DNA of 64,000 bases from Gammaproteobacteria bacterium (GTDB lineage: Bacteria > Pseudomonadota > Gammaproteobacteria > Nevskiales > Nevskiaceae): contig JAPLSA010000017.1 of assembly GCA_026398815.1 (NCBI GenBank), positions 248,001-312,000 of the forward strand, read 5' to 3'. The position numbers and the translations under genes are program-made. The notes under the pieces were generated by a model. The model did no database searches. It was not told the DNA's origin and worked only from the letters and a program-made list of their open reading frames with translations. This document shows positions 1-64,000 of the stretch, piece after piece. How positions within the stretch are numbered: the stretch's first letter is position 1; every line of letters begins with the position of its first letter.

Positions 1-2
1 AC

Positions 3-320
3 ACCGCGCTCGCGGCGCTGCAGGCCGGTTCCAGCCTGCGCTCGACCGAAGCGGCGGTGAAACGCGAGAACCTGGTGGTCGATGCGCTGAAGGCCGGCAG
101 CAAGGTCGACGCCGCGCAGAGCCTGGGCGACAGCGGCGCCGGCAGCGCCAGAAGCAGCCAGGACGCCGTCAAGCGCAGCCTGGCGGTCGATCCGGCGACG
201 CCGGAGGCCGCGCCGCAGCTGGAACAGCTGCAGCAGCAGGTCGATCGCCAGCGGGCGCGTGCCGAATCGGCGATCGACGCCGCCGCGCCAGCGGCCGACA
301 GCCGCCCCGCGATGCCCTGA
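3..320 (+). CDS. C-terminal end of an unidentified protein (5' truncated)
   Basis: An open frame runs in from the window edge and stops at TGA 318-320. The visible 105 residues are rich in Ala, Gln, Ser and Arg, are probably helical, and carry no motif I recognise. A GTG at 57 could be an internal start, but the frame stays open to the edge, so truncation is more likely. A hairpin with a T-rich tail follows. Function unknown. Confidence 0.5.
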   Translation, partial: TALAALQAGSSLRSTEAAVKRENLVVDALKAGSKVDAAQSLGDSGAGSARSSQDAVKRSLAVDPATPEAAPQLEQLQQQVDRQRARAESAIDAAAPAADSRPAMP

Positions 321-353
321 CGCCGGGCCCTGAAGCCGGCGGCGCACGCCCGG

Positions 354-381
354 CGGCCGGCCATTCCGCCGGCCGTCTTTA
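354..381 (+). terminator. Rho-independent-type terminator
   Basis: CGGCCGGC (354-361) pairs with GCCGGCCG (368-375) around a 6-nt loop and is followed by TCTTT and more T-rich sequence. It lies 34 bp after the stop of the truncated first gene and would insulate it from the kdp operon. Confidence 0.6.
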
Positions 382-483
382 CGCGTTCTTTATTTTCGCT
401 GCCGCGCAGCCGTCTCGAATCCCAACGCCCGTCCGTCGCCCAATGCAGGGGCCGGAAGCAGTCCGGCGAACGGGACGTATTCG

Positions 484-564
484 ATGACCACCTTCCTGCT
501 GCTGCTCGGCGCCGCCGGCATTGCCGTGCTGATTGCCTACGTGTCGTTCTGCGACCGCATCTGA
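484..564 (+). CDS. 26-aa hydrophobic peptide ahead of kdpF
   Basis: An ATG opens 26 codons: a start MTTFLLLL, one clear membrane span, and a polar end SFCDRI. It sits 11 bp before kdpF, and a weak purine-rich site (GGGAC) precedes it. It is not KdpF, which follows. The membrane span plus a charged Cys-Asp-Arg-Ile tail suggests a translated small membrane protein, perhaps an extra accessory of the Kdp complex; that is inference from position and composition only. Confidence 0.45.
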
Positions 565-575
565 AGGCCGCATTG

Positions 576-668
576 ATGAGCTTCGATCACGCCCTCGGCG
601 GTCTCGCCGTGCTGGTGCTGCTGGCCTATCTCGGTTACGCGCTGCTGAAGCCGGAGAAGTTCCAGTGA
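576..668 (+). CDS. kdpF: KdpF, small subunit of the potassium-transporting ATPase
   Basis: The 30-aa protein has one membrane helix and the family's typical ending, [10 protein letters not shown]. KdpF stabilises the KdpFABC potassium pump in the inner membrane. The TGA stop (666-668) overlaps the GTG start of kdpA (665-667), so the two are probably translationally coupled. Length and tail match the family well. Confidence 0.85.
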
Positions 669-2410
669 CGCCGTCACCACTGCTCGACGGCAGCCTGCCG
701 ATCGCGCTGTTCCTGCTGGTGCTGACCCTGACCACGCGGCCGCTGGGCGGCTACCTGCAGCGAGTGTTCGACGGCGAACGGACCTGGCTGTCGCCGCTGC
801 TCGGGCCGCTCGAACGCGGCTTCTACCGGCTGGCCGGCGTCAGCGCCGAACAGTCGCAGCGCTGGCCGCAGTACGCCACGGCGATGCTGGTGTTCAGCCT
901 CGGCGGCTACCTGCTGCTGTTCGCCTTGCAGCAGGCCCAAGGGCTGCTGCCGCTGAATCCGCTGGGCCTGCCGGCGCCGTCGGCGGACCTGACGCTGAAC
1001 ACCGCGATCAGCTTCGTCACCAACACCAACTGGCAGAGCTACGGCGGCGAATCGACGCTGTCGCTGCTGAGCCAGATGCTCGGGCTGGCGGTGCAGAACT
1101 TCCTGTCGGCGGCCACCGGCATCGCGCTGGCCATCGCGCTGATCCGCGGCTTCGCCCGCGAGCGCGGCGCGGCGGCGGACCTCGGCAACTTCTGGGTCGA
1201 TATCACGCGCGCCACGCTCTACGTGCTGCTGCCGCTGTCGATCCCGATGGCGCTGTTCCTGGTCTGGCAGGGCGTGCCGCAGAGCTTGGTCGGCGCGGTC
1301 GACGCCACGACGCTTGAAGGCGCCAGGCAGACGATCGCCCAGGGCCCGGTGGCCTCGCAGGTGGCGATCAAGATGCTCGGCACCAATGGCGGCGGCTTCT
1401 TCAACGCCAATGCCGCGCATCCGTTCGAGAACCCCACCGCCGTCGCCAACTTCGTGCAGATGCTGGCCATCTTCCTGATCAGCGCCGCGCTGACCAACAC
1501 CTTCGGCCGCGCGGTGAAGAACGAATGGCAGGGCTGGGCGCTGTACACGGCGATGAGCCTGCTGTTCGTGGCCGGCGCCGGGCTGGCCTACTGGGCGGAA
1601 AGCGGCGGCAATCCGGCGGTGGCCGCGCTCGGCGTGGACCAGCAGATGAGCCTGGTGCAGTCCGGCGGCAACATGGAAGGCAAGGAAGCGCGCTTCGGCA
1701 TCGCCGCCTCGACCTTGTTCGCGACCATCACCACCGATGCCTCCTGCGGCGCGGTCAACGCGATGCACGACAGCTTCATGCCGCTTGGCGGCGCGGTGAC
1801 GCTGGTCAACATCCTGCTTGGCGAAGTGGTGTTCGGCGGCGTCGGCGCCGGCCTGTACGGCATGCTGCTGTTCGCGCTCGTAGCGCTGTTCATCGCCGGG
1901 CTGATGGTCGGCCGCACGCCGGAATATCTCGGCAAGAAGATCGAGGCCCGCGAGATCAAGCTGACGGTGCTGGCGATCCTGTGCATGCCGCTGGCGCTGC
2001 TCGGCTTCCTGGCGGTAGCCAGCGTGTCGCCGCTGGCGCTGAAGAGCCTTGCCAACGCCGGCCCGCACGGCTTCAGCGAAATGCTCTACGCCTACGCATC
2101 GGCAGTCGGCAACAACGGCAGCGCCTTCGCCGGGCTCAATGCCAACACGCCGTTCTGGAACCTGAGCCTGGCGGCGGCGATGCTGATCGGCCGCTTCGCG
2201 GTGATCGTGCCGATGCTGGCGATCGCCGGCTCGCTGGCCGCCAAGGCGCGGTCACCGGCCACCGCCGGCAGCTTCCCGACCGACGGCCCGCTCTTCATCA
2301 GCCTGCTGGTGGCGATCGTGCTGATCGTCGGCGGCCTGACCTATTTCCCGGCGCTGGCGCTGGGGCCGATCGTCGAGCATCTGGCCATGCAGGCCGGTTC
2401 CTTGTTCTGA
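665..2410 (+). CDS. kdpA: KdpA, potassium channel-like subunit of KdpFABC
   Basis: The product of 581 aa contains about ten membrane segments and the potassium-selectivity loops of the SKT-related KdpA family, for example [30 protein letters not shown] and [12 protein letters not shown]. It binds and conducts K+ within the P-type ATPase complex. I chose GTG 665 because it overlaps the kdpF stop; the frame stays open further upstream, but that would run through kdpF. kdpB normally follows closely; here 487 bp of repeats intervene. Confidence 0.95.
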
Positions 2411-2420
2411 ATCATCCATC

Positions 2421-2897
2421 TCGTCATGCCAGCGAAAGCCGGCATCCAGAGCCGATGTGAACGCGCTTCGCAGGCACTGGATCCCGGCTTCCGCCGGGAT
2501 GACGGTCCAGCAGAAAGACCATGAAAGCGCAATCGTCCCCCCTCGTCCTCGTCACGCCGGCGAAAGCCGGCATCCAGAGTCGAAGAGAACGCGCTTCGCA
2601 GGCGCTGGATCCCGGCTTCCGCCGGGATGACGGTCCAGGAGAAAGACCATGAAAGCGCAATCGTCCCCCTCGTCCTCGTCATGCCGGCGAAGGCCGGCAT
2701 CCAGAGCCGATATGAACGCGCTTCGCAGGCACTGGATCCCGGCTTTCGCCGGGATGACGGTCCAGGAGAAAGACCATGAAAGCGCGATCGTCCCCCATCG
2801 TCCTCGTCATGCCGGCGAAGGCCGGCATCCAGAGTCGAAGAGAACGCGCTTCGCAGGCGCTGGATCCCGGCTTTCGCCGGGATGACGGTCCAAGAGA
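2421..2897. repeat. Four-unit REP-like array that includes copies of the kdpB start region
   Basis: Four units of 127-128 bp begin near 2421, 2549, 2676 and 2804. Each has two palindromes (GCCGGCGAAAGCCGGC-type, then CCCGGCTTTCGCCGGG-type) with about 30 bp between. Units 1 and 3 share one spacer variant and units 2 and 4 another, so the array looks like a duplicated dimer. Between units lies a near copy of the kdpB leader and first codons (purine box, ATG, then codons for KAQSSP). The last, diverged copy is the true kdpB start. Confidence 0.9.
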
Positions 2898-4958
2898 ATG
2901 GCTATGAAAATGCAATCCTCCCCCCTCGTCGGTCGTACGCTGCTGGCCCCGGCGCTGCGCGACACCTTTGCCAAGCTGCATCCGCTGCGGCTGGCGAAGA
3001 ACCCGGTGATCTTCATCACCGCGCTGGTGTCGCTGCTGGCCAGCCTGCTGTTCCTGCGCGACCTGCTGATCGGCAACCACTCCGGCGCGCCGCTGCTGTT
3101 CTCCGGCCAGGTGATCGTCTGGCTGTGGTTCACGGTGCTGTTCGCCAATTTCGCCGAGGCGCTGGCCGAAGGCCGCGGCAAGGCGCAGGCCGCCAGCCTG
3201 CGGCAGACCCGCAGCCACACCATCGCCCGCAAGCTCAACGCCAGCCGCGACGACGAGGTGAAAGTGCCGGCGACGACGCTGAAGGCCGGCGACTGCATAG
3301 TCGCCGAGACCGGCGACCTGGTACCGGCCGACGGCGAAGTGATCGACGGCATCGCCACCATCGACGAATCGGCGATCACCGGTGAATCGGCCCCGGTGAT
3401 CCGCGAGGCCGGCGGCGATCGCTCGGCGGTCACCGGCGGCACCCGGGTGCTGTCGGACCGCATCGTGGTGCGCGTCACCGCCGCGCCCGGCTCCGGCTTT
3501 CTCGACCGCATGATCGCGCTGGTCGAAGGCGCATCGCGGCAGAAGACGCCGAACGAGCTGGCGCTGAACATCCTGCTGGCGGGCTTAAGCCTGATCTTCG
3601 TGCTGGCGGTGGCCTCGATCCCGAGCTTCGCCGCCTATGCCGGCGGCGAGGTGCCGGTGATCGTGCTGGTGGCGCTGTTCGTGACCCTGATCCCGACCAC
3701 CATCGGCGCGCTGCTGTCGGCGATCGGCATCGCCGGCATGAACCGGCTGGTGCGCTTCAACGTGCTGGCGCTGTCCGGACGGGCGGTCGAGGCAGCCGGC
3801 GATGTCGATACGCTGCTGCTCGACAAGACCGGCACCATCACGCTCGGCAACCGCCAGGCCTGCGAGTTCCTGCCGGTGGCCGGCGTCCAGGAGCGCACCC
3901 TGGCCGAGGCCGCGCAGCTGGCCAGCCTGTCCGACGAAACGCCGGAAGGCCGCAGCGTCGTGGTGCTGGCGAAAGAGAAATTCGGCCTGCGCGGCCGCGA
4001 CCTGGCCGGCACGCAAGCGACCTTCATCCCGTTCACCGCGCAGACGCGGATGTCCGGCATCGATGTCGACGGCGCGGTGATCCGCAAGGGCGCCGTCGAC
4101 TCGGTGATCGACTACGTCAGCCGGCTCGCCGGCACCCGGGCGGTGCCGCCGGAGCTGAAGGCGATCGCCGAACGCGTGGCGCGGGTCGGCGGCACGCCGC
4201 TGGCCGTGGTCCGCGACGAGCAGGTGCTCGGCATCATCCACCTGAAGGATGTCGTCAAGGGCGGCATCCGCGAGCGTTTCGCCGAGCTGCGCCGCATGGG
4301 CATCCGCACGGTGATGATCACCGGCGACAACCCGCTGACCGCCGCCGCCATCGCCGCCGAGGCCGGCGTCGACGATTTCCTGGCCCAGGCGACCCCGGAG
4401 GACAAGCTGGCGCTGATCCGCAAGGAGCAGGCCGGCGGCCGGCTGGTGGCGATGTGCGGCGACGGCACCAACGACGCGCCGGCGCTAGCGCAGGCCGATG
4501 TCGGCGTGGCGATGCAGACCGGCACCGTGGCCGCTCGCGAGGCCGGCAACATGGTCGACCTCGATTCCGATCCGACCAAGCTGATCGAGATCGTCGGCAT
4601 CGGCAAGCAGCTCTTGATGACGCGCGGCGCGCTGACCACGTTCTCGATCGCCAACGATGTCGCCAAGTACTTCGCGATCGTGCCGGCGCTGTTCGCGAGC
4701 TTCTACCCGCAGCTCGATACGCTGAACGTGATGGGACTGGCGACGCCGCAGAGCGCGATCCTGTCGGCGATCATCTTCAACGCGCTGATCATCATCGTGC
4801 TGATTCCGCTGGCGCTGCGCGGTGTCGCCTACCGCGCGGTCGGCGCCGGCACCCTGCTGGCCCGCAATCTGGCGATCTACGGCGGCGGCGGCCTGATCGC
4901 CCCGTTCGTCGGCATCAAGCTGATCGACCTGGCGATCACCGCGCTGCATCTCGCCTGA
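2898..4958 (+). CDS. kdpB: KdpB, catalytic P-type ATPase subunit
   Basis: This 686-aa product is a class I P-type ATPase that phosphorylates itself to drive K+ uptake. Visible motifs are TGES (actuator), DKTGTIT with the phosphorylated Asp at about residue 309, [18 protein letters not shown] and [21 protein letters not shown]. Membrane segments lie near residues 38-80, 220-275 and 585-680. ATG 2898 is followed two codons later by another ATG, at 2904; that second ATG aligns with the ATG repeated in the upstream array, so either could be used. Confidence 0.96.
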
Positions 4959-4998
4959 GCCGGCCGCGCCGCCCGTTCGATCCGACAGGAGCCCACCC

Positions 4999-5580
4999 AT
5001 GCTGCAACACCTTCGCCCGACGCTGGTCCTGCTGACGCTGTTCACGCTGCTGACCGGCCTCGCCTACCCGCTGGCGATCACCGGCATCGCGCGCCAGCTG
5101 TTTCCGCTGCAGGCCACCGGCAGCCTCGTGCAGCGCGCTGACGGCACGGTGATCGGCTCGTCGCTGATCGGCCAGGCCTTCACCCGGCCGGACTACTTCC
5201 ACGGCCGGCCATCGGCGACCAGCCCGACGCCGTACAACGCGGCCGCCAGCGGTGGCTCCAACCTGGGGCCGACCTCGAAGGCGCTGATCGAGCGCATCCG
5301 GGCCGATACCGCCGCGCTGCAGGCCGAGAATCCCGGCGCCGCCGTGCCGGTGGATCTGGTCACCGCCTCGGGCAGCGGGCTCGATCCGCACATCTCGCTG
5401 GCCGCCGCCGAGTTCCAGTTGCCGAGAGTCGCCCGCGCCCGCGATGCCGACCCGCAGAAGCTGCGCGCGCTGATCGCCGGCCTGGCCGAGCCGGAGGTGC
5501 TGGGCATCCTCGGCGAGCCGGTGGTCAACGTGCTGCAGCTGAACCTGGCGCTCGACGCCGCGTTTCCATCGCCGGGCTGA
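4999..5580 (+). CDS. kdpC: KdpC, potassium-transporting ATPase subunit C
   Basis: A 193-aa protein with a single N-terminal membrane helix and a periplasmic domain. Family motifs include FTRPDYFHGRPSA, the SGGSNLGP stretch and SGSGLDPHISLAAAEFQ. KdpC assembles with KdpA and KdpB and assists K+ binding. An AGGAG-like site precedes ATG 4999. It follows kdpB by 40 bp and closes the structural part of the operon. Confidence 0.95.
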   Translation: MLQHLRPTLVLLTLFTLLTGLAYPLAITGIARQLFPLQATGSLVQRADGTVIGSSLIGQAFTRPDYFHGRPSATSPTPYNAAASGGSNLGPTSKALIERIRADTAALQAENPGAAVPVDLVTASGSGLDPHISLAAAEFQLPRVARARDADPQKLRALIAGLAEPEVLGILGEPVVNVLQLNLALDAAFPSPG

Positions 5581-5632
5581 ACATGAACCGCTGGTGCAGC
5601 GGCGCTGCGACGGGCACGCCGGACGCGGGCGA

Positions 5633-5638
5633 TATACT
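5633..5638 (+). promoter_or_regulatory. Candidate -10 box ahead of the CorC-like gene
   Basis: TATACT lies about 24 bp before the likely start of the CBS protein, in an otherwise GC-rich gap. I see no good -35 hexamer at the expected distance, so this is only a suggestion that the CorC-kdpDE block has its own promoter. Confidence 0.3.
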
Positions 5639-5661
5639 CCGCCTGCTCCCGTTTCCGGGGC

Positions 5662-7020
5662 ATGCCCAGCGGTCCCATGTCACCTCTGAACAACGCGCTG
5701 CTGGTCGCTCTGGCCTGCGCGCTGGTGGTTCTCAACGGCTTCTTCGTCGCCGCCGAATTCTCGCTGGTCAAGCTGCGCAGCACGCGCGCGCAGGAGCTGA
5801 GTTCGCAGCGCGGCTGGCGGGGCCGGATCCTCGGCAAGGTCCACGGCCGGCTCGATACCTACCTGTCGGCCTGCCAGCTCGGCATCACGCTGTCGAGCCT
5901 GGGTCTGGGCTGGGTCGGCGAACCGGCCTTCGCCGGCCTGCTGGAGCCGCTGCTGGCGATGGTCGGCATCGAGTCCGAACGCACCATCCACACGATCGCC
6001 TTCCTGGTCGCCTTCACGGTGATTTCGTTCCTGCACATCGTGATCGGCGAGCTGGCGCCGAAGTCGATGGCGATCCGCCGGCCGGAAGGCGTGTCGCTGT
6101 GGACGGCCACGCCGCTGTACGCGTTCTACTGGCTGATGTATCCGGCGATCGAACTGCTCAACCGCAGCGCCAACATCGCGCTGAAAGCAGCCGGGCTGGA
6201 CGGCACCGGCGGCGGTCACGGCGGCGACAACAGCTACACGCATGACGAGCTGAAGATGATCCTGCACCTGAGCCATGCGGCCAGCGACCAGCCGGAATCC
6301 AGCCTCAACACGATGCTGGCGCACACGCTGGAGCTGCAGGATCTGGTCGCCAGCGATCTGATGCGGCCGCGCCGCGATCTGATCTCGCTGTCGGTCGACA
6401 ACAGCCACGCCGAAGTGCGGCGCACGGTGCAGAAGTACGGCTACAGCCGCTACCCGCTGCTCGACGGCGACGACACCGTGATCGGCGTGATCCACGTCAA
6501 GGACCTGCTGCTGGAAGCGCCGGGCGGCGACTTTCCGCTGCGCCTGCGCCGGCTGGCCCGGCAGGTGCACCGCTTCCGCGAGGAAACGCCGGCGCTGGAA
6601 GTGCTGCGCCGCTTCCGCCAGGGCGCGCCGCATCTGGCGCTGGTCGACGACTTCGAAGGCACGATGGACGGCTTCGTGACGCTGGAAGACGTGCTGGAAG
6701 CGATGCTCGGCGAGATCGCCGACGAATACGAACCGCGCCGCGCCGGCCAGGTCGACCGGCGCATCGTCCACCTCGCCGACGGCAGCCTGCTGCTCAGGGG
6801 CGACACGCCGGTCTACCGGCTGGAGCGCGTGCTGGGCAGCGAGATCGATGGCAGCGAGGATGTCGACACCGTGGCCGGGCTGGTGATGCAGAAGCTCGAC
6901 CGCATCGCCGTGCGCGGCGATCTGATCGTCATCGGCGATCGCGAACTGACCGTGCAGCGCGTCACCGGGCCGCGCATCGAGCGGATCAAGGTGAGCCGGC
7001 GGCCGCCGCCGGCCGACTGA
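5662..7020 (+). CDS. CorC/HlyC-type DUF21-CBS membrane protein
   Basis: The 452-aa protein has an N-terminal DUF21 (CNNM) membrane domain (about residues 5-200, with NGFFVAAEFSLVKLR), two CBS domains (about 215-340, with MRPRRDLISL and GFVTLEDVLEAMLGEIADEYE) and a C-terminal CorC_HlyC transporter-associated domain. The family is linked to Mg/Co efflux and ion homeostasis. A second ATG at 5677 is possible. It ends 2 bp before kdpD, so it is probably co-transcribed with the sensor genes, an unusual neighbour for kdpDE. Confidence 0.85.
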   Translation: MPSGPMSPLNNALLVALACALVVLNGFFVAAEFSLVKLRSTRAQELSSQRGWRGRILGKVHGRLDTYLSACQLGITLSSLGLGWVGEPAFAGLLEPLLAMVGIESERTIHTIAFLVAFTVISFLHIVIGELAPKSMAIRRPEGVSLWTATPLYAFYWLMYPAIELLNRSANIALKAAGLDGTGGGHGGDNSYTHDELKMILHLSHAASDQPESSLNTMLAHTLELQDLVASDLMRPRRDLISLSVDNSHAEVRRTVQKYGYSRYPLLDGDDTVIGVIHVKDLLLEAPGGDFPLRLRRLARQVHRFREETPALEVLRRFRQGAPHLALVDDFEGTMDGFVTLEDVLEAMLGEIADEYEPRRAGQVDRRIVHLADGSLLLRGDTPVYRLERVLGSEIDGSEDVDTVAGLVMQKLDRIAVRGDLIVIGDRELTVQRVTGPRIERIKVSRRPPPAD

Positions 7021-7022
7021 CG

Positions 7023-9773
7023 ATGGCCGCCGACGAACCCGCCCGCCCGTCGCCCGAGGCGCTGCTGGAAGCGTCGAACCACGCGGCGCGCGGCAAGCTG
7101 CGGATCTTTCTCGGCGCCGCGCCCGGCGTTGGCAAGACCTGCGCGATGCTCAAGGCTGCGCAGCGCAAGCAGGGCGAAGGCGTGGACGTGGTGGTGGCGA
7201 TCGTCGAAAGCCACGGCCGCCGCGACACCGAGGCGCTGATCGAAGGGCTGGAGGTGCTGCCGCGCCGGACGCTGCCGGTCCAGGGCCGCGCCTATGCCGA
7301 GATGGATCTCGACGCCGTGCTGGCGCGCCGGCCGCAGCTGGCGCTGGTCGACGAGTTGGCGCACAGCAATGTCACCGGCGCCCGCCATCCGAAGCGCCAC
7401 CAGGATGTCGCCGAGCTGCTGGCGGCCGGCATCGATGTCTGGTCGACGCTGAACATCCAGCACCTGGAAAGCCTCAACGACGTGGTGGCCCGGATCACCC
7501 GGGTGCGGGTCCGCGAAACGGTGCCGGACCGGGTGTTCGACACCGCCGACGAAGTCGAGATCGTCGATCTGACGCCGCAGGAGCTGATCGAGCGGCTGGC
7601 CGACGGCAAGGTCTACGCCGAAGCGCAGGCGCAGGCGGCGCTGCGCAACTGGTTCAAGCCCGGCAACCTGACCGCGCTGCGCGAGCTGGCGCTGCGCCGC
7701 ACCGCCGAGCGTGTCGACCAGCAGATGCGCGCCTACATGCGCCGCCATGCGATCCGCGGACCGTGGGCGGCGGCCGAGCGGCTGCTGGTCTGCGTCAACG
7801 AATCGGCCGCCGCCAGCGAGGTCGTGCGCCGCGCCAAGCGGCTGGCCGATCGCCTCGATGCGCCGTGGTTCGCGATCCACGTCGAGAACATGCGCAGCGC
7901 ACCCGCCGGCCCGAAGGCGCAGGCGCGGATCACCGACACGCTGCGGTTGGCCGAATCGCTGGGTGCGGAAACCCTGACCCTGCCCGGCAGCCGCAACATC
8001 GCCGGCGACCTGCTGGCCTGGGCGCGCGACAACAACATCACCCAGATCCTGATCGGCAAGTCGCAGCGCAGCCGCTGGTTCACGCTGCGCCACGGCTCGC
8101 TGCTGACCGAACTCAGCCGCGACGCCGCCGGCATCGACCTGCACGTGCTGGCCGAGGACCCGCAAACGCGCAGCGCGACGGCCGCCGCCGCAGCGCCCGG
8201 CAGCGACGACGACACGCCGCCGCCGCCGCCGCGCGCACCCGTCACCGCCTATCCGGCCACGGCGGTGATGGTGGCGCTGGCCACCCTGCTCGGCCGCGCG
8301 CTGGTGGCGCTAGTCACGGTGCCGAACATCTCGCTGGTCTATCTGGCGGCGGTGCTCTGGAGTGCCACCCGCTACGGTCTCGGGCCATCGATCTTCGCGT
8401 CGATCGCCAGCACCGCGGCGTACAACTTCTTCTTCACCGAGCCGCACTACACGTTCAATGTCGCCGATCCCGGCCAGGTGCTGGCGCTGATCTTTTTCAG
8501 CGCGGCAGCAGTGCTGACCAGCACGCTGACCTCCCGTGAACGCGTGCACGCCGAAGCCGCCCACGCCCAGGCGCGGACCACCGCCGAGCTGCTGGCGTTC
8601 AGCCGCAAGCTGGCCGGCATCCGCAAGCTCGACACGCTGATGGCGGCATCGGCGGCCCAGATCGCCAACATGCTGAAGGTCGAAGCGCTGATGCTGCTGC
8701 CCGACTCCAAGAACGGCGCGCTGCTGCCGGTGGCCAGCGCGCCGGCCGGTGCGGCGCTCGACGAAGCCGACCTGGCCGCCGCTACCTGGTGCTGGGACAA
8801 GAACCAGCCGACCGGCAGCGGCACCGACACCCTGCCCGGCGGTCGGCGGCTGTTCCTGCCGCTGCGCACCGGCCAGGGCCGGCACGGCGTGGTCGGCATC
8901 AGCCGCGCCCAGGGCGATGCCCGGTTGACGCCGGACGAGCGGCGGCTGCTCGACGCCCTGGTCGATCTGGCAGCGATCGCCACCGAACGCATCCGGCTGG
9001 CCAAGGACATCGACCAGGCGCGGATGCTGGCCGAGACCGAAAAGCTGCGCGGCTCGCTGCTGACCTCGATCTCGCACGACCTGCGCACGCCGCTGGCGTC
9101 GATCATCGGCACCTTCGCGACCCTGCGCCGACACGCCGGCCGCTTCGACGCCGAGGCCAGCGAAGAACTGCTGGCCAGCGCCCAGGACGAGGCCGAGCGG
9201 CTGAACCGCTATGTCTCGAACCTGCTCGACATGACCCGCCTCGATGCCGGCGCGCTGCAGCCGAGGCGCGAACCCTGCGACCTCGGCGACCTGATCGCCG
9301 CCAGCGTCCAGCGCTGCGCCAAGCGGCTGGCCGCCCACAAGGTGAAGCTGTCGGTGCCGGCCAACCTGCCGCTGCTGCTGCTCGACGAAACCCTGATGGA
9401 CCAGGTGCTGGTCAACCTGCTCGACAACGCCGCCAAGTACACGCCGGCCGGAAGCCACATCGAGATCGGCGTGGTGCGCCACCGCTTCTCGATCGCGCTG
9501 CATGTCCGCGACGATGGCCCCGGCATTCCACCCGGCGACCTCGACCGGATCTTCGACAAGTTCTACCGGGTGCGCGAAGACGCCGACCGCTCGCGCGCCG
9601 GCACCGGGCTGGGGCTGGCGATCTGCCGCGGCTTCGTGATCGCCATGGGTGGCCGCATCCACGCCCGCAACCGCAGCGCCGGCAGCGACGGCGGCCCGGC
9701 CCATGGCGCCGAGTTCCTGATCGAGTTCTCGCCAGACCTGATCGCCGAAGCGCAGCCCGAGGCCGGCGCATGA
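7023..9773 (+). CDS. kdpD: KdpD, turgor/potassium sensor histidine kinase
   Basis: The 916-aa product has the full KdpD layout. First comes the N-terminal KdpD domain with Walker A GAAPGVGKT (residues 30-50), then a USP-like domain (about 250-370), four membrane helices of DUF4118 (about 405-500) and a GAF-like region (about 530-660). HisKA (SISHDLRTPLAS, phosphoacceptor His about 685) and a HATPase domain (DNAAKYTPAG, DDGPGIPPGD, GTGLGLAICRG) complete it. It controls kdp expression through KdpE, whose start overlaps its stop by 4 bp. Confidence 0.96.
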   Translation: MAADEPARPSPEALLEASNHAARGKLRIFLGAAPGVGKTCAMLKAAQRKQGEGVDVVVAIVESHGRRDTEALIEGLEVLPRRTLPVQGRAYAEMDLDAVLARRPQLALVDELAHSNVTGARHPKRHQDVAELLAAGIDVWSTLNIQHLESLNDVVARITRVRVRETVPDRVFDTADEVEIVDLTPQELIERLADGKVYAEAQAQAALRNWFKPGNLTALRELALRRTAERVDQQMRAYMRRHAIRGPWAAAERLLVCVNESAAASEVVRRAKRLADRLDAPWFAIHVENMRSAPAGPKAQARITDTLRLAESLGAETLTLPGSRNIAGDLLAWARDNNITQILIGKSQRSRWFTLRHGSLLTELSRDAAGIDLHVLAEDPQTRSATAAAAAPGSDDDTPPPPPRAPVTAYPATAVMVALATLLGRALVALVTVPNISLVYLAAVLWSATRYGLGPSIFASIASTAAYNFFFTEPHYTFNVADPGQVLALIFFSAAAVLTSTLTSRERVHAEAAHAQARTTAELLAFSRKLAGIRKLDTLMAASAAQIANMLKVEALMLLPDSKNGALLPVASAPAGAALDEADLAAATWCWDKNQPTGSGTDTLPGGRRLFLPLRTGQGRHGVVGISRAQGDARLTPDERRLLDALVDLAAIATERIRLAKDIDQARMLAETEKLRGSLLTSISHDLRTPLASIIGTFATLRRHAGRFDAEASEELLASAQDEAERLNRYVSNLLDMTRLDAGALQPRREPCDLGDLIAASVQRCAKRLAAHKVKLSVPANLPLLLLDETLMDQVLVNLLDNAAKYTPAGSHIEIGVVRHRFSIALHVRDDGPGIPPGDLDRIFDKFYRVREDADRSRAGTGLGLAICRGFVIAMGGRIHARNRSAGSDGGPAHGAEFLIEFSPDLIAEAQPEAGA

Positions 9774-10465
9774 GCCTGGAACTGGGCAAGGTGCTGGTCG
9801 TCGACGACGAGGCCGCGATCCGCCGGCTGCTGCGCAACACGCTGCAGGTCAACGACTACCGGGTATTCGAGGCCGGCACCGTCGCCGAAGCGCTGGCGCT
9901 GTCGGCCTCGCATCAGCCGGACGTGATCCTGCTGGATCTCGGCCTGCCCGACGGCGATGGCCTGAGCGTGATCGAAGCGGTACGCCAGCGTTCGGCGGTG
10001 CCGATCATCGTGCTGTCCAGCCGCACCGACGACAGCGGCAAGGTGCGGGCGCTCGATGCCGGTGCCGACGACTACGTGACCAAGCCGTTCAGCGTCGACG
10101 AACTGCTGGCCCGCATCCGCACCGCGCTGCGCCACCGCATGCAGCGCCAAGGCGCCCAGCCGCTGTTCGTACGCGGCGGCTTGAGCGTCGATCTGGTGCG
10201 CCGGCTGGTGCTGCGCGATGGCGTGGAAGTGCGGCTGTCGCCGAAGGAGTACGGCATCCTGCAGCAACTGGTGCTGCACGCCGGCCGCGTGCTGACCCAT
10301 CGCCACCTGCTGCGCGAGGTCTGGCAGCAGGATTCCGATGGCGATGTCGCCTACCTGCGGGTCTATATCCGGCAGCTGCGCGGCAAGCTGGAAGTGAACC
10401 CCGAACAGCCGAGCCTGATCGTCACCGAGCCGGGTGTCGGCTACCGGCTGCGCAGCGAGGCGTAG
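9770..10465 (+). CDS. kdpE: KdpE, OmpR-family response regulator
   Basis: This 231-aa regulator has an N-terminal receiver domain (VLVVDDEAAIRR; phosphorylated Asp56 in ILLDLGLPDGDGL; Lys in DDYVTKPF) and a C-terminal winged-helix DNA-binding domain (LSPKEYGILQQLVLHAGRVLTH). ATG 9770 overlaps the kdpD stop as ATGA, which fixes the start. It activates the kdp genes under K+ limitation. REP-type sequence follows rather than a classic terminator. Confidence 0.96.
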   Translation: MSLELGKVLVVDDEAAIRRLLRNTLQVNDYRVFEAGTVAEALALSASHQPDVILLDLGLPDGDGLSVIEAVRQRSAVPIIVLSSRTDDSGKVRALDAGADDYVTKPFSVDELLARIRTALRHRMQRQGAQPLFVRGGLSVDLVRRLVLRDGVEVRLSPKEYGILQQLVLHAGRVLTHRHLLREVWQQDSDGDVAYLRVYIRQLRGKLEVNPEQPSLIVTEPGVGYRLRSEA

Positions 10466-10496
10466 GGCGGATCACGACCCGCACTACCCGCTCCCC

Positions 10497-10530
10497 GAAT
10501 CCCGAATCTCGAATCTCGAATCTCGAATCT
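10497..10530. repeat. 7-bp tandem repeat (GAATCTC units)
   Basis: Five consecutive near-identical units of GAATCTC (the first is GAATCCC) lie in the 341-bp gap between kdpE and the lipoprotein gene. Short tandem units of this type often sit beside REP elements. No coding potential is seen. Confidence 0.75.
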
Positions 10531-10548
10531 AGGCACGCTCCACCCGCC

Positions 10549-10663
10549 GTCATTCCGGCGAAAGCCGGAATCCAGTGCGCGAAACGCAGCAGAAATGCGA
10601 CTTCGACTCCGCAAGCGCTCTGGGACTTCGCGACACCTGGACCCCGGCTTTCGCCGGGGTGAC
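10549..10663. repeat. REP/BIME-like element
   Basis: Two palindromes, TCCGGCGAAAGCCGGA near 10554-10569 and CCCCGGCTTTCGCCGGGG near 10642-10659, stand in opposite orientation about 60 bp apart. Both share the core and the flanking GTCATT/CCAG sequences of the kdpA-kdpB array, so they belong to the same dispersed family. Confidence 0.75.
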
Positions 10664-10760
10664 AGGCTATAGGGCGATCGGGCGACAGTCACTGGAGCGA
10701 GGGCGACGGGTGGTCAGGGACGGTCACGGCAAGCCGCTGACGCGGGAAACGGTTGCGCTG

Positions 10761-10808
10761 GGGCTGTGGACCCGGGCTGTCGCCGGGGTGACCGCCCGCA
10801 GGGCGGTC
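10761..10808. repeat. Single REP half-element with adjoining hairpin
   Basis: A diverged copy of the CCGGGCTGTCGCCGGGGTGAC half-site is followed by a perfect hairpin, GACCGCCC (10790-10797) with GGGCGGTC (10801-10808), that overlaps the stop codon of the leftward lipoprotein gene. There is no T-tract, so it may affect mRNA 3' ends rather than terminate transcription. Confidence 0.5.
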
Positions 10809-11232
10809 ACTTGATCTTCAGGGCTTCCGGGGAGGTCTGGTCGCAGCTGGGACCGCGCCGCACTTCGATGCCGGACACCTGGTCATCGCGCAGCACCACG
10901 GTCACCTGGTCGCGGTTCTGGCAGGCGAAGCTGACCGCGCCGGGGCGTTCGACGCAGAACAGCAAGTGATCGGCCTCGCGGGCCTTGCCGGCTTCGTCGA
11001 GGTATTCGCCGCTGCGCCGCGAGCAGCCGAAGCCCAGACCGGACAGCCGCGAGCTGGCTTCCGCTGCGCTCAGCCCGTAGGCGACGCGCTCGCGGATGGC
11101 GCTGCGCCGATCCGGGTCCGGCGTCTGGCTCAGCAGCTGGCAGCCGGCGCTGGCCAGCAGCAGGCCGGCCACGCCGAGACGACCGACAAGCGCAAGGACC
11201 GGGCACCGGCGCGGCTGGGACATGGCGGTCAT
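10807..11232 (-). CDS. Putative lipoprotein of unknown function
   Basis: The 141-aa protein starts with a hydrophobic signal ending in a lipobox-like ASAGC (an alternative ATG lies three codons in). Its mature part has three further Cys (GFGCSRR, LLFCVE, FACQNRD) and may carry disulphides. Its ATG overlaps the holC stop as ATGA, so it is translationally coupled to holC. I recognise no domain. Confidence 0.65.
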   Translation of the reverse strand: MTAMSQPRRCPVLALVGRLGVAGLLLASAGCQLLSQTPDPDRRSAIRERVAYGLSAAEASSRLSGLGFGCSRRSGEYLDEAGKAREADHLLFCVERPGAVSFACQNRDQVTVVLRDDQVSGIEVRRGPSCDQTSPEALKIK

Positions 11233-11672
11233 CCGTTCAGGTTGTGGGTGGCCAGTTCGTAGCCGCGGTCGCGGTAGAACTTGTAGCGGTCGCGCGAGCC
11301 CTGGCGGGCGGCGGGGTTGGCATCGACGATTTCCAGCACCCGTTCGAAGCGGCTGAAGAACGGCGGAATGTCGAGGCCGAGGTTGATCATCACGCCGTCG
11401 TAGGCGGCGGGCGGTTCATCGCGGCCGATCAGCACGGCCGGCAACGGTTCGTCCGGCGCCTTGCCGGCCTGGCGTTCGTGGGCGATGAAGCTGCCCTGGC
11501 GGAAGGTCCACAAGGTGCCGTCGAGTTCGGCGGCGGTGCTGTCGTCCGGCACGTAGACGAACACCCGCTTGCCGGTGGCGATGGCCTTGTCGCACAGCTT
11601 GCAGGCGGTCATCACATGGCTGGTGACGGCTGCGAAGGCATCGCCAAGGATGTAGAAATCGATGCGGGTCAC
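11229..11672 (-). CDS. holC: HolC, DNA polymerase III chi subunit
   Basis: The 147-aa protein matches the chi family: start TRIDFYILGD, then ACKLCDKAIATGKRVFVYV, LDGTLWTFRQGSFIAHE and a late FERVLEIVD. Chi links the clamp loader to single-strand-binding protein. I chose GTG 11672 because homologues begin at this motif; the frame upstream is open but lacks family sequence. The conserved pairing with pepA is not kept here. Confidence 0.85.
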   Translation of the reverse strand: MTRIDFYILGDAFAAVTSHVMTACKLCDKAIATGKRVFVYVPDDSTAAELDGTLWTFRQGSFIAHERQAGKAPDEPLPAVLIGRDEPPAAYDGVMINLGLDIPPFFSRFERVLEIVDANPAARQGSRDRYKFYRDRGYELATHNLNG

Positions 11673-11722
11673 GGCGTACGGCGCGGCTGGACGAGGCGTG
11701 AAGCATAGCCCGCCGCGCCGAC

Positions 11723-11753
11723 AAAAAAGGGCGACCCGAAGTGCGGGTCGCCC
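11723..11753 (-). terminator. Rho-independent terminator after the OmpA gene
   Basis: On the minus strand GGGCGACCCG (11753-11744) pairs with CGGGTCGCCC (11738-11729) around a 5-nt loop, followed by six Ts (A-run at 11723-11728 on the plus strand). It lies 70 bp past the OmpA stop and just before holC, so it should end the OmpA transcript. Confidence 0.88.
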
Positions 11754-11824
11754 AATCGCTGCCTGCCTCGTCAGGCACTGCGCGGATGCTTGGTCCGCGC
11801 AGCGCCGGGTCCTGCAGTCCCGCC

Positions 11825-13249
11825 TCAGTTGACGACGCGCATCTCGACGCGACGGTTGTCGGCACGGCCGGTCTCGTCGTCGTTGGACGCCACCGGGTTG
11901 GCTTCGCCATAGCCCTTGGCGGTCAGCGCGCCAGCGGTCACACCCTTGCCGATCAGGTAGCTGCGCACCGCGTTGGCGCGCGCTTCCGACAGCTTCTGGT
12001 TGGCCGCGTCCGAGCCGATCGAGTCGGTGTAGCCGCCGATCTCGATGGTGAATCCCGGCGAGTCGATGATGGTCTTGGCGACCGTGTCGAGCACCGTCTT
12101 CGAGTCGTTGGTCAGCACCGCCTTGTTGAACGCGAAGTGCACGTTCTTCAGCACCAGCGACTGGTTGACCGCGCAGCCGTTGGCGGTGACCTTCGCGCCC
12201 GGCGGGGTGTTCGGGCACTGGTCGATGCCGTCGGCCACGCCGTCACCGTCGGTGTCGGCAATCGCCGGCTTCGGCGCTTCGATGGTGCAGCCCTTGGCGT
12301 CGACGTTGGTGCCCGGCGGCGTGTTCGGGCACTGGTCGGCGTAGTCCGGCACGCGGTCGCCGTCGCTGTCGATCGGGCAGCCCTTGGCGTCGACGGTGGC
12401 GCCGGCCGGCGTGTTCGGGCAGGCGTCGAGCTTGTCGTTGATGCCGTCGTTGTCGCTGTCGACCGGGCAGCCCTTGCCGTCAACCGGGGTGCCGGCCGGC
12501 GTGTTCGGGCAGCTGTCGCGCTTGTCCGGCACGCCGTCGCCGTCGAAGTCGGCCGGCTTGGACTCGGCCAGCACGTAGCGCACGGACATCATCGCCGACT
12601 GGCCGTTGTAGCCGGTCTCCACGACATCGCCGGAGCCGCGCGGGCTGGCGTCGAACTGGCCCTTCTCGGTGCCCATGTAGCGGTAGTCGAGCGAGGCGGT
12701 CAGGCGCTGCGTCAGGTCGAAGCCGATACCGGCGCCGCCCTGGTAGGCGAACACGGTGTCGTGGTCGTTGACCAGTTCGGCTCCGTTGGAACCGACGTTC
12801 TCCAGCCACAGCTGGGAAACACCGCCGCCGACGCCGATGTACGGGTGCACGGTCTTGAAGAAGCCGCTCTCGCTCTTGATGTCGTACCACAGGTTGGCGA
12901 AGGCGCTGCGGGCGTCCTTGCGGCCATCGCCCTCATCGCGGAAGCCGGGCCCGAACAGCGTCTTGTAGCGGTCCTGACGGTAGACCAGTTCCAGTTCCGG
13001 ACGCAGGCCGTTGGCGAACGAGTAGCCGGTGGTGACACCGCCGAGGAAGCCGGTGTCGTATTTCGACTGGAACTCGGACTGGGTGCCGAGCAGGCCGCCG
13101 CCGATGGTCTTGTCGTTCGACTGGCGCTGCTTGTTGGCACCGGCCTCAAGGCCCAGGTACCAGCCGTCGCCGGCCATGGCGGTACCGGCGACCCCGGCAA
13201 GGAACATCGTGGTGACGGAAACGCACAGGCGGCGGGTGTGAATGCGCAT
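11825..13249 (-). CDS. OmpA-family outer-membrane protein with TSP3 repeats
   Basis: This 474-aa product has a signal peptide ending near TAMA, an eight-strand-type beta-barrel (about residues 27-235), four thrombospondin type 3 calcium-binding repeats (D-x-D-x-D-G, CPNTPAGT; about 240-335) and a C-terminal OmpA peptidoglycan-binding domain (GYTDSIGSD, LSEARANAVRSYL, NRRVEMRV). It ties the outer membrane to the cell wall, like OprF. AAGGAG precedes the ATG. A terminator stands on each side, so it is transcribed alone. Confidence 0.92.
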   Translation of the reverse strand: MRIHTRRLCVSVTTMFLAGVAGTAMAGDGWYLGLEAGANKQRQSNDKTIGGGLLGTQSEFQSKYDTGFLGGVTTGYSFANGLRPELELVYRQDRYKTLFGPGFRDEGDGRKDARSAFANLWYDIKSESGFFKTVHPYIGVGGGVSQLWLENVGSNGAELVNDHDTVFAYQGGAGIGFDLTQRLTASLDYRYMGTEKGQFDASPRGSGDVVETGYNGQSAMMSVRYVLAESKPADFDGDGVPDKRDSCPNTPAGTPVDGKGCPVDSDNDGINDKLDACPNTPAGATVDAKGCPIDSDGDRVPDYADQCPNTPPGTNVDAKGCTIEAPKPAIADTDGDGVADGIDQCPNTPPGAKVTANGCAVNQSLVLKNVHFAFNKAVLTNDSKTVLDTVAKTIIDSPGFTIEIGGYTDSIGSDAANQKLSEARANAVRSYLIGKGVTAGALTAKGYGEANPVASNDDETGRADNRRVEMRVVN

Positions 13250-13329
13250 GACAGCTCCTTGCCTTGTTTCAGGCGATGGGATTTTTGGTGGTTTTTGATG
13301 CGGATGACCGGGAATCGGAGCGATCCCGG

Positions 13330-13366
13330 AAAACGGCAGCGCGAGTCGGGGGGGCCCGCGCTGCCG
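13330..13366 (-). terminator. Terminator between csbD-like gene and OmpA gene
   Basis: On the minus strand CGGCAGCGCG pairs with CGCGCTGCCG (13366-13357 and 13343-13334) with a C-rich loop and a TTTT tail (13333-13330). It follows the CsbD-like gene by about 60 bp. Confidence 0.65.
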
Positions 13367-13427
13367 CCTGCTACCGGCCTGCCCGTTCGATGCGGGCGCG
13401 GCCTTGCTTCATCGGATCAGGAAGCGC

Positions 13428-13622
13428 TCAAGCGTCTTCCAGTTCCTTGATCTGCTGCTCGGCCTTTTCCTTGGTCAGGCCGTACTTCTCCTGCAGCTTG
13501 CCGACCAGCACGTCGCGCTTGCCTTCGATCAGCTTCAGGTCGTCGTCGGTCAGCTCGCCCCACTTGGCCTTGATCCGGCCGCTGAGCTGCTTGAGCTTGC
13601 CCTTGATGATGTCTTCGTTCAT
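13428..13622 (-). CDS. CsbD-family stress protein
   Basis: The 64-aa hydrophilic, helical protein begins MNEDIIKGKLKQLSG, then KAKWGELTDDDLKLIEG and KYGLTKEKAEQQI, the diagnostic CsbD sequence. Family members are abundant general-stress proteins of unknown biochemical role. ACAGGAGA gives a good ribosome site. It lies between the BON lipoprotein and OmpA genes, all leftward, in what looks like a stress-linked cluster. Confidence 0.92.
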   Translation of the reverse strand: MNEDIIKGKLKQLSGRIKAKWGELTDDDLKLIEGKRDVLVGKLQEKYGLTKEKAEQQIKELEDA

Positions 13623-13694
13623 GTCGATGTCTCCTGTCGATGTTGCGGGGGATACGTCTGCTTCTTGAGTGGCGTGTCCGAGGTCAGCGCCCGA

Positions 13695-14336
13695 TCACGA
13701 GCGGCTGCCGACCTTCAGGTCTTCGGCGTCGACCTTTTTCACGCCCTCGGTGCGGGTGGCGATCGAGATCGCCTTCTCGCGCTCGGCGCCGCTGGCGACC
13801 TTGCCGCTCAGGGTCACGCGACCATCGGAGGTGGTGACGTTGATGGCCGTGCCCTTGGTCGTTTCATCGGCGATCAGTGCGGCCTTGAGCTTGGTGGTGA
13901 TCACGGTGTCGGTGATCGCCTCGCCGGCGCGGTCGGCGGCCTTGTCGGCATCCTTGACGAAGGTGTCGAGCGCGGTCGGCGCGGTGATCTGGTTGTCGAC
14001 GCCCTTCACGCCTTCGACGGTGCGGGCCAGTTCCTCGGCGGCTTCTTTGGCGGCGCCGGCCTTGGCGCTGCCGGCCAGCGTCACCACGCCGTTGTTGGTT
14101 TCAACCGAGATGTCCGAGCCTTCGATGCGGGCATCGCTGGCCAGACGGCCCTTCAGCTTCGCGGTGATGCCGGTATCGTCCAGCGCGGCACCCAGCGTGG
14201 CGCTGTCCTTCGGCGCGTTGGCGGCGGCGCCGTCCGACATCTGGCCATCGGGCACCGACGGCTTGCAGGCGGCCAGACCGAAGCTGGCGATCAGGGTGGC
14301 GGCGATCAGGGTGCGGTTGAGCGGATGAATGTTCAT
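13695..14336 (-). CDS. BON-domain lipoprotein (OsmY-like)
   Basis: The product of 213 aa has a signal peptide with lipobox GLAAC, then two BON domains (about residues 48-110 and 135-205; note GVVTLAGSAKAG and GRVTLSGKVASG with KGVDNQI and KKVDAEDL). BON domains bind phospholipid membranes; OsmY-like proteins protect the envelope under osmotic stress. AGAGGAC lies ahead of the ATG. It may be co-transcribed with the DUF1328 gene 60 bp upstream. Confidence 0.88.
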   Translation of the reverse strand: MNIHPLNRTLIAATLIASFGLAACKPSVPDGQMSDGAAANAPKDSATLGAALDDTGITAKLKGRLASDARIEGSDISVETNNGVVTLAGSAKAGAAKEAAEELARTVEGVKGVDNQITAPTALDTFVKDADKAADRAGEAITDTVITTKLKAALIADETTKGTAINVTTSDGRVTLSGKVASGAEREKAISIATRTEGVKKVDAEDLKVGSRS

Positions 14337-14396
14337 GTTGTGTCCTCTTTTTTGGTTTGGCGTTTCAGCAGACAGTGGGGAGTAGGCGTGGCGCGA

Positions 14397-14561
14397 TCAG
14401 GGCTTGACCCGGCGGCCGAAGATCAGCGACAGCACGGCCAGCACCAGGAACACCAGGAACAGCAGCTTGGCGATGCCGACGGCCGTACCGGCGATGCCGG
14501 AGAAGCCGAGCAGCGCCGCGATCAGCGCGATGACGAAAAAAACAACGGCGTAATGGAGCAT
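14397..14561 (-). CDS. DUF1328 (YtjA-type) small membrane protein
   Basis: The 54-aa protein [20 protein letters not shown] followed by [14 protein letters not shown] has two membrane helices and the strongly conserved DUF1328 pattern. These proteins are often induced in envelope or general stress; their activity is unknown. AGAGGT lies 7-10 nt before the ATG. It is the first gene of the leftward stress cluster and is nearest to the sigma-54-like promoter. Confidence 0.9.
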
Positions 14562-14674
14562 GAGGTGACCTCTTTCTTGTATTGAGTCGTTTGCAGACAG
14601 GTTTTGCGTGGGATCGCCCATGCAGTCCGGCGATCCCGGCACACCGCCCATCGGCGTGCCGTACCCGTACTATT

Positions 14675-14690
14675 CCAAGGCCCGTGCCAA
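14675..14690 (-). promoter_or_regulatory. Candidate sigma-54 promoter for the DUF1328-BON-CsbD cluster
   Basis: Read leftward, TTGGCACGGGCCTTGG matches the sigma-54 -24/-12 consensus TGGCACG-N4-TTGC except that the final C is G. It would start RNA near 14663, about 100 nt before the DUF1328 ATG. A gene for a sigma-54 activator is divergent, 175 bp away. The -12 mismatch lowers certainty. Confidence 0.5.
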
Positions 14691-14704
14691 CTATTTTTCT
14701 TAAT

Positions 14705-14724
14705 ATTTTCAATATCTTGAAAAT
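14705..14724. promoter_or_regulatory. Inverted repeat, possible activator site
   Basis: ATTTTCAA (14705-14712) and TTGAAAAT (14717-14724) form a perfect 8-bp dyad with a 4-nt centre, in an AT-rich patch unlike its surroundings. It lies between the sigma-54-like promoter and the activator gene, close to where an enhancer-binding protein might bind or autoregulate. It could also be a plain AT-rich promoter region. Confidence 0.45.
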
Positions 14725-14864
14725 TTTTATCCGGTTAAACGGACGGCAATCTGCACGATCGACCCTTGCGCGTCGTGCAAAATGCAAGGCGACATCCGGC
14801 TCGGGAATGAACGGCGCTTCGGGTGGTCCGACATCCACAGGCACCGACACGGAGAACTGTCACC

Positions 14865-16226
<1,362 letters not shown>

Positions 16227-16334
16227 GCTTAAAAACCCGCCTGATCAGGCACTTGCCGGATCAAGCTCGACATTGTCTGCGGATCGCGTGGCGGCCTCTC
16301 TCCGGTCTCCGACGCGTCAGCCATCCACCTTAAC

Positions 16335-16371
16335 GCTATCGCAAAAAAGCGTTTCCGATCATCGCGATAGC
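16335..16371. promoter_or_regulatory. Inverted repeat before the histidine kinase
   Basis: GCTATCGC (16335-16342) and GCGATAGC (16364-16371) face each other 21 nt apart, with a second short dyad (AACGCT/AGCGTT) inside. It lies 16 bp upstream of the kinase start in the 160-bp gap after the regulator gene. It could be an operator or an mRNA hairpin. Confidence 0.35.
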
Positions 16372-16386
16372 CGAACTTCCTCGACC

Positions 16387-17799
16387 ATGAAAATCCTTCA
16401 CCGCCTGCTGCTCACCTACGCCGCGCTGATCGTGCTGGCGTTCATCGCCGGCGCCTTGCTGGCACTGGCCTGGGATCGCTTCGAACGTGCGCCCTGGTAC
16501 CAGATCGGCCTGCTCGGCATCGCCGGTTCGGCGATCGGCGTCTTCGGCCTGCGCTTCGCGATCGCCCAGGCGCAGTACCTGAGCACGCCGCTGCAACGCA
16601 TCGCCGGCGCCGCGCGGACCATCGCCGACGGCGAGTTCGACGTGAAAATCGAGGCCTCGCGGTTGGTCGAGGCCAACATCATGGCGACCAACTTCAACGC
16701 CATGGCGGCGGCACTGAAGGTCTACAAGTCGACCTCGATCGACCGCCTGCTGGCCGAACAGCGCCGCAACGACGTGGTGCTCGGCTCGATCGACGACGGC
16801 CTGATCATCGTCGACGAGCAGGCGCGCATCGAACGCCTGAACCCGATCGCCGCCCGCCAGCTCGGCACCACGGTGGATCTGGCGATCGGCCGCACGCTCG
16901 ACGAGCTGCTCGGCGGCGAACGCTTCAACCAGCGGATCATCGACGACATCGCCAGCCAGTCGCTGTCGCAGGATGACGAGCCGGATCTGGTGATCGGCGA
17001 AGGCGTGATGCAGCGCAAGCTGGCGATGGCGCTGACGCCGTTCACCGACGAGTCCCGGCCGGGGCTGGTGATGCTGCTGCGCGATGTCACCGAGGAGCGC
17101 GAGCAAGAGCAGCTGCAGACCGATTTCGTGCTGCGCGCCTCGCACGAGCTGCGCACGCCGGTCACCGGCCTGAAGATGGCGATGGACCTGCTGGCCGAAC
17201 GCGCCCGCTTCGCGCCCGACAGCCGCGAGGCCGACCTGTTCGAGACCGTGCACACCGAAACCCACCGGCTGGCCGACCTGGTCGCCGACCTGCTCGACGT
17301 CTCGCGCCTGAGCCATGCCGACACGCCGCTGAAACTGGAGCCGGTGCAGCTGGCCCAGCTGGCCGGCGACGCCCAGGCGCGCTTCGAGCCGATGGCGCTG
17401 GAGCGCAAGCTGTCGATCAGCTGCGCCGTCGCCCCCAACCTGCCGGACCTGCAGCTCGACGCCGGCCAGTTCTCCCGCGTGCTCGACAACCTGATCGGCA
17501 ACGCCATCCGCCATACGCCGTCCGGCGGCGAAGTCGGCATCACCGTGGTCGCCGGCTCCGACGCCATCCGCATCGAGGTGCGCGACAGCGGCGAAGGCCT
17601 GACCCGCCGCCAGCTGGCGCGGATCTTCGACCCCTTCGTGCAGTTCGGCCGCAACACCGGCGGCGCCGGCCTCGGCCTGACCCTGTCGCGCGAAATCGTC
17701 GAACGGCACGGCGGCAAGATCGAGGTCGCCTCGCAGCGCGGTCAGGGCGCGCGGTTCACCGTGAGCCTGCCGTGGCCAAGCGAGGTGCTGGTGGGCTGA
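16387..17799 (+). CDS. Membrane sensor histidine kinase
   Basis: The 470-aa product has two N-terminal membrane helices (about 9-32 and 40-62) with almost no periplasmic loop, a HAMP segment, a PAS domain (about 120-230), HisKA (ASHELRTPVTGLKM, His about 253) and HATPase (DNLIGNAIRHTPSG, RDSGEGLTRRQ, GGAGLGLTLSREI). It probably phosphorylates the adjacent NtrC-type regulator. The tiny sensor loop suggests it reads membrane or cytoplasmic signals. No strong ribosome site precedes ATG 16387, and the frame is open upstream to 16273. Confidence 0.88.
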   Translation: MKILHRLLLTYAALIVLAFIAGALLALAWDRFERAPWYQIGLLGIAGSAIGVFGLRFAIAQAQYLSTPLQRIAGAARTIADGEFDVKIEASRLVEANIMATNFNAMAAALKVYKSTSIDRLLAEQRRNDVVLGSIDDGLIIVDEQARIERLNPIAARQLGTTVDLAIGRTLDELLGGERFNQRIIDDIASQSLSQDDEPDLVIGEGVMQRKLAMALTPFTDESRPGLVMLLRDVTEEREQEQLQTDFVLRASHELRTPVTGLKMAMDLLAERARFAPDSREADLFETVHTETHRLADLVADLLDVSRLSHADTPLKLEPVQLAQLAGDAQARFEPMALERKLSISCAVAPNLPDLQLDAGQFSRVLDNLIGNAIRHTPSGGEVGITVVAGSDAIRIEVRDSGEGLTRRQLARIFDPFVQFGRNTGGAGLGLTLSREIVERHGGKIEVASQRGQGARFTVSLPWPSEVLVG

Positions 17800-17813
17800 T
17801 GAGGCCGCAGCAG

Positions 17814-17898
17814 TAGCCCGGATAGCGCGCAGCGAAATCCGGGACCTGCTTCATTCGGTACAGCGCTGCAACGGATTTCGCGTTGCTCTATCCGGGCC
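17814..17898. repeat. TAGCCCGGAT-type repeat element
   Basis: TAGCCCGGATAGCGCGCAGC near 17814 and its partial inverted copy ending CTCTATCCGGGCC near 17896 flank about 40 bp. This resembles the widespread intergenic CCCGGAT...ATCCGGG repeats of proteobacteria and is a different family from the kdp-type REP. It separates the kinase gene from the GC-poor cyclase-like gene. Confidence 0.6.
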
Positions 17899-17906
17899 AA
17901 GCTGGC

Positions 17907-18614
17907 TCATCGATACGCCCGCTTGAGAAGTACTTCATGCAGTGCCTGGGAGGGAAGCGGACCGTGAAAGAGAGACGGGTCCAAGTTCTCTTTCTGCAAA
18001 ACATACAAGTAACTGCGAAAAAGAAGCGTGTTGTTCAGCTGCTCCCCCACATCCCATGCAATCGCCTCGCCGTCCTTTACGGCATTGCTTTTCATAGCCA
18101 ATGCAATCAACTCGGTCGCATCAGGGATGTCCCACGAAACAACCGGTTGCCCCTGCATTAGGCCGCTTTTCATAGGCGGGAGATAGCAAACCAATCGATT
18201 CGCACCCCACAACTCGACGGCGTGCGGAAGCTTACCTTGACAAGCAATTCCGACCCAGTTCTGTCGACTTTCCAGTTTGTGCGCATCGATGATTGCCCGG
18301 CCGTAACTTACCCTGCCCCAAGTAAACGTCCCATGGGCGATACCGCCTCTCACCATAAACGAGTTAGTCAACCCTTCTGAAAGAAGTAAACGGCTGAGAT
18401 TGATCAGCGCGTTTGCTCCTTCGACAGTAGATGGCACTGCGGCGAACACCGTGTCAGAGAAAAGGGAAAATTTATCCACGCCGCTTTTTTTCGTCGCAGC
18501 TTCTACGAGCTCCACCCACTGGCTCATACGAGCATCAAATTCTGTGTGCGATGAATTGGCGAGCATTGCGGAGAAACCTAAAACGTCCGCGACCAAAAAA
18601 TATCCTGTCTCCAT
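17907..18614 (-). CDS. Class III nucleotidyl cyclase-like protein (orphan)
   Basis: The 235-aa product shows a cyclase-fold pattern: FLVADVLGFSAM (metal-type Asp10), KFSLFSDTVFAAV (Asp54), VRGGIAHG and YGRAIIDAHKLES. Both metal Asp are kept, but the usual Asn/Arg pair of the VNxAaR motif reads Ile/Lys and the adenine-selecting Lys is absent. The substrate may therefore not be ATP, or the enzyme may be inactive. Stand-alone small cyclases of this sort occur in Pycsar-type defence, but no effector gene is adjacent. Base composition is clearly GC-poorer than its neighbours. GAGGT precedes the ATG. Confidence 0.55.
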   Translation of the reverse strand: METGYFLVADVLGFSAMLANSSHTEFDARMSQWVELVEAATKKSGVDKFSLFSDTVFAAVPSTVEGANALINLSRLLLSEGLTNSFMVRGGIAHGTFTWGRVSYGRAIIDAHKLESRQNWVGIACQGKLPHAVELWGANRLVCYLPPMKSGLMQGQPVVSWDIPDATELIALAMKSNAVKDGEAIAWDVGEQLNNTLLFRSYLYVLQKENLDPSLFHGPLPSQALHEVLLKRAYR

Positions 18615-18634
18615 TTAATGACCTCAGCACCTCA

Positions 18635-18754
18635 CTATTCGATAGAAGCAAAGCCATGTTCAGCAAGCAGCATCGCGAAATCTTTGGGCACTTCTGCTCC
18701 GGGTAGACCAAGTCCAGAATCTAGCGGGGCGGCACTTTGGCTACGCTTGCTCAA
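18635..18754 (-). other. Possible short coding remnant upstream of the cyclase-like gene
   Basis: On the minus strand an open stretch from 18754 (TTG, overlapping the pepA stop) to TAG at 18635 encodes up to 39 residues with a protein-like end, VPKDFAMLLAEHGFASIE. It ends 20 bp before the cyclase-like start. It has no good start and could be a leader peptide, a gene remnant, or chance. Confidence 0.25.
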
Positions 18755-20265
18755 TCATCCCCGCGCTTGGCCGCCACGTTGATCAGGTACTGCGTCAGCA
18801 GCGGCACCGGACGGCCGGTGGCAGCCTTGCCGTGCCAGGCGGTGCCGGCGATGTCGAGGTGGGCCCACTTCATCTTCTTGGTGAAGCGGTGCAGGAAGAC
18901 GGCGCCGATGATCGCGCCGGCTTCACCCGCGCCGACGGTGGCGATGTTGGCGATGTCGGCGAATTCGCTCTTGATCTGGTGGTCGTAGTCGCTCCACAGC
19001 GGCAGTTCCCAGGCGCGGTCGCCGATCTGGTCGCCGGCGGCGAGCAGCTGGCGGGCCAGGCCGGACTGATTGGCGAATAGGCCGGAGGCCTGCGAGCCGA
19101 GCGCGACGACGCAGGCGCCGGTCAAGGTGGCCATGTCGATGCAGATGCGCGGGTCGTAGGTGCGCTCGGTATAGGTCAGCGCATCGCAGAGGATCAACCG
19201 GCCTTCGGCGTCGGTGTTGAGCACTTCGATGGTGATGCCGGCCATGCTGGTGACGATGTCGCCGGGCTTGCTGGCGGCGCCATCCGGCAGGTTTTCGCTG
19301 GCGGCGATCACGCCGACGACGTTGATCGGCAGCTGCAGTTCGGCCAGTGCCGCAAAGGTGCCGACGACGCTGGCGCCGCCGCACATGTCGAACTTCATCT
19401 CGTCCATCTTGGCAGCCGGCTTGATCGAGATGCCGCCGGCATCGAAGGTCAGGCCCTTGCCGACCAGCGCGATCGGCGCCTCGCCCTGGGTACCCTTCAG
19501 GTATTCCATGACGATCAGCTTGGCCGGCTGGCGGCTGCCGCGCGACACCGACAGCAGCGCGCCCATGCCGAGCGCTTCCATGTCCGATTCCTCGAGCACC
19601 TTGACGGTGAAGCCGTGCTTCTTGCCGAGGTCGATCGCGCTCTGGGCCAGGAAGGTCGGCGTGCAGACATTGCCCGGCAGGTTGGCCAGCCGCTTGGTCA
19701 GGGCGACGCCGTGGGCAATCGCCTGCGCTTCCTGCAGGCCCTTTTCGCCGGCCGGCAGATCGCTGCGGCGCGGCACGTCGAAGGTCAGCCGTTCGAGCTT
19801 CGGCGACACGATTTCCTCGCGCGCCTTTTCGCCGCGCATCTCGTCGAAGCGATAGAACTCGGCTTCAGTGACCAGCGCCGCCTGCAGCACGTTCCACTGG
19901 AAGTCGCGACCCTTGACCGGCAGGTGGGTCAGATAGCTGACGGCATCGATTGCACCGGTATTGCGCAGCGCCCGCGCTGCAGCCTGGTGCGCCTTGCGGA
20001 ACGCGGCCTCGTCGAAATCACGTTCCTTGCCGAGGCCGATCAGCAGCACGCGGTCGCAGAACACGCCGGCGACGTTGTGCAGGATCAGGCTGCGGCCGAG
20101 TTTCCCATCCATGTCGCCGCGCCGCATGATGCTGCCGAGCAGGCCTTCGCTGGCCTTGTCGATGGTTTCAGCCGATTCCGTCGGGTTGCGGCGGTCGAAG
20201 ATGCCGACGATCACGCAGGCAACACGCTGCTTTTCCGGATTGCCGCTCTTTACGAAATATTCCAT
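18751..20265 (-). CDS. pepA: Leucyl aminopeptidase PepA (M17)
   Basis: The 504-aa protein has the M17 catalytic C-terminal domain with the signature NTDAEGRLILCDALTY, metal ligands in KGLTFDAGGISIKP and DMCGGASV, and VGAGEAGAIIGAVFLHRF. It is a cytosolic hexameric di-metal aminopeptidase; some homologues also bind DNA in plasmid resolution and gene regulation. It diverges from lptF across 344 bp, a common arrangement in gammaproteobacteria. Confidence 0.96.
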   Translation of the reverse strand: MEYFVKSGNPEKQRVACVIVGIFDRRNPTESAETIDKASEGLLGSIMRRGDMDGKLGRSLILHNVAGVFCDRVLLIGLGKERDFDEAAFRKAHQAAARALRNTGAIDAVSYLTHLPVKGRDFQWNVLQAALVTEAEFYRFDEMRGEKAREEIVSPKLERLTFDVPRRSDLPAGEKGLQEAQAIAHGVALTKRLANLPGNVCTPTFLAQSAIDLGKKHGFTVKVLEESDMEALGMGALLSVSRGSRQPAKLIVMEYLKGTQGEAPIALVGKGLTFDAGGISIKPAAKMDEMKFDMCGGASVVGTFAALAELQLPINVVGVIAASENLPDGAASKPGDIVTSMAGITIEVLNTDAEGRLILCDALTYTERTYDPRICIDMATLTGACVVALGSQASGLFANQSGLARQLLAAGDQIGDRAWELPLWSDYDHQIKSEFADIANIATVGAGEAGAIIGAVFLHRFTKKMKWAHLDIAGTAWHGKAATGRPVPLLTQYLINVAAKRGDD

Positions 20266-20609
20266 GGCTTTTTTCTACTAATGGCGTGGCAGGGTCTTGC
20301 AAGACTCGCGCCGATGCGGGCCGCAGCGCGTGATGCTGAATTCAAAACTCGGATTTTCCTGCTCGAACCGTGCCCGGCGAGCGACCCTCGACTCTCAATA
20401 CGGGGGCGTATTTGAAAAAAACCCAAGTCACCCCGTGATTCTAACGATTTCCCCTCCTGTTTCCACTTTTTCATTGGCGCCGGAACTGTGATCCAGGTCC
20501 TTGACTTGGTTTTTCTCGAAACACGCCGCACCGCGCTGACGTGGTTCCGGGGCTCGCCCAGCGAGGTCCGGAGGCCGGGCGGCGACGGCCGGTCGGGTAC
20601 GCTATCGGC
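20266..20609. promoter_or_regulatory. Divergent promoter region between pepA and lptF
   Basis: The 344-bp gap has no plausible gene. It contains AT-richer stretches (about 20335-20365 and 20410-20480) where promoters for both directions would be expected. TTGACT at 20501 could be a -35 box for lptF, but no matching -10 is evident. No operator dyad stood out. Confidence 0.35.
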
Positions 20610-21683
20610 ATGAACCGAAGGATTCTCGATCGCTACCTGCTGCGCGAGGTGCTGACCGCGTGGGCGGCCGTCACCTTCATCCTGCTGGCGATCATGATCG
20701 CCACCCGTTTCGCCAGCGTGCTCGGGGTGGCCGCCAAGGGCGAGCTGCCGCGCGAACTGCTGCTGAACGTGGTGCTGCTGTCGAGCCTGCGCTACCTGGT
20801 GATCCTGATTCCGGTGTCGCTGCTGCTGGCGATCATGCTGTCGCTGGGCCGGCTGTACAGCGACAACGAGATCGCCGCGATGACCGCCTGCGGCTCCGGC
20901 CTGGGGCGGCTGTATCGGCCGTTCATGGGCCTGGCAGCGGCGCTGACCGTGCTGACCGCCTGCTTGAGTTTCTCGATCGGCCCCTGGGCCGGCCGGCAGG
21001 CCGATTTCCTGGTCAAGGACGCCAAGCGACTGGTGCAATTCACGCCGTTCGAGGCCGGCCAGTTCAAGACCGTGGCCGGTGGCCGCGCGGTGTTCTACAC
21101 CGACTCGATCAGCCCGGACGGCCGGACGCTCGGCAAGGTGTTCGCCGAACTGGAGGAATCCGGCGGCTCCAGCGTCGTGGTCGCCGATCACGGCACCCAG
21201 ATGATCGACGCGGTCAGCGGCGAGCGGGTTGTCGAGCTGACCACCGGCCACCGCTATTTCGGCACGCCCGGCACCGCCAGCTACGACATCGTGCGCTTCG
21301 ACGCGCTGACCCTGCGCCTGTCGCCGCCGCCGTTCAATTACATCAACAACCAGCGCAAGCTGAGCCCGACCGGCGTGCTCTGGGGCAGCGCGGACGCCCA
21401 GGACCAGGCGGAGCTGCACTTTCGCATCGCTGCTCCCGTGTCGGTGCTGATCCTGGCGCTGCTGGCGGTGCCGCTGGCGCACCTGCGGCCGCGCCAGGGC
21501 CGCTATTCGAAGATCGTCTTCGGCATCCTCGTCTACCTGGTCTACACCAACCTGCTGGGCGTCGGCCAGGCCTGGATCGGCAAGGGCCAGATTCCGCCGC
21601 TGGTGGGCCTGTGGTGGGCGCATGGCCTGGTGCTCGGCGCGGCTGTCTGGATGATCCGCCGCCGCCAGCAGGTGGTCGCATGA
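20610..21683 (+). CDS. lptF: LptF, LPS export ABC transporter permease
   Basis: A 357-aa inner-membrane protein with three membrane segments on each side of a periplasmic beta-jellyroll, starting RRILDRYLLREVLTAWAAV and with SDNEIAAMTACGSGLGRL. With LptG and the LptB ATPase it extracts lipopolysaccharide from the inner membrane. ATG 20610 was chosen because family members begin here; an upstream in-frame start would add 23 odd residues. It overlaps lptG. Confidence 0.94.
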   Translation: MNRRILDRYLLREVLTAWAAVTFILLAIMIATRFASVLGVAAKGELPRELLLNVVLLSSLRYLVILIPVSLLLAIMLSLGRLYSDNEIAAMTACGSGLGRLYRPFMGLAAALTVLTACLSFSIGPWAGRQADFLVKDAKRLVQFTPFEAGQFKTVAGGRAVFYTDSISPDGRTLGKVFAELEESGGSSVVVADHGTQMIDAVSGERVVELTTGHRYFGTPGTASYDIVRFDALTLRLSPPPFNYINNQRKLSPTGVLWGSADAQDQAELHFRIAAPVSVLILALLAVPLAHLRPRQGRYSKIVFGILVYLVYTNLLGVGQAWIGKGQIPPLVGLWWAHGLVLGAAVWMIRRRQQVVA

Positions 21684-22738
21684 ACCGCCTGGATCGCTAC
21701 ATCATCGGCAGCGTGCTGAGCCTGACCGCGCTGGTCGGCCTCGGGCTCGTGACGATCTACACGCTGGTGGTGTTCATCTCCGACATCGGCGAGACCGGCA
21801 AGGGCAGCTACGGCGTGCTGCAGGTGCTGGAGTACAGCGTGCTGCTGATGCCGTCGAGCCTGTACATCCTGCTGCCGATCGTCGCGCTGCTCGGCGCGCT
21901 GCTGGGCATCGGCGCGCTGGCGCGCTCCAGCGAACTGACCGCGATGCGGGCGTCCGGCGTGTCGATGCTGCGGATCGGCGCGGCCACGCTCGCCGCCGGC
22001 GCGCTGCTGGGGGCGTTCGGCTACGTGCTGGGCGACTGGCTGGGCCCGGCCGGTGAAAACCTGGCCACCCGGCTGCGCGACGAGGCCCGCGGCGAACAGG
22101 GCAGCCATGACCGGGCGCTGTGGCTGCGCGATGCCGACAACATCCTGCGCATCCGCCGCCTGCTGGCCGAGGACCATGCGCGCGATGTCACCGTGTTCCG
22201 CACCGACGCCCACGGCGGGCTGGCCCAGGTGTCCACCGTCGACGAGGCCCGCTATGTCGACGGCCGCTGGCTGATGACCGGCGTCAAGCGCACCGAGATG
22301 CACGATGACGGCACCCGCGTGGTGACGCTCGACCAGATCGAGATCAGCGGTTCGATCACCCCGAACGTGCTGAAGCTGTTCATCCTCGAAGGCGACGTGC
22401 TGTCGGTCAGAGGCCTGTACAACCTCGTCGACTACATGGAGGAGAACAAGCTCGACGCCACCAAGTACCGCATCTGGCTGTGGCGCAAGCTGGTCGAACC
22501 GGTGACGGTGATGGTGATGATGCTGTTCGCGGTGCCGTTCGTGGTCGGCACCCTGCGTGATGCCGGCGCCGGCCAGCGCCTGCTCGCCGGCGTGCTGGTC
22601 GGCATCGTGTTCTACGTGCTGAACAAGGTGTCGGTCAGCGTCGGCGATCTCTACCAGTGGCCGGCCCCGATGGCCGCCGGCCTGCCCACCGCGCTGCTCG
22701 CTGTGCTGGCGCTGTGGCGGCTGCGCCTCGCCCGCTGA
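21680..22738 (+). CDS. lptG: LptG, LPS export ABC transporter permease
   Basis: The 352-aa product matches LptG: NRLDRYIIGSVLSLTALVGL, SSELTAMRASGVSMLRIG, a periplasmic domain around residues 100-260, and C-terminal helices with FYVLNKVSVSVGDLYQWP. It partners LptF. The ATG overlaps the lptF stop as ATGA, which fixes the start. Confidence 0.94.
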   Translation: MNRLDRYIIGSVLSLTALVGLGLVTIYTLVVFISDIGETGKGSYGVLQVLEYSVLLMPSSLYILLPIVALLGALLGIGALARSSELTAMRASGVSMLRIGAATLAAGALLGAFGYVLGDWLGPAGENLATRLRDEARGEQGSHDRALWLRDADNILRIRRLLAEDHARDVTVFRTDAHGGLAQVSTVDEARYVDGRWLMTGVKRTEMHDDGTRVVTLDQIEISGSITPNVLKLFILEGDVLSVRGLYNLVDYMEENKLDATKYRIWLWRKLVEPVTVMVMMLFAVPFVVGTLRDAGAGQRLLAGVLVGIVFYVLNKVSVSVGDLYQWPAPMAAGLPTALLAVLALWRLRLAR

Positions 22739-22746
22739 CCCCGCCC

Positions 22747-23346
22747 CTAATGGGGGTCGGATCCGGATTCTTTCGCCTTCCCACCGCTGCTCTTGTTCGC
22801 CTTCGGCGCAGCGGGGAACGGGTTCAGCGGCAGCAGCACCACCTCGCTGCCGGTCAGCCAGTCCTGCGGCAGGCGCCGGCGGGCATCGAGCCGGGCGGCG
22901 ACCAGTGACAGCAGCACCGCCAGCGCGGCGCCGATCGACGCCGTCTGCACGTGCGGCAGCAGGCTTTCCAGGCTCGGCGCGCGATGGATCATCGACGCCG
23001 CCGCCGGCGTCAGCACCAGCCCCCAGTAGACCAGCGTCGCCATCGCCCGCACCACGGCGACGGGCAGCCGCAGCAGCACACCCTCGCTGCGCCGGACCTG
23101 CAGGCGCCAGGCGCGCATGCCCAGCGTCTGGCCACCACGGGTCCAGAACCAGACGAAGAAGCCGAGTGCGACGATCAGCAGCAGCGCCCGGTTGATGGCG
23201 TTGCCCGGCGGCAGGCCGAGCAGACCGTTCAACGGCAGACAGATCAGCAGCAGCGTGACCATCCACAGGGCGATCAGCAGCAAGCCGTCGTAGACGGCGG
23301 CGGCAAGGCGCCGCCACAGCGGCGCAGGCAGGATCAATTCAGGCAT
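22747..23346 (-). CDS. RDD-family membrane protein
   Basis: The 199-aa protein has the RDD signature (APLWRRLAAAVYDGLLLIA near the start; TRGGQTLGMRAWRLQV in the middle) and three to four membrane helices. The C-terminal tail is Lys/Ser-rich. The role is unknown; some RDD proteins transport small solutes. It converges with lptG, with only 8 bp between them. ATG 23346 fits homologues better than the longer frame. Confidence 0.8.
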   Translation of the reverse strand: MPELILPAPLWRRLAAAVYDGLLLIALWMVTLLLICLPLNGLLGLPPGNAINRALLLIVALGFFVWFWTRGGQTLGMRAWRLQVRRSEGVLLRLPVAVVRAMATLVYWGLVLTPAAASMIHRAPSLESLLPHVQTASIGAALAVLLSLVAARLDARRRLPQDWLTGSEVVLLPLNPFPAAPKANKSSGGKAKESGSDPH

Positions 23347-23469
23347 GACGGCATTGAAGGAAGGCAGATAGGATCGACATCGCAAGCGGTGCCACCGCTG
23401 GAATTCCCGCCCGCTGCCGATCAGGCGCGGCATTGTAGGCCCCCGATTTCAAACTGCAGGAGTCTCCCC

Positions 23470-24072
23470 ATGCGTCATCTCATCGCGGCATCCGCCCTCG
23501 CCTTGCTGGCAGCCGTCCCGTTCACCGCCGCCCGCGCCATCGACTGCGCCGGCAGCCCGCTGAACCACGACCAGAAGCGTCTTCTCGGCGGCACCGAAAA
23601 CCTCTGCACTAGCTATGGCGGCAAGGTGATCCTGGTGGTCAACACCGCCAGCCGCTGCGGCTACACCCCGCAGTTCGAGGGCATCGAGAAGCTCTACAAG
23701 ACCTACAAGGGCGAAGGGCTGGTGGTGCTCGGCTTCCCGTCCGACCAGTTCCGCCAGGAAGAGGCGACCGACGAAAGCATCGCCAAGTTCTGCACCGCCA
23801 ACTACGGCGTCACCTTCCCGATGTACACCAAGACCCGGGTTGATGGGGACGACGCCAATCCGTTCTACAAGGACCTGAAGGCCGCCACCCGGCATGCCCC
23901 GGACTGGAACTTCAACAAGTACCTGATCGGCCGCGACGGCAAGGTGCTGGCCCACTATGGCAGCCGTGTCACGCCGGATGACCCGAAGCTGCTCGAAGCG
24001 ATCAAGGCCGAACTGGCCAAGCCGGCGCCGCAGGCCGCCGCGCTGGCCGGCAACGCGGTCGCCGGCCGCTGA
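23470..24072 (+). CDS. Exported glutathione peroxidase-like protein
   Basis: The 200-aa protein has a signal peptide (about residues 1-23) and the glutathione peroxidase core VVNTASRCGYTPQF, with Cys63 as the peroxidatic residue, GFPSDQF and PDWNFNKYLIG. It should reduce peroxides in the periplasm, probably with thioredoxin-like donors. The usual FPCNQF is FPSDQF here, so the Cys at that point is lost. The Ala-rich C-terminal tail is an extension. Confidence 0.85.
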   Translation: MRHLIAASALALLAAVPFTAARAIDCAGSPLNHDQKRLLGGTENLCTSYGGKVILVVNTASRCGYTPQFEGIEKLYKTYKGEGLVVLGFPSDQFRQEEATDESIAKFCTANYGVTFPMYTKTRVDGDDANPFYKDLKAATRHAPDWNFNKYLIGRDGKVLAHYGSRVTPDDPKLLEAIKAELAKPAPQAAALAGNAVAGR

Positions 24073-24203
24073 TGCGGCGGGCCGAAAGCGGCATATCGTT
24101 AGGTTAATTCCGGGCTGCAGGCCTCAGATCGTTGTTGCGCCAGGGACGCGTCCCTAAACTTCGCGTCCTTGGCGCCTCTGGCCGCAGTGAAAGGATCAAC
24201 AGC

Positions 24204-24926
24204 ATGTATGACGGACCGCAGTCGGCGAACGACACGCCGGCAAGCCCCTCGACGCAGCCCGGACCGACCGAAGCCGAGGTCGCCCTGCTCAACGAGCGCT
24301 ACGCGCCGCTCGGCTTCGAAGCGCGCCTGAAGCTGCTCTATCAGGAGTTTCCGCTCGACAAGGTGCTGGTCACCTCGTCGTTCGCGGCCACCTCCGCGTA
24401 TTTCCTGCACATCATCTCGACGATCAATCCGGCGCAGACGGTCCACTTCATCGACACCGGCTTCCACTTCCCGGAAACCGTGCAGTACCGCCAGTACCTG
24501 ATCGACCTGTTCAAGCTGAAGGTCGAAGACGTCCGCGCCGAAGACTGGAAGCACCAGTTCACCGTCGACGACAAGACCTACGAAAAAGACCCGGATTTCT
24601 GCTGCTCGGTCAACAAGGTCGAGCCGCTGGAACTGATCAAGCCGAACTACAAGGTGTGGATGTCCAGCCTGATGCGCTGGCAGACCGATCACCGCGCCGG
24701 CCTGCCGGTGTTCGAGCTGCGGCGCGGCGTGCTCAAGTTCAACCCGATGATCGACGTCACCCGCGAAGAGCGCGACGCCTACATCCGCGAGCACCAGCTG
24801 CCGTTCCACCCGATGGTTGCGCGCGGTTACTCGTCGATCGGCTGCACCCACTGCACCGTGGCTGGCGAAGGCCGCAGCGGACGCTGGATGGGCAAGCCGA
24901 AGACCGAATGCGGCCTGCATCTCTGA
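24204..24926 (+). CDS. cysH: Iron-sulphur (P)APS reductase, CysH
   Basis: The 240-aa product has the PP-loop start VTSSFAATSAYFLHII, a CC pair (DFCCSVNKVEPL), and the C-terminal GCTHC with GRWMGKPKTECGLH. The CC plus CxxC set is the 4Fe-4S ligand pattern, typical of APS-type reductases; the final Cys is the nucleophile. It makes sulphite for Cys synthesis. ATG 24204 follows AAAGGA. No other cys genes are nearby. Confidence 0.9.
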   Translation: MYDGPQSANDTPASPSTQPGPTEAEVALLNERYAPLGFEARLKLLYQEFPLDKVLVTSSFAATSAYFLHIISTINPAQTVHFIDTGFHFPETVQYRQYLIDLFKLKVEDVRAEDWKHQFTVDDKTYEKDPDFCCSVNKVEPLELIKPNYKVWMSSLMRWQTDHRAGLPVFELRRGVLKFNPMIDVTREERDAYIREHQLPFHPMVARGYSSIGCTHCTVAGEGRSGRWMGKPKTECGLHL

Positions 24927-24945
24927 GACCCCGGCGCTCGCTGGC

Positions 24946-25308
24946 ATGAGCCACCTGCTGATGATCAGCGCCGCGCCGATCCCGGCCGACGACGCCGAGG
25001 TCTGGGGCGATTTCGACGCCCGCTCCGAGGCCTTCGAGCAGCACGGCAAGCCGCCGCTGCCGGCGCTGCTGGAACTGCTCGAACGGCTGACCGCCCGCCA
25101 TCCCTGCATCAGCGAACTGCGCGAGGACCAGCTGGAAAGCGCCGTCTGGGCCGATGGCCCGCTGCGCGACGGCCTGATGCACGACGTGGCGGTGCTGACC
25201 GTGGTCCCCGCCCGCGTCGCCGTCGTGCTGCCGCTGGTGCGCGACACCGCCCGGGCGCTGGGGCTGGCGGTCTACGACCCGCAGGCCGAACAGGTCTGGC
25301 GTCCCTGA
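24946..25308 (+). CDS. Conserved-looking hypothetical protein
   Basis: A 120-aa acidic protein lies 19 bp after cysH. It starts MSHLLMISAAPIPADD and ends GLAVYDPQAEQVWRP. It has no signal, membrane helix or known motif. The ending resembles a pattern seen in several small cytoplasmic families, but I cannot name one. Codon use matches its neighbours, so the gene is probably real. Confidence 0.6.
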   Translation: MSHLLMISAAPIPADDAEVWGDFDARSEAFEQHGKPPLPALLELLERLTARHPCISELREDQLESAVWADGPLRDGLMHDVAVLTVVPARVAVVLPLVRDTARALGLAVYDPQAEQVWRP

Positions 25309-25373
25309 CTGCCGCCTGCAGGCCAGCGGCCCCGGCAGAGCCGCCACCGGCCTGAGGATCGGGACCGCCGACT

Positions 25374-25379
25374 TATAAT
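25374..25379 (+). promoter_or_regulatory. Consensus -10 box (TATAAT) for the acyltransferase gene
   Basis: A perfect TATAAT sits at the expected place before the acyltransferase gene. The in-frame ATG at 25378 lies inside this box, so translation more likely begins at ATG 25405. No good -35 was seen. Confidence 0.5.
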
Positions 25380-25404
25380 GGCGGCGTCTCCCGGCCTCCC
25401 TCGC

Positions 25405-26157
25405 ATGCTCCCGACCTTTTTCCGCAAGCTGCACGGCGTCTACGCGGCGGCCGTGTTCGTCATCGTCGTGCTGCTGCTGTTCTGCCCGCTGCTGATCGTG
25501 CTGCCGACGCTCGGCGCGCGGCGTGCGATCGGCCGGCTGGCGGTGCGCGCCTGGATGCACCTCAGCCTGATGCCGTTCCGCGTGCGGGGCCTGCAGCAGC
25601 TGCCGGACGGCCCCTGCATCGTCATCTGCAATCACGCCAGCTACCTCGACGGCATCCTGCTGACCGCCGCGCTGCCGCCGCATTTCACGTTCTTCGTCCA
25701 GCACGGCGCGGCCGACTGGCCGTACATCGGCCTGATCATCCGGCGCATGGGCTGCCAGTTCGTCAACCGCAGCTCGCCGCGCGAAGCGGCCAAGGCCACC
25801 AAGACGCTGATCGACCGCGCCCGCGCCGGCGAATCGTTCGCGATCTTCCCGGAAGGCACCTTCCGCGCCGCACCGGTGCTGCTGCCGTTCCAGTCCGGCG
25901 CCTTCCTGATCGCCGCCCGCGCAGCGGTGCCGGTGGTACCGGCGGTGATCCGCGGCTCGCGTGCGCTGCTGGGTGAAGGCCGCAGGCTGTTCAGCTGGTC
26001 GGCGGTCGACATCGAACTGTTCGCGCCGCTGTCGGCGCATGGCGACAGCCGCGAAGCCGCCGACACGCTGTCGGTCACCGCGCGGGCGGTGATGCTCGCC
26101 CACTGCGGCGAGGCCGACGGCAGCCTGCCGGCGCCACCGGTCCGGGTCGCGGGCTGA
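25405..26157 (+). CDS. 1-acyl-sn-glycerol-3-phosphate acyltransferase family protein
   Basis: This 250-aa product has an N-terminal membrane helix (about 12-38) and the PlsC-type motifs NHASYLDG (about residue 77) and FPEGTFR (about 150), with the block-IV-like VPVVPAVIRG. It acylates lysophosphatidic acid or a related lysophospholipid at the inner membrane. It precedes zapE by 4 bp, so they form an operon. Confidence 0.85.
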   Translation: MLPTFFRKLHGVYAAAVFVIVVLLLFCPLLIVLPTLGARRAIGRLAVRAWMHLSLMPFRVRGLQQLPDGPCIVICNHASYLDGILLTAALPPHFTFFVQHGAADWPYIGLIIRRMGCQFVNRSSPREAAKATKTLIDRARAGESFAIFPEGTFRAAPVLLPFQSGAFLIAARAAVPVVPAVIRGSRALLGEGRRLFSWSAVDIELFAPLSAHGDSREAADTLSVTARAVMLAHCGEADGSLPAPPVRVAG

Positions 26158-26161
26158 CGTC

Positions 26162-27298
26162 ATGGCCCTGTTCTCCTCTGATCGCAGCGACAAGGCGGCG
26201 CTGGCCGGCCTCGAACTGGCGCCGCCGCCCCGGCAGCGCTACGACACCGAACTGAAGCGTGAAGGCTTTGTCGCCGATGCCGCGCAGGCGGCGGCGGTCG
26301 ACGCGCTGCAAGCGGTCTACGACCAGCTGATCGAGAACCCGCCGCGCCGCCGCTTCGGTTCCAGCCGGATGACCTGGAGCCGGGTCGACGGCCTGTATCT
26401 CTGGGGCGGCGTCGGCCGCGGCAAGACCTGGCTGATGGATGCCTTCTATGACGCGCTGCCGTTCAGCCGCAAGACGCGCACCCACTTCCACCGCTTCCTG
26501 CTCGATGTCCACGCCCGTCGCAACCGCTATCCGGATGCCGCCGATCCGCTGCAGAAGGTGGCCGACGAGATCGCCGAAACCACCCGCGTGCTGTGTTTCG
26601 ACGAATTCTTCGTCGCCGACATCGCCGACGCGATGATCCTCGGCCGGCTGTTCGAGGCGCTGTTCAAGCGCAACATCACGCTGGTGGCCACCAGCAACGT
26701 GCCGCCCGACGGGCTCTACAAGGACGGCCTGCAGCGGCAGAACTTCCTGCCGGCGATCGAAACCCTGAAGCGCCACGTCACGGTGCTGAACGTCGACGGC
26801 GGCACCGATTACCGGCTGCGCCAGCTGAAGGACGCCCGCCTCTACCTGCATCCGGACGACGCCGCCGCACGCGCCGAGCTGGCCTGCCATTTCGATGCCC
26901 TGGCCCCGCACGGCGAGCATGCGCCGGGCGACTACCTGCTGAACGACCGCCGGCTGCACGCCGAACGGATCGCCGACGGCGCGATCTGGTTCGATTTCGA
27001 AGCGCTCTGCGAAGGCCCGCGCTCGGCCGCCGACTACATCGAGCTGGGCCGGCTGCACCACACCGTGGTGCTGACCGGCGTGCCGAAGCTCGACAGCAGC
27101 CGCGACGACGCCACCCGCCGCTTCATGACCCTGGTCGACGAGTTCTACGACCGTGGCGTCAAGCTGCTGATCGGCGCGGCAGCGGCGCCGTCGGACCTCT
27201 ACAGCGGCAGCAAACTGCGCTTCGAGTTCGCCCGCACCCAGTCGCGTCTGCAGGAAATGCAGTCCGAGGAATACCTGGCCAGCGCCCACCGAGGCTGA
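26162..27298 (+). CDS. zapE: ZapE, AFG1-like cell-division ATPase
   Basis: The 378-aa protein has Walker A (GGVGRGKTWLMD, about residue 82) and Walker B with the family pattern LCFDEFFVADIADAMILGRL, then LVATSNVPPDGLYKDGLQR. ZapE binds FtsZ and destabilises the Z ring under stress; AFG1 relatives act in protein quality control. It is slightly longer than the E. coli protein only through terminal differences. Confidence 0.94.
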   Translation: MALFSSDRSDKAALAGLELAPPPRQRYDTELKREGFVADAAQAAAVDALQAVYDQLIENPPRRRFGSSRMTWSRVDGLYLWGGVGRGKTWLMDAFYDALPFSRKTRTHFHRFLLDVHARRNRYPDAADPLQKVADEIAETTRVLCFDEFFVADIADAMILGRLFEALFKRNITLVATSNVPPDGLYKDGLQRQNFLPAIETLKRHVTVLNVDGGTDYRLRQLKDARLYLHPDDAAARAELACHFDALAPHGEHAPGDYLLNDRRLHAERIADGAIWFDFEALCEGPRSAADYIELGRLHHTVVLTGVPKLDSSRDDATRRFMTLVDEFYDRGVKLLIGAAAAPSDLYSGSKLRFEFARTQSRLQEMQSEEYLASAHRG

Positions 27299-27325
27299 GG
27301 CCGGCCGGCGTCACCGGCACGCCGC

Positions 27326-28320
<995 letters not shown>

Positions 28321-28385
28321 TCATCGGTGGCAACGAGCCGCCGGCGTCGTTTGACCCTTCGATGACCGCTGGCTAGTCTGCCGCC

Positions 28386-29645
28386 ATGCCCCCGATCCCC
28401 CTTCGCAGCCTCCGGCTGTTGCCCGCGATGCTGCTGGTCGTCGTCGTGGCCACCGCCTGCCAATCCTCGCCGTCGCGCTACCGGCCGACCCCGTCGGCAA
28501 CGAGCGCCGATCCGGTCCTCGCATCACCGGCGTCGGCCGTTGCCCGGAAACCAGCCGCGAAGCCGGCACCGAAACCCGCCGCCGCACCAGCGGGTAGCAG
28601 CAGTACTGGCAACGCGCCGCGCGCCGCGACCACCAGCGCTGCTGCCGCACCATCCACCAGCAGCAGCGCCAGCCGCCCCCCGGCAAGCAAGGCCGCCGGC
28701 AGCGCCGCAACTCCGGCGGCCACAACGCCGCGCACCGCGACCACGGCCAGCGCCAGAGTTGCCACCGCGCCAGCGAGGCCGCAGCCGGCCCCGGCGGCGC
28801 GTGCACCCGTGCCTGTTACAGCCAGCGCCGCAACCGGCACCCCGACCAGCAGCAGCGCCCCGAAACCCGCAGCCATCCCAGCGACGCCGCGCAAACCGGC
28901 CGATCCGCTGGCCTCGGCCGCGCTGAACGAATCCGAGCGCCGGGCGCTGGCGGCGATGCCGCTGCCGAAGCTGCCGACCCTGAAATCGCGCGAGGCCCTC
29001 ACCGCGCAGGCTGCGAGCGCCCAGGCCGCAGGCGGCGGCGCGCCGGTGACGGCCGCACCAATCGGCGCCGGCAGCGCCGAGGCCGCGACCGCCCGAGATG
29101 CCCTGGTGCTGCTGAAGCGCGCCAACGACCGCATCGGCCTCGGCGATCTGGAACTGGCGATGGTGCAGTCGGCCGAGAAGAAGATCGCCAATGGCGAATA
29201 CGCGGCGGCGATCGAATCGCTGGCGCTGCTGAACGCCGATCTCGACCGCTCGGTGCGGCTGTACACGGCCGCCAAGAGCGAAAACCTGCGCGCGGTTGCC
29301 GGCCGGGAAGAGGGCTACAGCAATGCCGCGCTGTGGCCGCTGATCTGGCGCGCGAATCTCGAAGCGCTGCCAGAGCCCTGGCAGTTGCAGCGCGACCAGA
29401 AGCTGATCATTCCCCGCTTCCCGCCGATCGCCGACGTGGTCGCCGCGCTGCGCTACGCGCAGGAGCATCCGCAAGACGTGGTGCGGCCGGAAGCACGCAC
29501 CGCGCCGCGTGCAGCCACCGCCGCAGCGTCACCCGCCCCTGCGTCGGCATCGCAACCGTCTCCGGCGCCGAAAGCTGCGCCCCAGCCACAAGCCGCCGCG
29601 CCTGCACCAGCCGCCACTGCGCCGGCACCCGCCTCCGGCGGCTGA
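28386..29645 (+). CDS. Ala/Pro-rich lipoprotein with LysM-like region
   Basis: The 419-aa product has a signal peptide with lipobox ATAC and a long low-complexity Ala/Pro/Ser linker (about residues 30-175). A helical segment follows (about 235-300; AMVQSAEKKIANGEYAAAIE), then a LysM-like segment (LRAVAGREEGYSNAALWPL to LIIPRF, about 300-345) and another Ala/Pro tail. The layout suggests a cell-wall-contacting envelope protein. The linker is what such GC-rich DNA readily encodes, but the single start and the lipobox argue for a real gene. Confidence 0.7.
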   Translation: MPPIPLRSLRLLPAMLLVVVVATACQSSPSRYRPTPSATSADPVLASPASAVARKPAAKPAPKPAAAPAGSSSTGNAPRAATTSAAAAPSTSSSASRPPASKAAGSAATPAATTPRTATTASARVATAPARPQPAPAARAPVPVTASAATGTPTSSSAPKPAAIPATPRKPADPLASAALNESERRALAAMPLPKLPTLKSREALTAQAASAQAAGGGAPVTAAPIGAGSAEAATARDALVLLKRANDRIGLGDLELAMVQSAEKKIANGEYAAAIESLALLNADLDRSVRLYTAAKSENLRAVAGREEGYSNAALWPLIWRANLEALPEPWQLQRDQKLIIPRFPPIADVVAALRYAQEHPQDVVRPEARTAPRAATAAASPAPASASQPSPAPKAAPQPQAAAPAPAATAPAPASGG

Positions 29646-29668
29646 ACCGACCCGGCTGAACTAACCGC

Positions 29669-30244
29669 TCAGCGCGACCAGCGCCGGGTCAGGCGGTCCA
29701 GCACGAGATACGGATAATCCGGCTTGCCGATCGAGCCGTTGTAGCGCGCCAGCGCCCGCACATAGCTGCCCTTCTCCTTGTCCAGATAGAACTTCAGGAT
29801 CGTGCAGCCCATGCGCAGATTGGTCGGCGTGTGGAACAGGTTGTCGCCCGGCTTGCCGATCTCCTCGATCCAGAACGGCATGATCTGCATGTAGCCCAGT
29901 GCACCGACGCTGGACACCGCAAAACGCTCGAAACGGCTTTCGACATCGATGGTCGCCAGCACCAGTTCCGGCGACACGCCGGCGCGGGTCGCCTCGGCAT
30001 GCAGCAGCCTCAGGAAGCGCAGCCGCACTGCCGGATCCGGCATCGCCTTCGGTGCATGACGGGCAATACGCCCGGCCATGTCGGTCAACCAGACCTGCGC
30101 CAGATACGGGTCCTCGAAGCTGGTCGCCGCTTCGATCGCCTGCTTCATCAGCACGCGCAGCTCGGGCTCGGGTTCGCGGGTCGGCGCGGCTGTCGCTGGC
30201 ACCGCAATGACCGCGATCAACAGCAGATAGCAAGGCAGCCTCAT
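29669..30244 (-). CDS. Periplasmic lytic transglycosylase (SLT domain)
   Basis: The 191-aa protein has a signal peptide (about 1-20) and the SLT core: catalytic Glu in ATIDVESRFERFAVSSVG, GALGYMQIMPFW, and ALARYNGSIGKPDYP. It cleaves peptidoglycan to anhydro-muropeptides. In other gammaproteobacteria, such as pseudomonads, an SLT gene of this form lies next to proS; here about 4.9 kb of accessory DNA lies between. Its ATG overlaps the stop of a Cys-rich gene. Confidence 0.88.
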   Translation of the reverse strand: MRLPCYLLLIAVIAVPATAAPTREPEPELRVLMKQAIEAATSFEDPYLAQVWLTDMAGRIARHAPKAMPDPAVRLRFLRLLHAEATRAGVSPELVLATIDVESRFERFAVSSVGALGYMQIMPFWIEEIGKPGDNLFHTPTNLRMGCTILKFYLDKEKGSYVRALARYNGSIGKPDYPYLVLDRLTRRWSR

Positions 30245-30486
30245 GCGTCGCGCAGCTGCAGAGTTGCGGGAAACTCCTCGGCTCGCGCGCAATGGAACTC
30301 CTTGCAGGCAGCCAGCATGTGCATCGGGCGCTGGTTACGCGCGCACCAGCCATGCAAGGTGTTGCAGCCGGGGTAATCGGTATCCCATTCGAGGTGAATG
30401 CAGTTCCCGCAGATCGCGCTTCCCGATCCGAGCGCGTCGTCGCAGCAGAACGCACAGAACACGGCCGACATCGAAGGCTCGCTCAC
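30241..30486 (-). CDS. Cys-rich mini-protein B
   Basis: This 81-aa protein has ten Cys, in part as CAFC, CGNC, GCNTLHGWC and CKEFHC. GTG 30486 overlaps the stop of mini-protein A as GTGA, and its own stop overlaps the slt ATG, so three genes are translationally linked. From CGNCIH to HCARA it aligns with protein A, so the two are paralogues. The pattern suggests zinc or iron-sulphur binding. Function unknown. Confidence 0.65.
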   Translation of the reverse strand: MSEPSMSAVFCAFCCDDALGSGSAICGNCIHLEWDTDYPGCNTLHGWCARNQRPMHMLAACKEFHCARAEEFPATLQLRDA

Positions 30487-30689
30487 GATGGCTTCAACGG
30501 CGGTGGTTCTCGTGCAGCGATCGCGCAGTGATAGCGGTCGCAGCAGTCGTCGAATTCGACGTGCTTACCGTGCCGATGGCACCAGCCAGGGCCTGTCTGG
30601 CAGCCATCTTCATCGAGCTGCGATGTGTGGTGCAGGCAGAAATCGCAGCAGCCACCCGTGTTCACGCAGGCTTCGCAGTAGATCGCCAT
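30483..30689 (-). CDS. Cys-rich mini-protein A
   Basis: The 68-aa protein has nine Cys (YCEAC, CCDFC, GCQTGPGWC, CCDRYHC) and no signal peptide. AAGGAG precedes the start; GTG 30692 just upstream is an alternative. It lies 54 bp after the restriction-modification gene on the same strand and overlaps mini-protein B. Shared spacing of C-(I/L)-H, GC-x2-x3-GWC and HCA with B shows tandem duplication. I know no family name. Confidence 0.65.
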   Translation of the reverse strand: MAIYCEACVNTGGCCDFCLHHTSQLDEDGCQTGPGWCHRHGKHVEFDDCCDRYHCAIAAREPPPLKPS

Positions 30690-30743
30690 CACATTTGCTC
30701 CTTCTCGCTCTGTTGCGCGGATGGCTTTTGTCCCGCGCCCTGC

Positions 30744-33700
30744 TCAGCGCGCCGCCACCCAGCCGCGGCCCACCGCGCGAATCTGGCCGATCGCTTCCAG
30801 CGTGCCGATCAGCTCGGGCAGCCGCGCCTTCCACTTGCCGCGCGTGGCGTAGCGGTCGGCGATCGCGTCGAGGTCCAGCGGCATGCGGGTACTGGCGAAC
30901 AGCTCGGTCAGCACGCGCATCTGCGCCGGCAGCTCGTTGGGCCACGGCATCTTCGGCGCGGCCTTGGCCGGCCGGGCAACGGCCGCCGCTTCGCCGTGCG
31001 CACCGCCGCCATCCAGCTCGGCTTCCACCTGCTCCGGCGCTGCGCCCGGGTCCTGAAACTCAGGCCGCAGCCAGCGGATCAGCCCACGCGCTTCTTCCGC
31101 CGCGCGCTCGGCATTCAGCGCCACCAGCCGCGACAGCAGTTCGGCTTCCGCAGCCACCTGCGCTTCACCGGCTTCCGGATACGGCAAGGTGCCGCCCGGC
31201 TTGCCGACCAGCGCCGGTGCCAGATCGCCCCAGCCGTAGGCATCGAGCACGGCCGCGTCCAGCTCGTCATGCAGGCTGGCCAGCACCGACACCAGCCCCT
31301 GCTCGTGAATCAGCTTCTCCTTGACCGTCAGCGTTGCGCCACGGCGCAGCTGCTCCAGCACGTTGTAGAGGCCGGTCAGCGTCAAGCCGGGATGAGCCGC
31401 CTGCTGGCGCTTGCGGTGCGCGTCAATGGCTTCGCCGAGGTGGCCGATGCGGGCTATGAGTGCCGGATCGCGGGCATCCAGGGCCGGGAACGGAAACGGC
31501 TCAAAGCAGCGTGAATTGTTGTAGCGAGGATCGTTTCCGACACCGAGCTTTCCACCCGCCGAGAGTGACCATCGAATGTGCACCCGGCAGGCCAGATTTG
31601 CGATTACCCACAAACCATCGTGCGCAACAACGATTAAACCTTGGTCGGGCAGCACGTTTGAATCAACAAAAACAAACAGACGATGACGCGCCGTCATCGA
31701 GGTCGCGATGTATCGGCTCACCCCGCGAACAGCCCGACGCATCTCGGGCCTCGGTTCGGCGAAAATCCACCAACGATCTCTGTACGACTGGCGCCCAGAC
31801 TGAGCTCGTTCTGGCTTGACGCCAGTGAGGAGCCGTTGGAATGAATTGGGAAATTTGAGGCGTGCCTGTTCCACATCCAGTCCAAAGAAATCAATAGCGA
31901 AAACCCCTCGCGGCTTATCCGCCAAATCATTGCCGTTACGTAACGGACGCAACGCGTCGGGCTCCACGCCGGTCAGAACATCGTCAGGCTTTACCCAAAA
32001 ACCTGAGCCCATCAGAGTGACGCCGCGAAAGCTAAGACGAGAGTTCGCAATCAGTGCAGACGTCTTCGTAAGGTCCGCACCAGTGGTGAGGTCCGCGTGC
32101 ACCTGCCCTGTACACTCGCGCAAGGTCACCTCGATTTCCTGATCCCGGCCTTCCGCTTCTACCAAAACCTCTACCCGCCGGCCTTCCATGCCCTGACCAG
32201 CAACGCCAACGGTCATCGCGATTCGCACCGCTGCACCATCCGCCGCATCGACCCACGGGTGATCGGGAATCGCGAACGCAAGACTCAAACCCCGGTCATT
32301 CCGACGAACGTCGGCATTCGGTCTCGCCGCGGTGGCGGCGTCCGCATGAGGGTTTGCATCTGGGGCGGCCAGCGCCGCTTCGATGATCCGGCGGTTGAAC
32401 GTTTGCTTGATCGAGTTAGTGGTGATGAAGCCGAAGCGGCGCAGTGCGCCGTGGCGCGTCAGTTGCGCCGCGTGGTGCCACCAGTACATGACGAAGTCCG
32501 CCGATTCCGGCACCGCCGGCCACGCGCCGCGCAGCGCATCGACATAGCCCTCGCCCAGCGCGCGGCGCATCGTCGAAGCACCGATGAACGGCGGATTGCC
32601 GACCACGAAATCGGCTTCCGGCCAGCTTGCCGCGCACGCGCCGACATAGCGCTCAACCGGCACGCGGGCGCTGTCGTCTGGCACGGCTTCGCCGGTGACC
32701 GGGTGCGGCTTCATCGTGCGGCCGTCCCAGCGGGTGACCGGGATGCCGCGCTCGTCGCTGAGGTACTCGATGCGGTCCCAGGCCAGCACGGCGTCGCGGC
32801 AGACGATGTTGCCGTAGTCCTTCAGCACCGGCAGCGGCGGTTCGGCGTTGCCACTGCGGGTGCGGTAATGCCATTGCAGGTAGCCGATCCACAGCACCAG
32901 TTCAGCGAGCGCCGCCGCACGCGGGTTGACCTCGATGCCGAGCAGCTGGTGCGGATCGACCGTCAGGCCTTCGGTTTCCAGCTTCTGCTGGCCGCCGCTC
33001 AGCGTGGCGAGCTGGTTCAGCACTTCGCCTTCGAGGCGCTTCAGGTGTTCCAAGGTCACGTACAGGAAGTTGCCGGAGCCGCAGGCCGGGTCCAGCACGC
33101 GAACCTTGCAGAGCGTGTGGTGGAAGTGGCGCAGCGTGCTTTCGGCCTGGTCCGGCCGGCCGCCCTTCAGCTGGCTCAGCGCGGTGGCTTGGGCCAGCGC
33201 CCAGTCGACCCGGAGCGGTTCGATAACGGTGGGCAGCACCAGTCGCTCGACATAAGCGCGCGGCGTGTAGTGGGCACCGAGCTTGTGGCGTTCCTGCGGG
33301 TTCAGTGCGCGTTCCAGCAGCGTGCCGATGATGGCCGGCTCCACTTCCGACCACGAGCGCCGGGCGCAGGCATGCAGCGCTTCGATCTGGTCGCGGTCCA
33401 GCGGCAGCACCAGTTCCGCCTGCGCGGCGGGCTTGAACAGCTTGCCGTTGAAGCGGCGGACATCGGCGCGGATGGCCACCGAGAATCGGCCGCTGTCCAT
33501 CGCGCCCCACAGTTCGCTGACCATCGGCACGAACTGCGCTGGGGCCTTGGCCAGATCGGCCAGCAGCGTTTCAAACGCACGCACCGGCAGCAGGCCGACA
33601 TCTTCGGCGAAGAACGTGAACAGGCAGCGGGTCAGGAAGCCGGCGACGATTTCCGGCGCGTGGCCGGCCCCTTCCAGCCGCTTGGCGATGCACGCGAGGT

Positions 33701-34280
33701 CGTCCGCCACTTCGCGCGTGGCGCGGGCGGCAACCTTGGCAGGGTCCAGCGCATCCGGGTCCAGCCAGACGCGCTTCAGGCGCTCGCGGATGTCTTCGCG
33801 GGCCAGGTCTTCCAGCCGGATGCGGTGCGAACGCGGGTCCGGATAGGGAACGTAGGTCGCGCCACTGCGCGAGAACTCGCTGTACAGCTCGATGACCCGG
33901 CCGACATCGACGACCACCAGGAACGGCGGCCGTCCCTCGCCCGGCGGCAACGCGCGGGCATAGCCTTCGGCCTGCGCCTTGGCCTTCATCAGCGCTTCGT
34001 CGAAGCCGCGCGTGGCTTCCCGGTGGCCGAGCTTCTTGGCTTCCAGCACGAAAGCACCGCGCCGGTAGCAGTCCACGCGCCGCTCGGCCTCCGTGCCGTC
34101 ACCGAGCTTTTCGCGGATGCGCCGCTCGAAGACGTAGGCGTTGTCGCGCAGGTCGTCGCTGGCCGGCTCCGGCCGAGGCAGGCCCAGCAGCTCGCACAAC
34201 TCGACCACGAACAGCTGCGCGTTCGCGAGTTCGGTGCCGCTTGCGGCTTGCCAGCGGCTGATGAAGGGGGCGGGATTCAC
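30744..34280 (-). CDS. MmeI/YeeA-like type IIG restriction-modification protein
   Basis: A 1178-aa single-chain enzyme. The N-terminal nuclease region has D70-x9-E80-A-K82 (VDCYRRGAFVLEAKK). The adenine-methyltransferase core has LDPACGSGNFLY (SAM motif I) and GNPPF (motif IV). A target-recognition region (about 710-925) and a helical end with a winged-helix-like tail follow. Such enzymes methylate one strand and cut unmodified DNA, guarding against phage. The recognition region is clearly GC-poorer than the rest, a sign of swapped specificity. It is longer than MmeI (919 aa). Confidence 0.82.
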   Translation of the reverse strand: MNPAPFISRWQAASGTELANAQLFVVELCELLGLPRPEPASDDLRDNAYVFERRIREKLGDGTEAERRVDCYRRGAFVLEAKKLGHREATRGFDEALMKAKAQAEGYARALPPGEGRPPFLVVVDVGRVIELYSEFSRSGATYVPYPDPRSHRIRLEDLAREDIRERLKRVWLDPDALDPAKVAARATREVADDLACIAKRLEGAGHAPEIVAGFLTRCLFTFFAEDVGLLPVRAFETLLADLAKAPAQFVPMVSELWGAMDSGRFSVAIRADVRRFNGKLFKPAAQAELVLPLDRDQIEALHACARRSWSEVEPAIIGTLLERALNPQERHKLGAHYTPRAYVERLVLPTVIEPLRVDWALAQATALSQLKGGRPDQAESTLRHFHHTLCKVRVLDPACGSGNFLYVTLEHLKRLEGEVLNQLATLSGGQQKLETEGLTVDPHQLLGIEVNPRAAALAELVLWIGYLQWHYRTRSGNAEPPLPVLKDYGNIVCRDAVLAWDRIEYLSDERGIPVTRWDGRTMKPHPVTGEAVPDDSARVPVERYVGACAASWPEADFVVGNPPFIGASTMRRALGEGYVDALRGAWPAVPESADFVMYWWHHAAQLTRHGALRRFGFITTNSIKQTFNRRIIEAALAAPDANPHADAATAARPNADVRRNDRGLSLAFAIPDHPWVDAADGAAVRIAMTVGVAGQGMEGRRVEVLVEAEGRDQEIEVTLRECTGQVHADLTTGADLTKTSALIANSRLSFRGVTLMGSGFWVKPDDVLTGVEPDALRPLRNGNDLADKPRGVFAIDFFGLDVEQARLKFPNSFQRLLTGVKPERAQSGRQSYRDRWWIFAEPRPEMRRAVRGVSRYIATSMTARHRLFVFVDSNVLPDQGLIVVAHDGLWVIANLACRVHIRWSLSAGGKLGVGNDPRYNNSRCFEPFPFPALDARDPALIARIGHLGEAIDAHRKRQQAAHPGLTLTGLYNVLEQLRRGATLTVKEKLIHEQGLVSVLASLHDELDAAVLDAYGWGDLAPALVGKPGGTLPYPEAGEAQVAAEAELLSRLVALNAERAAEEARGLIRWLRPEFQDPGAAPEQVEAELDGGGAHGEAAAVARPAKAAPKMPWPNELPAQMRVLTELFASTRMPLDLDAIADRYATRGKWKARLPELIGTLEAIGQIRAVGRGWVAAR
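32295..32319. repeat. REP-like half-element inside the restriction-modification gene
   Basis: GTCATTCCGACGAACGTCGG (then CATTC) matches the GTCAT-CC-palindrome-CATCC format of the kdp and 10.5-kb elements, with the inner palindrome CCGACGAACGTCGG. It lies in frame within the methyltransferase gene and encodes part of residues 655-663 (DVRRNDRG). Confidence 0.5.
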
Positions 34281-34316
34281 GGGGCGAACGCGGCGGATGG
34301 TCGTGGTTCGGGCGGA

Positions 34317-34716
34317 TCAGGCGTTGCTCAGGGACAGCACGCGCAGGCCCGGTACGCGCGCGAATAGGCGCGTGTTGCCGGTCAGCGGCGGCAGATTCAG
34401 GGACAGCGCGTGGGCGGCGATCAGCATGTCCATCGGCCCGATCAGGCGTCCGGCGGATTGAAGCGCTGTGCGCAGCCGGCCATAACCTTCGGCGGCGGCA
34501 TCATCGAGGGGCACCGTCATCAGCTTGGCCATCAGCCGATCCGTTGCGGCCCGCACGTGCTTCGTGCCGCGCCGACAATCGCGCGCCGAGTTCAAGCGCT
34601 GCCAGCATGATGCTGCTGGTGGCCGTATCGGCTCTCGACCACGCGCTCGCGATGCGCCGCATGCCCTTCGGGTGATCGCGCATCACGGCAGCAATACAGA
34701 CGCTGCTGTCGAGCAA
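34317..34716 (-). pseudogene. vapC: VapC-type PIN toxin, frameshifted
   Basis: Two frames together give a PIN-domain toxin: LLDSSVCIAAV (first Asp), AALELGARLSARHEARA, then in the next frame AATDRLMAKL, GPMDMLIAAHALSL and LTGNTRLFARVPGL. The frame changes near 34549-34552, where one extra G would explain it. The start is TTG 34716, 8 nt after the matching end of vapB. PIN toxins are Mg-dependent ribonucleases; this copy should be dead unless frameshifting occurs or the base is a sequencing error. Confidence 0.72.
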
Positions 34717-34724
34717 CAGACGCC

Positions 34725-34969
34725 TCAGCGTTCGATGTCCCGCTCGGCACCCGGCAATCCTTCGGGATCACCATCTGGTCGTCGAGCACCGGCGCATTGC
34801 GGCAGTCGTCGGCCCCACTGGCATCCGGCTGCGCGCGACGCTTAGGCGTCAGCACGAGCTTGTCGGCATCGCGCTCGACGGCGACCTCATTGCAATCGAA
34901 GCGATAGTCCTTCGGGACGCGCACGGCCTCTCTGCGGCCGGTGGTAAAAACCTTCGCGATGGCAGGCAT
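34725..34969 (-). pseudogene. vapB: VapB-type antitoxin, frameshifted
   Basis: The ATG at 34969 opens an AbrB-type swapped-hairpin protein, MPAIAKVFTTGRREAVRVPK, then FDCNEVAVERDADKLVLTPK, typical of VapB. The natural acidic tail (DGDPEGLPGAERDIER, stop 34725) lies in another frame; the shift is near 34771-34782. In the original frame translation runs on through vapC. Both genes of the pair are therefore damaged. Confidence 0.62.
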
Positions 34970-35046
34970 GACCGCCTCCGGCGGGGGTGATGTACGGCAG
35001 TGCCGAGATCGTACGCCGGCCCCGGTGACACCGTGCGAACCGGCCG

Positions 35047-35073
35047 CTGGCTTCCGGCTTTCGCCGGGATGCC
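35047..35073. repeat. Partial REP half-element downstream of proS
   Basis: CTGGCTTCCGGCTTTCGCCG (then GGATGCC) is one half of the kdp-type element, located in the 151-bp gap between proS and the vapB remnant. No other feature was seen in that gap. Confidence 0.5.
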
Positions 35074-35120
35074 GTTGGATTCCTGCGGCGCGCCGTTGTC
35101 TGCGGCCAGCGCGGCCACTC

Positions 35121-36827
35121 TCAGAGCTTCGCGAGCACCGCGCTGGTCGTCGCCGCAATCATCTCGGCTGCTGCCGCATCGCGGCGCTTGTACTCGAACT
35201 GCTGCGTGGCCAGGCCTTTGGCGCCGACGATGATGCGGTGCGGGATGCCGATCAGGTCGGCGTCCTTGAACATCTCGCCGGGGCGCAGGCCGCGGTCGTC
35301 GAGGGCGGCGTCGACGCCGGCGGCGAGCAGTTCGCCGTACAGCGTTTCGGCGGCGGCCTTCACGCTGGCTGCGGTGTCGGCCTTGTCCAGCCCGATCGGG
35401 CAGACGATGACGCGGAACGGGGCGATCGCGTCCGGCCACAGGATGCCGTTGGCGTCATTGCGCTGTTCGATCACGGCGGCGGCCATGCGGGTCACGCCGA
35501 TGCCGTAGCAGCCCATTTCCGGTGTCACCGGCTGCTGGTTCTCGTCGAGCACGGTCAGGCTCATCGCCTTCGTGTACTTCTTGCCGAGCTGGAAGACATG
35601 ACCGCCTTCGATGCCGCGATACAGCTTGATGGTACCGACGCCATCGGGGCTCGGGTCGCCTTCGACGATCATCCGCAGGTCCGCCGTTTCCGGCTCGGCC
35701 GCATCGCGGCCCCAGTTCGCGCCCTTCAGGTGATGGTTGTCCTCGTTGGCGCCGCAGACGAAGTCGGCGACCTCGGCAGCGGCGAAATCGGCGATCACCG
35801 CAATCGGGCAGCCGACCGGGCCGAGATAGCCAACCTCGCAACCGAATGCGGCCTTGACCTCGTCCGGGCTGGCCATCTGGAACGGATCGGCGATCTTCGG
35901 ATGCTTGGCGGCCTTGATCTCGTTGAGCTGGTGATCGCCACGCAGGGCAATGCCGACCAGCCCGCCTTTAGCCGCTTTCACGACCAGCAGCTTGACCTTG
36001 TGGTCGAGCGCCACCTTCATGAATTTCGACACCTGCTCGCAGGTCTTCTGGCCCGGCGTGGCGACCTTTTCCAGCACAGCGCTCGCCGCCGCGCGGGGCG
36101 TGCCGCTGGCGCGCGTTTCTGCCGCTTCGACATTGGCGGCGTACTGACCGCTGTCGGACACCGCCAGCAGGTCTTCGCCGGACTGGGCGAGGATGTGGAA
36201 CTCCTCGGAACGCGAGCCGCCGATGTTGCCGCTGTCGGCCTTGACGATGCGGAAGTCGACGCCGACGCGGGTGAAGATGCGCGCGTAGGCGGCGCGCATG
36301 TTGTCGTACTCCGCCGCCAGCGAGGCTTCCGTCATGTGGAAGCTGTAGGCGTCCTTCATGACGAATTCGCGCGAACGCATCACGCCGAAGCGCGGCCGGC
36401 GTTCGTCACGGAACTTGGTCTGGATCTGGTAGTAGTTGACCGGCAGCTGGCGGTAGCTGCGGATGTCCTGACGGACATGGAAGGTCACCACTTCCTCGGC
36501 GGTCGGGCCGTAGCAGAACTCGTTCTTGTGACGATCCTTGATGCGCAGCATCTCGTCGCCCATCTGCGCCCAGCGGCCGGACTCCTGCCACAGCTCGGCC
36601 GGCTGCACGGTCGGCGTGATGATCTCCATCGCGCCGGCGGCGTTCATTTCCTCGCGCACGATCGCTTCGATCTTGCGCAGCACGCGCACACCGATCGGCA
36701 TCCACGAATACAGGCCCGAGCCGAGCTGGCGGATGAAGCCGCCGCGCAACATCAGCTGGTGGCTGACCACGGCAGCATCGGCGGGCGTTTCCTTGGAGGT
36801 CGACAGCGGGAAGCGGGACAGGCGCAT
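35121..36827 (-). CDS. proS: Prolyl-tRNA synthetase (bacterial type with editing insert)
   Basis: The 568-aa class II synthetase has motif 1 (RGGFIRQLGSGLYSWMPIG), motif 2 (TKFRDERRPRFGVMRSREF), the YbaK-like editing insertion (about 235-390, with KAAFGCEVGYLGPVG), motif 3 (MGCYGIGVTRMAAAV) and an anticodon-binding C-terminus. It charges tRNA-Pro. No tandem gene is co-transcribed. Confidence 0.97.
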   Translation of the reverse strand: MRLSRFPLSTSKETPADAAVVSHQLMLRGGFIRQLGSGLYSWMPIGVRVLRKIEAIVREEMNAAGAMEIITPTVQPAELWQESGRWAQMGDEMLRIKDRHKNEFCYGPTAEEVVTFHVRQDIRSYRQLPVNYYQIQTKFRDERRPRFGVMRSREFVMKDAYSFHMTEASLAAEYDNMRAAYARIFTRVGVDFRIVKADSGNIGGSRSEEFHILAQSGEDLLAVSDSGQYAANVEAAETRASGTPRAAASAVLEKVATPGQKTCEQVSKFMKVALDHKVKLLVVKAAKGGLVGIALRGDHQLNEIKAAKHPKIADPFQMASPDEVKAAFGCEVGYLGPVGCPIAVIADFAAAEVADFVCGANEDNHHLKGANWGRDAAEPETADLRMIVEGDPSPDGVGTIKLYRGIEGGHVFQLGKKYTKAMSLTVLDENQQPVTPEMGCYGIGVTRMAAAVIEQRNDANGILWPDAIAPFRVIVCPIGLDKADTAASVKAAAETLYGELLAAGVDAALDDRGLRPGEMFKDADLIGIPHRIIVGAKGLATQQFEYKRRDAAAAEMIAATTSAVLAKL

Positions 36828-36928
36828 GGCAGGCTTGAGAGGAGGAGTGATACGGATTGTAACGTTCGGGCCGTCGGATCATCCGGCCGATCCAAGCCCG
36901 GCAGCGGCGGCTGAAAGGTGGCGCAGTC

Positions 36929-37726
36929 CTAGCGGCCAGCCAGCAGCCGGTGCGCCTGCTTGAGGTCCAGCCAGCTCTTGGCCTTGTCGGCCGGCGTGCG
37001 CAGCAGATAGGCCGGGTGGTAGCTGACCAGCACCGGCGTGCCGGCTGCGCCGTAGACCTGCGGCACGCCGCGCAGCTTCGACAGCGGCGCGTTGCTGCTC
37101 AGCAGCCGCTGGGCGGCCACGCGTCCGAGCGCCACGATCAGCTTCGGCTGCAGCAGTTCGATCTGCCGATCCAGGTACGGCCGGCAGGCGGCCACTTCGT
37201 CGGCTTCCGGATCGCGATTGCCAGGCGGCCGGCATTTGACGACGTTGGCGATATAGACATTGCTGCTGCGCGCCCGGCCGACGCTTTGCAGCATGGCGTC
37301 CAGCAGCTTGCCGGCGGCACCGACGAACGGCTCGCCGCGCAGATCTTCCTCGGCTCCCGGCCCCTCGCCGATCACCATCAGCGGAGCGTCGAGCGGCCCG
37401 ACGCCGAACACGGTGTTCGTGCGCGTCTTGCACAGCTTGCAGCGGGTACAGCCGCGCACGGCATCGGCAAGCCCCTGCCAGTCGGCCGGCGCGACATAGG
37501 CCGGCGCAGGCACTTCGAGATCGGGCAACAGGCCGGCCGGTGGTGTCGGCTCCGGACGACGGCTCGCTGGCGGCGCGCGGCGCGGCGCGGAGATCTCCGC
37601 TGGCGCAGCGGCCGGGACGACCGGCAACTCGTCGGCATCGGCCACCGTCACCGGCGACGCCGAGCGCGGCGACCAGACGTCGATATCGAGTGCGCGGAGC
37701 AGGCGGGCGCGGCGGTGAGCTTCCAT
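36929..37726 (-). CDS. Family 4 (iron-sulphur) uracil-DNA glycosylase
   Basis: The 265-aa protein has a Pro/Ala-rich N-terminus (about 1-80) and then a family 4 UDG domain: GCTRCKLC (Fe-S Cys), VIGEGPGAEEDLRGEPFVGA (active-site loop with Glu), YIANVVKCRPPGNRDP and YHPAYLLR. It removes uracil from DNA. The disordered N-terminal arm is common in gammaproteobacterial homologues. Confidence 0.9.
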   Translation of the reverse strand: MEAHRRARLLRALDIDVWSPRSASPVTVADADELPVVPAAAPAEISAPRRAPPASRRPEPTPPAGLLPDLEVPAPAYVAPADWQGLADAVRGCTRCKLCKTRTNTVFGVGPLDAPLMVIGEGPGAEEDLRGEPFVGAAGKLLDAMLQSVGRARSSNVYIANVVKCRPPGNRDPEADEVAACRPYLDRQIELLQPKLIVALGRVAAQRLLSSNAPLSKLRGVPQVYGAAGTPVLVSYHPAYLLRTPADKAKSWLDLKQAHRLLAGR

Positions 37727-37822
37727 GCCGGTACTTTACCGGTGCGCGGCGGCCAGATGAGGCTCGGCAGCGGCGAAAGCGCGGCCAGGCAGTACGCTGG
37801 CCCGGAAACAGCAGCAGCGCGA

Positions 37823-38248
37823 TCAGCCGCCCGAAGTGCCGTTGTCGCCGTTGGTGCCCGGGGACCGCGTTGCGCCCCAGACCAGCGCCTGGATCGCGGC
37901 CGTGATCATGACGTGCGTCTCGAACTGCGTATCCCACAGGTAGGAGATCGACAGCGCCGTCAGCAGGATCGCCCAGGTCCGCAGCAACGCCACCCAGACG
38001 GCCTTGGCGGCGATCGGATTGCAATGCGCGGGAGACGTGGCTTCCGATCGCTGCAGATGGGTCAGCAGCATCGGCAGGGTCACCCCGCTGCAGACGAGCA
38101 TGAGCCGCGGCGCATCGAGTTCGACGACGAGATTCGGCTTGTGCACGAGCAGCGTCAGGTAGCCCGGAATGATGACCGCCACGGAGGAAAGCAGGCCCAC
38201 GGCGACCACCTGCGGCGTGAGGTTCCGTATCCATCCTGTTGCTTGCAC
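37823..38248 (-). CDS. Hypothetical membrane protein
   Basis: The 141-aa protein has three to four membrane helices (VVAVGLLSSVAVIIPGYLTL; LMLVCSGVTLPMLLTHL; WVALLRTWAILLTALSISYL) and a Gly/Thr/Asn tail. GTG 38248 was chosen because GGGAGGC lies just upstream. The longer upstream frame looks non-coding. No family is recognised. Confidence 0.55.
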   Translation of the reverse strand: MQATGWIRNLTPQVVAVGLLSSVAVIIPGYLTLLVHKPNLVVELDAPRLMLVCSGVTLPMLLTHLQRSEATSPAHCNPIAAKAVWVALLRTWAILLTALSISYLWDTQFETHVMITAAIQALVWGATRSPGTNGDNGTSGG

Positions 38249-38423
38249 TGAGCGCCTGCCTCCCACGTGATCGTCTCCCCGGACGCCATCGAGCTGTCTT
38301 GACCATCCCACTGCAAGCAGCCTGCCCGGCCACTGCCGGCGACGCAATGGTCGATAGCGACTGCCGGCCGCGCCGCCGGGACCTCGATCTGCAGCCTGCT
38401 GGTTGCCCGCCAGGCGGCGTGGA

Positions 38424-39080
38424 TCAGCGCCGATGATGGATGGCGGCCGAGGCCAGAATCGCTTCGAGACCGGCATCCAGTTCCAGACCGGTGCTGTTGA
38501 GCACGCCGGCCAGCATTTCGTAATGGTTGATGAGCATCAGCAGCTCCAGCAGCCGCGTCTCGCTGAACTGCGCGGCCAGCGTCTGCCAGGTGTCTTCGCC
38601 GATCATTCGCTGGCGATGGATCTCGTCGCAAGCGAGCAGGATCGCCTGGCGGTGACGATCCGAAGCGAACGCTGCCGGCCCCTCGGCGACACGCCGGATA
38701 TCGTCCGCAGTCAGGCCGGCGCGCAGGCCGATGTCGACATGCTGGCCCCACTCGTAGCGGCAGCGGCAGTTCCAGGCGACGCGCAGGATCACCCGTTCGG
38801 TGTCCTGACGATCGAGCTTGCCGTAAGGCATCAGCCGTCGCGCGAAGCCGAGCCAGGCCCGGAACAGGCCCAGGTCGCGCAGCAGCATCAGGAACAGGTT
38901 GGCGGCATTGACCTTGCCGAAGCGGACCACCGCTGCACTGATCAGGCGCTTCGGCATCGACGCCTCGTCGGCGCGCAGCGGCGGCAGCCGAACCCGGCCG
39001 GGACTGCGCCAGCCGCCGGGCGGCGCCAGCTGGTCCGTCAGCGGTGTCGGTGAACTCGGAGCGTGGTCTGGAGGCGTCAT
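38424..39080 (-). CDS. Carboxymuconolactone decarboxylase (CMD)-family protein
   Basis: The 218-aa product has the AhpD/CMD helical core: VILRVAWNCRCRYEWGQHVD, LRAGLTADDIRRVAEGP, LACDEIHRQRMIGEDTW and LLMLINHYEMLAGVLNSTG. It lacks the paired CxxC of AhpD proper at the usual site. CMD-like genes often sit in catabolic loci. It and the adjacent tetR-type gene read leftward, next to the aromatic-type operon. Confidence 0.8.
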   Translation of the reverse strand: MTPPDHAPSSPTPLTDQLAPPGGWRSPGRVRLPPLRADEASMPKRLISAAVVRFGKVNAANLFLMLLRDLGLFRAWLGFARRLMPYGKLDRQDTERVILRVAWNCRCRYEWGQHVDIGLRAGLTADDIRRVAEGPAAFASDRHRQAILLACDEIHRQRMIGEDTWQTLAAQFSETRLLELLMLINHYEMLAGVLNSTGLELDAGLEAILASAAIHHRR

Positions 39081-39131
39081 CGGCTCGGCCGGTTGCAATG
39101 GCGGGATTTCGGCAACCGTGCAGGCTGCCGG

Positions 39132-39911
39132 TCAGGCGGTCTTCAGTTCGACGGTCGGCAAGGGCTTGCGGGCCATCCTTTCGGCCTCCGCCTGATCGAT
39201 CCCGAGCGTGGTCAGCACGATGGTGGCAGCCCGCTCCGGGATGTCGCCCAGCGACAGTCCCATCTGCTGCACCAGCGCCGCCTGAGGATCGTCATCGGCA
39301 CCGGCCTGCTGCTGCGCCGAAATGGCGGCCAGCACGGTGCCGCCGACGGCGACGAAGGACATCAGCAGATCGGGCGCCTTGAAGCGCCGGGTGGCCACAC
39401 CCTTGCTCAGGTCACGCAGCAGGCGTTGCCCGAGACCACGGGTCAGGGCCCGCGTCGACAAGCCCTCGCGCAACAGGAACTGGCCCCACAGCGGCTCGCG
39501 CCGCGCCCGCAGCAAGGTGTGGCGAACGCTGAAGGCGACGATCTCGGCCGGGTCGGTGACCTCGCGTACCAGTGCGTCGAGAGCGTCGGCGAAGCCTTCG
39601 AAGACGACATCCATCAGCGCGTCGTAGATCGCTTCCTTCGATTCGAAGTGGTTGTAGAACGAGCCGAAGCCGACGTCCGCGACCTCGGTGATCTCGTTGA
39701 TCGCCACACCTTCCATGCCGCGCACCGCCATCAGCTGCAGCGCGGCCTCCAGCAGCCGCGTCCGGGTTTCCCGCTTGCGCCGCGCGCCGCGCGATTCCCG
39801 GGCATCGGCCGCTGCCGGCAGGTCACCGGCCGGCACGGGCGCCAGCGCCGGTTCCGGCGTGCGCAGACGGCGAGTGGCAGGCGATGACGTGGCAGATGTT
39901 CGGCGCGGCAT
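39132..39911 (-). CDS. TetR-family transcriptional regulator
   Basis: The 259-aa protein has a disordered N-terminal arm of about 40 residues, a TetR helix-turn-helix (LLEAALQLMAVRGMEG, then INEITEVADVGFGSFYNHF) and an all-helical ligand domain with a C-terminal tail. It is divergent from the catabolic operon across 127 bp of AT-rich, dyad-containing DNA and is probably its repressor. Confidence 0.9.
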   Translation of the reverse strand: MPRRTSATSSPATRRLRTPEPALAPVPAGDLPAAADARESRGARRKRETRTRLLEAALQLMAVRGMEGVAINEITEVADVGFGSFYNHFESKEAIYDALMDVVFEGFADALDALVREVTDPAEIVAFSVRHTLLRARREPLWGQFLLREGLSTRALTRGLGQRLLRDLSKGVATRRFKAPDLLMSFVAVGGTVLAAISAQQQAGADDDPQAALVQQMGLSLGDIPERAATIVLTTLGIDQAEAERMARKPLPTVELKTA

Positions 39912-39948
39912 TTCGAGATCCGGTGACGCTTGGGAGATGGCGTATTTG

Positions 39949-39996
39949 TATCACTATTTCAATATTGATGATTTTATCATTTATGTTTATAGTGTC
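39949..39996. promoter_or_regulatory. Candidate TetR operator and divergent promoter region
   Basis: This AT-rich patch holds overlapping dyads: TATCACTA (39949-39956) against TAGTGT (39990-39995), the perfect TCAATATTGA (39959-39968), and ATGAT-TTT-ATCAT (39968-39980). It lies between the regulator gene and the catabolic operon, where a TetR-type repressor would control both directions. Confidence 0.5.
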
Positions 39997-40038
39997 ATCA
40001 CAGTCGCGATTCGACAGCCATCACCGGAAGGGGAAGAC

Positions 40039-40170
40039 ATGAATTTTTCGACCGTTCCCGCGCATCTGCGGACGCCGGACGACATCTGGCGGCACCGCGC
40101 GGATGGCGTCGTGACGATCCAGCAGACCCGGGACGCTTCCGGTGCTGCCAGCGACACGACACGGAACTGA
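40039..40170 (+). CDS. 43-aa protein heading the catabolic operon
   Basis: ATG 40039 is preceded by the strong ribosome site GGAAGGGG and encodes 43 residues starting MNFSTVPAHLRTPDDIW and ending SDTTRN. The stop is 4 bp before the dioxygenase-like gene. No domain is recognised. It may be a leader coupling translation, or a small subunit. Base use fits coding. Confidence 0.45.
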   Translation: MNFSTVPAHLRTPDDIWRHRADGVVTIQQTRDASGAASDTTRN

Positions 40171-40174
40171 ATCC

Positions 40175-41248
40175 ATGGCCGATCTCCTCACAGCGCAGCC
40201 TGCCCGGCATCCGGCGCCGACCGCGAAAGCGCAGTCGCTGGCCTATCTGATCTTCGAGCGGCCGGATCTGGATACCGCGCAGCGCTTCCTGACCGACTTC
40301 GGGCTGCAACAGGTGCAGCGCACGGATGACCTGCTGTACCTGCGCGGCACCGGCCCGGCCGCCTACTGCTACCGGGTGCACCGGGCGGCGAAGGCGCGGT
40401 TCGTCGGCTTGGGCCTGTCGGTGTCATCGCCGGCCGAACTGGACAGGCTTGCCCGGTTGCCCGGAGCAACGACGATTGCGCCGTCCCCGCATCCGGGCAC
40501 CGGCGCGCTGCTGTCGCTGACCGATCCGTCCGGATTCACGGTTGAAGTCGTGCAGGGATGCCAGCCGGCCGAGCCCTTGTCATACCGGCCACCGCTGCCG
40601 TTCAACCATGCGGACGCGCAGCCGCGTGTCAACAGCACCCAGCGACCGCCAGCGACGCCGCCGGAAGTGCTGCGGCTGGGACATCTGGTGCTCGAAGTGG
40701 CCGATTTCCAGCGCAGCTGCGGCTGGTACACCGAGCACTTCGGCTTCATTCCCAGCGACGTGCAGGTGCTGCCCGATGGTTCGCCTGCCGTCACCTTCAT
40801 GCGCCTGGATCTCGGCGACACGCCAGCCGATCACCACACGCTGGCCATCGCCCAGGGCTTCATGGCGGCCTACAGCCACAGCGCCTATGAAGTGATCGAT
40901 ACCGACGCCGTCGGCATGGGCCAAAAGGTGCTGCGCGAGCGCGGCTGGACCCATGCCTGGGGAATTGGCCGCCACATCCTCGGCAGCCAGATCTTCGACT
41001 ACTGGCAGGACCCGTTCGGCGCCAAGCACGAGCACTACTGCGACGGTGACCTGTTCACCGCCGACCGGCCACTCGGCGTGCATCCGGTCAGCCGCGAAGC
41101 GATGTCGCAATGGGGCCCGCGCATGCCGGCCAGCTTCACCAAGCCGCGGCTCACGCCGTCCAACCTCGCCGCGCTGTTCCGCAACCTGCGCCGCAGTCCC
41201 GACCTGTCGCTGAACAAGCTGCTCACCCTTGCCCGGCTGTTCGGCTGA
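40175..41248 (+). CDS. Extradiol dioxygenase-type VOC protein
   Basis: The 357-aa product has two VOC modules (about 30-135 and 165-300). The second carries the iron-binding triad of extradiol enzymes: His170 (LGHLVLEV), His221 (DHHTLAIA) and Glu286 (KHEHYCDG). It should cleave a catechol-type ring next to the hydroxyls. Hydroxylase, hydrolase and CoA-ligase genes in the same operon fit meta-cleavage. The substrate is unknown. Confidence 0.8.
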   Translation: MADLLTAQPARHPAPTAKAQSLAYLIFERPDLDTAQRFLTDFGLQQVQRTDDLLYLRGTGPAAYCYRVHRAAKARFVGLGLSVSSPAELDRLARLPGATTIAPSPHPGTGALLSLTDPSGFTVEVVQGCQPAEPLSYRPPLPFNHADAQPRVNSTQRPPATPPEVLRLGHLVLEVADFQRSCGWYTEHFGFIPSDVQVLPDGSPAVTFMRLDLGDTPADHHTLAIAQGFMAAYSHSAYEVIDTDAVGMGQKVLRERGWTHAWGIGRHILGSQIFDYWQDPFGAKHEHYCDGDLFTADRPLGVHPVSREAMSQWGPRMPASFTKPRLTPSNLAALFRNLRRSPDLSLNKLLTLARLFG

Positions 41249-41270
41249 GCCCCCAAGAGACGATCGCACC

Positions 41271-42224
41271 ATGGCACTGAACATCATTCGCTACCAGCAC
41301 CTGTCGCACACCGGCTGGGGCGTGATCCGCGCCGGCCGCATCACGCCGGTACCCGGCGTGTTCGCGAGCACTGCGGACTTCATTCGCGGTACCGACCTGG
41401 CACAACTCGCTGCGCTGACCGGCGGCACGCTCGACGTGGCGGCGGTGACGCTGCTGTCGCCAGTGACGCGCGATCAGCAGTTCGTCTGCCAGGGCGCGAA
41501 CTACCGGCAGCACATGATCGAGTCCGGCATGAATCCGGACGCGAAGAACTTCAACATGATCTTCACCAAGGCGACCAGCTGTATCGTCGCCGCCGATCAC
41601 GACGTGGTGCTGCCGCGCAACGTCCGCTTCCTCGACTACGAGATCGAGCTGGGGCTGGTGCTGCGCCGCGACCTGCGCGCTGCCACCCGCATCAGAGACG
41701 CCGACCTGCCCGAGCTGATCGCCGGCCTGGTGATCGTCAACGACTACTCGGCGCGCGATGTGCAGATTCCCCAGATGCAGTTCTACAAGGGCAAGAGCTT
41801 CCGCACCTTCGGTCCGGTCGGCCCCTGGCTGACCTTGCTGGAAGCGGAAGACTTCGCCGCCCTGCGCAATCTCGATCTGCTGCTGACCGTCAACGGCACA
41901 CCGCGCCAGCAGGACAACACCCGCAATCTGGTCCACGGGCCGGCCGAAACGCTGGCGGAGCTTTCGCAGGTGCAGGACCTGCATGCCGGTGACCTGATCG
42001 CCACCGGCACGCCGAGCGGCTGCGCGCTGTCGGTTCCGTCGCCGATGAAGCAGCGCATCGCCGCGCTGCTGCCCGAGCGCACCAAGTGGCAGCTGTTCCT
42101 GAACGTGCAGGCCCGCCGCCCGCAGTACCTGAAGCCGGGCGACGTCGTGGAGGCACGCATCGCCAGCCCCGACGGCCGCATCGATCTCGGCGCGCAGCGC
42201 AATCTGATCGTCGCCGAGGCCTGA
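41271..42224 (+). CDS. Fumarylacetoacetate hydrolase (FAH)-family protein
   Basis: The 317-aa protein has the FAH fold motifs FLDYEIELGLVLRRD (metal Glu residues), VIVNDYSARDVQIPQMQFYK, GKSFRTFGPVGPWL and GDLIATGTPSGCAL. Members hydrolyse or decarboxylate C-C bonds in meta-cleavage products. It lies between the ring-cleavage enzyme and the CoA ligase, which suggests it acts on the ring-fission product. Confidence 0.87.
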   Translation: MALNIIRYQHLSHTGWGVIRAGRITPVPGVFASTADFIRGTDLAQLAALTGGTLDVAAVTLLSPVTRDQQFVCQGANYRQHMIESGMNPDAKNFNMIFTKATSCIVAADHDVVLPRNVRFLDYEIELGLVLRRDLRAATRIRDADLPELIAGLVIVNDYSARDVQIPQMQFYKGKSFRTFGPVGPWLTLLEAEDFAALRNLDLLLTVNGTPRQQDNTRNLVHGPAETLAELSQVQDLHAGDLIATGTPSGCALSVPSPMKQRIAALLPERTKWQLFLNVQARRPQYLKPGDVVEARIASPDGRIDLGAQRNLIVAEA

Positions 42225-42226
42225 GC

Positions 42227-44182
42227 GTGAACGGCATCGCCAGCATCGCCGACGTGATCGCGGCGGAGAACGCCGTTGCGCCTGTCGACCCGGCCGACAG
42301 CACCTACGAGCTGATCCGTCGTGGCGCCGCCATCAACCCGGCGGCTCCGGCGCTGAGCTTCTTCCTGCAGGCCGCCGGGCACGGCAAGCCCGAGGTCTGG
42401 TCCTACGGCGCGCTGCTGGCCCGCATCACGCAGACCGCCAACTTCTTCCACCAGCTGGGACTGGACAGGCATGCGGTGATCGCTTTCGTGCTGCCCAACC
42501 TGCCGGAGACGCACTTCGTGATCTGGGGTGGTCAGGCCACCGGCGTCGTCGCGGCGATCAACCCGCTGCTCGAAGCACCGGCGATCACCGAACTGCTGAA
42601 CGCCGCCGGGGCCGTCGCCCTGGTGACGCTGGCGCCGTTTCCGGGCACCGACCTGTGGAGCCGCCTGCAGCCGGTCATCGCCCGGGTGCCGACGCTTCGC
42701 CATCTAGTCCTGGTCCATCTGGCCGATCGGGTCCGGGGCCTGAAGAACATCGCCGCCCGGCTGCTGCAGCGGCGCGAGCGGCAGCGCCTGCACGGCCGCG
42801 CCGGCCTGCGCGGCGCGGTGCCGGCGACCATCCGCATCCATGATTTCAACCGCGCGATCGCCGCCCAGCCGAGCGACCGCCTGCTGAGCGCGCGGCGCAT
42901 CGGCGCCGACGAGGTGTCGTCGCTGTTCTGCACCGGCGGCACCACCGGCCTGCCGAAGATCGCGATCCGCCGCCATGGCAACGAGGTGGCCAATGCCCGC
43001 AGTGCCGCCGCCTTCCTCGGCGATGGCATCGGGCCGGGCAAGAACGTGTTCTGCGGCTTGCCGCTGTTCCACGTCAACGCCGTGCTGGTCACCGGCCTGC
43101 TGCCGTTCTCGCGCGGTGCGCATGTGCTGCTCGGCACGCCGCAGGGCTACCGCGGCGAAGGGCTGATTCCGCGCTTCTGGGAAATCGTCGAACGGCATCG
43201 CATCCACTTCTTCAGTGGCGTGCCGACGCTCTACACCGCGCTGCTCCAGCAGCCGATCGGCAGCCACCGCATCGACTCGCTGGAATACGGCCTGTGCGGC
43301 GCAGCACCGCTGCCGATCGAAGTGTTCCGCAGCTTCGAGGAGCGGACGGGTGTCCGGATCCTCGAAGGCTATGGCCTCACCGAGGCAACCTGCGTCAGCA
43401 GCGTCAATCCGCCGCTCGGCGAACGCCGCCCCGGGTCCATCGGCCTGCGCGTGCCCGGTCAGGCGATGAAGGTGGTGCTGCTGGATGAGCACGGCGGCTA
43501 CCAGCGCGATTGCACCGCCGACGAAGCCGGCGTGCTGACGGTATCCGGGCCGAACGTGTTCGACGGCTACTCGTCCGCCGAGCAGAACAAGGGCTTGTGG
43601 ATCGACTGCGGCGACGGCCGTCGCTGGCTGAACACCGGCGATCTCGCCCGGCAGGACGCCGAGGGCTACTTCTGGCTCATCGGCCGCAAGAAGGACCTCA
43701 TCATCCGCGGCGGCCACAACATCGACCCGATCGGCATCGAGGAAGCACTGCACCGCCATCCGGCCGTGGCGATCGCGGCGGCCGTCGGCAGGCCGGATCC
43801 CCATGCCGGCGAGCTGCCGGTGGCCTATGTGCAGCTCAAGCCCGGCGCCCAGGTCACCGGACCGGCCTTGCTGGACTTCCTCGCGACGGAGATCAGCGAG
43901 CGCGCAGCCCTGCCAAAGGCCGTCCGCATCATCGAGCAGATGCCGCTCACCGCCGTCGGCAAGATCTTCAAGCCGGCGCTGCGCCAGCGCGAGGTGCGGG
44001 ACGCGCTGCTGGCCGCGCTGGCCGGCGCCGGGGTGGCCGTGGATGCGCTGTCGGTCGTCGACGACCGCTCGCGTGGCCTGGTGGTCCGGCTGCGCCTGCA
44101 CGACGGCGCCTCGAAGGAAGCGGCCACGGCCGTGCTCGGCCGTTTCCCTTTTCCCGTCGACCTCGAGGACGCAGGCCGATGA
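42227..44182 (+). CDS. AMP-dependent acyl-CoA synthetase
   Basis: The 651-aa ANL enzyme has the P-loop CTGGTTGLPKIAIRR (about 245), LEGYGLTEATCVSS, TGDLARQD, IIRGGHNIDP and the C-terminal catalytic Lys in LTAVGKIFKPALR. It makes acyl-CoA from a fatty or aryl acid. GTG 42227 starts 2 bp after the previous stop. It overlaps the DUF1302 gene as ATGA. Substrate is probably the acid released by the pathway. Confidence 0.88.
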   Translation: MNGIASIADVIAAENAVAPVDPADSTYELIRRGAAINPAAPALSFFLQAAGHGKPEVWSYGALLARITQTANFFHQLGLDRHAVIAFVLPNLPETHFVIWGGQATGVVAAINPLLEAPAITELLNAAGAVALVTLAPFPGTDLWSRLQPVIARVPTLRHLVLVHLADRVRGLKNIAARLLQRRERQRLHGRAGLRGAVPATIRIHDFNRAIAAQPSDRLLSARRIGADEVSSLFCTGGTTGLPKIAIRRHGNEVANARSAAAFLGDGIGPGKNVFCGLPLFHVNAVLVTGLLPFSRGAHVLLGTPQGYRGEGLIPRFWEIVERHRIHFFSGVPTLYTALLQQPIGSHRIDSLEYGLCGAAPLPIEVFRSFEERTGVRILEGYGLTEATCVSSVNPPLGERRPGSIGLRVPGQAMKVVLLDEHGGYQRDCTADEAGVLTVSGPNVFDGYSSAEQNKGLWIDCGDGRRWLNTGDLARQDAEGYFWLIGRKKDLIIRGGHNIDPIGIEEALHRHPAVAIAAAVGRPDPHAGELPVAYVQLKPGAQVTGPALLDFLATEISERAALPKAVRIIEQMPLTAVGKIFKPALRQREVRDALLAALAGAGVAVDALSVVDDRSRGLVVRLRLHDGASKEAATAVLGRFPFPVDLEDAGR

Positions 44183-46341
44183 ACCGCGCCTGCCTGTTAC
44201 GCGGCCGTGCCTTGATCGTGGTCGCCAGCCTGGCCTGCGGCCCGCTGCAAGCCGAGATGTTCGAGGGCTATGGCCTGGAAGGCACTTTCACCAACCGGCT
44301 CGCACAGGGCGCGAGCTGGCGCACCGACCGGCCGGACGACCGTCTGATCGGCAAGCTCAACGTGGCCGGCCAGCAGGATCTCTGCCCGGACGGCTGTCTG
44401 TCGCTGACCGGCGATCCGGCCCCCAACCAGCGGCTGGTCGACGCACGGGGCAGCTACCTCGGCCACAACCGGGACAACGGCAATCTCAACTACGACCGGG
44501 GCGATCTAGTGGCGGCCACCACCTCGCTGAGCACCGACCTGTCGGCCAGCTGGCGCGACGTCAAGATCAAGCTGGCGGTCACCACCTTCATCGATCCGCG
44601 CAACTACGCCTTCAACGACCGGCACAGCAACACGCACTTCCAGCCCGGCATCACCGATCGCAGCGCCGAGGTCAGCCGCGAACTGGGGCTGGACTGGGTG
44701 CTGCGCGACGCGCTGGTCGCGACCAGCGTCCAGATCGGCGGCCGGGACATCGGCATCTCGGCCGGCTACCAGCACATTCGCTGGGGCGAATCCAACTACC
44801 TCGCCCTGAACAGCCTGAACGAGCTGAGCCCGCCCGATGCCCGCCTGCTGCACCTGCCGGGCACGCCGATCAATGAAGTGTTCCAGCCGATCCCGGCCGT
44901 GCTGCTGAACGCGCCGCTCGGCGACGGCCTGTCGATCGACCTCGTCTATCAGCTCGGGTGGCGGCCGGTGGTGATCGATCCAGACGGCAGCTACTTCGGC
45001 AGCGTCGACATCGCCCGTGGCCGCTATGCGGTCATCGGTCTCGGCCAGTTCGCCGAAGATCCGGACCACCGGCAGCGGCTGCCGAGCCCCGGCAACGCCA
45101 TCTCGGACACCTCGCTGACCTCCGACGTGCTGCCGCGTGCCTTCGGCGAACCCGGCAACAACGGCCAGTTCGGCGTGAAGCTGAGCAGCTATCTCGAGAA
45201 CCTCAATGGCGGCACCGAGCTGAACCTGTATGCGCTGAACTATCACAGCCGCCTGCCGTACATCAGCGTGATCGCCACGGAAGAGTCCTGCATGCGCCGG
45301 TCGGCGAGCGTCGTGATGGCGTTCTTCGACTGCAACGGTTTCAGGCTCAGCCCGAACGGCGGCGAGCCGCTGCCGATCGACAGCCTGAAGACCTTCCTCG
45401 ACTACCCGTCGAACATCCAGCTGCTGGGCCTGAGCTTCAACACCAATATCGGCAAGTGGTCGCTGGCCGGCGAGTACTCGCTGCGTCCGAACATGCCCCT
45501 GCAGGTGGCGGTCAACGATGTCGTCTTCGCTGGCCTGCAGCCGGCGTTTCCCGAACAGGACATCGTCATCGGCGTCGAAGCGCTGGGCCAGATCCTGGCC
45601 GGCGGCGTCGGTTCACCGGGCCTGATCAGCGGGCTCGATCCGCGGCGGCTCGCCCAGCTGCTGGTCGGGCTGGCAGCCGATCCGACGGCGACCACGACGA
45701 TCCCCGGTTCGCGGAACGCGCTGCCCGACTTCCTGCAGGCCTATCGCGGCTTCACCACCCAGCCCGGCCAGATCATTCACGGCTACCAGCGATTCGCGGT
45801 CGACCAGCTGGACGTGACGGCGATCCGGGCGCTGGGCGAAAGCGACAATCCGTTCGGCGCCGATCAGGTCATCCTGCTGGTCGAAGCCGGCTTCACCCAC
45901 ATCTGGAACCTGCCGGGTCGAGATCGCCTGCAGATCGAAGGCGGCGACTTCAACGACAGCCATGCCAGCCCGGGGGCCGATGGCACCGGCAGCGGCGGCA
46001 CGCCGGACACCCGGCGCTTCAATCCGACCCAGCAGACCCGCGGCTTCGCCACGTCCTTCTCCGGCGGCTATCGGCTGCTGGCGCGCCTGGAGTACGCCAA
46101 TGCGCTGTTCGGCATGACGCTGAAGCCGATGCTGTTCTTCGGCCACGATGTGGTCGGCATTTCGCCGGTGCCGATCCAGAACTTCATCGCCGGCACCGTG
46201 CACTGGACGGTCGGCACCGAAGTGGAGTCCGGCAGCGCCTGGAGCGGCCAGATCCTCTGGCAAGGCTGGACCGGCGGCGGCTCGGTGAACGGCCTGCGCG
46301 ACCGCGATCTGGTGGTGCTCGGCATCGCCTACGCCTTCTGA
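44179..46341 (+). CDS. DUF1302-family outer-membrane protein
   Basis: This 720-aa protein has a signal peptide (to about residue 25) and the DUF1302 start MFEGYGLEGTFTNRLAQGAS, alternating beta-strand sequence throughout, NNGQFGVKLSSYLE and an aromatic C-terminal residue (IAYAF) typical of barrels. Such proteins are tied to uptake of hydrophobic substrates such as steroids and alkanes. The usual DUF1329 partner is absent from this operon. Confidence 0.85.
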   Translation: MNRACLLRGRALIVVASLACGPLQAEMFEGYGLEGTFTNRLAQGASWRTDRPDDRLIGKLNVAGQQDLCPDGCLSLTGDPAPNQRLVDARGSYLGHNRDNGNLNYDRGDLVAATTSLSTDLSASWRDVKIKLAVTTFIDPRNYAFNDRHSNTHFQPGITDRSAEVSRELGLDWVLRDALVATSVQIGGRDIGISAGYQHIRWGESNYLALNSLNELSPPDARLLHLPGTPINEVFQPIPAVLLNAPLGDGLSIDLVYQLGWRPVVIDPDGSYFGSVDIARGRYAVIGLGQFAEDPDHRQRLPSPGNAISDTSLTSDVLPRAFGEPGNNGQFGVKLSSYLENLNGGTELNLYALNYHSRLPYISVIATEESCMRRSASVVMAFFDCNGFRLSPNGGEPLPIDSLKTFLDYPSNIQLLGLSFNTNIGKWSLAGEYSLRPNMPLQVAVNDVVFAGLQPAFPEQDIVIGVEALGQILAGGVGSPGLISGLDPRRLAQLLVGLAADPTATTTIPGSRNALPDFLQAYRGFTTQPGQIIHGYQRFAVDQLDVTAIRALGESDNPFGADQVILLVEAGFTHIWNLPGRDRLQIEGGDFNDSHASPGADGTGSGGTPDTRRFNPTQQTRGFATSFSGGYRLLARLEYANALFGMTLKPMLFFGHDVVGISPVPIQNFIAGTVHWTVGTEVESGSAWSGQILWQGWTGGGSVNGLRDRDLVVLGIAYAF

Positions 46342-46360
46342 TACCCGCCCGGAGCACGAA

Positions 46361-47098
46361 ATGTCTCTTTCCACCCCGCGCATCGCCGTGATCAGCGGCG
46401 GCTCCTCCGGCATTGGCCTGGCCATGGTGGAACGGCTGGCCGGCGACGGCTGGATCGTCCACACCTGCGGCCGTGATGCGCTGAAGCTCGAACGCCTGCG
46501 CGCCCGGCTGCCGGCCGTGCAGACGACGGTCTGCGATGTCGCCGACCGTGCTGCCGTCCAGGCCTTCGCCGACCACGTCCTGAGCCGCGCGCCGCGCGTC
46601 GACCTGCTGGTCAGCAATGCCGGCGGCCTGCGCGAAGTCGACTTCACCGGTGCCGACCTGCGCTCACTCGATCTGGGTGGCGAACTGCGCACCAACACCG
46701 AGGGCGCACTGAACCTGATCGCGGCCTTCATGCCCGGCCTGCGCTCGGCCTCGCGGTCGGCGATCCTGATCGTCAGTTCCGGCTACGCGCTGGCACCGGC
46801 CACCCGGGCACCGCTCTATTCGGCATCCAAGGCCGCGCTGCACAGCCTGGCCGGATCATTGCGGCGCCAGCTGGCGCCGCTGGCAATCACGGTGACGGAA
46901 CTGCTGCCGCCGCTGGTCGATACGCCAGCCGTGGCACATCGGCCGGGCCGGAAGATGCCCGCCGCGACGATTGCCCGGCTGGGACTCGAGGCTGCCCTGC
47001 GTGGCCGCAAGGCTGTCCATCCGGGCCCGGTCGGCCTGCTCCGCTGGCTGCTGCGGCTGATGCCGTCGGTGGCCGAAGCCTTCGTCGCCAGAACCTGA
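46361..47098 (+). CDS. Short-chain dehydrogenase/reductase
   Basis: This classical SDR of 245 aa has the cofactor loop ISGGSSGIG, NAGG, catalytic Ser (IVSSGYAL) and YSASK. Sequence after the catalytic helix (ELLPPLVDTPAV) is substrate-binding. It oxidises or reduces a pathway alcohol or ketone with NAD(P). It lies 19 bp after the porin-like gene. Confidence 0.87.
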   Translation: MSLSTPRIAVISGGSSGIGLAMVERLAGDGWIVHTCGRDALKLERLRARLPAVQTTVCDVADRAAVQAFADHVLSRAPRVDLLVSNAGGLREVDFTGADLRSLDLGGELRTNTEGALNLIAAFMPGLRSASRSAILIVSSGYALAPATRAPLYSASKAALHSLAGSLRRQLAPLAITVTELLPPLVDTPAVAHRPGRKMPAATIARLGLEAALRGRKAVHPGPVGLLRWLLRLMPSVAEAFVART

Positions 47099-47105
47099 AA
47101 CCACC

Positions 47106-48683
47106 ATGAGCTTTCCGATTCCTTCTCGCGTCGACGTCCTCATCGTCGGCTATGGCCCGGTCGGTGCCGCGCTGGGCTGCCTGCTCGGCCGCTACGGGGT
47201 GACGACGCTGATCGTCGACAAGGCCGACGACATCCTGATGGCGCCGCGCGCGATCGCGCTGGACAACGAGGCGCTGCGCATCCTGCAGATGGCCGGCCTT
47301 GCCCACGACGCCTTCGACAAGGTGGCCATTCCGAACGTCCGCATGCACAGCCCCTATGTCGGCGAGTTCGCGCGCATCAACACCACCGGCAGCATCGATG
47401 GCCATCCCAAGCTGGTGACGTTCTACCAGCCGGATCTGGAGCGCGCGCTGCGCCGGCAGATCGCCACCCACGGCTGCGTCACCGCTCGCGGTGGCATCGA
47501 GATGACGCACTTCGTCGACACCGGCGATGGCGTCCAGGCGAGCCTGATCGGCCACGACGGCCAGCGCATGACCGTCGAAACCCGCTATCTGATCGGCGCC
47601 GACGGCGCCGGCTCGGCGGTCCGCAAGGCGATCGGTCAGGCGTTCAGCGGCCAGACCTACAGCGAAGACTGGCTGATCGTCGACGCCCGGATGCCGCCGG
47701 GGACCTTCGATCACGTCGAGTTCCTGTGCAATCCCGATCGGCCGACGCCGCACATGGTGGCCCCCGGCGGCCGCATTCGCTGGGAATTCATGCTGAAGCC
47801 CGGCGAAACCCGGGAGCAGATGGAAAGCGATGCCACGATCCAGCGCCTGCTCGCCCCCTGGGCCACCACCGGCGAGCTGAGCATCGAGCGCAAGGCCGTC
47901 TACCGCTTCCACGCACGTTCCTGCGCGCGCTACTCGAAAGGCCGCGTATTCCTGATCGGCGATGCGGCGCACATCACCCCGCCCTTCGTCGGCCAGGGGC
48001 TGGTCTCGGGACTCCGCGACGCCGCCAATCTCGGCTGGAAGCTGGCCTGGGTCCTGCGCGGACAGGCCTCCGCCAAGATTCTCGACAGCTACGACCGCGA
48101 GCGCCGCCCTCACGCCGCCAAGATGATCCGGCTCGCGAAGTTCATGGGGCGGATGGTGATGCCGAGCAACGCCGCGGTGGCCATCGCCATCCACGGATTC
48201 ATGCGCCTTTTGCGGCTGATACCCGGTCTGCGCGCGTTCTTCGAGGAACTCGGCGTCAAGCCGCAGAACCGCTATCCCGACGGCTTGTTCGTCAAAGGGC
48301 GCGGACGGCTGCCACGTGGCGGCATGCTGCCCCAGGGGCTGGTGCGCGACCCAGGCGGCGCCTGCCGGCCAAGCGACGACGCGCTGGGCCCGAATCTGAC
48401 GCTGCTGGGCTTCGGACTCGATCCGGATCGCCACCTGGACTCCGCAACCCGCGCGGACTGGCAGGCCCGTGGCGGCCGCATCGCGCAGATCAGCATGTCC
48501 GGCGAAGCCCTGTATCGCGGCGACAACGCCTTCGATGAGCTTGCCAACACGCTGCTGCCAGGCGCGGCGCCCTACGGCTGGTGCGCGGTGATCCGCCCGG
48601 ATCGCCAGATCATCCACGATGGCCCGATCGGCGACGCCGCCCGTCTGGTCCGAGAATCGATCGCCGTCCTCGACGGCAACTGA
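47106..48683 (+). CDS. FAD-dependent aromatic hydroxylase (MhpA-like)
   Basis: The 525-aa protein has the FAD loop IVGYGPVGAALGCLL, the GADGAGSAVRKAIG motif, LIGDAAHITPPFVGQGL and SGLRDAANLGWKLAW, all of the class A flavoprotein hydroxylases such as MhpA. It hydroxylates a phenol-type ring with NAD(P)H and oxygen, giving the catechol for the extradiol enzyme. It is the last gene of the operon, and no clear rightward terminator follows. Confidence 0.88.
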   Translation: MSFPIPSRVDVLIVGYGPVGAALGCLLGRYGVTTLIVDKADDILMAPRAIALDNEALRILQMAGLAHDAFDKVAIPNVRMHSPYVGEFARINTTGSIDGHPKLVTFYQPDLERALRRQIATHGCVTARGGIEMTHFVDTGDGVQASLIGHDGQRMTVETRYLIGADGAGSAVRKAIGQAFSGQTYSEDWLIVDARMPPGTFDHVEFLCNPDRPTPHMVAPGGRIRWEFMLKPGETREQMESDATIQRLLAPWATTGELSIERKAVYRFHARSCARYSKGRVFLIGDAAHITPPFVGQGLVSGLRDAANLGWKLAWVLRGQASAKILDSYDRERRPHAAKMIRLAKFMGRMVMPSNAAVAIAIHGFMRLLRLIPGLRAFFEELGVKPQNRYPDGLFVKGRGRLPRGGMLPQGLVRDPGGACRPSDDALGPNLTLLGFGLDPDRHLDSATRADWQARGGRIAQISMSGEALYRGDNAFDELANTLLPGAAPYGWCAVIRPDRQIIHDGPIGDAARLVRESIAVLDGN

Positions 48684-48760
48684 GCGAGCCCGCCACCGCG
48701 TCGTCCTGACCGCGCGAACACTGGGCTTGCTGCGCACAAGCGCGATATGGGCCGCACAGC

Positions 48761-48781
48761 AAAAAGGCCGCATCAGCGGCC
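48761..48781 (-). terminator. Leftward terminator beside the tRNA fragment
   Basis: Read leftward, GGCCGC-TGAT-GCGGCC is followed by TTTTT (A-run 48761-48765). No leftward gene ends here now, but the tRNA-Lys 3' fragment lies 37 bp away in the right orientation. It is probably the ancestral terminator of tRNA-Lys, left behind when the island inserted. Confidence 0.65.
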
Positions 48782-48817
48782 CCGTAATGTGCAACTTATT
48801 GTATTTGCGCCGAAAAA

Positions 48818-48863
48818 ATGGTGGGTCGTGATGGGATCGAACCATCGACCAACGGATTAAAAG
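48818..48863 (-). repeat. 46-bp duplicated 3' end of tRNA-Lys (distal island junction)
   Basis: This 46-bp sequence is identical to 50331-50376, which includes the CCA end, T-arm and anticodon loop of the intact tRNA-Lys gene. After TAAAAG the two copies diverge. A 3' tRNA fragment in this place is the classic mark of integration into a tRNA gene. A short dyad TGCTGG/CCAGCA (48866-48882) follows. Confidence 0.92.
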
Positions 48864-49104
48864 CCTGCTGGTATATCCAGCAAAAACAAGCCACTAGTCA
48901 AAATATTTTCTTGGATTAAGAGTTTTTTTTGGCCTGAAATATCAGCAACTTAGCTAGTCTTTGTGTAACCGCTTTTGCCCCTCATTGCATCGGTTTAATA
49001 CGATGTTTGAGGAGGCTTTAAGCGGAAGTCAAAGCGCCGGGTTGAACAGCTATGCCGAGAATATCAGCCCAAACCAGACCTCTTAGCCAATGTGCGCTGG
49101 TTAA

Positions 49105-49713
49105 CTATTCGTAAAATTTGGCGAAACCGTCCATGTAATGCTCGGACATATAATGCTCAATCAATGCGGGAGGAACAGGATAAAGCTTCGCAAGAGCGTC
49201 AATATTTAAGGGTGATGCTTCGCTGAAGTGCCTTTTTCTCTCAACGTATGGAAACAAAAACTCCATAGCTGCGATTTCAGCCAAGATCTCGCTCGTGACG
49301 TTTTTCCCCGGACTCGAATCGGCTACAGACATGGTAAATAGGCACCCTTCCGCGTGACCGTAAAGATCCGTCGTCCTGCAATCTTCACTACCCGGATCAT
49401 CTAAAACAACATGGAAGAGTTCTTTACATGCAGCGAAATTCCGCCAGCTATCCTCTTGTCCTGCAAGAACATAGACCTCATAAGAATTCTTATCAAGCGA
49501 CATATAAAGCGCTCGGATCATCGAATCCTTTCCTTCAAGGTCAATCTCGATGATCTCAATGTGTTTGTGAATGTATTCACGACAAATCTTCAACAGAATA
49601 TCTGGCGTTTTCTGCTGATAACTGGCGGGGAGTTGACCGTAATGATCAAGCACTTGTTTTGCGTGCGTTAGCGCATGGCTAACTAGGCGATCATCAACAT
49701 GCGCTGAAAACAC
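49105..49713 (-). CDS. ImmA/IrrE-like metallopeptidase homologue (degenerate site)
   Basis: The 202-aa protein shows the zincin-like pattern FAACKELFHVVLDD (residues 93-106) and, about 50 residues later, SEILAEIAAMEFLFPYVER, which match the HExxH and E-x2-A-x2-F-x2-LLMP features of the ImmA/IrrE (DUF955, M78) family. The first zinc His is Lys97 here; Glu98 and His101 remain. GTG 49713 has AAGGA upstream. It lies on the tRNA-Lys island. Related peptidases act in phage-repressor cleavage and in toxin-antitoxin or stress control. Confidence 0.5.
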   Translation of the reverse strand: MFSAHVDDRLVSHALTHAKQVLDHYGQLPASYQQKTPDILLKICREYIHKHIEIIEIDLEGKDSMIRALYMSLDKNSYEVYVLAGQEDSWRNFAACKELFHVVLDDPGSEDCRTTDLYGHAEGCLFTMSVADSSPGKNVTSEILAEIAAMEFLFPYVERKRHFSEASPLNIDALAKLYPVPPALIEHYMSEHYMDGFAKFYE

Positions 49714-49741
49714 TGAGAGTCCTTACTTTTATTTTTTTAAT

Positions 49742-49764
49742 AAAAAAGGGCCTTTCGGCCCTTT
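49742..49764 (-). terminator. Strong terminator between the two island genes
   Basis: Read leftward, AAAGGGCC-GAAA-GGCCCTTT is followed by more Ts and an AT-rich run. It lies 18 bp after the stop of the 65-aa gene and 28 bp before the start of the peptidase-like gene, so the two are probably separate transcription units. Confidence 0.88.
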
Positions 49765-49782
49765 CAACGAAAATCTATTGAA

Positions 49783-49980
49783 TTATGCCGCGTTCAACGA
49801 CGAGAAACTTGGGATTTTACGCGTCTTACCATCGCGCACAGCCTCAAGAACAGCAGCCATATCCGAAGCCAAGTCAGAAACCGAAGTTTCCGACGAAGGA
49901 TTAAAATAGAACTTTACGTCCTTTACACCGCGCTCTTCGAGCGCGGCCTGCAAAGCTTGCAGTCGTTCTTTAGCGCTCAT
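49783..49980 (-). CDS. 65-aa protein of unknown function on the island
   Basis: The product starts MSAKERLQALQAALEERGVK and ends RDGKTRKIPSFSSLNAA. ATG 49980 has a good GGAG site eight bases upstream; ATG 49995 in frame is less likely. The N-terminal helix is charged, a short strand-like KFYFNP follows, then an acidic helix. No known family or DNA-binding motif was seen. Its size and position next to the peptidase-like gene could suit an antitoxin or regulator, but that is a guess. Confidence 0.6.
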   Translation of the reverse strand: MSAKERLQALQAALEERGVKDVKFYFNPSSETSVSDLASDMAAVLEAVRDGKTRKIPSFSSLNAA

Positions 49981-50212
49981 CACTGTCTCCGTCATTGTAG
50001 ATCGCTACCACATTGCCATCAGAAGGGCAAACCCTCGGTAATCGCGATGATACACGCAATGCGTGGGCAACAAAAGCCGCTCGATGGCGCGAACAGTACC
50101 GCAGAACGAAAGGCTCATGAAAACAAGCAAAATTTTTTGCTGCAAGTAACCGTTCGTCGGTTGCGATGCTCTGCGAGACCCATAAAGCGGAGGCTCAGCG
50201 CATCAAAGATGC

Positions 50213-50250
50213 GCAAAAAAAATCCGTCAAAACATCAGACGGATTTTTTC
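50213..50250. terminator. Bidirectional terminator at the right end of the island
   Basis: AAAATCCGTC (50219-50228) pairs with GACGGATTTT (50238-50247), with an A-run before and a T-run after, so it can stop transcription both ways. In the leftward direction it would end the tRNA-Lys transcript about 80 bp past the tRNA. Confidence 0.8.
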
Positions 50251-50330
50251 TTGGACCAATTTTCTTAATTTCAATACCGATTTACCTCGAATCGCGCCTG
50301 ACGTTTCAATCTAAGTCATTGAAAAGATTG

Positions 50331-50376
50331 ATGGTGGGTCGTGATGGGATCGAACCATCGACCAACGGATTAAAAG
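50331..50376 (-). repeat. 46-bp direct repeat within tRNA-Lys (proximal island junction)
   Basis: This is the partner of 48818-48863, identical over 46 bp and 1513 bp apart. This copy belongs to the intact tRNA gene. Confidence 0.92.
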
Positions 50377-50406
50377 TCCGATGCTCTACCGCTGAGCTAA
50401 CGACCC
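50332..50406 (-). tRNA. tRNA-Lys (anticodon TTT)
   Basis: The minus strand reads GGGTCGT ... ACGACCC-A-CCA: a perfect 7-bp acceptor stem, D-arm GCTCAGCGGTAGAGC, anticodon loop CTTTTAA with anticodon TTT, T-loop TTCGATC, and an encoded CCA end. It lies 55 bp downstream of queC on the same strand and serves as the integration site of the adjoining island. Confidence 0.96.
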
Positions 50407-50461
50407 ATTGTCAACTGCGGCGCGGATTATAGCGGCAAGCGCCGTTGAAACGGCATGCGAT

Positions 50462-51166
50462 TCAAGCTGCGGCGTAGCGAGTGGGATCGGCGATGCCGGC
50501 AGCCGCGAAGCCTTCGCGGCGCAGGCGGCAGGAATCGCAGCGGCCGCAGGCGCGGCCGTCGGCATCGGCCTGGTAGCAGGAGACGGTTTCGGCGAAATCG
50601 ACGCCGAGTGCGGTGCCGCGACGAATGATTTCGGCCTTGCTGAGCGCGATCAGCGGCGTCTCGATCCGGAGCCGTCCGCCTTCGACGCCGACCCGGGTGG
50701 CCAGCTGCGCGACGTTCTCGAACGCGGCGATGAAGGCCGGCCGGCAGTCGGGATAGCCGCTGTAGTCGACGGCGTTGACGCCGATGTAGATCGCTTCCGC
50801 ACCCTGCACTTCAGCGAGCCCGAGCGCCAGCGACAGGAACAGCGTGTTGCGGGCCGGTACGTAAGTCACCGGAATGCTGTTGCCGCCGCTGGCCGGGTCC
50901 GGCGCCTGGCCTTCCGGCACGGCGATGCGGTGGTCGGTCAACGCCGAGCCGCCGATCAGGTCGAGATTGACCTGGATCAGCCGGTGCGAGGCCGCGCCCA
51001 GCCGGCGCGCGACTTTCACCGAGGCGTCCAGCTCGGCGCTGTGCCGCTGGCCGTAGGCGACGCTGAGCGCGTGGCAGACGTAGCCATCGGCACGCGCCAT
51101 CGCCAGCGCCGTCGCGGAATCGAGACCGCCACTGAGCAGCACGACGGCGGAACGGGGATGGGACAT
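50462..51166 (-). CDS. queC: QueC, 7-cyano-7-deazaguanine synthase
   Basis: The 234-aa protein has the PP-loop [15 protein letters not shown] and the C-terminal zinc cluster with Cys in SCYQ, ACGRC and SCRL. It converts 7-carboxy-7-deazaguanine to preQ0 using ATP and ammonia in queuosine synthesis. ATG 51166 begins [11 protein letters not shown]; the frame extends upstream but without family sequence. It is the last protein gene of the tol-pal-que run. Confidence 0.95.
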
Positions 51167-51233
51167 GGTCACTCCGAACAGGGTTGACGGGCCGGCCGGG
51201 CGAGGCTGCCGGCGCATGTTGCAGCGGCGCGGC

Positions 51234-51932
51234 CTAGCGCCCGGCCTCGCCGCCCCACAGCAGCTTGTGCAGCTGCATCTGGAAGCGCACGTGCAGACGG
51301 TCGGCGACGATCCAGTCGGCCAGTTCGCGGGCCGGCAGCTGGGTCGCGCTCGGCGAGAACAGCACCGTGTGGCGGCGCGTCAGCTGGTGTTCGGCGACCA
51401 CGGCGACCGCCCAGTCGTAGTCGGCGCGATTGCCGATCACGAACTTGATCTGGTCATGCGGCTGCAGCAGCGGCAGGTTGGCCCAGCGGTTGCGCCCGAC
51501 TTCGTTCGAGGCCGGCGTCTTGATGTCGAGAATCTTGATCACCCGCGGATCGACCGCCGACACATCGAGCGCACCGCTGGTTTCCAGCGACACCGTGTAG
51601 CCGGCGTCGCACAGCGCCGCCAGCAACGGGATGCAGGCCTTTTGCGCCAGCGGCTCGCCGCCCGTCACGCAGACGTGGCGAACGCCGTGGCCGGCGACGG
51701 TCGCCAGCACGTCGGCCTGCTCATGCCACTGGCCGCCGTGAAAGGCGTATTCGGTATCGCAGTAGCTGCAGCGCAGCGGGCAGCCGGTCAGCCGAACGAA
51801 CACGGTCGGGCAGCCGACGAAAGTCGACTCGCCCTGCAACGACAGGAAGATTTCGGTGAGCTTGAGTCGCGTCGACGTCGCCACCGGGGTCCGAGGCGTG
51901 GCGCGCTCGGCTGCCGTGGCGAGCGGACTCAT
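51234..51932 (-). CDS. queE: QueE, 7-carboxy-7-deazaguanine synthase
   Basis: The 232-aa radical SAM enzyme has the CxxxCxxC cluster in [11 protein letters not shown], substrate-binding EIFLSLQGE and TGGEPL. It makes 7-carboxy-7-deazaguanine, the substrate of QueC. It follows cpoB by 6 bp, the usual placing of que genes after tol-pal in gammaproteobacteria. The start is not certain: about 22 N-terminal residues precede the conserved part. Confidence 0.94.
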
Positions 51933-51938
51933 GCGAGT

Positions 51939-52775
51939 TCAGCGAATCTGGGTGACTCGCGTGCGCGCCTGGATGGCCGCGCTGGAGTTCGGGAATTCCT
52001 TGATGACGCGGTTGTAGGCCGCCTTGGCCGCGTCGTTCTTCTTCTGTTCCTGCTGGATGATTCCGGTCTTCAGCAGCGCATCCGGGACTTTCGGGCTGCT
52101 GCCGAACTTCTCGAGCAGCGAGCGGTAGCTCGCCAGCGCGTTCGGGAAATCCTTCTTGATGTAGTACGACTCGCCGGTCCAGTACCAGGCGTTGTCGGAG
52201 TAGTTGCCCTGCGGATACTTGGCGAGCATGCCCTTGAAGCCGGTGATGGCCTCGTCGTACTTGCCGCCCTTGAGCAGGTCGAAACTCTTCAGGTATAGCG
52301 CTTCCTCGTCCGCCGCCGAACTGAGCGGTGCAGCCGCCGGTGCCGCTGCAGGCGCGCTGCCTGCTGCGATGCCCGTTGCACCCTCGCCAACATGCGCCGG
52401 TGCGGCGGCTGCCGATGACGGCGCCAGCGCCTCGGCCTCGAGGCCCTTGATGCGGGCATCGAACGAGGTGATGGCTTCCTGCTGACGACGCTCGGACTGG
52501 TCGAAGTCGTAGCGAAGCTGCTCGATCAGGCCGCGCAGCCGCCCCAGTTCCTCGGCATTGCGCTGGTCGCGCCCGGCCTCGTTGGACGACAGCTTGCGCG
52601 ACAGCTCGGCGAGCTTCGACTCAACGGCCTGCAGGCGTCGCTCTTCCGGGCTGAGCGCCTGCTGGCCATTGATCGGACCGCCGTAGTTCTGCGCTGCACA
52701 GGCCGAAAGCCACAGCGGCACGCAGAACGTCGCGGCCGTGCGGAGGATCGTGGACGTGCGATGCGACATCACCAT
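51939..52775 (-). CDS. cpoB: CpoB (YbgF), Tol-Pal-associated coordinator
   Basis: This 278-aa product has a signal peptide with a lipobox-like LSAC, a coiled-coil segment (about 45-115; RRLQAVESKLAELSRKL), an Ala-rich linker and TPR repeats (about 155-275; YLKSFDLLKGGKYDEAI, WYWTGESYYIKKDFPNAL). CpoB links TolA with cell-wall synthesis at division. The Cys suggests it is a lipoprotein here, unlike the E. coli protein. Confidence 0.92.
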   Translation of the reverse strand: MVMSHRTSTILRTAATFCVPLWLSACAAQNYGGPINGQQALSPEERRLQAVESKLAELSRKLSSNEAGRDQRNAEELGRLRGLIEQLRYDFDQSERRQQEAITSFDARIKGLEAEALAPSSAAAAPAHVGEGATGIAAGSAPAAAPAAAPLSSAADEEALYLKSFDLLKGGKYDEAITGFKGMLAKYPQGNYSDNAWYWTGESYYIKKDFPNALASYRSLLEKFGSSPKVPDALLKTGIIQQEQKKNDAAKAAYNRVIKEFPNSSAAIQARTRVTQIR

Positions 52776-52791
52776 GGCGGCCCTCACCGTC

Positions 52792-53301
52792 TTACTGGCC
52801 GACGATTTCGACGCGGCGGTTCTGCGACCACGAGGCTTCGTCGTGGCCCAGCGCAACCGGCTTCTCTTCGCCGTTGGAGGTCAGTTCGAGCTGCGAGGCG
52901 GCGACGCCGGCCGACTGCAGGGCCGAGCTGACGGCGGCCGAACGGCGCTCGCCGAGCGACAGGTTGTACTCGCGGGTGCCGCGCTCGTCGGTGTTGCCCT
53001 GCAGCTGGGCCTTGGCGGTCGGGTTGGCGGTCAGGTACTTCGCCCAGGCGGCGACGACGTCCTTCGATTCCGGCTTCAGATCGCTGGAGTCGAAGTCGAA
53101 GTAGACGATCGACTGGGTCGCGGCCGGGGTCGAGACCGAGGTCTTGCCCGACGGCGCGGCAGCGGCGCTGCCCTGCGACGTGGTGGTCGGCTTGACCGCT
53201 TCCGCCGGTGCATTGGCGTTCTTGTCGCCGGTGCTGGAGCAACCGGTGGCAACGGCGGCGATGGCGAGGGTGGCGCAGGCAAACCACTTGTTGTTCAGCA
53301 T
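52792..53301 (-). CDS. pal: Pal, peptidoglycan-associated lipoprotein
   Basis: The 169-aa lipoprotein has lipobox VATGC, a short linker and the OmpA-like cell-wall-binding domain (IVYFDFDSSDLKPES, QGNTDERGTREYNLSLGERR, NRRVEIV). It anchors the outer membrane to peptidoglycan and binds TolB. CGGAG precedes ATG 53301. Confidence 0.96.
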   Translation of the reverse strand: MLNNKWFACATLAIAAVATGCSSTGDKNANAPAEAVKPTTTSQGSAAAAPSGKTSVSTPAATQSIVYFDFDSSDLKPESKDVVAAWAKYLTANPTAKAQLQGNTDERGTREYNLSLGERRSAAVSSALQSAGVAASQLELTSNGEEKPVALGHDEASWSQNRRVEIVGQ

Positions 53302-53373
53302 TTTTCTAAACTCCGTGACGACGTTTGGATTGGTGACGATGATGAACCCTTTCGGGTGACAGGCTAGAGACAC

Positions 53374-54669
53374 TCAGGGCGAGGCATACGGCGCCCAGGC
53401 CGGTTCCCGGACATCGCCGGTGTGCCGCAATCGTTGACGGACCGCGCCGTCCGTGGAAACCGTGGCCAGTTCGGCACCCGCCGCACCTTGTCGCGTGTAG
53501 ATCACGACCGCGCTGTTCGGAGCAAAACTCGGACCTTCGTCAAGCGGACCGCTGCTCACCAGGCGCATGGCGCTCGTTGCAACATCCACAAGCCCGATAC
53601 GATAACCGGAAGCGTCGTAATTCACCAGTGCAAGAGTCTTGCCATCTGGCGAATAACGCGGCTGCTCGTTGCGCCGGCCCTGGAAAGTCAGCCGCTTGGC
53701 CTCGCCGCCGTCGATGCTCATCGTGTAGATCTGCGCCGAACCGCTGCGATCGGACAGGAAAGCAACCGTCCGGCCGTCCGGCGACACGGTCGGCGAAGTG
53801 TCGATCGCGAAGCTGTCGGTCAGCCGGCGGCGCGAGCGCGTCGCCAGATCGATGACGTAGAGATCGGAATTCTTCTGGAACGACAGCGTCACCACCAGGC
53901 GCGTGCCGTCCGGCGTCCAGGCCGGGGCGCTGTTGATGCCCTTTTCGCCGAGGAAGGTCAGGTAGTCGCCGGTCGCCGGCGTCTGGATGATGATCTTCGA
54001 GCGACCGCCTTCGAAGGTCACGTAGGCGATCCGCTTGCCATCGGGCGACCAGCTCGGCGACAGCAGCGGCTCGTAGCTGCGGGCGATCTCGCGCGGGTTC
54101 TCGCCGTCGGCATCGGCCCAGATCAGCTTGAACTGCCGCCGGCCGGACACCTGTGTCGAGGTGATGTAGGCGATCCGCGTGTCGAAGATGCCGCGGGTGC
54201 CGGTGAGCTTTTCGTAAATCTGGTCGGCTACCTTGTGCGCCATCGAGCGCCATTCGGTCGCCCGGGTGGCGGTGGCTTCGACGGTCAGGATCTTCTGGGT
54301 CCGGAACACGTCGTACAGCTCGGCCACCGTCTTGGCGCCGCCGCCGGGCAGCGCCTGCACGTTGCCGATCACCAGCGCTTCCTGGCCAAGCGCGCGCCAG
54401 GTGCGGTAGTCGACCTGCGCCTCGGTGGTCGGCAGCGGATCGAAGCCCTTCATGTCGCTGCGGGCCAGCGACAGGAACTGGCCGCTGCGGGCCAGGTCGG
54501 CGGCGACGATGGCGGCGACGTCAACCGGTTCGGACGGTCCCTGGCGGAACGGCACGACGGCGATCGGCTGCGCCCGGATGGTGCCGCCGGACACCGAGAT
54601 TTCGAGTTCGGCCCGCGCACCGCCGGTCACCAGCAGCAGGACCAGGAAAAGGGATCGGAATTTAGTCAA
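53374..54669 (-). CDS. tolB: TolB, periplasmic beta-propeller of the Tol-Pal system
   Basis: The 431-aa product has a signal peptide ending GGARA, the N-terminal TolB domain (about 22-160) and propeller blades with SPDG repeats (SWSPDGKRIAYVTF, AWTPDGTRLVV, VSPDGRTVAFLS, YSPDGKTLALV). I chose TTG 54669 because GAGGT lies six bases upstream and the signal peptide begins here; the longer frame looks non-coding. Confidence 0.94.
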   Translation of the reverse strand: MTKFRSLFLVLLLVTGGARAELEISVSGGTIRAQPIAVVPFRQGPSEPVDVAAIVAADLARSGQFLSLARSDMKGFDPLPTTEAQVDYRTWRALGQEALVIGNVQALPGGGAKTVAELYDVFRTQKILTVEATATRATEWRSMAHKVADQIYEKLTGTRGIFDTRIAYITSTQVSGRRQFKLIWADADGENPREIARSYEPLLSPSWSPDGKRIAYVTFEGGRSKIIIQTPATGDYLTFLGEKGINSAPAWTPDGTRLVVTLSFQKNSDLYVIDLATRSRRRLTDSFAIDTSPTVSPDGRTVAFLSDRSGSAQIYTMSIDGGEAKRLTFQGRRNEQPRYSPDGKTLALVNYDASGYRIGLVDVATSAMRLVSSGPLDEGPSFAPNSAVVIYTRQGAAGAELATVSTDGAVRQRLRHTGDVREPAWAPYASP

Positions 54670-54795
54670 GTGGCACCTCGACTTCTTGATAGTGAGCGTC
54701 GGCAACGGCGCGGCCAGCGGTGCTCGAGTGATCGATGCTCGGCGGCCGGACACCAGGCCCTCTGACGGGCACCGACGGCGATGGATGAAGCACGG

Positions 54796-55677
54796 TCATG
54801 GCGAAAACGACACCACGATCGACGACACGAAGGCAGTGGGATCACGCGGCAGCGGCAGCGGCGACGCCTTGAACACCGCACGCAGCGAGGATTCGTCGTA
54901 CTGCGGGTTGCCGCTCGGAGTCCGCACGCTGGCATTGATCACTTCGCCGGTCGCCGACAGCTGGATGGCGATCCGGCAGACCAGCCCCGGATCGACATTC
55001 GGCGGCAGCCGGCGCACGGCGCGGATCGCCGCGACGATCTGCGTCACCCAGAGATTCTGGTCCGCCGCGACCCGCTGCTCGCTTTCGGCACCCAAAGCCG
55101 CCGACAGTTCCGCTTCGCGTGCGCGCCGCTCCTCGGTCTCGCGGCGCGCCTGCTCGGCTTTCTTCTTTTTTTCCGCCTTTTCAGCGGCAAGGCGCTTTTC
55201 CTCGTCGGCGATCGCCTGCTTGGACAGCTCTTCCTCGCGCTGGCGATCCTCCGCTTCCTTCTTCTTGCGGGCGTCCTCGGCCAACCGCTTCTGTTCGGCG
55301 ATCTCGTCGGCCTGCTTCTTCAGCAGCGCGTCCTGGGCAGCTTTCTGCTCGGCCGCCTTCTGCTGCTTCTTGGCGTCCTCGGCCTTGGCCTCGCGCTCCG
55401 CCTGCAGCTTGCGCTGCGCTTCCATCGGGTCCGGTTTCGGCGGCTCCGGAGCTGGCGGCGGCGGGACGGCTTCCGGCGTCGGGGGCTCTGGTTCCGGGGT
55501 CGGCTCGGCCTTCGGCGCCGACGGCGGCTTCGGCAGTTCGTTCGCCGAAATCAGCTGGCCCTGGATGATGTTGACCGGCTCGGGCACGCGGCCGCACTGG
55601 ACGCCGCTGAACAGCAGCCCGAACACCGCCAGATGCAGCGCGATCGCCGCAACGATATGGCGCGTCTTCAGGATCAT
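54796..55677 (-). CDS. tolA: TolA, inner-membrane spanning link of the Tol-Pal system
   Basis: The 293-aa protein has one N-terminal membrane helix, a Pro-rich stretch (about 50-85), a long Ala/Lys/Glu/Gln coiled helix (about 85-195) and a C-terminal TolA/TonB-like domain (LVCRIAIQLSATGEVINASV, PQYDESSLRAVFKASPLPLP). It transmits proton-motive force to TolB and Pal. Its ATG overlaps the tolR stop as ATGA. Confidence 0.95.
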   Translation of the reverse strand: MILKTRHIVAAIALHLAVFGLLFSGVQCGRVPEPVNIIQGQLISANELPKPPSAPKAEPTPEPEPPTPEAVPPPPAPEPPKPDPMEAQRKLQAEREAKAEDAKKQQKAAEQKAAQDALLKKQADEIAEQKRLAEDARKKKEAEDRQREEELSKQAIADEEKRLAAEKAEKKKKAEQARRETEERRAREAELSAALGAESEQRVAADQNLWVTQIVAAIRAVRRLPPNVDPGLVCRIAIQLSATGEVINASVRTPSGNPQYDESSLRAVFKASPLPLPRDPTAFVSSIVVSFSP

Positions 55678-56141
55678 CCGCGCTCGCGCTTGGCGGCAGA
55701 ACTGGCACGCGGCACCGACGGCGCGTCGGTGACGAAACCGATCTTGGCGGCACCGGCGGCCTGCAGCAGCGACATGCCGTTGGCGACCCGGTCGTACTTG
55801 ACGTTCTTGTCGGCGCGGATCAGCACCATCGTTTCCGGCTTGTTGCGCAGGATCGCGCCCACCCGGTCGATGACGATCTGGTCGGCCAGCGCCTTCTTCG
55901 GATCGCCGCCGGCGTCGAGGAAGTAGTCGCCGCGGGCGTCGACGAACAGGGTCAGCGGCTCGTCATCGGCCGACAGCGTCTGCGAGCTGGCCTGCGGCAG
56001 TTCGACATCGATGCCCTGGGTCAGCAGGGGCGCGGTGACCATGAAGATCACCAGCAGCACCAGCATCACGTCGATGTACGGCACGACGTTCATTTCGGCG
56101 GTCAGCCGCCGCTTGCCCTTCTTGGGCGCCACGCCTGCCAT
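55674..56141 (-). CDS. tolR: TolR, ExbD-type stator protein
   Basis: The 155-aa protein has one membrane helix with the proton-path Asp (NVVPYIDVMLVLLVIFMV) and the periplasmic ExbD fold. The C-terminus is extended by about 15 residues. It forms the TolQR motor. Start and stop overlap neighbouring genes. Confidence 0.95.
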   Translation of the reverse strand: MAGVAPKKGKRRLTAEMNVVPYIDVMLVLLVIFMVTAPLLTQGIDVELPQASSQTLSADDEPLTLFVDARGDYFLDAGGDPKKALADQIVIDRVGAILRNKPETMVLIRADKNVKYDRVANGMSLLQAAGAAKIGFVTDAPSVPRASSAAKRERG

Positions 56142-56827
56142 CAGCCGGCCCTCGAACCACCGCGCAGGCCGCGATCGACGATGCCGGTGAGCTCTTCGGC
56201 AAAGGTCGAGAAGCGGTTCTCGAGGCGTTCGACGCGGGCGACGAAGAAGTTGTAGGCGATGACCGCCGGAATCGCCGCGTCCAGGCCGATGGCGGTTGCG
56301 ATCAGCGCTTCGGCGATGCCCGGCGCCACGCTGGCGAGCGTGGCCTGCTTGACGTTGCCGATCGCCACGAAGGCGTTGACGATGCCCCAGACGGTGCCGA
56401 ACAGGCCGACGTAGGGGCTGGTCGAGCCGATCGTCGCCAGCAGGCTCAGGCCCCCTTCGAGCTTTTCGGTTTCGCGCGCCATCGCCACCCGCATCTGCCG
56501 CTGCACGGCGGCCAGCGCGTCGTCCGGCGGGATCTTGGCGCCCTGCTGGCGCGAGTATTCCTCGTAGCCGGCCCGGAAGATCTGCGGCAGGCCTTCCTCC
56601 GGCTCGCGCGAACGGCGCAGCGCTTCATACAACTCGGCCAGCGAGCCGCCCGACCAGAAGCGCGTCTCGAACGCGACCGCCTGGTTCTGGATGCGCGACA
56701 GCAGGCCGCGCTTGGCGAGGATCACCGCCCACGACGCCAGCGAGGCGGCGAGCAGCGAGCCCATCACCAGCTGCACCGGGATGCTGGCCTGCAGGACCAG
56801 CTGGGTCAACGAGATCGTGCCACTCAT
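56141..56827 (-). CDS. tolQ: TolQ, ExbB-type motor protein
   Basis: The protein of 228 aa has three membrane helices and the ExbB/TolQ pattern ISLLATIGSTSPYVGLFGTVWGI and GIAEALIATAIGLDAAIPAVI (listed in parts: LLATIGSTSPYVGLFGTVWG; AEALIATAIGLDAAIPAVIA). Its stop overlaps the tolR start by one base. It follows ybgC by 33 bp. Confidence 0.95.
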   Translation of the reverse strand: MSGTISLTQLVLQASIPVQLVMGSLLAASLASWAVILAKRGLLSRIQNQAVAFETRFWSGGSLAELYEALRRSREPEEGLPQIFRAGYEEYSRQQGAKIPPDDALAAVQRQMRVAMARETEKLEGGLSLLATIGSTSPYVGLFGTVWGIVNAFVAIGNVKQATLASVAPGIAEALIATAIGLDAAIPAVIAYNFFVARVERLENRFSTFAEELTGIVDRGLRGGSRAG

Positions 56828-56860
56828 TCGGTTAGTTCCCTTGTCTTGTTGGGGCAGGTT

Positions 56861-57298
56861 TCAACGGTGATCGTCCGCTACGAACCGGGCGCGATCGCGA
56901 AACAGCGGCGGCAGCGCCGTCGGCCTGAAGCTTGCGGCATCGACGCTGGCCACGCGCACCTCGGCGCTGGCCAGAAGCCGGTCCGGCTGCTCGCGAAGGC
57001 GCAGCGTCTGGCTCAGCACCAGGCTCGCCCGCTTCAGCTCCGTGACCGCCACCGTCGCTTCAAGTTCATCGTCGAGGCGCGCCGGCGAGCGGAACGCCAC
57101 ATTTATCTGGCTGACCGTGAACACCACCTGAACCTCGCCGCGCAGCCGTTCCTGCGAACAGCCGAGCGCGCGCAGCCACTCGGTGCGGGCGCGCTCGAAG
57201 AACTTCAGGTAGTTGGCGTGATAGACCACGCCGCTCAGGTCAGTGTCCTCGTAATAGACCCGCAAAGGCCACGAGAACACCGGATTCAGGGTCGACAT
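56861..57298 (-). CDS. ybgC: YbgC-type acyl-CoA thioesterase
   Basis: The 145-aa hot-dog protein has the 4HBT signature VYYEDTDLSGVVYHANYLKF, with the catalytic Asp, and FERARTEWLR. YbgC hydrolyses acyl-CoAs and associates with phospholipid synthesis. It is the first gene of the standard ybgC-tolQRAB-pal-cpoB order. Confidence 0.94.
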   Translation of the reverse strand: MSTLNPVFSWPLRVYYEDTDLSGVVYHANYLKFFERARTEWLRALGCSQERLRGEVQVVFTVSQINVAFRSPARLDDELEATVAVTELKRASLVLSQTLRLREQPDRLLASAEVRVASVDAASFRPTALPPLFRDRARFVADDHR

Positions 57299-57344
57299 TT
57301 GTCTCGCAGTTTAGCCGATGCGGCAGCGCAACAACACAAACTGA

Positions 57345-58427
<1,083 letters not shown>

Positions 58428-58471
58428 TGTAGTCGGACTGCTCCCGGCAACGGCCGTCCGGTGACCACGCT

Positions 58472-58981
58472 TCAGCCCGGCTGGTAGCGCACCGACAGCA
58501 GTTCGAGCTCCGCCTCGCCGCCCGGCAGGGTCAGCTTCACCACCTCGCCTTCGCCGCGCTTCAGCAGCGCCTTGGCCAGCGGCGAATCGATGGAAATGTA
58601 ACCGCGCGCCGGGTCGATCTCATCCGGACCTACGATCCGGTAGCGCCGCTCGTCGCCGTCGGCGTCGGCGACGTCGATCCAGGCGCCGAAATACACGCGA
58701 CGCGGATCGCTGGGCGCGCTGTCCACCACCTTCAGCTCCGGCAGCCGGACCTGCAGGTAATGCACCCGGCGATCGATCTCGCGCAGTTCCTTCTTGCGGT
58801 AGATGTACTCGGCGTTTTCGGAGCGGTCGCCCTCGGCCGCCGCCGCCGACAGCGCCCGCACCACTTCCGGCCGGCGCACCCGCCACAGCTGGTCGTACTC
58901 GGCGCGCAGCCGCTCGGCGCCTTCGACGGTGATGTACGGCGCGCTCTTCGGCGGCGGCTCGCGATAGCGGCTCACCGGCAA
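58472..58981 (-). CDS. greB: GreB, transcript-cleavage elongation factor
   Basis: The 169-aa protein has the N-terminal coiled coil with the two tip acids ([20 protein letters not shown]) and the C-terminal FKBP-like domain ([21 protein letters not shown]). It inserts into the RNA polymerase secondary channel and rescues backtracked complexes. The sequence around [18 protein letters not shown] identifies GreB rather than GreA. Confidence 0.92.
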
Positions 58982-58993
58982 CTCCTGCAGGGC

Positions 58994-59896
58994 TCAGTCA
59001 TCGTCAGGCGGGTTCTGCAGGCTTTCGTGGACGATGGCGATGAACTGCGGGCCGCTGATCGCCCCCTGCCCCCAGACCGCGTCGTAGGCGGTGGTCGGCG
59101 GCGTATCCTGCTGGATCTTCGCCAGCCCGTCGCCGCGCAGCATGGCCTGGCGCACCGCGTTGCGGATGGTCGCCAGCATGTCGCGATAGGCGATCAGCGC
59201 GTCGCGATCCAGCGCCGGGCCGCGCTGCGGCAGGTAGCGGGTGTCCGGTGTGCCGAGATTGACCAGCCGGCCGATCGCGGCGATCAGGCCGGCGATCGAG
59301 CCGCCCTGGCTGACGTCGATATCCGGATACTGGCCCGGCGTCAGCAGGCTGCCGAGATGCACGGTCCTGGCGGCCGGCAGCAGCACCGCGCTGGCCCCGG
59401 AGACCAGACCGCTCGGCACCCGGAAGATGCCGACCTCTTCGCCGTTGAACGCAAAGCTGTCACCACTGGCAAAGGCGATCATCGGCCGCGTGGCTGCCGC
59501 CTCGGTCTTGAACGGCTTGCGCGCCTCGCGCTTCAGCAGCGCGGCCACCGAGCTGCGCACCACCGCGCCCTCGCGGCGCAACACGGCGGCTCCCTCGCCG
59601 GTGGCCGACAACGCGGCATCGTCCGGATCGGTGTCGATGACCAGACGCGGCACCGACTCCCCGAGCGCAGCGACGGTGCCGGCATCGAGCCGGCCGTCGA
59701 AGCTGCCGATCAGCAGCAGGCCGTCGGCGCCCTGCAGCGCGGTGACATTGCCACCGTCGCCGGCGATCACCGAAACCCCGTCAGGCAGCGCGCGCAGCGC
59801 CAGCGGCACCATCAGCAGCGCGCTGCCGGCCAGCGTCAGCAGAGCCCGAGCCAAGGCCGGCCGGCGATCGACCGGTACGCGATCGCATCGCTTCAT
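58994..59896 (-). CDS. Metallo-beta-lactamase-fold pseudoenzyme
   Basis: The 300-aa protein has a signal or anchor helix and then an MBL scaffold: GDGGNVTALQGADGLLLIG, LPAARTVHLGSLLTPGQYPD, GGSIAGLIAAIGRLV, LIAYRDMLATIRNAVRQA, AYDAVWGQG. The HxHxDH zinc motif reads DTDPDDA, the usual PGHGP is PQRGP, and the third-ligand His is missing. It therefore cannot bind zinc in the usual way and is likely structural or ligand-binding. Its ATG overlaps the exporter stop. Confidence 0.72.
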   Translation of the reverse strand: MKRCDRVPVDRRPALARALLTLAGSALLMVPLALRALPDGVSVIAGDGGNVTALQGADGLLLIGSFDGRLDAGTVAALGESVPRLVIDTDPDDAALSATGEGAAVLRREGAVVRSSVAALLKREARKPFKTEAAATRPMIAFASGDSFAFNGEEVGIFRVPSGLVSGASAVLLPAARTVHLGSLLTPGQYPDIDVSQGGSIAGLIAAIGRLVNLGTPDTRYLPQRGPALDRDALIAYRDMLATIRNAVRQAMLRGDGLAKIQQDTPPTTAYDAVWGQGAISGPQFIAIVHESLQNPPDDD

Positions 59897-62628
59897 TTGA
59901 GCAGGGCGGTCATCCGGGCGATGCGCTCGGCCTGGATGCGATTGAGGTTGCGGAAGACGGTCGCCGCGATCGCCGGATAGCGCTCGCGCAGGCGCTCCAG
60001 ATCCTGGGAATTGAAACGCAGCAGCCGGACCGGCGTGGTGCTGTCGACGCTCGCCGTGCGCCGCTGGCCGAAGTAGCCGGTTTCGCCGATCACCGCGCCG
60101 CGGGTCATCGTCGACAGCACCAGCCGTTCCTCGTGGCGCTCGACGGTGGCCTCGACGCCGCCATCGATCACCACATAGATGTCGCGCGACAGGTCGCCCT
60201 CCTGAATGATCCGGGCGCCGGCCGGGTGGCGCTCCAGCCGCGACATCAGCGCGAACAGCCGGGCCTGGCGCATCGACAGCCCGGACAGCAGCGGAATGGT
60301 GTGTTGCGGGCTCTTGCCGAGATCCAGCCGCAGCAGATCCCACAGGGTGACGATGCGCAGCCGCGAGCCAAGCGCCGGCGTCAAGGTCATGTCGGCGATC
60401 CAGGCGACGAACAGCGTCCAGGCGCCCAGCAGCCCGAACTGCACCTGGTTGTTCAGCTCCGACGCGGTGAACATCAGGAAGCCGAGGCACAGGCAGGCGG
60501 TGGCCAGCGTGATCGGCCGCAGCACCGAATTCAGCGCCGAACGCACGGCGCCGGCTTCCTTGCCCTGCTCGCGGGCATCGCTGTTGAAGCGGGCCAGGAA
60601 GTGCACGGTGTCGTTGACGGCGATGCCGAGCACGATGCAGGCAATCAGGCTGGTGGTCGGATTCAGCGGCAGGCCGAGCACGCCGAGGGTGCCGAAATAG
60701 ACCGCGATCGGCACCAGGTTCGGCACCGTGGCGACCAGCCCGGCCTTGACCGACGTGAACATCAGCGACAGCAGGCAGGCGATGGCGATCACCGCGATGG
60801 CGATCGATGCCAGATGGCCCGCCGCCAGCGCCTCCACTGCCCGCGTGGCCAGCACCGAGCTGCCGGTGAAACGCGCTTCCAGCGACGGCGGCAGTCGCGC
60901 CGCGCGGGCTTCGGCGCGATCCAGGAAATCGCCGATCGCCTGCGAGCCGTCGACATTGATGCGCACCGAGATCAGCGCGCTGCGGTACTGCGGATCGATC
61001 AGCCGGTTCAGCGTGTCGGAGGCTGCGAACAGCAGGATCTGCTTGACCGCGGCATCGTCGTTGGGAATGCCGAAGTGCAGCGGCTCGTTGTTGTTCAGCG
61101 CCAGGTTGGTCAGCTTCAGCTGATCGACATAGGACACCGCCGCGCCGACTTCCGGCTGCGCCCGCAGCCAGTCCTGGAAGCTGTCGATCGCCTCGATCAG
61201 GCGCGGATCGGTCAGCGCATCCGGAACCCGCGCATCGATCAGCACGGTCACGAAGTTGGCGCCGTTGAAGGCCTGCGCCACCGCTTCAAAATCCTGCCGG
61301 ACGCGCGCAGAGGCATCGAAGCTGGCAATGAAATCGGCACCGCCGCGGATCCGCGTGGCGGCCGTGAAGCCGATGACGATCAGCAGCGCAGCGGCCGCGA
61401 TGATCGCCCGCCGGTAGCGCAGGTCGAACTCGGCGAGCGCGGCGGCGAAGCGGCCGAACAGGCGGGTGGCGATCGGCGGCGTTTCCCGCGTGCAGCGCAG
61501 CGCATTGAGCAGCGCCGGCAGGAACAGATGGGTCAGCGCGCCGACGTACAGCGTGCCGAGGCTGGCCAGCAGCGCGAAGCCGCGCACCGCCGGCAGCGGG
61601 TTCAGCAGCAGGCTCAGGAAGCCGATCACCGTGGTGGTGGCCGACAAGGTCAGGCCGGTGGAGATGCGCCGCATCACCCATTCGGCGCGCTGGCTGTTGC
61701 GGGCATTCGGCAGCACCGTGCGCGACAGGAAATGCGCCGCCAGCAGGTGCACCGTGTACGACAGGCCGATGGTGATCACCAGCGGCGGCACGATGGCGCT
61801 GACCAGATTGAACTGGATGTCCAGCAGCACCGCGCTGGCCACGGTCCAGACCAGCGCGATGGCCACCGACAGCAGCGCCGAACCGGCCGCGACGACGCTG
61901 CGGAAGGTCGCCAGCAGCAGCACCGCGATCGCCGCGAACACCGCCGGCACGGTGCGCTTCAGGGTCCGGTCCAGCGCCTCGCGGGTGGCTGCGCGCACCG
62001 GCAGCGTGCCGGTCAGGTAGACGTCCGATGCGTCGCCGACGTCGGCGACGACGGCCCGCGCCCGGGCATCGAAGCCGAGCCGCAGGTAGTCCTTCGGCGT
62101 CAGCGCGTCGAGGGTCAGCGCGAACGCCGCCATGCTGCCGTCGGCCGATACCAGCGTGCCGCGATACAGCGGATTGGCCTGGATGTCCGCCGCGAACTGG
62201 GCGACGACCGCCGGATCGCGGGCCGCCTGATCGGCGAAGCTGGTGACATCGATCTCGTCATCGCCGGCCTTGACGTTCGGCGCGTTGGCCAGCGAGTGGA
62301 CGTCGGTGACGCCCGGCAGCTGACGGAAGCCGTCCGCGATGCGGGCGATGCGGGCGACGTGATCGGCGCTGTAGACGCTCGGCTCGAAGCGCACCGCGAT
62401 CACCAGCGGATCGTCGATGCCGAAGGTCCTGCGCACCCGGTCGAGCACGGCGCGGCCGGGATCGTGGGCCGGCAGCAGCGCTTCCGCCGACGGATCGACC
62501 TGGAACCGCACCTCGCGAGTCACCGGATTGACGCACAGCAGCAGCGCGATCACGGTGGCCACCGCCACGGCAGCCAGCACGGTACGCGGCCGCCTTGCGA
62601 CGCCGCCGAGCCAGGCGACGGTATCCAT
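59893..62628 (-). CDS. MMPL/RND exporter fused to a cyclic-nucleotide-binding domain
   Basis: The 911-aa product has twelve predicted membrane helices in two RND halves, each with a periplasmic domain (about 40-215 and 440-600), as in hydrophobic-molecule exporters of the MMPL type. The last 140 residues form a CNB domain (IIQEGDLSRDIYVVIDGGVE; GAVIGETGYFGQRRTASVDS, with the phosphate-cassette Glu and Arg). The fusion suggests control of transport by a cyclic nucleotide or a related ligand. It overlaps both neighbours. Confidence 0.88.
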   Translation of the reverse strand: MDTVAWLGGVARRPRTVLAAVAVATVIALLLCVNPVTREVRFQVDPSAEALLPAHDPGRAVLDRVRRTFGIDDPLVIAVRFEPSVYSADHVARIARIADGFRQLPGVTDVHSLANAPNVKAGDDEIDVTSFADQAARDPAVVAQFAADIQANPLYRGTLVSADGSMAAFALTLDALTPKDYLRLGFDARARAVVADVGDASDVYLTGTLPVRAATREALDRTLKRTVPAVFAAIAVLLLATFRSVVAAGSALLSVAIALVWTVASAVLLDIQFNLVSAIVPPLVITIGLSYTVHLLAAHFLSRTVLPNARNSQRAEWVMRRISTGLTLSATTTVIGFLSLLLNPLPAVRGFALLASLGTLYVGALTHLFLPALLNALRCTRETPPIATRLFGRFAAALAEFDLRYRRAIIAAAALLIVIGFTAATRIRGGADFIASFDASARVRQDFEAVAQAFNGANFVTVLIDARVPDALTDPRLIEAIDSFQDWLRAQPEVGAAVSYVDQLKLTNLALNNNEPLHFGIPNDDAAVKQILLFAASDTLNRLIDPQYRSALISVRINVDGSQAIGDFLDRAEARAARLPPSLEARFTGSSVLATRAVEALAAGHLASIAIAVIAIACLLSLMFTSVKAGLVATVPNLVPIAVYFGTLGVLGLPLNPTTSLIACIVLGIAVNDTVHFLARFNSDAREQGKEAGAVRSALNSVLRPITLATACLCLGFLMFTASELNNQVQFGLLGAWTLFVAWIADMTLTPALGSRLRIVTLWDLLRLDLGKSPQHTIPLLSGLSMRQARLFALMSRLERHPAGARIIQEGDLSRDIYVVIDGGVEATVERHEERLVLSTMTRGAVIGETGYFGQRRTASVDSTTPVRLLRFNSQDLERLRERYPAIAATVFRNLNRIQAERIARMTALLK

Positions 62629-63413
62629 CAGTTGCCGCGGTAGAACGAGGTCGGATCGAACAGCCGCGACGGCAGTTCGTCAGCGCTGCCGCTGACGCCG
62701 GTCACCTTCAGCCGCGTGCGGGTGTTTTCCTTCAGGTCACGCATCAGCAGTTCGGACAGATACCAGTAGCCATCGGCACGCTTCAGGCTGTCGGCGGAGG
62801 CGCTCAACTCCTTGCGCAGGGTCTTGCCCTCGAAGAACTCGGCTTTCAGCGCCGTGCACGACTGCCGGTCGACATAGGCCAGCACCCGGCTGTAGCGCGA
62901 TGGCGACCCGGCGGGCGGCAGCAGGCTGAGCACCTCGACCGGCCGGTCGCCGAGCGTGGTCGGCTTTTCCAGCGCCGGCCGGGTATCGCCGAATGCGGCC
63001 TGCAGCTGCTTCATGTCGTTGTAGCTGAAGTCGGTGCCGAGCAGCGCGCCATCGCTGGACGCACCGCTGATCTTGCGCACCCGCTGGATCGCCGGCAGGT
63101 ACAGGAAGATCTCGTCGCTGCGGCCGGCGCCGCCTTCGCGCATCAGGTAGGCGGCACCGTCGAGATCGCGCGGCCGCGACACGCGCAGCAGCACGCGGAT
63201 CAGCCCGTCGGCGCGCGCGGCGTAGACCTTGCCCTTCAGCTGGCGCTCGGCGCCGCTGCGGTCGGTGGAGTTCAGTTCCACTTCCTTGATCTGCAGCGAC
63301 GGCGGAATGTTGGCCCGCATGCAGTCGAGCAGCTTCTGCGTTGCATCGTCGGCCTGCGTCGCTCCGGCCATGGCCAGCAGCAGCAGCGCGCCAAGCCAGC
63401 TTGTTGCCTTCAT
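62628..63413 (-). CDS. LolA-like outer-membrane lipoprotein-sorting protein
   Basis: The 261-aa exported protein has a signal peptide (about 1-21, ending TQA) and the LolA/LppX-like fold of the family found beside MMPL exporters: IFLYLPAIQRVRKISG, LLGTDFSYNDMKQLQ, YVDRQSCTALKAEFFEG and YWYLSELLMRDLKENTRTRL. It probably carries lipid between the exporter and the outer membrane. Its TGA overlaps the exporter ATG by one base. Confidence 0.85.
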   Translation of the reverse strand: MKATSWLGALLLLAMAGATQADDATQKLLDCMRANIPPSLQIKEVELNSTDRSGAERQLKGKVYAARADGLIRVLLRVSRPRDLDGAAYLMREGGAGRSDEIFLYLPAIQRVRKISGASSDGALLGTDFSYNDMKQLQAAFGDTRPALEKPTTLGDRPVEVLSLLPPAGSPSRYSRVLAYVDRQSCTALKAEFFEGKTLRKELSASADSLKRADGYWYLSELLMRDLKENTRTRLKVTGVSGSADELPSRLFDPTSFYRGN

Positions 63414-63465
63414 GTGCCGTCCCCGGATCCCCGCGCCAAGCCTACCGCGCCCATTGGCCGAGCGG

Positions 63466-63762
63466 TCAGTCTTTCGGCCGGGCCTGCTCGAAGGCCGCCT
63501 GCTGCGCCGGCGTCGCCTCCTTCTGGTACAGCCGCTTCCACTCGCCGTACGGCATGCCGTAGACGCGCTCGCGGGCGGCGTCATCGCTGACCTCGGCGCC
63601 GAGGTCGCGGGCGGCGGCGGCGTACCACTTCGACAGGCAGTTGCGGCAGAAGCCGGCGAGATTCATCAGCTCGATGTTCTGCACGTCCTTGCGGGTGTCG
63701 AGGTGGTTCAGCAGGCGCTGCAGCACGGCGGCATCAAGACGGTCCCGAAGTTGCTGGTCCAT
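63466..63762 (-). CDS. DUF1244 family protein
   Basis: The 98-aa protein matches DUF1244: MDQQLRDRLD start, LMNLAGFCRNCLSKWYAAAA (metal-type Cys pair) and VYGMPYGEWKRLYQKEATPA. The family is widespread in proteobacteria and of unknown role. ATG 63762 was chosen because homologues start here. Confidence 0.9.
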   Translation of the reverse strand: MDQQLRDRLDAAVLQRLLNHLDTRKDVQNIELMNLAGFCRNCLSKWYAAAARDLGAEVSDDAARERVYGMPYGEWKRLYQKEATPAQQAAFEQARPKD

Positions 63763-63861
63763 GGTCGTGGCGGTGGTCGTTCGATTGAAAGCGCGATTGT
63801 GCGCGATGCCCGCTCGCCACCGCGACACCCCCTGCCCACCTGCCATCACTTGAGACAGTCA

Positions 63862-64000
63862 ATGTCCTCGCTTCCCCGTATCGTCATCGTCGGCGCCGGT
63901 TTCGGCGGCCTGACCGCCGCCCGCGCACTCGATGGCCTGGCCGTCGACCTGACCGTCGTCGACCGCCGCAATTTCCATCTTTTTCAGCCACTTCTGTACC
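63862..64000 (+). CDS. NDH-2-type NAD(P)/FAD oxidoreductase (3' truncated)
   Basis: The first 46 codons, up to the window end, encode a start MSSLPRIVIVGAGFGGLTAA, then VVDRRNFHLFQPLLY. This is the Rossmann FAD loop and FQPLLY motif of single-subunit NADH:quinone oxidoreductases. It is divergent from the DUF1244 gene. The rest lies outside the window. Confidence 0.75.
   Translation, partial: MSSLPRIVIVGAGFGGLTAARALDGLAVDLTVVDRRNFHLFQPLLY

Follow-up and report, generated by a model that had tools for sequence, protein, structure and literature searches.

In tRNA genes, the anticodon loop is among the three crossover subsites of tyrosine integrases listed in the description of Islander, a finder that demands an integrase and discards candidates under 2 kb (PMC4383910). 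Elements that have lost their integration functions are nevertheless known. CIMEs are described as decayed ICEs or IMEs retaining attL and attR (PMC5704250) and, in Dehalococcoides, 15 islands at ssrA devoid of integration modules were proposed as possible CIMEs (PMC3146451). Remnants of prophages are known as "grounded" or degenerate prophages (PMC6379469). Some tRNA genes are used repeatedly: the tRNA-Lys genes of Pseudomonas aeruginosa are described as hotspots (PA0976.1, PA4541.1; PAPI-1, PAGI-4, pKLC102; PMC5297154).

The locus presented here is a 1.5-kb insert at a tRNA-Lys gene, located within a stretch of 64,000 nucleotides that was analysed as a whole and is called the window below. 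As in a CIME, attL and attR are kept and the integration and transfer genes are gone. However, the parent of the island looks phage-like, the whole unit is no longer than 1.5 kb, and a tandem partner was not observed. The island resembles a prophage remnant in being a phage-related gene pair at a tRNA integration site, but no structural or integration gene was found in it and both att ends are kept. Finally, tRNA-Lys is a reused island site as in P. aeruginosa, whereas the islands found there are large.

The gene pair, p70-p202, can itself be compared with known two-gene modules. CapP pairs with CapH. In RosmerTA, an anti-phage system, an ImmA-type antitoxin with a protease domain (RmrA) is paired with various toxins (RmrT), and ImmA-ImmR is described as another ImmA/IrrE (M78) module (PMC10440598). 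Like these systems, p70-p202 is a phage-carried two-gene unit with an M78-like fold. It differs from them in that p202 has KExxH instead of HExxH, in that its 70-aa partner matches no library family above a curated cut-off and in that the two genes are mostly separated by an intergenic hairpin. The element is of a known kind and the gene pair is the newer part, for which absence from print is not claimed.

A site-specific insertion at tRNA-Lys

The insert is a real site-specific insertion having the anatomy of a tyrosine-integrase product (Table 1). The original prediction, made from the letters alone, had described identical 46-bp copies 1513 bp apart, one in an intact tRNA-Lys and the other as a 3' fragment, with AT-rich DNA between them, an ancestral-looking terminator past the distal copy and no integrase. 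It had read the whole as an integrative element at a tRNA 3' end. Each of these observations was borne out. Indeed, positions 48818-48863 and 50331-50376 are identical at 46 of 46 bases with the spacing given, and ARAGORN finds a tRNA-Lys(TTT) as the sole tRNA of the window. The repeat is composed of 45 tRNA bases plus one neighbouring base. Its identity starts at base 1 of the seven-base anticodon loop (CTTTTAA) and extends to the CCA end. With a model of single-base composition, chance would yield about 8e-17 exact pairs of 46-mers, and a 32-base part of the core has no third copy in the genome carrying the island (95.6% complete; up to 3 mismatches allowed). The intact tRNA and the displaced 3' fragment, in the same orientation, bound foreign DNA: G+C is 45.1% in 48864-50331 vs. 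67.5% in the window, and among 1251 sliding windows of the insert size, the one with the lowest G+C begins at 48850.

An empty site, which the original prediction proposed to look for in relatives, is found in G010, a genome of the same genus. There, tRNA-Lys is followed by the equivalent terminator without an insert between them, and the query parts 48750-48863 and 50330-50877 join with an overlap of about 46 bp. The terminator, GGGCCGCyGATGCGGCCTTTTT, is shared by the far side of the island and by the 3' side of tRNA-Lys at this empty site. The integrative-element reading is supported by a crossover at the anticodon loop, by the foreign composition of the insert and by the vacant site of G010. 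No integrase gene was detected inside the insert, nor was a conjugation gene matched in it. Only p70 and a 46-aa ORF gave Pfam matches, all below cut-off and none to an integrase, and comparison of the insert with 16 integrases gave nothing significant (best E 0.04).

Table 1. Features of the tRNA-Lys insert, in window positions
Feature	Position	Strand	Basis or remark
Ancestral transcription terminator of tRNA-Lys, displaced by the insertion	48764-48783	-	Terminator-like hairpin; equivalent in G010
Distal attachment site, formed by the displaced tRNA-Lys 3' part (anticodon loop through CCA) and one further base	48818-48863	-	46/46 vs. 50331-50376
Distal inner flank, 241 bp, without recognisable gene	48864-49104	.	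Hairpin 48864-48884 adjoins the core; integrase remnant not found
p202, predicted 202-aa divergent ImmA/IrrE (M78)-like protein, GTG start, KExxH for HExxH	49105-49713	-	Peptidase_M78 matches in the family, AlphaFold2, Foldseek, alignment
p70-p202 intergenic hairpin, then T tract	49746-49763	-	Spacer z -2.42
p70, 70-aa partner protein	49783-49995	-	Related genes precede those related to p202; phage XacN1 has a related gene on its own
tRNA-proximal inner flank, 336 bp	49996-50331	.	TCAATGACTTA at 50312-50322(-) adjoins the core
tRNA-Lys(TTT), intact, restored by the element, adjoins queC	50332-50406	-	ARAGORN; Rfam 72.6 bits; QueC match

The reading frames of p70 and p202 are both uninterrupted, so that decay is not visible inside the insert. 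A 10-mer is common to both inner ends, 76 and 52 nt from the core (shuffle p 0.07), and could correspond to intact integrase arm sites. At the distal end, the core and its neighbouring DNA (48822-48892) give a full-length but weak tRNA score of 23.9 bits, under the Rfam cut-off of 29; the D-arm-like hairpin beside this core seems to have been supplied by the element. Past the distal copy, SDR and FAD-monooxygenase genes (46361-48683) are unmatched in 19 sister tRNA-Lys loci (tblastn, E 1e-4), and this flank looks like a synteny break. On the other side, the queC neighbourhood is presumably shared with the PA0976.1 tRNA-Lys of P. aeruginosa. The whole insert, compared with plasmids in "distant" mode, gave 301 records, none with at least 80% coverage; the 10 matches listed out of these 301 concern tRNA copies or the stretch 1494-1589 of the insert, at its tRNA end, alone.

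Occupation of the tRNA-Lys site in related genomes

The tRNA-Lys site is variable within the genus. Besides the empty site of G010, an integrase adjoins tRNA-Lys in G016, where it is 50% identical to an integrase of the island-carrying genome. An integrase of a different type adjoins tRNA-Lys in G008, and an integrase fragment is found there in G017. As for p202, it is present in one of 18 genomes of the genus, that of the island itself.

The original prediction held that larger integrase-bearing versions of the locus in sister genomes would favour a remnant. This is partly borne out by G053, where the same tRNA-Lys is occupied by a phage-like insertion with an integrase, but this genome belongs to the same order only and the insertion carries other cargo. 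In G053, a 47-base displaced part of tRNA-Lys is followed by a terminator. The repeat starts two bases before the anticodon loop, i.e. it is two bases longer than that of the island. An integrase gene (PF00589, 6.6e-25) lies 165 bp inside the distal end, that of the displaced tRNA, and a head-closure gene, Hc1 (phrog_161, 5.6e-18), is found at the tRNA-Lys end. These two ends are on different contigs, and a prophage joining them is presumed. The p70-p202 module is absent from the G053 genome, as searched with alignments.

In G060, an integrase is accompanied by a core of the same 47-base extent as in G053. One region (L108:3306-4870; G060:C132) has the integrase, the 47-base tRNA-Lys core and an arm word grouped in an attP-like manner, and another contig (L110) has an intact tRNA-Lys followed by a terminator. 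Such an arrangement might reflect a circle that was excised, a tandem or the presence of a second element.

The p70-p202 gene pair

p202 itself has no Pfam match, Peptidase_M78 included. Its sequence profile finds nothing under E 0.04 in the PDB, and the NCBIfam search gave nothing useful. At the level of the family, Peptidase_M78 (ImmA/IrrE; Pfam) matches eight of 10 members at E ≤0.1 (best 4.1e-8), one of them, the p202 of L072, over the curated cut-off. PHROG 87, a metallo-protease family, matches five of the 10, and CARF gives one weak match among them. The AlphaFold2 model of p202 (mean pLDDT 80) was compared with the PDB using Foldseek. It matches a Mycobacterium tuberculosis regulator (5e-4), Deinococcus IrrE (1.2e-3), and CapP (6e-3), with TM-scores by query length of 0.46-0.57 overall and of 0.53 for IrrE; it also matches viral proteins of the IrrE type. 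From the domain matches within the family and the fold of the predicted model, p202 is predicted to be a member of a divergent ImmA/IrrE (M78) family. Ordinary protease activity of p202 is doubtful because the zinc motif HExxH reads KExxH in all 10 members of alignment A3.

Less can be said of p70. It has a weak PHROG match to a tail protein family (E 0.0045), no Pfam match above cut-off, and no library family above curated cut-off. PHROGs searched with three p70 relatives gave nothing at E 0.05, and PADLOC left both p70 and p202 unmatched. The structure model of p70 was poor (pLDDT 69) and was left unused.

The spacer between the two genes contains a hairpin in eight of the nine spacers folded (z -2.3 to -5.4), followed by a T tract in most of them. 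The spacer of L002 lacks it (z +0.4), and the gap of L097 is too short to fold. In L077, where the p202 start is uncertain, the hairpin might lie partly within the reading frame. The stems differ in sequence between more distant loci, so that the position is kept rather than the letters. The hairpin 49746-49763 is not among the five hits of a consensus terminator scan of the window. With such a hairpin, more p70 than p202 might be produced. Tentatively, and with somewhat less than even confidence, we suggest that the module is lysogeny-linked and regulatory, toxin-antitoxin-like or devoted to defence, in which the hairpin would keep the output of p202 below that of p70, and p202 would be a sensor or binder with an M78 fold rather than a standard zinc protease.

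The p202 family is sparse. In the class, a single-sequence search finds p202 in one of 369 genomes and alignment A1 finds the family in three of 369; alignment A3 finds it in two of 398 genomes of the phylum and in three of 85 genomes of the order, the island-carrying genome being included in these three alignment counts. Two matches were dropped as weak, that of G518 in the phylum (L099; no module match by tblastn) and that of G825 in the order (L098; overlap with another ORF, judged by eye). In G812, from the order, the pair lies in a stretch without tRNA. A scan of genome contigs for p202 gave one relative (L037) among 25 pattern matches. Relatives of p202 were detected in five viral contigs by a single-sequence scan, to which the alignment adds L072, L077, and L078; the latter is not counted apart from L077, both proteins being identical. 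No match was obtained with p202 by tblastn in the phage and plasmid collections, nor with the p202 of L072 in phages, and none of 55 matches of p70 peptide patterns in viral contigs was confirmed.

Relatives of p70 and p202 are found in the same gene order in viral contigs and in chromosomes, both proteins being homologous to products of genes in viral contigs. A small gene lies directly upstream of p202 in all nine other loci having the upstream side and a whole p202 (L002, L004, L005, L006, L072, L077, L089, L090, and L097; L003, cut at the contig start, and L037, with a p202 fragment alone, are left out). The product of this gene is 41-46% identical to p70 in L002, L004, L005, L006, and L072. 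Pairwise profile comparison relates it to p70 in L089 (E 1.9e-6), L077 (4.9e-5), and L097 (6.6e-5); in L090, the relationship is mainly positional (profile E 0.0048, probability 7%). In phage XacN1, ORF194 (L092:3986-4249) is a lone relative of p70. The adjoining ORF193 was considered as a p202 relative, which comparison ruled out. p70 may therefore act apart from p202, since the gene next to ORF194 is not a p202 relative.

The surroundings of the pair vary. In a context scan of 13 loci, which used 16 integrases and would miss other types, four (L071, L072, L073, and L075) have an uninterrupted integrase no more than 2 kb downstream of p202; among the 13, L078 is a repeat of L077, and no module match was obtained in L099. 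L072 is a prophage edge where the 3' end of a tRNA-Arg at about base 70, read by eye and not called by ARAGORN, is followed by p70 at 472, p202 at 753, and an integrase at 2084-3265 on the opposite strand. The gap between tRNA and p70 is about 400 bp there vs. 336 bp in the island, in the same orientation. In L002, the order is SRAP gene, p70-p202 pair, integrase, dus gene, the integrase being located between the module and att. In L077, the pair adjoins an Ogr/Delta gene. At a tRNA-Leu of Nitrosospira sp. Nsp14 (L037:10016-11936), a p202 fragment accompanies a broken integrase that shares 49-56% identity with the one in G016; L037 is another decayed island with p202. In L089 (9691-10674), the pair is flanked by genes for an acetyl-CoA synthetase and a Rieske oxygenase. 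The 19 kb examined there are free of tRNA genes, integrases gave no match, and no repeat of at least 14 bp spans the pair.

Origin of the insert

The insert is probably what a deletion left of a prophage integrated at the tRNA, with just the att ends and a single pair of phage genes surviving. A temperate phage or phage-like element would have integrated into tRNA-Lys, its tyrosine integrase crossing over at the anticodon loop. This integration would have restored tRNA-Lys and shifted the old 3' part and the terminator away. Later, an internal deletion would have taken the integrase and the remaining phage, leaving 1.5 kb with both attachment sites and the two-gene module. Because L072 reads tRNA-p70-p202-integrase, a single internal deletion starting past p202 and stopping close to the far end could yield the insert. 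Of the two alternatives named in the original prediction, a deletion remnant or a small element moved by an integrase in trans, we favour the first because of the phage-borne relatives of the cargo, the gene order of L072, and the insertion of G053 at the same tRNA-Lys. Several observations speak against it. The order tRNA-module-integrase is seen in L072 only, L002 being different. The G053 insertion belongs to a same-order genome only, is devoid of the module and is not seen whole, and the integrase stands at the module's side in L072 vs. the distal end in G053. The absence of visible decay in the two reading frames and the possible arm sites count against it as well. A larger copy of the same element was not found in the genomes searched, nor was an intermediate form, and no fragment of another phage gene was recognised in the flanks.

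Mobility in trans through a helper integrase is kept as a possibility because both att ends look intact; none of the searches gave it positive support. It is the basis of an unlikely reading, according to which two att sites and the p70-p202 cargo form a tiny non-autonomous element moved by the integrases of passing phages or resident elements. The identity of the att cores and the 10-mer shared by the island ends are consistent with it, as is the fact that elements with an integrase, in G053 and apparently in G060, cross over within two bases of the same point, and the absence of the insert in G010 indicates gain or loss at the site. However, a single instance is known among the genomes of the genus and, by single-sequence search, of the class; as for the three found by alignment in the order, the G812 pair is without a tRNA and G825 was dropped. 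Moreover, a suitable integrase, which the original prediction proposed to seek in the island-carrying genome, was not located. Of the nine phage-integrase loci found, four adjoin tRNA-Met, tRNA-Ser, and two tRNA-Arg genes, and none is at tRNA-Lys. Nor is any of them closely similar to the integrases of G053 or G060 (at most 27% identity over 300 aa; up to 39% in shorter alignments, over 41 aa). An integrase of the L072 type was not found in this genome, and exact patterns for the core, and for the core plus arm, gave no match in viral contigs. A more specific working version, which appears quite unlikely, is that of a minimal element made of the tRNA-Lys att ends and of a self-preserving p70-hairpin-p202 module of a new KExxH M78 family, acting as a toxin-antitoxin or phage defence unit and moved by the integrases of passing phages.

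A non-phage origin has to be weighed as well. The insert might derive from a degraded genomic island (ICE, IME or P4-like) whose cargo incidentally included a phage gene pair, and the integrases adjoining tRNA-Lys in G016 and G008, the fragment in G017, and the L037 island with its G016-like broken integrase are in line with this. We nevertheless give it only a slim chance. Relatives of the module are found mostly in viral contigs, the sole tRNA-adjacent whole example, L072, is a prophage edge, and the crossover matches that of the phage-like insertion in G053 within two bases. An origin of the tRNA copy in ordinary duplication or in homologous recombination, rather than in site-specific integration, is scarcely credible. 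Nothing specific favours it, and the copy ends at the anticodon loop, the composition is foreign, the terminator stands on the far side and the empty site is clean.

As a probable remnant, the insert illustrates the extent to which a phage integrated at a tRNA can be reduced without losing its two ends and a last pair of genes. It would escape finders of the Islander type, which demand an integrase and a length of at least 2 kb. The p70-p202 pair is the more useful lead, being found in different phages and also in chromosomes without a detected integrase. If the pair turns out to be a defence or toxin-antitoxin module, selection on the cargo would explain the survival of the remnant.

Finally, words like TCAATGACTTA adjoin tRNA 3' ends in L072, G053, G027, and the tRNA-Arg(CCG) element of the island-carrying genome, this motif having been picked post hoc. 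The word TCAAnRRYTTA, picked after viewing the island, matches four of 15 tRNA flanks examined and serves as a mere lead. At the tRNA-Arg(CCG) of the same genome (L085:9025-11174), AAATCAATAACTTA and then an integrase are located on the 3' side, which resembles the tRNA-proximal end of the island.
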